DNA of 14,290 nt from Cyanobacteria bacterium UBA11370 (lineage in GTDB: Bacteria > Cyanobacteriota > Cyanobacteriia > Cyanobacteriales > Coleofasciculaceae). The position numbers were made by a program, and so were the translations under genes. The notes under the pieces were generated by a model. That model saw only the letters and a list, made by a program, of their open reading frames with translations. It searched no databases and was not told where the DNA came from. Positions 1 through 14,290 of the stretch are shown piece by piece; the stretch's first letter is position 1, and each line of letters begins with the position of its first letter. The stretch lies in assembly GCA_003486645.1 (NCBI GenBank), contig DNGI01000490.1, positions 1 through 14,290 of the forward strand. The letters run 5' to 3'.

Positions 1-359
1 CCCTCACCCCCTCACCCTCTCATTTTTTTACGGTTACTCAACCGGACATGATATGAGATTGGCAAGAAGGGGAATTCCTGCACTGTGTTGCTTTTTATGC
101 TACCCTGCTTTGGTGTGAAATAAAAAACGCTCGATAGGAGTAATCTTGAATGTGCCAGGGGAGTTGGGTGTCATAAATTACCCAGTAAAATCTCTATGAA
201 CTCGATAAAATCACCATATACTATATAGATCTGCACTATAAATCCGCACTCATGCACTTTAGTATTCGGTCGGGATACCCACTCAGGGGGTTAGAAAAAC
301 ACACTTCTTTAGCTAGTGGCGATAGGCTATCTAGGAAAAGGTGAGAGGAGTAAAAAAGC
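1..359. other. Gene-free leader upstream of the oxoamine synthase
   Basis: The first 21 bases are pyrimidine-rich with a CTCACCC-like repetition, followed by a T run. This may be the tail of a low-complexity repeat that begins outside the window. An AT-rich patch around 214-232 could contain a -10 element (TATACT), but I find no convincing -35 partner. An 8-codon ATG frame at 150-176 with an AGGAG-like sequence before it is too short to call. Nothing else is recognisable apart from the ribosome binding site at 346-350. Confidence 0.5.
346..350 (+). promoter_or_regulatory. Shine-Dalgarno supporting a GTG start
   Basis: AGGAG lies nine bases before the GTG at 360. It supports this non-ATG codon as the true start of the oxoamine synthase gene. 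Confidence 0.65.
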
Positions 360-1640
360 GTGCAAGTTGTTAAAGAGTACGTTCAACGCTGGTATGAGAG
401 TGGACTTGATCCCGACGAATATGTTTGTCATCAGAAGCGGGGAAACTTCGTCGAGATTGAATCGGTAGCGACAGGGAAGCGTCAGACTGTTCTAACGTTC
501 TGCACTAATGATGTGTTGGGACTGGTTCAGAATGAGGCGGTACGCCAAGCGGCAATCGATGCCATTTTTGACTATGGTACGTCAAACAGTTCGACTTCGG
601 TGTTAAGTGGTCGCATTGATTTACATCGCCAGCTAGAAAAAGAGATTTCTGAGTTTAAGCACTTACCCCATACTCAGCTATTTCTCAATGCTTGGATGGC
701 AATGCAAGCGTTGATGGATGCCTTCTGTCATTTAGCGATTCCAGTGCCGGGTTTCCAACATACTAGGGAAACGTTGATTATGACAGATGTTCTTAACCAC
801 GGCTGTATTGTGGCGGCTGTGGTTAATGCGGGGACTCGTTCGGGTAAAGTGTTTAGTCATAGTCCGCGTGTGCGGGTTAAGGCTTACCGCCACTGCGATA
901 TGGAGGATTTGTCACGGAAGCTACATCGCTATGTTCGTCCTGGCGATCGCGTGATGGTGGTTTCGGATGCGGTATTCTCAATGGATGGAGATATTGCCCC
1001 GCTACCGGATATGATTGATGTGCTGCAAAAGTATGAAGGCAGCGTGTTAGTTATGGATGAAGCTCATGCTAGTGGCGCGATTGGAGCAACAGGTAGGGGT
1101 GTTTACGAATATTTTAATATCCTGCCGCAAGATGTCATTGATCGGGGACTTGTTCCCTTAATTATGACCACATTCTCCAAATTTGCGGCTTCCGCTGGGG
1201 CGGCAATTAGTAGTCATGTGGCAGAATTAATCCCCCTGTTGAATGTGTCTCCCACTTCCATTGGTACGATTTCATTATCGCCACCTTTAACAGCAGCCGC
1301 ATTGGAAAGCATTCGGCAAGTTCGCCGTCATCCCGAACTCGTGAAGAAACTTCAGGCGAATACTCGTTATTTGCGATCGCGCTTACTGGAACAAGGATTT
1401 AATGCCATTGGCGAAACCAATGTAATTCCGGTTATTTTACCACCCGACATTAATCCTAAAATGTTTGGTCGCTTGATGGTGGAGAATCATGGAGTTTGGG
1501 TTTCACCGATTTGGTTTATTGCCAAACCTCGTATCCGAATTACCGCTAACGCCCTCCATACTCAAGAAGAAATGGATCGCTTAGTTTCCGCGATGGTCGC
1601 AACGCGAGACTTGTTGTATAAACCAATGATTAGTGCTTAG
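360..1640 (+). CDS. PLP-dependent alpha-oxoamine synthase family enzyme (AONS/KBL/SPT-like)
   Basis: This is a 426-aa fold-type I PLP enzyme of the alpha-oxoamine synthase family. Members condense an amino acid with an acyl thioester and release CO2 (8-amino-7-oxononanoate synthase, 2-amino-3-ketobutyrate CoA ligase, 5-aminolevulinate synthase, serine palmitoyltransferase). Visible landmarks are the ring-stacking histidine in LNHG (H147, where the family usually has NHAS), the DEAH motif (D233 and H236) that contacts the cofactor, and the Schiff-base lysine in TTFSK (K274). Length is close to the usual ~400 aa, with a slightly longer N-terminus. The start is GTG, preceded by a good Shine-Dalgarno. 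The next gene, 195 bp downstream, is a GNAT-fold acyltransferase. That makes a sphingoid-base synthase (serine palmitoyltransferase-like) role attractive. Substrate cannot be read from the motifs: biotin or threonine metabolism remain possible, but no bio or tdh gene is nearby. The family call is strong and the substrate is inference. Confidence 0.9.
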   Translation: MQVVKEYVQRWYESGLDPDEYVCHQKRGNFVEIESVATGKRQTVLTFCTNDVLGLVQNEAVRQAAIDAIFDYGTSNSSTSVLSGRIDLHRQLEKEISEFKHLPHTQLFLNAWMAMQALMDAFCHLAIPVPGFQHTRETLIMTDVLNHGCIVAAVVNAGTRSGKVFSHSPRVRVKAYRHCDMEDLSRKLHRYVRPGDRVMVVSDAVFSMDGDIAPLPDMIDVLQKYEGSVLVMDEAHASGAIGATGRGVYEYFNILPQDVIDRGLVPLIMTTFSKFAASAGAAISSHVAELIPLLNVSPTSIGTISLSPPLTAAALESIRQVRRHPELVKKLQANTRYLRSRLLEQGFNAIGETNVIPVILPPDINPKMFGRLMVENHGVWVSPIWFIAKPRIRITANALHTQEEMDRLVSAMVATRDLLYKPMISA

Positions 1641-1692
1641 TTGTTGGTTGTTTGTTGTTGGTTGTTTGTTGTTGGTTGTTTGTTGTTTGTTA
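1641..1692 (+). repeat. Short tandem repeat array, 14-bp unit (STRR type)
   Basis: Three perfect copies of TTGTTGGTTGTTTG run from 1641 to 1682, followed by a degenerate partial copy. The array begins at the base directly after the TAG stop of the oxoamine synthase. Its reverse complement recurs at about 1797-1864, so the two arrays could pair in the transcript or as a cruciform. Confidence 0.9.
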
Positions 1693-1796
1693 CGCATAAA
1701 GCCTTAAGCTATTCCACATTGTAATTGCATCACTTCCACGGGCAAGATACCCATCCCACGCCTAGTTTGAACAATAGTGTAGATGTGAAACAGCTT

Positions 1797-1864
1797 ACCA
1801 ACAACTAACAACCAACAACCAGCAACTACTAACAAATGATAAACAACCAACAACCAACAACAAA
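1797..1864 (-). repeat. Inverted short-repeat array overlapping a start codon
   Basis: Degenerate copies of CAACAACCAACAAC-type units form the reverse complement of the array at 1641-1692. About 15 consecutive bases pair perfectly (for example 1841-1863 against the GTTGTTGG units). The array runs through the ATG at 1836 and encodes residues 3-9 (NNQQPTT) of the acyltransferase. Confidence 0.85.
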
Positions 1865-3029
1865 ATTTCAAATTCAGGCTGTAAACACTCCAGAAGAACT
1901 AGAACTATTTCTAGATGTCCCAGCACAAGTTTATGCCAATGATCCCAACTGGGTGCCACCCTTACGAAGTGATATAGCCAAACACTTTGCACCCAGTAAT
2001 CCATTCTTTAGCTACGGAAACCTACAACAATTCATCGCCCTTACCCAAACAGACAACCCATCCGTTACATCCGCTACAAAATCCGCTGCCAAAGGGGTAG
2101 TAGCAGTAGGAAGAATTGTCGCTGCTATTAATCAACGTTTAATTGAACGAGAAGGCAAACGTATCGGTTTATTTGGCTTTTTTGAGTGTATCCCAGATTT
2201 TGCGATCGCTCAATCTCTTCTCAATGCTGCGTCGGAATGGCTACGAGAACAAGGAATGACAGTAGCACGAGGACCAATTGATTTATCAACTCACAACAAT
2301 TGTTTGTTTTTAGTTGATGGGTTTGACTCACCCCCAATGATTATGATGCCATATAATCCATCCTATTATCCTAACTATATGGAACAGGATGGTTGGCATA
2401 AAGCTAAAGATGCCTATGCCTATGATTTCCCCTTAGATCAGTCCCTATCTGATAAATTTGAGAAAGGGTATCGGATTGCGTGTAAATCCGGTATTACATT
2501 CCGCCCTTTGAGAACAAAAGGGGAAGGATTTGAGCAAGATGTTAAGAGTATTTATCATCTTTTTAACCGTGCCTTTGCCAATAACTGGAGTTCTGCGCCT
2601 AGAACTGAGGAAGAATTTCTAGAAGAAGCAAAAGCCTTACAAACTTTGGTCGATCCGGATGTCTTTCCCATCGCGGAAGATAAGGGGGAAATGATTGGGT
2701 TTTGGATGGGATTACCGGACTATAATATTGCTCTAAAACACGTTGGTGGCAAACTAAACTGGTTGGGAATTATCAAATTTTTGTGGTATCGTCGCCAAAT
2801 CGACCAAGGACGAGTGATAGCGATTTGTTCGCTACCCGAGTATCGCCGAAAAATGGTACCCCTTGGTTTAATTTATTTAGGAATGCAAGGCGGAATTCAA
2901 AAGGGTAAGCCCTATAAACGGGCAGAACTCGGTTGGGTTTGGGAAGATAATTTTCCCTCGCGTAAGATTATTGAAGCAGCAGGAGGGAAGATTTATAAGA
3001 CTTACCGCATTTATGAAAAAGCACTATAG
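1836..3029 (+). CDS. GNAT-fold N-acyltransferase, YghO-like; candidate bacterial ceramide synthase
   Basis: This 397-aa protein matches what I know of the large YghO-like GNAT family. Landmarks are DPNWVPPL (36-43), NPFF (55-58), GLFGFFEC (111-118), ARGPIDLSTHNN (144-155), DGFDSPPMIMMPYNP (161-175) and a C-terminal GWVWEDNFPS segment with a GGK(I/Y) turn typical of the last GNAT strands. It is about twice the size of a simple GNAT, consistent with two tandem GNAT halves. No signal peptide or membrane segment is apparent. Bacterial ceramide synthases characterised in Caulobacter are GNAT-like acyltransferases encoded near serine palmitoyltransferase. The neighbouring oxoamine synthase therefore suggests that this enzyme could acylate a sphingoid-base intermediate. 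That is inference: a general amino-group acyltransferase fits equally well. Residues 3-9 come from an inserted short-repeat array. The ATG at 1836 has no clear Shine-Dalgarno, but there is no other Met before residue 141. Residues 70-87 look like a low-complexity linker. Confidence 0.82.
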   Translation: MINNQQPTTKFQIQAVNTPEELELFLDVPAQVYANDPNWVPPLRSDIAKHFAPSNPFFSYGNLQQFIALTQTDNPSVTSATKSAAKGVVAVGRIVAAINQRLIEREGKRIGLFGFFECIPDFAIAQSLLNAASEWLREQGMTVARGPIDLSTHNNCLFLVDGFDSPPMIMMPYNPSYYPNYMEQDGWHKAKDAYAYDFPLDQSLSDKFEKGYRIACKSGITFRPLRTKGEGFEQDVKSIYHLFNRAFANNWSSAPRTEEEFLEEAKALQTLVDPDVFPIAEDKGEMIGFWMGLPDYNIALKHVGGKLNWLGIIKFLWYRRQIDQGRVIAICSLPEYRRKMVPLGLIYLGMQGGIQKGKPYKRAELGWVWEDNFPSRKIIEAAGGKIYKTYRIYEKAL

Positions 3030-3493
3030 CAGTTCTCAATTGGATGAAATACAAATTTCTAGGTTTTAGGGAGTGAGGAGATGGGGGGATGGAAAAAGTA
3101 AAATCCCAAATCTAAAATGGTATTAGTTCTCAGGCGCTGAAAACCTCGCTAAACTCGTCCATCCTTAGATTATCTCTACAACACGACACTACGCTCTCGA
3201 AAGCTGAAAAATTCTTCCGGATTTATTCATCAACTCTTGAAAGGATAGTTAGGTAAGCCGTCTATCGTCCAGCTCCTAAGTGGTTGGATTCCTGATCAAG
3301 GTGAGATTTTCTAGTTAAAAAAATACTCCTCACTTCTATTCTAAATTATGTATAAAGCGGAAACTAAATCCTTTAGGCAAAATAAATAAAATCTTTACAA
3401 ATCCTTCAACTAAACTGTAGCCATTTTTACAATAAAATTGCTAAAAATAAACAGTCAGGTTCTGATTAAATTCAATCCTTAATGGAGACAAAT
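3030..3493. other. Gene-free stretch upstream of the protoglobin gene
   Basis: The stretch starts with a segment (about 3028-3050, around AGCAGTTCTCAATTGG) that I recognise as a type of dispersed cyanobacterial intergenic sequence. A G-rich purine tract follows (3069-3099). Next is AAAATCCCAAATCTAAAAT (3100-3118), closely related to the arm of the inverted repeat at 4693-4710. The last 150 bases are AT-rich and probably hold the promoter of the protoglobin gene, but I cannot name a convincing -35/-10 pair. No coding region is apparent. Confidence 0.5.
3484..3487 (+). promoter_or_regulatory. Shine-Dalgarno that decides the protoglobin start
   Basis: GGAG here lies six bases before the ATG at 3494. 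It overlaps the in-frame upstream ATG at 3482, which has no ribosome binding site of its own. The true start is therefore probably 3494. Confidence 0.65.
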
Positions 3494-4048
3494 ATGGCTT
3501 TGGATGCCAGCACCTTTTTGATCACTATGGTTAAGCGGATTGGCTTAACTGATCAAGACAAAACTTTACTAAAAGCTAATGCAGATTGGGGAAAAGAAAT
3601 CGCTCCGGAGATGGCCGATCATTTCTATGCTTACTTAGGTAACGATCCAGAAATGAATGCTATTTTAAATAGCACAGAAGACCGCATCCATCGTCTGCGG
3701 GTAACTTTTGTTGAATGGTTCTACGAAATGTTTACAGGCATGGATGACTGGGGTGATGCCTATGCCGATCGCCGTTGGCGTATTGGTGTTGTCCATGTGC
3801 GAATTGGCATTGGCCCTCAACATGTTGTTCCGGCTATGGCGACTGTAGTTCGTGAAGTTAGTAAACGACTAAAAACGGATAATAAATCTGAAGCACTCCA
3901 GGACGCTCTCAGTCGGATTTGCATGATCGATTTAGCCTTCATTGAGCAAGCCTATGTAGAAGTAAGTTCAGCAGCAGTTCTGAAAGAAACGGGTTGGACA
4001 GAGGGACTATTCAAACGTCTCATTACTACGGGTGCAAGTGGTGTATAA
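3494..4048 (+). CDS. Single-domain protoglobin / globin-coupled-sensor-type haem protein
   Basis: This protein (184 aa from the preferred start) is a protoglobin/globin-coupled-sensor-type globin. These bind haem and sense or react with O2, NO or CO. The best evidence is the F-helix segment RIGVVHVRIGIGPQHVVPAM. Its first histidine (H101 from the 3494 start) is the expected proximal haem ligand and is followed by the family's HVRIG signature. Upstream, a helical stretch ending DDWGDAYADRRW also fits the family. There is no histidine kinase, methyl-accepting or GGDEF output domain. The globin stands alone, so any signal must pass through a partner. The obvious candidates are the roadblock protein 80 bp downstream and the GTPase after it, all on the same strand. 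An alternative start at 3482 would add four residues but lacks a ribosome binding site. The family is clear; coupling to the GTPase module is inference. Confidence 0.88.
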   Translation: MALDASTFLITMVKRIGLTDQDKTLLKANADWGKEIAPEMADHFYAYLGNDPEMNAILNSTEDRIHRLRVTFVEWFYEMFTGMDDWGDAYADRRWRIGVVHVRIGIGPQHVVPAMATVVREVSKRLKTDNKSEALQDALSRICMIDLAFIEQAYVEVSSAAVLKETGWTEGLFKRLITTGASGV

Positions 4049-4128
4049 CGGTTTGGTTTACGAGTTGTCAAACCTAAGAATGAACTCCATCACAATTTCT
4101 GAAATTTGAGTATCAACAACAACAAACA

Positions 4129-4500
4129 ATGGCTATCAATTCTCAAAAACTAGGGCAAATTCTTCAAAGCTTTGTAACAGCAACGGCTGATGTACAAGGT
4201 GCGGCAATGGTCACGCCTGACGGTTTACCCCTTGCTTCTAGTTTGCCTGGTGGTATGGATGATGAGCGGGTATCTGCAATGTCGGCGGCTATGCTTTCGT
4301 TAGGTGAACGAATTGGGAAAGAACTGGTACGAGGTTCTATTGATCGGATCTATGTTGAGGGTGATGAAGGCTTTAGCATTTTGACTAGTTGTGGTGAAGA
4401 TGCGGTCTTTTTGGTGCTGGCGGGAAAGGCGGCTAAACAGGGAGTCTTGATGTTAGAAATTAAACGAACGCTCGCTGAATTAAAACCCGCTTTGCAGTAG
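4129..4500 (+). CDS. Roadblock/LC7 domain protein (MglB-like)
   Basis: The 123-aa protein is a single roadblock/LC7 domain: an N-terminal helix (residues 4-18), then the strand-turn segment VQGAAMVTPDGLPLASSLP (22-40), a long helix (44-65), and strands IDRIYVEGDEGFSILTS and AVFLVLAG before a final helix. Bacterial roadblock proteins dimerise and act as GTPase-activating or effector partners of small Ras-like GTPases, as MglB does for MglA and as in Streptomyces conservons. A small GTPase gene follows at 4850. The gene starts 80 bp after the protoglobin and may share its transcript. No clear Shine-Dalgarno precedes the ATG, and the immediately upstream bases are ACAACAAACA, similar to the short repeats elsewhere in the window. 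Cytoplasmic, with no membrane segment. Confidence 0.9.
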   Translation: MAINSQKLGQILQSFVTATADVQGAAMVTPDGLPLASSLPGGMDDERVSAMSAAMLSLGERIGKELVRGSIDRIYVEGDEGFSILTSCGEDAVFLVLAGKAAKQGVLMLEIKRTLAELKPALQ

Positions 4501-4849
4501 GCAAGGCGAGTTGGTCAAATAATTTTAGATTTTGGATTCTTTCCAACTACTCGTGCCCATCAATTTTGGATTTTACATGGGTGGTGTAACAATTTTTCCT
4601 CCTCTATCAGGGCATAAAGTTTGGAGAGCTAGGATTGACAATTTAAGAGTTGCTTCACCCACTAGGGACGAGACATGAAGCCAAAAATCCCAAATCCAAA
4701 ATCTAAAATTCTTAGTCAAGAGGAAGTTAAATTCGGAGTTGAATGGAACCCCATATCTGAGAAAGATGTGTTATTCAACAAAGCAATTGCCTGATCTCAG
4801 GAATCTTGTCAGTAATAAATTTTGGTGAGTTTTTGCGGAGCCAAATCAA
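4501..4849. other. Gene-free gap between roadblock and GTPase genes
   Basis: The gap holds the 190-bp segment bounded by inverted repeats (4521-4710), then about 140 bases leading to the GTPase. A GCGGAG sequence (4835-4840) lies nine bases before the ATG at 4850 and is a plausible ribosome binding site. No coding region is apparent. Confidence 0.6.
4521..4710. repeat. MITE-like segment with perfect 18-bp terminal inverted repeats
   Basis: AATTTTAGATTTTGGATT at 4521-4538 is the exact reverse complement of 4693-4710. Inside the arms there is weaker inverted similarity, for example TGGGTGGTGTAAC near 4577 against the complement of TTGCTTCACCCA near 4652. A second, partial copy of the arm motif (TTTTGGATTT) lies near 4564-4573, and a related sequence occurs at 3100-3118. 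I see no open reading frame and no obvious target-site duplication. This is consistent with a non-autonomous element or with a dispersed intergenic palindromic repeat. Confidence 0.6.
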
Positions 4850-5482
4850 ATGGAAACCATGCGCGTAGTTGTAACAGGAACAGTTGGGGCTGGTAAGTCT
4901 ACTTTTGTGCGAACGTTTAGTCAAACACCTGTGGTAGACACAGAACGCAAAGCTACTGATGAAACATCTTTATTAAAGAAAAAAACCACTGTTGCTTTCG
5001 ACTTTGGTACTCGCGCTTTGGGACGGGATATAGAACTACAAGTCTATGGAACTCCGGGTCAATCTCGGTTTGATTTTATGTGGGATCTTTTGATTCGGAG
5101 GGCACACGCTTATATCCTACTTGTAGCAGCTAATCGCTCCAATTCTTTCAATGATGCTCGTGACATTCTAACGTTTATGAATCAGCGAGTCCAAGTTCCA
5201 ATGATTATTGGTATGACGTGTATGGATCTACCAGGAGCACTAGGTCAAGAGCATATTTTGTTTGGTTTAGGCTACATGAATGATAAACATCGACCTCCTA
5301 TTGTGGCGGTTAATCCTAATGATAGAACTTCAGTATTTGAAGCGCTGATGGTTTTGATGGCTCATCAAATTTTTCATGGTGATAGTAGTAAGCTTCATCC
5401 GGGAACTATCACCGGAAGTAATCAACCTAATTCGCCGAATTCCCGCAGTACTTATCAATGGCCTAAGCGGCAGTTGTCATAA
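4850..5482 (+). CDS. Small Ras-like GTPase of the bacterial MglA/COG2229 type
   Basis: The 210-aa protein begins with a P-loop at residues 10-18 (GTVGAGKST). A switch I threonine lies in KKTTVAFDFG (T46 or T47). The G3 position is VYGTPGQ (65-71), where the classical DxxG Asp is replaced, as is common in bacterial MglA-like and SRP-receptor-beta-like GTPases. The G4 motif NKxD is degenerate (GMTCMD, 121-126), and the G5 loop appears as VNPND (154-158). Residues after about 173 form a Ser/Pro/Asn-rich tail without predicted structure. Such GTPases work with roadblock proteins as molecular switches in cell polarity, motility or signalling. The roadblock gene upstream fits that. Ribosome binding site GCGGAG is nine bases before the ATG. 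A second ATG at residue 4 is possible. The specific pathway is unknown. Confidence 0.87.
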   Translation: METMRVVVTGTVGAGKSTFVRTFSQTPVVDTERKATDETSLLKKKTTVAFDFGTRALGRDIELQVYGTPGQSRFDFMWDLLIRRAHAYILLVAANRSNSFNDARDILTFMNQRVQVPMIIGMTCMDLPGALGQEHILFGLGYMNDKHRPPIVAVNPNDRTSVFEALMVLMAHQIFHGDSSKLHPGTITGSNQPNSPNSRSTYQWPKRQLS

Positions 5483-5540
5483 GGTTTATACAAGCTGAAT
5501 CAATGCTATTTTTTGTTTGTTGTTTGCCTGTATTTAGTGG

Positions 5541-5670
5541 TAATGGCTAATGGCTAATGGTTAATGGCTAATGGCTAATGGCTAATGGCTAATGGCTAAT
5601 GGCTAATGGTTAATGGCTAATGGTTAATGGCTAATGGCTAATGGCTAATGGCTAATGGCTAATGGTTAAT
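5541..5670 (+). repeat. Heptanucleotide STRR array, TGGCTAA/TGGTTAA, about 18 units
   Basis: The unit TGGCTAA repeats about 18 times with no spacer. Several units carry a C-to-T variant (TGGTTAA). Contiguous 7-bp tandem repeats are typical STRRs of filamentous cyanobacteria. The same unit in opposite orientation forms the array at 8932-9066. Confidence 0.95.
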
Positions 5671-5727
5671 CAAAGATAGGCTTTAATCAGGACTATTCCC
5701 TCTGACTGCATAGAATTAGCTTATAGA

Positions 5728-5755
5728 TTGACAAAAATATTTTTTTATGTATGAA
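5728..5755 (+). promoter_or_regulatory. Candidate sigma-70-type promoter
   Basis: A perfect TTGACA (5728-5733) is followed after 16 bases by TATGAA (5750-5755), a fair -10. It lies about 490 bases before the pentapeptide gene. It would therefore imply a long leader or a separate small transcript. Confidence 0.3.
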
Positions 5756-6246
5756 AGAGTTAGGGGAGACAAGAGAGAGGTATTTTACAAATCATTTAGA
5801 CTGGCTATAGAGGCGTTAGGATTGTCTGGGCGATCGCACCCGTTTATCCCACTGGTGAATAGATTAGGCTATTATAGAGGATGAATCGGTACTATCCGTT
5901 ATAGTCACCTCTTTACTGAGTATCGTACCTTATCCCATTGAGTCAAGGTAAATACGCTGATTGCGATCGCTCTTCCCTGACCGTGCAAAATCCGGGTAGA
6001 GGTTAGTTTATTGCCAATAAGTGGTGGTGATTTGGGGTTTGTTTTTCTGCAAACTACGGGTGTTGCTCAAAGTAGTTCGGCGGAAGAATGACGACCAAAG
6101 GATTCAGCGTGTTTACTCATCCTCGGAAATGGGTGCGATCGCAAACCCTATATAATTTATTTAGTTAAATTTATATCAAAATTATATCAAAAATCAAAAT
6201 CTTAATGCTTTAATTAAGTGTATTACAAATAGGTTTGTTGTCTGTC

Positions 6247-8403
6247 ATGATGGGGCGCATTTTATCCGATCAAAACCGCTCAAACTCCCTCAGTGATGAG
6301 AGTCAACTCAAGGAACAAGGCATTCACCAGGCTCAGGAAGTCATTTATCAGTTTCTGATCAAGAGTGTTAATCAAGCTAATCCAGAGACTGTTTTAATGG
6401 AATTTAAACAGTTATTTTGGATTGGTGAAAATCTTGTCGATCCCAATGTTAATCAAGCTTTACATCAGATTGTTAGCAGCAAGAATGAAGAAGAATTCAG
6501 GAATACTTTAAAAAGAGCCTGCTATATTTTGATTAACAATTGGTCTTCTAAGAGGACGACTCAACCGATCAAAGAACTCATTCAAATCCTGGCAGAAGTA
6601 CCCATTGAACAACCGACACTGGCTCCTACTTTAAATCGCATTAGGACGTTCATCAGTAATTTTATTACTAGCCAAGATTATCAAGAACTGAAACTATTTG
6701 CTTCCCCTGATAATCTGGATGCGAAACGTCATTGGACTGAGCGTTACACCTCTTATTTATTAGTTCCTCAATATCTCGATTCTCGAAACCCAATCGAACA
6801 ACGAGAAATTGCGAAAAATCTCTCAAAACGCCTTAAAAAACAATTTAAACTTGAGCTGGCGATGTACACAGCTCGTTGTGATTCACCGACATTTCAGGAA
6901 GGCAGAATTCCTAACCCAACCCGGCTAGGAGATAAAGCAATTCGCTTAATTAAAAAAGTTAGCGCCCAGCATCTGTCCTTTAGTTATGTTAAACACGCTG
7001 CTCATTTCCTGCAACAGGTCAAAACGACTAATTATATAGAGTTTAAAGAAAAAATCCATAAGTACTTGATTTTCGCAGGGCATCAAAATTCGTCTTTAAA
7101 ACTCCTAGATGATCAACTGAATCCTAAACTTAATCATCTTTATGCCAATCATGAATCAAAGCCTTTAACAACTGAGTTATTGCTGCGAACCTGTCGGCGG
7201 CTGATTGAATTTTTGACAACTGAAGATGGTCAGGAACCTTCTCCCTTATTTATTCTACTCACCACTCAAGGCAGTCCACTAACTATAGTGATTACCTTGT
7301 TAAAAATTATTTTGATTTGCAAGAATGCTCAAACCCATCTAGAAGTTTGCATTGCCAAGTTAATTCTCTATTACGAAAATTCTGGAGAAAAGGAGTGTAA
7401 ATGGCTGATTGAGTTTTTGGAAATTTTCAATATTGTCTTTACGATTTACAATGAAGATATTCAATATAATTTAATCAAAATACATACTCAAGATAATGAT
7501 TCAGAAAATCCGTACCTGATTGATCTCGATGCTTACCGAGTTTTCTCTCAATTGAAAGGTGCTGACTTGCGGGCAGCGGATCTCAGCGGTCTTGACATCC
7601 GAAATAGTGATTTAATTGCGGCGGATCTGCGGGATGCTGATTTGTGCGGGGCTGACCTCAGTCACGCTGATTTAAGCCTTGCCAAACTCACTAGTGCTAA
7701 ATTAATCGGAGCCACGCTCAATCATACTGAATTTAGCAGCGCCATGCTCAATAGTGCGGATTTGAGCAGTGCTAGCCTGAGAAATGCGGATTTGCGTTGT
7801 GCAAACCTGCGATTGGCAAATCTCAACAGTGCCAATTTGACGGCGGCAAAAATGCGTCGAGCTGATATACAACGGGCTGATTTGAGCCATGCTAACCTCA
7901 GCCATGCTAGTATGAAAGCTTGCGATCTTCGAGGCGCTAACTTAGACCATGCTGACCTTAGTCATGTTAACCTCTGCTATGCTAACCTCTGTTATGCTAA
8001 TCTTAGCCATGCTAATCTCAGAAGTGCTGAACTAAGGCGTAGTAAGCTGCACCATGCCAACCTCAGCGAAGCTAATCTAGATCGTGCTAATCTCACTTAT
8101 GCGAGTTTAAAAGGTATCAACCTCAGCGGTGCGGACTTGACTCGCGTAGACTTGAGTGGTGGGAATTTGAGTGATGCTGATCTCAGCAATGCTCTCCTAC
8201 GCCACGTCAATCTTAATGGTACTAATTTAAGTAATGCTAATCTGAGCGGCGCTAACTTATTTGGTACTAATCTTAGCCGCGCCAAGGTGAAAGGAACTTA
8301 CTTTAGTAAGAATTCAGGATTATCTGAGGAAATGAAATTAGAATTAGAACAGCAAGGTGCGATTATTGAGGAAGAATCTGACGCGATAGAAGATTCATTT
8401 TGA
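6247..8403 (+). CDS. Large pentapeptide-repeat protein with helical N-terminal domain
   Basis: The protein has about 718 aa. Roughly residues 1-435 are predicted mostly alpha-helical and soluble. I do not recognise this part as a known domain. It contains one hydrophobic stretch (PLTIVITLLKIILI, about residues 342-355) that is more likely a buried helix than a membrane anchor. From about residue 438 to 686 there are some 50 tandem A(D/N)LXX pentapeptides, which should form a right-handed quadrilateral beta-helix of about 12 coils. The C-terminus is short and acidic (EEESDAIEDSF). The reading frame can be extended to TTG codons at 6235 or 6238. The tandem ATGs at 6247 and 6250 seem better starts, although no strong ribosome binding site decides it. 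The length resembles the cyanobacterial HglK protein, but HglK has four N-terminal membrane helices, which are absent here. Role unknown; pentapeptide beta-helices usually serve as protein-binding scaffolds. It converges with the next gene, 39 bp apart. Confidence 0.88.
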   Translation: MMGRILSDQNRSNSLSDESQLKEQGIHQAQEVIYQFLIKSVNQANPETVLMEFKQLFWIGENLVDPNVNQALHQIVSSKNEEEFRNTLKRACYILINNWSSKRTTQPIKELIQILAEVPIEQPTLAPTLNRIRTFISNFITSQDYQELKLFASPDNLDAKRHWTERYTSYLLVPQYLDSRNPIEQREIAKNLSKRLKKQFKLELAMYTARCDSPTFQEGRIPNPTRLGDKAIRLIKKVSAQHLSFSYVKHAAHFLQQVKTTNYIEFKEKIHKYLIFAGHQNSSLKLLDDQLNPKLNHLYANHESKPLTTELLLRTCRRLIEFLTTEDGQEPSPLFILLTTQGSPLTIVITLLKIILICKNAQTHLEVCIAKLILYYENSGEKECKWLIEFLEIFNIVFTIYNEDIQYNLIKIHTQDNDSENPYLIDLDAYRVFSQLKGADLRAADLSGLDIRNSDLIAADLRDADLCGADLSHADLSLAKLTSAKLIGATLNHTEFSSAMLNSADLSSASLRNADLRCANLRLANLNSANLTAAKMRRADIQRADLSHANLSHASMKACDLRGANLDHADLSHVNLCYANLCYANLSHANLRSAELRRSKLHHANLSEANLDRANLTYASLKGINLSGADLTRVDLSGGNLSDADLSNALLRHVNLNGTNLSNANLSGANLFGTNLSRAKVKGTYFSKNSGLSEEMKLELEQQGAIIEEESDAIEDSF

Positions 8404-8442
8404 TAGAGATATTTTAAATGGGGAGGGGGAATAGAGATCGTT

Positions 8443-8742
8443 TCATTCTTTAGCTTCTTGATCAACAACAGCACCTATAGCTTCCCCAATCTCAGCATCA
8501 ATGCTAATTTTATGCAGCCAGGGTTGGCGACCCAAAGGAGTAAGAACTCTAATATGAACATCCCACCATTCCCCTTGGCGATCGCACCGTATTACCTCAA
8601 ACTCTTCATCCGGTAGCCCTCTAAAAAAGCTAGCAGAATACCTAACTTCATTAATAGCCGTTTGGATGATTTCCTCAATTTGGTTGAGTACAGGTAACGG
8701 TTGGGGAATAAAGTCGTTGAACCTAGGGGTGAGTAAGCGCAT
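8443..8742 (-). CDS. Hypothetical 99-aa protein
   Basis: This is a small soluble protein beginning MRLLTPRFNDF, followed by a helix (LNQIEEIIQTAINEVR), an EFEVIRCDRQ strand and the segment GEWWDVHIRVLTPLGRQPW. It ends in a short Glu-rich tail. I do not recognise a named family. The alternating hydrophobic pattern suggests a small alpha/beta fold. An upstream ATG at 8811 would add 23 residues. A Shine-Dalgarno placed six bases before the ATG at 8742, and poor spacing before the longer start, favour the short form. It is not XisI or XisH, despite similar size and phylum. It faces the pentapeptide gene tail to tail, 39 bp apart, and the heptamer array lies upstream of it. Confidence 0.65.
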   Translation of the reverse strand: MRLLTPRFNDFIPQPLPVLNQIEEIIQTAINEVRYSASFFRGLPDEEFEVIRCDRQGEWWDVHIRVLTPLGRQPWLHKISIDAEIGEAIGAVVDQEAKE

Positions 8743-9061
8743 AGTGATTCTCCGATGCTCCTTGGTTTTTCGATTTCTCCAAACTACCTCAAACCAAAGG
8801 AAATTAACCATCCTTCATCAAAACTTTGCAAAACCCTACCTCTAGCTACATACAATTAAAATCATTCGCCAAGAAAAATTACAGCAGAATTCAGGTGTCA
8901 TCAAGTCAGGAGTAGAACAGACTTTATTGTTATAGCCATTAGCCATGAACCATTAGCCATTAGCCATTAGCCATTAGCCATTAGCCATTAGCCATTAGCC
9001 ATGAACCATTAGCCTTTAGCAATTAGCCATTAGCCATTAGCCATGAACCATTAGCCTTTAG
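8743..9061. other. Gene-free stretch dominated by the second heptamer array
   Basis: This holds the ribosome binding site and presumed leftward promoter of the 99-aa gene, about 100 bases without recognisable content, and the inverted heptamer array. No coding region is apparent. Confidence 0.5.
8749..8753 (-). promoter_or_regulatory. Shine-Dalgarno that decides the 99-aa protein start
   Basis: GGAGA on the minus strand is placed six bases before the ATG at 8742. It supports the shorter protein over the in-frame ATG at 8811. Confidence 0.65.
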
Positions 9062-9066
9062 CTAAA
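8932..9066 (-). repeat. Inverted heptanucleotide STRR array, TTAGCCA, about 19 units
   Basis: About 19 units of TTAGCCA, the reverse complement of TGGCTAA, are interspersed with variants (TGAACCA, TTAGCCT, TTAGCAA). The right end runs into the TAG stop codon (9062-9064) of the hydrolase gene. Together with 5541-5670 it brackets the pentapeptide and 99-aa genes in inverted orientation. Confidence 0.93.
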
Positions 9067-10099
9067 TACTTGCCCACCTATCAATAGGCTGAGTTGATTG
9101 AACTACGTGCATTCCCGCATCAGCAAACCGTTTAAATGCTGCATCAGCTTGGTCGGTAAAATCGATGACCCCTGGGACAACAACAGGAGATGTGCAGTCT
9201 TCCAAGAGATATACTTTTTTGGCTAAATTCGGGTCTTTTGCCCTAATTTCTGTTAGCAAGTCGTCAATTGTCCAGCCAACACAATGACTCTTAGCCTGTC
9301 CAGCAATAATTAATCTATCAAACTCCAATAATTTCTCGATCAAGCGAGTATTTTTTTCAGCAATAGGATGACCTTCTGCACCATCCAAAACTTCAGGACG
9401 CAGGACGGAATAATTTTCAGTCAGGGGATTGTTCCCTTTAATTTCAAATAAAGTTTGGCTATTACGAGCAATGTTATGGAAAAAGATTGCTTCTTCCACC
9501 GCAGAAACAATTGCATGACCGATTCCGCCTAACATGGCATGATAAGGCCAAACAGTTAGAGGATATTTGCCCTCTTCACTCAAGCGGCGAACATAGTGGA
9601 GAGCATGATTTTCTAGAGTCGAATAATCCCCATTTGCAATACTGTAGGCAATCGCTGAGTTGACTTTCCAAACCCCTCTTTCGACATCATCCAGCGTTAT
9701 AATTGTAGCAGCAGGAATCGGATGTTCTCCAGCGTCGTTGATCCAAAAAATTGGATGGAAGATTTGCATAGCCGTGTGGGTATCCAGGGTGGGTGCGATC
9801 GCACTGATTACACCCAAATTACGATAAATAAATTCACACAGCCGCACATTATCATCAATCGCTCCCTTACCCGAACGTCCACCAACGAACAGTTCAAATT
9901 GAGGAAGGCAGAAGGTATTTTGAACATCAATAATCACCAAACAGATGCGAGTTTTATCTTGGAACGCAGGTTTAATTTCATGGCGTTTTGCCCACTCTTT
10001 AGCTTCGGTTGCTCGTTCTTGGTAAAGGACTCGCCAGACTTCTGCAACATTACTAGGGTTGAAGTAAGACGGGATAGGAAGTTGGGTTTGGGGTGTCAT
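9062..10099 (-). CDS. Nicotinamidase/isochorismatase-family cysteine hydrolase, enlarged form
   Basis: This 345-aa protein has every expected nicotinamidase-type landmark. They are the catalytic Asp in VIIDVQNTF (D58), metal ligands in DTHTAMQIFH (D106, H108, H115) and WPYH (H187), the catalytic Lys in the KGNNPLTENYS segment (K221), and the nucleophilic Cys in AKSHCVGW (C273). Nicotinamidases convert nicotinamide to nicotinate in NAD salvage; relatives hydrolyse isochorismate, ureas or other amides. It is much longer than the usual ~180-220 aa, with an extra ~50 N-terminal residues and inserts between D58 and K221. Substrate is therefore unproven. The start at 10099 is chosen because AGGAC lies upstream at good spacing. 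A longer frame to 10180 would overlap a candidate promoter and has an unlikely Lys/Ile-rich N-terminus. The stop codon abuts the heptamer array. It is divergent from the membrane-protein genes. Confidence 0.85.
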   Translation of the reverse strand: MTPQTQLPIPSYFNPSNVAEVWRVLYQERATEAKEWAKRHEIKPAFQDKTRICLVIIDVQNTFCLPQFELFVGGRSGKGAIDDNVRLCEFIYRNLGVISAIAPTLDTHTAMQIFHPIFWINDAGEHPIPAATIITLDDVERGVWKVNSAIAYSIANGDYSTLENHALHYVRRLSEEGKYPLTVWPYHAMLGGIGHAIVSAVEEAIFFHNIARNSQTLFEIKGNNPLTENYSVLRPEVLDGAEGHPIAEKNTRLIEKLLEFDRLIIAGQAKSHCVGWTIDDLLTEIRAKDPNLAKKVYLLEDCTSPVVVPGVIDFTDQADAAFKRFADAGMHVVQSTQPIDRWASI

Positions 10100-10151
10100 A
10101 TTTTTAGTCCTAATTGGGTTTAAAAGCTTGAAGTTTTTAGGAATTATCTTT

Positions 10152-10180
10152 TTAATAATTAGTTGAGTATTAAATATCAA
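10152..10180 (-). promoter_or_regulatory. Candidate promoter of the hydrolase gene
   Basis: On the minus strand TTGATA (10175-10180) and TATTAA (10152-10157) are separated by 17 bases. The -10 lies about 52 bases upstream of the ATG at 10099. The fit is fair, and it agrees with the shorter protein start. Confidence 0.35.
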
Positions 10181-10322
10181 AATGGAAGGATGGAACGTTA
10201 ACGGAGGGAAAGGGGAAGGAGGCGATCGCGTTCAGAAGCGTTTCCATCACTAACTTCCTGACTAAGCTACCCTTGCATCTAAATTACATAGTCTTCATTC
10301 AATTAACAGATAAACGGTTAAA

Positions 10323-10364
10323 CCCTCTCCCTCTCTCCCTCTCTCCCCCTCTCCCCTTCCCCCC
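10323..10364 (+). repeat. 42-nt pure pyrimidine (C/T) tract
   Basis: All 42 bases are C or T, with a loose CCCTCTCT periodicity. A purine-rich run at 10203-10222 is partly complementary. Low-complexity C/T tracts like this also start the window (1-21), suggesting a dispersed repeat. The tract could in principle form triplex DNA, but nothing here shows it does. Confidence 0.85.
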
Positions 10365-10557
10365 ATCTATCTCAATAAGAAATTTAAAAGCACAGGTAGC
10401 TTATCTTTGTCCCACCTCACTTGGTTAACTCCTGCTAGAGCAATTACAGACAGCCGTAAACAGATCGAAAAATTTATGCTAACACAGAGAAAGTACAACT
10501 CTTTGTGTCACCTGTTCAACGGAGTCCAGAGATTGACCAATTTAAGCAACAGTAACA

Positions 10558-11205
10558 ATGCAACCTGATTTACAGGGTCTAGAAATTACTAAAGGAGAAC
10601 TAAAGCGCTGTAGTGGTGTGAGTATTGATGCGGTTTTTCACCCCCCAACTCTCCCGAAATTCTTAGCGGAGATCGCAAAAACTTTGCTGATCATTAGTTT
10701 AATCGGTTTCAGTGGTTTTGTTTTAAGTCAGGTATTTTTAGAACATTTGTTCGCAATCCTTATCCTGCATATTGGTTTTGCGGTTGGTTTAGTATGTGAT
10801 GATATTCGCAAAATTTGGATTAGTTACCAGTGCAAAAATTTGGTCAGGATATTTGAAGATGTTCAGCGATATAATTCTGTCATTAAAGCTATTGATATCA
10901 ATGATCAAATTGAAGCAGTCGGTAATCGAGGTGTGCGCTTGAAAAATCGGCAGCAGGTACTTCACGCTCTACAATTAGCCAGACAGGATATTATTAGGGC
11001 ATTAAAAACTGAACGAATTTTACGAGAAAATCAAACTTTTATTAAATTAAATTCCGAGCTATTTGATACTAATTTAGTTGCGTTGACTGCCTTGCAAGTA
11101 AGCGATCAGGCAACTGAACATGGACGACTGCTTAATGAAGCATTACAGATTGTTGTAGATGTGCAACGAGAGATGAGAAAATTACAAAATCAGCGTGGAG
11201 AATAA
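10558..11205 (+). CDS. Two-TM membrane protein, paralogue 1
   Basis: The protein has 215 aa. A ~38-residue soluble N-terminus opens with MQPDLQGLEI. Two closely spaced hydrophobic helices follow (about 40-58 and 63-81), then a mostly helical cytoplasmic-type C-terminal domain. That domain carries RYNSVIKAIDINDQ (104-117), ERILRENQ (152-159) and LLNEALQIV (191-199). No known family is recognised. The next gene encodes a close paralogue, about 60% identical over the C-terminal domain by my hand alignment. The identical first ten residues of the two proteins confirm the ATG at 10558, despite the lack of a clear ribosome binding site. The short soluble head, 2TM hairpin and helical tail are topologically reminiscent of SLATT-type membrane effectors, but I see no sequence motif that proves it. 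It probably forms an operon with the two genes downstream (49 and 27 bp gaps). Confidence 0.75.
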   Translation: MQPDLQGLEITKGELKRCSGVSIDAVFHPPTLPKFLAEIAKTLLIISLIGFSGFVLSQVFLEHLFAILILHIGFAVGLVCDDIRKIWISYQCKNLVRIFEDVQRYNSVIKAIDINDQIEAVGNRGVRLKNRQQVLHALQLARQDIIRALKTERILRENQTFIKLNSELFDTNLVALTALQVSDQATEHGRLLNEALQIVVDVQREMRKLQNQRGE

Positions 11206-11237
11206 TGGCAAATTATCATACCGAATCCTTTGATTAG

Positions 11238-11243
11238 AAGGAG
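11238..11243 (+). promoter_or_regulatory. Shine-Dalgarno for the second paralogue
   Basis: AAGGAG lies 11 bases before the GTG at 11255. The spacing is slightly long, but the start is confirmed by the paralogue's identical N-terminus. Confidence 0.55.
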
Positions 11244-11254
11244 CAGTAGAATCT

Positions 11255-11932
11255 GTGCAACCGGACTTACAGGGTTTAGAAATTTCGATTGGAGAACTCA
11301 GACATTTGAGCGGTGTTGAACCCACGGATGTTTTTAGACTAACAATTCTGAAAAATCCAAAAGCACGATGGAGTTTTTTCTTCCAAGAATTTATTCTCAG
11401 TTTGGCATTAACACCCGTTATCGTTGGTTTACTTCACGTCTTTATTATTTTACCTTTTATCGGGGCTTCTCTAGGTATAACCAGTGCCATTCTGATCTTA
11501 GTGCCAATTGCCATTATTAGCTGTCGGTGGTTCGGGTTACAACGCAAAAAGCAGGGAACTCTAGGCTATTTGTTGGATGAAGTGGAGCGATATAATGCTG
11601 TGATTAAAGCGATAGATATTAATGACCAATTGGAAGCAGCAGGAACTATCCAAATCAGTTTAAGCGATCGCCAAAACGTCATTCAAGCCCTAACGTTAAT
11701 CAGGCAAGATTTATTAAAAGCGCTGAGGGCTGAACGAATTTTACGGGAAAATCAAAGTTTTATTAGTAGTAATTCAGAACTATTAATCAGTAATTTGAGA
11801 ACGTTACAAGCGTTGCAAGTGGATGATCAAGCTAGTGAATATGGACACCTGCTAAATGAAGCGTTGCAGATTGCGACTGGTGTTTCTGAAGAGATGAGAA
11901 AATTACATAATAATAGAGCTAATTTATCCTAA
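11255..11932 (+). CDS. Two-TM membrane protein, paralogue 2
   Basis: This 225-aa paralogue of the preceding gene starts with GTG. It shares MQPDLQGLEI at the N-terminus and a highly similar C-terminal domain, including ERYNAVIKAIDINDQ (111-125), RAERILRENQ (158-167) and LLNEALQI (199-206). The first ~30 residues are similar and the membrane part diverges strongly. Its two hydrophobic helices (about 46-68 and 70-92) are longer and differ in sequence. This pattern of conserved soluble domain and divergent membrane segments suggests that the C-terminal domain is the functional core and that the two may form a heteromer. No named family is recognised. The tandem arrangement indicates local gene duplication. 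Confidence 0.75.
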   Translation: MQPDLQGLEISIGELRHLSGVEPTDVFRLTILKNPKARWSFFFQEFILSLALTPVIVGLLHVFIILPFIGASLGITSAILILVPIAIISCRWFGLQRKKQGTLGYLLDEVERYNAVIKAIDINDQLEAAGTIQISLSDRQNVIQALTLIRQDLLKALRAERILRENQSFISSNSELLISNLRTLQALQVDDQASEYGHLLNEALQIATGVSEEMRKLHNNRANLS

Positions 11933-11959
11933 ACTAATCATTATTAATCAGTTTCGGAC

Positions 11960-12466
11960 ATGATTAGATATCAGTTTTTTCCCAGATCAGTAGGAATTAC
12001 TGAACAAATCCAACAAATAGTTAATTGTTTTACTAAGGTTGATGAGCAAATTAATTCAACCGATAAAAATTTAACAAGTAATGAAGTATTAGCTATTTTG
12101 AGAGAGCATCTTGTCGAAGCTGGCATGAGAGTTGAGGGCGGCAAAAAGAGAGCGCAAAAGCTTTCAGTTCCTGTTTTATTTGGTCAAAATAATAGAATTG
12201 ATAAATATTTTGATGCCGATGGATTAAGCATAGATGGAAAAATTGTACTTGAAGTTGAAGCAGGTAGAGCAACTGAAAATAATCAATTTTTAAAAGATAT
12301 ATTTCAGGCGAGTATGATGTATGGAGTTGAATACTTAGTCCTAGCTGTTAGAAATCAGTATCGTAAACATGATGATTTTGCTATTATTTACACTTTCTTA
12401 GAGACTTTATATATCAGTAATAGATTACAGTTACCTTTGAAAGGGATATTGCTGATAGGATACTGA
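11960..12466 (+). CDS. Small PD-(D/E)xK-like protein with ExE motif; hypothetical
   Basis: The 168-aa soluble protein has a helical N-terminal part, then IDKYFDADG (80-88), a hairpin, and KIVLEVEAGRA (94-104). The spacing of an acidic residue (D85 or D87) from an E-x-E pair (E98, E100) on a hydrophobic strand matches the BamHI-like variant of the restriction-endonuclease fold, where ExE replaces ExK. A long helix and the strand EYLVLAVRN (124-132) follow, also as in that fold. I recognise the general pattern from uncharacterised bacterial proteins but cannot name a family. Nuclease activity is inference. The gene is more AT-rich than the haloperoxidase gene beside it. It starts 27 bp after the membrane paralogues, so co-transcription is likely. 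No Shine-Dalgarno is obvious. There is no methyltransferase gene nearby, which argues against a simple restriction-modification system. Confidence 0.65.
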   Translation: MIRYQFFPRSVGITEQIQQIVNCFTKVDEQINSTDKNLTSNEVLAILREHLVEAGMRVEGGKKRAQKLSVPVLFGQNNRIDKYFDADGLSIDGKIVLEVEAGRATENNQFLKDIFQASMMYGVEYLVLAVRNQYRKHDDFAIIYTFLETLYISNRLQLPLKGILLIGY

Positions 12467-12520
12467 AATTGTGGTGATCAAGAAGGTTTTCCCTGAGAAT
12501 CAAAGAACCATCATCAGTAG

Positions 12521-12540
12521 GGGCGCACCGATATGCGCCC
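12521..12540. terminator. Palindromic hairpin between convergent genes
   Basis: GGGCGCA (12521-12527) pairs perfectly with TGCGCCC (12534-12540) around a 6-nt loop. It sits between two convergent genes, where a bidirectional stop signal is expected. There is no U-tract, and similar GTAGGGGCGCA hairpins are dispersed in cyanobacterial genomes. It may therefore be an intergenic palindromic repeat that also blocks read-through. Confidence 0.45.
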
Positions 12541-12575
12541 TCACTCTATGTAGTGTTTGTGCGTAAGTTCTGAAT

Positions 12576-14290
12576 TTACCCAATTACATCGGCAACGGGT
12601 ACAAACAGATTCTGAGCAATGAACTCACCAATCGCTAAACCAGTAGGCAAAGCATCCGTAACTGTCGCCTCCCGCACATGAATCCCGCCATAAACGCGGC
12701 TGATCGCATCATCAAACGCTGCATCATAAAAGCTGTTGTAGTGACGAATTATATCCGGTAATTCTTGTGAAACAGCATCAAATTCGTAGTTTGGATTATC
12801 AAAGAAATTCGTTAAAACTCCCGCCCACGCACCACCAAACGTAGAATGACCTGATATATAGTCAGGAAATGGTGGAGTTGGGGCAAGCAATGGCTCCCAA
12901 TCTGGATCAGCCACGGTGGCTTCAATACCATCATTAGCCGCAAATCCTTCAGCAATGACATCATCCGGTCTGGGTTGCATTTCTTCATACTTAGCACGCC
13001 ATGCGACGATCGCAGCATCCGCCAAGGCAATGTGCAATTGGGCAAACAAACGCGCATTCTCTCCTAACGTGTTGCCCTCCCGTACTGCTATTTCTTGGGT
13101 AATTTGGTTTAATTGACCATAAGGTCTGAACGTATCGGCGCGGTCATACGCCCAGAATATAGCAATTTCGGTCTGGTCATCGCTACGGGCAATCGTTGTC
13201 ACATTGGTGTTGTTCTTCCCACCAAACAAGCGGACTTCCTCAATTTCTTGCGTATAGAGTTCGGGATTCGTATCCGGTCTGCCGTCAAGACCATCTGGCA
13301 AAAAGGCCTCAACGCTGGAGATACCGAAGGGAGTAACTTTACCCCAGTTCTGTCCTACTGTTGTACCATCAGGCCCCGGTCGCCAAATATACTCACCCTC
13401 TGGAGGCACATAAAGCGCATTGTTCTCTGAACCATCTCCTACCCGCGAAGCTAAGATTTGTTCAGCGACGGAACGTCCAAACGCAACACCAGCCGCTTCA
13501 TCTACGGGGTTATCAGTAATCTCAATCAGCGATCTGACTAACTGTTGATTGAACAGAGTGGCTTGGCTAGGGAGTAGTTCCACTAAAACCCGATGGGCAG
13601 CAGCAGCAGCGGCGGCTTCAATTGATGCTCCCACTGGAGCAAGTGCATCTACCGCATAAGAAGTGTGGGTCTGTTCAAAGGCATTAATCGTATCATAAAC
13701 GGCGGCAGACATGATCGCTAGCAAGCGCGATCCGAGGGTAGGGGGTAGTCCTGAAGTTGTTTCCCCATATTCCTGTATCCCATTTAGGGCGATCGCATTC
13801 CAGTCAATTACAACATCAGTTCCAGGTGCGGAAACGTGCTGGCTAACAACATTGTTCGTTTCATGGCGTTCAGCAATGGTATCTTGCGGGTCAATTTCCG
13901 CAATCAGATTGTAGGCTCCTGGTGCTACAACTGAAGTGCGGTTGCTATACTTAAATGTAAAGGTTTTGGACTGACCGGGGCGTAACTTAATATCTTGGGT
14001 AACACTGGTCAATAGGGCATCATTAATTAATGCACCATCAGCATTGCGATCAATATTTCCATCCGTTGATATATAGAGGTTTACGGTTATCGGACCTCGT
14101 GCTACCGCGTTGCCTTGATTGGTGACGGTAAATTTTACCTTGCCATCATCACCAAATTCAATAGTATTCGGTAGCTCAATTGTCTTGAATGTACCTTTTA
14201 GATCGGCGAGTTTTGGCAGGGCGGCTGTGGAGACGTTTTGCCTGGTAATAACTGGATTGAAATCGGTAGTAAACTGTAGTTGTGGAATCT
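12576..14290 (-). CDS. CARDB-like domain fused to vanadium-dependent haloperoxidase (5' end outside window)
   Basis: The 570 visible residues stay open to the window edge, so the N-terminus is missing. A TTG at 14012 is not the start. The first ~150 visible residues (about 14290-13840) form a CARDB-like beta-sandwich: VKFTVTNQGNAVARG, a YISTDGNIDRNADG calcium-type loop, then DPQDTIAERHETNN. The remainder is a PAP2/vanadium haloperoxidase domain. It has the vanadate Lys (12990-12992) and Arg of PRP (12969-12971), the YISGHS loop with catalytic His at 12846-12848, and SRVYGGIH with the vanadate-ligating His at 12678-12680. All six expected vanadate-site residues appear present. These enzymes use H2O2 to oxidise halides, or are phosphatases of the same fold. 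A CARDB domain ahead of the enzyme suggests export or cell-surface location. Halide specificity cannot be read. It is convergent with the nuclease-like gene. Confidence 0.87.
   Translation of the reverse strand, partial: IPQLQFTTDFNPVITRQNVSTAALPKLADLKGTFKTIELPNTIEFGDDGKVKFTVTNQGNAVARGPITVNLYISTDGNIDRNADGALINDALLTSVTQDIKLRPGQSKTFTFKYSNRTSVVAPGAYNLIAEIDPQDTIAERHETNNVVSQHVSAPGTDVVIDWNAIALNGIQEYGETTSGLPPTLGSRLLAIMSAAVYDTINAFEQTHTSYAVDALAPVGASIEAAAAAAAHRVLVELLPSQATLFNQQLVRSLIEITDNPVDEAAGVAFGRSVAEQILASRVGDGSENNALYVPPEGEYIWRPGPDGTTVGQNWGKVTPFGISSVEAFLPDGLDGRPDTNPELYTQEIEEVRLFGGKNNTNVTTIARSDDQTEIAIFWAYDRADTFRPYGQLNQITQEIAVREGNTLGENARLFAQLHIALADAAIVAWRAKYEEMQPRPDDVIAEGFAANDGIEATVADPDWEPLLAPTPPFPDYISGHSTFGGAWAGVLTNFFDNPNYEFDAVSQELPDIIRHYNSFYDAAFDDAISRVYGGIHVREATVTDALPTGLAIGEFIAQNLFVPVADVIG

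Follow-up and report, generated by a model that had tools for sequence, protein, structure and literature searches.

Roadblock proteins and small GTPases are encoded side by side in described prokaryotic systems. In the MglA/MglB system, a roadblock gene lies next to the gene for a small Ras-like GTPase, and the available sections of one account (PMC11016934) give MglB as both GAP and GEF for MglA, state that unknown factors could sequester the exchange-active helix of MglB, and call an N-terminal strand, beta-0, unique to MglA. The actinobacterial conservons, or AGPS (CvnA-D), bring together a roadblock protein, a small GTPase, and a dedicated sensory partner in one operon; their input is the histidine-kinase-like CvnA, with CvnC in addition (sections of PMC13343842 and PMC4316618), and one conservon includes an accessory protein by which the kinase is stimulated (PMC13343842, same sections). 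PATAN genes near roadblock and small GTPase genes go back to Makarova 2006, as cited in the consulted part of PMC4316618, the main text of which uses the word globin 0 times. As far as the partly available literature goes, chemosensory systems and histidine kinases are the inputs named so far for prokaryotic small-GTPase switches.

A haem globin coupled to a roadblock has been described in HGbRL of Methylacidiphilum infernorum, a single fused protein with a globin of the HGbI/flavohaemoglobin type, for which its authors suggest that a signal is relayed from the globin to the roadblock domain; in the available part of that paper (PMC4476040), the protein is said to be limited to Methylacidiphilum, and a PATAN partner is not mentioned. 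In the open-licence literature, the only relevant matches for globin and roadblock were HGbRL and work on the related HGb-I, and no paper joining a protoglobin with a roadblock was found there.

The window analyzed here, a 14.3-kb stretch of cyanobacterial DNA taken as a whole, has three genes in a row on the plus strand (Table 1): one for a stand-alone protoglobin, one for a Roadblock/LC7 protein, and one for a Ras-type GTPase, as a sequence-only reading had proposed. ORF calls and Pfam agree on all three: the globin scores 80.8 bits against Protoglobin PF11563 (cut-off 25), the roadblock 55.8 bits against Robl_LC7 (cut-off 23), and the GTPase 46.1 bits against ATP_bind_1 and 40.0 bits against Ras. 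In contrast to the single chain of HGbRL, globin and roadblock are separate ORFs, the globin is a protoglobin, and the genes belong to a multigene module. The globin is of the same family as those of the globin-coupled sensors (HemAT, GcHK, DosC), but in these the sensor is fused to its output, whereas the window globin has no fused output domain, stands alone, and would act in trans. Neither a CvnA-like kinase nor CvnC is seen in the module, which has globin, PATAN, and V4R instead, and kinase families are absent from the 12 window ORFs scanned with Pfam. The earlier statement that no described system of this composition is known has to be narrowed, because HGbRL and the PATAN-MglA/MglB neighborhoods were already in print. 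The parts are known; what appears to be new, judging from the genes, is the combination of a haem globin, as putative input, with a regulatory module of roadblock and GTPase.

Table 1. Features of the protoglobin-roadblock-GTPase locus, in window coordinates
Feature	Position	Strand	Remarks
Stand-alone protoglobin gene	3482..4048	+	188 aa; likely start 3494, 184 aa
Tyr49 codon, distal side	3626..3628	+	Aligned with Tyr45 of GcHK 5ohe
His105 codon, proximal haem ligand by alignment	3794..3796	+	Aligned with 5ohe and 2w31
Globin C-terminal tail, residues 160-188	3959..4045	+	More conserved than globin core
Roadblock/LC7 protein gene	4129..4500	+	123 aa
Roadblock-GTPase intergenic gap	4501..4849	.	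349 bp
MglA-like Ras-superfamily GTPase gene	4850..5482	+	210 aa
P-loop (G1), GTVGAGKS	4877..4900	+	G1 in 86/86 family members of L001-L080
G3 motif YGTPGQ	5045..5062	+	TPGQ in 86/86 family members of L001-L080
Non-canonical G4 motif TCMD	5216..5227	+	Relatives mostly THxD

Given this arrangement, we lean towards the view that the locus represents a conserved cyanobacterial module in which the haem protoglobin feeds sensory information into a switch made of roadblock and small GTPase, usually paired for its output with a DUF4388 protein that lacks a receiver domain. DUF4388 is a domain that we take to be PATAN. By analogy with the GAP/GEF control exerted by MglB and with the conservon accessory protein, the globin is likely to serve as sensory partner, with the state of its haem determining how active the roadblock is, the PATAN protein being the likely effector arm. 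Beyond the linked genes and their intact haem residues, the steps are inferred: the genes would be co-transcribed, and globin and roadblock would come into contact. Binding or loss of a gas ligand, which may be O2, NO, or CO, would produce a change in the globin in which the conserved C-terminal tail perhaps takes part. The changed globin would alter, in one direction or the other, the effect of the roadblock dimer on the GTPase, whether on hydrolysis of GTP or on its exchange. The GTPase, together with the PATAN protein, would then work on some polar apparatus, for which the motor of type IV pili is the most plausible candidate. Contact between PATAN and PilB has been reported in Synechocystis, and HGbRL, in which a globin of another class is fused to a roadblock, offers an independent hint at globin-roadblock coupling. 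If true, haem gas sensing in trans would join the inputs to prokaryotic small-GTPase switches, oxygen-producing phototrophs would have a direct route from the level of O2 or NO to the state of a GTPase and perhaps to pilus polarity, and the protoglobin family known from Thermosynechococcus would gain a role. The analysis suggests an as yet unstudied system through which cells could be steered by a gas, for example oxygen or nitric oxide.

The globin start at 3494, given in the sequence-only reading, fits the family better and is likelier than 3482, because 109 of the best 120 of 627 homologues are 184 aa long. The protein consists of a globin domain (19-160) and a short tail, with no further Pfam domain at E<=0.001. 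Its closest solved structure is 8h17, which is Tlr1989 (E 1.1e-87), followed by the haem sensor globins of GcHK and GsGCS. The haem residues of AfGcHK are Tyr45 and His99, and Tyr49 of the window globin aligns with the former. The proximal histidine noted earlier is indeed present: His105 and Tyr49 both occur in every aligned row (93 of 93, with the window globin among them). A regular expression drawn around the proximal histidine was over-strict, finding 71 of 83 globins, while the alignment has the residue in all rows. Within the 93 rows, the mean frequency of the top residue is higher in the tail (0.859 for residues 160-184) than in the core (0.795 for residues 20-159). A 194-aa protoglobin of Thermosynechococcus elongatus appears in the consulted part of PMC1457004, the family having been known since early protoglobin surveys. 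In the open-licence literature, neither a paper naming Tlr1989 nor a function for the Thermosynechococcus protoglobin family was found.

These residues also bear on the idea that the globin has turned to sensing bilin or light, akin to the bilin biosynthesis-associated globins (BBAGs), and feeds phototaxis. Such a change is very improbable, even though PATAN proteins serve phototaxis, a cysteine (Cys147) is near-invariant (92 of 93 rows), and some cyanobacterial bilin-type globins cluster with V4R proteins according to the available part of PMC10151467. The proximal His and distal Tyr are invariant, haem sensor globins come next after 8h17 among the solved structures, and none of the 83 module globins of L001-L080 has the CXRD motif, the only cysteine of the window globin being found in CMID. 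The same part of PMC10151467 gives CXRD for BBAG-1, BBAG-3, and many phycobiliproteins, while BBAG-2 also is without it; consequently, the case against the BBAG-2 branch rests on the haem residues.

The GTPase had been called MglA-type, and MglA-like it is, but with two departures from the GTPases of Myxococcus and Thermus, apart from the linked globin. The open frame is 217 codons long for a protein of 210, so that at most 7 residues could precede Met1, and with so few there is no room for a beta-0 strand. In a predicted model, the first strand comprises residues 2-10 and residue 1 aligns with residue 10 of MglA chains such as 3t1q and 6izw; residues 178-210 are modeled with a pLDDT under 50. 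Furthermore, the G4 motif is TCMD instead of NKxD, and among 86 family members of L001-L080 it is THxD in 80, TCxD in 2, and TYxD in 1, with no match in 3.

Globin and roadblock genes are 80 bp apart, and a search of the 349-bp gap downstream of the roadblock gene for plus-strand promoter-like or terminator-like sites found none; its one terminator-like site lies on the minus strand (4753-4734). Between 3030 and 5700, the plus strand has one promoter-like site (3090-3118) and two terminator-like sites, both within coding sequence, and the minus strand has two promoter-like sites and one terminator-like site. These totals (3 promoters against 6.7 expected, 3 terminators against 1.9 expected) are uninformative. 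An RNA element was also considered and rejected, the window having no Rfam match at gathering score.

The neighborhood is conserved well beyond the strain. Among 147 stretches encoding close relatives in the genome collection, the best 80, all titled cyanobacterial, were kept, and within 3 kb of the globin these have a roadblock in 77 loci, the GTPase in 68, DUF4388 in 47, and a V4R-like gene in 39; in the subset of 56 loci whose flanks reach 4 kb or more in both directions, the counts are 54, 50, 41, and 29, respectively. A chance neighborhood is unlikely because the roadblock is so regularly present and a module gene is on the opposite strand in only 1 of the 80 loci. The phylum sample, 244 genomes chosen to avoid globin-biased sampling, gives the same picture. 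The globin is patchy here, with 26 copies at E<=1e-30 in 19 genomes, and within 5 kb, always on the same strand, are a roadblock for 20 copies, a GTPase for the same 20, and DUF4388 for 18; all 19 globin-bearing genomes have at least one globin-roadblock pair. Thus, a chance or strain-specific neighborhood is rejected on the phylum sample together with the 80 fetched loci, and the adjacency that the sequence-only reading wished to see surveyed extends across the window's class.

Protoglobin matches of every kind in the phylum sample number 33 in 24 genomes: the 26 of module type, one in G054, and six others (in C421 of the window's own genome, G041, G021, and G121, and two in G004), which served as a control and, compared by eye, show no roadblock gene in the 5 kb around them. 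Of the 244 genomes, 44 possess roadblock genes, and 20 of these 44, counting G054, have a module globin. Module globin and roadblock are found together in 20 genomes, the globin alone in 0, the roadblock alone in 24, and neither in 200; the Fisher test (p 1.7e-17) ignores shared ancestry and so overstates independence, and shared ancestry inflates all of the linkage counts. More weight belongs to two observations, the replacement of the globin in some modules (see below) and the fact that the genes stay linked although their order changes. With G for globin, R for roadblock, T for GTPase, and P for DUF4388, the commonest core orders among the 80 loci are PTRG (14), GRTP (12), and RTPG (6).

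It could be argued that the adjacency reflects the shared ancestry of a gene block under little selection, the globin having no role in the GTPase switch. Related genomes do share blocks, and clusters of roadblock, GTPase, and PATAN without a globin exist (G091; G060 C16), so that the globin is not obligatory. However, the orders have been rearranged with the linkage kept, the linkage occurs in eight GTDB-style families (f1, f5, f6, f12, f22, f23, f24, and f27), and two globin lineages occupy one slot, as described below; we regard ancestry by itself as a quite unlikely explanation. A plasmid-borne or mobile module was rejected: the globin has no plasmid match, and the 12 plasmid records for the roadblock are all under 60% identity. 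Six of the 26 globins in the phylum sample lie away from any roadblock (5 kb). Second globin copies of this kind, without a roadblock within 5 kb, are seen in family f6 (L095, L096, G074:C1, G153:C139, G048:C188, and G072:C4).

In two genomes of one genus, the globin of the module has been replaced by that of another lineage. In this slot, G054 has a protoglobin sharing 28% identity with the window globin and G534 one sharing 24%, the two being 71% identical to each other. At both loci the roadblock, GTPase, and PATAN are of the module's own kind (in G054, identity to the window proteins is 69% for the roadblock and 55% for the GTPase; G534 has roadblock, GTPase, and DUF4388). The named relatives of the G054 globin among the best 120 of 380 matches are a Halothece protein (81%) and then proteins of Chloroflexi and one Deinococcus (55-61%). 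A tree of 40 rows groups the 17 canonical module globins in a single clade (99/99) and places that of G054 with the Halothece type in a separate one (100/98), although the deep root is uncertain because of four long-branched outgroup rows, and a long branch (5.5) leads to the canonical clade. This Chloroflexi-like type was met in 1 of 388 class-sample genomes and in 2 of 9 family genomes, and both genomes found with it hold it inside the module; the other 25 matches in the class sample are 25-33% identical to the query, like the canonical type. Since a distant protoglobin fills the slot while the rest of the module is of the usual kind, the module most likely needs a globin, though not always the same one. 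G121, of the same genus as G054, was considered as a carrier of a module remnant and rejected: it has only a weak protoglobin match with an internal stop, and the 10 kb around it contain no module gene at E<=1e-3. The conserved tail is missing from the G054 globin and present in unlinked globin copies.

Replacement of the globin also matters for another explanation, in which the globin acts on NO or O2 as scavenger, dioxygenase, or buffer and is merely co-expressed with roadblock, GTPase, and PATAN, without any crosstalk. Stand-alone protoglobins can be enzymatic, as the consulted part of the literature on M. acetivorans protoglobin indicates, and two aligned copies among the unlinked ones, L095 and L096, retain haem residues and tail. 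In addition, a gene for an NAD(P)-binding protein like saccharopine dehydrogenase recurs on the same strand as the module in 8 of the 80 loci and at a second module of the window's genome on C75; its product could in principle donate electrons. Against this explanation stand a linkage to signaling genes that persists through several orders and a slot refilled from another protoglobin lineage, and there is no flavin reductase among the ten recurring neighbor families scanned; it is judged somewhat unlikely. The one kinase among the same ten families is a Ser/Thr kinase, seen in 6 of the 80 loci. A search for a Rosetta-stone fusion of protoglobin and roadblock found none among the best 120 of 627 and the best 120 of 380 matches. 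The globin as sensory input remains the best-supported reading, and the original proposal is partly supported. It is weakened by the six unlinked copies, the clusters that have no globin, the patchy distribution of the globin, the small number of genomes with a replaced globin, and, in the window, the 349-bp gap and the lack of a linked PATAN.

The composition of three genes was correct as far as it went, but the module is larger. A DUF4388 protein is linked in 18 of 19 globin-bearing genomes, the exception being the window's own, and Pfam finds no receiver domain in 52 module DUF4388 proteins. Frequent further members are a V4R/Bet3-fold protein or a hemerythrin. The window itself has no DUF4388, V4R-like, or hemerythrin gene in its 14.3 kb and is a short form (globin-roadblock-GTPase), the PATAN partner of which would need to come from elsewhere in the genome. 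The C75 module has a globin 77%, a roadblock 88%, and a GTPase 61% identical to those of the window, together with two V4R-like genes and a further roadblock. A linked PATAN is missing from both modules; eight DUF4388 matches are found on other contigs. A third protoglobin of this genome, in L090 (G000 C421, 3146-4057), is fused to STAS and lies beside small regulator-like genes; it presumably resembles the oxygen-sensing stressosome type.

The V4R genes invite comparison with the TRAPP complexes, in which Bet3-fold and longin subunits act on Rab: many modules add a V4R/Bet3-fold protein to roadblock and GTPase. In a prokaryotic counterpart, a roadblock dimer, a ligand binder of the V4R/Bet3 fold, and a haem globin or hemerythrin would form a GAP/GEF gated by gas or metabolite, and the GTPase with the receiver-less PATAN would set where or whether type IV pili work. 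That proposal is unlikely. In contrast to TRAPP, the module has a roadblock and not a longin, the best fold match of the V4R protein is MopR and not Bet3, and V4R is absent from the window although present in two copies on C75. Were it true, it would provide a route for aerotaxis or an NO response without chemoreceptor, kinase, or phosphorylation. If the main reading is true, the V4R/Bet3 partner offers a prokaryotic setting for testing how the Bet3 fold and roadblock came to co-regulate GTPases.

Other features were seen around the modules and in the window. An NB-ARC/TPR protein gene adjoins the module on the same strand in L001, L003, L024, L025, L033, and L047, and a ChuX/HutX-like (haem utilization) gene lies near it on the opposite strand in 20 of 80 loci (for example, L048 8412-8816). 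G278 (L143, L144) has two globin-roadblock-GTPase-DUF4388 operons, with a hemerythrin beside one only. Positions 360-3029 of the window contain a gene for a BioF/Kbl-like PLP acyltransferase and then a GNAT-like gene, neither of which lies beside the module in the 80 other loci. Downstream are two heptamer arrays of 18.6 copies each, TAATGGC at 5541-5670 and TAGCCAT at 8933-9062; the two units are reverse complements in rotation, and thus the arrays form an inverted pair of short repeats around a pentapeptide-repeat gene (6235-8403). Two adjacent paralogous ORFs (10558-11205 and 11255-11932), without Pfam match, both start with MQPDLQGLEI.
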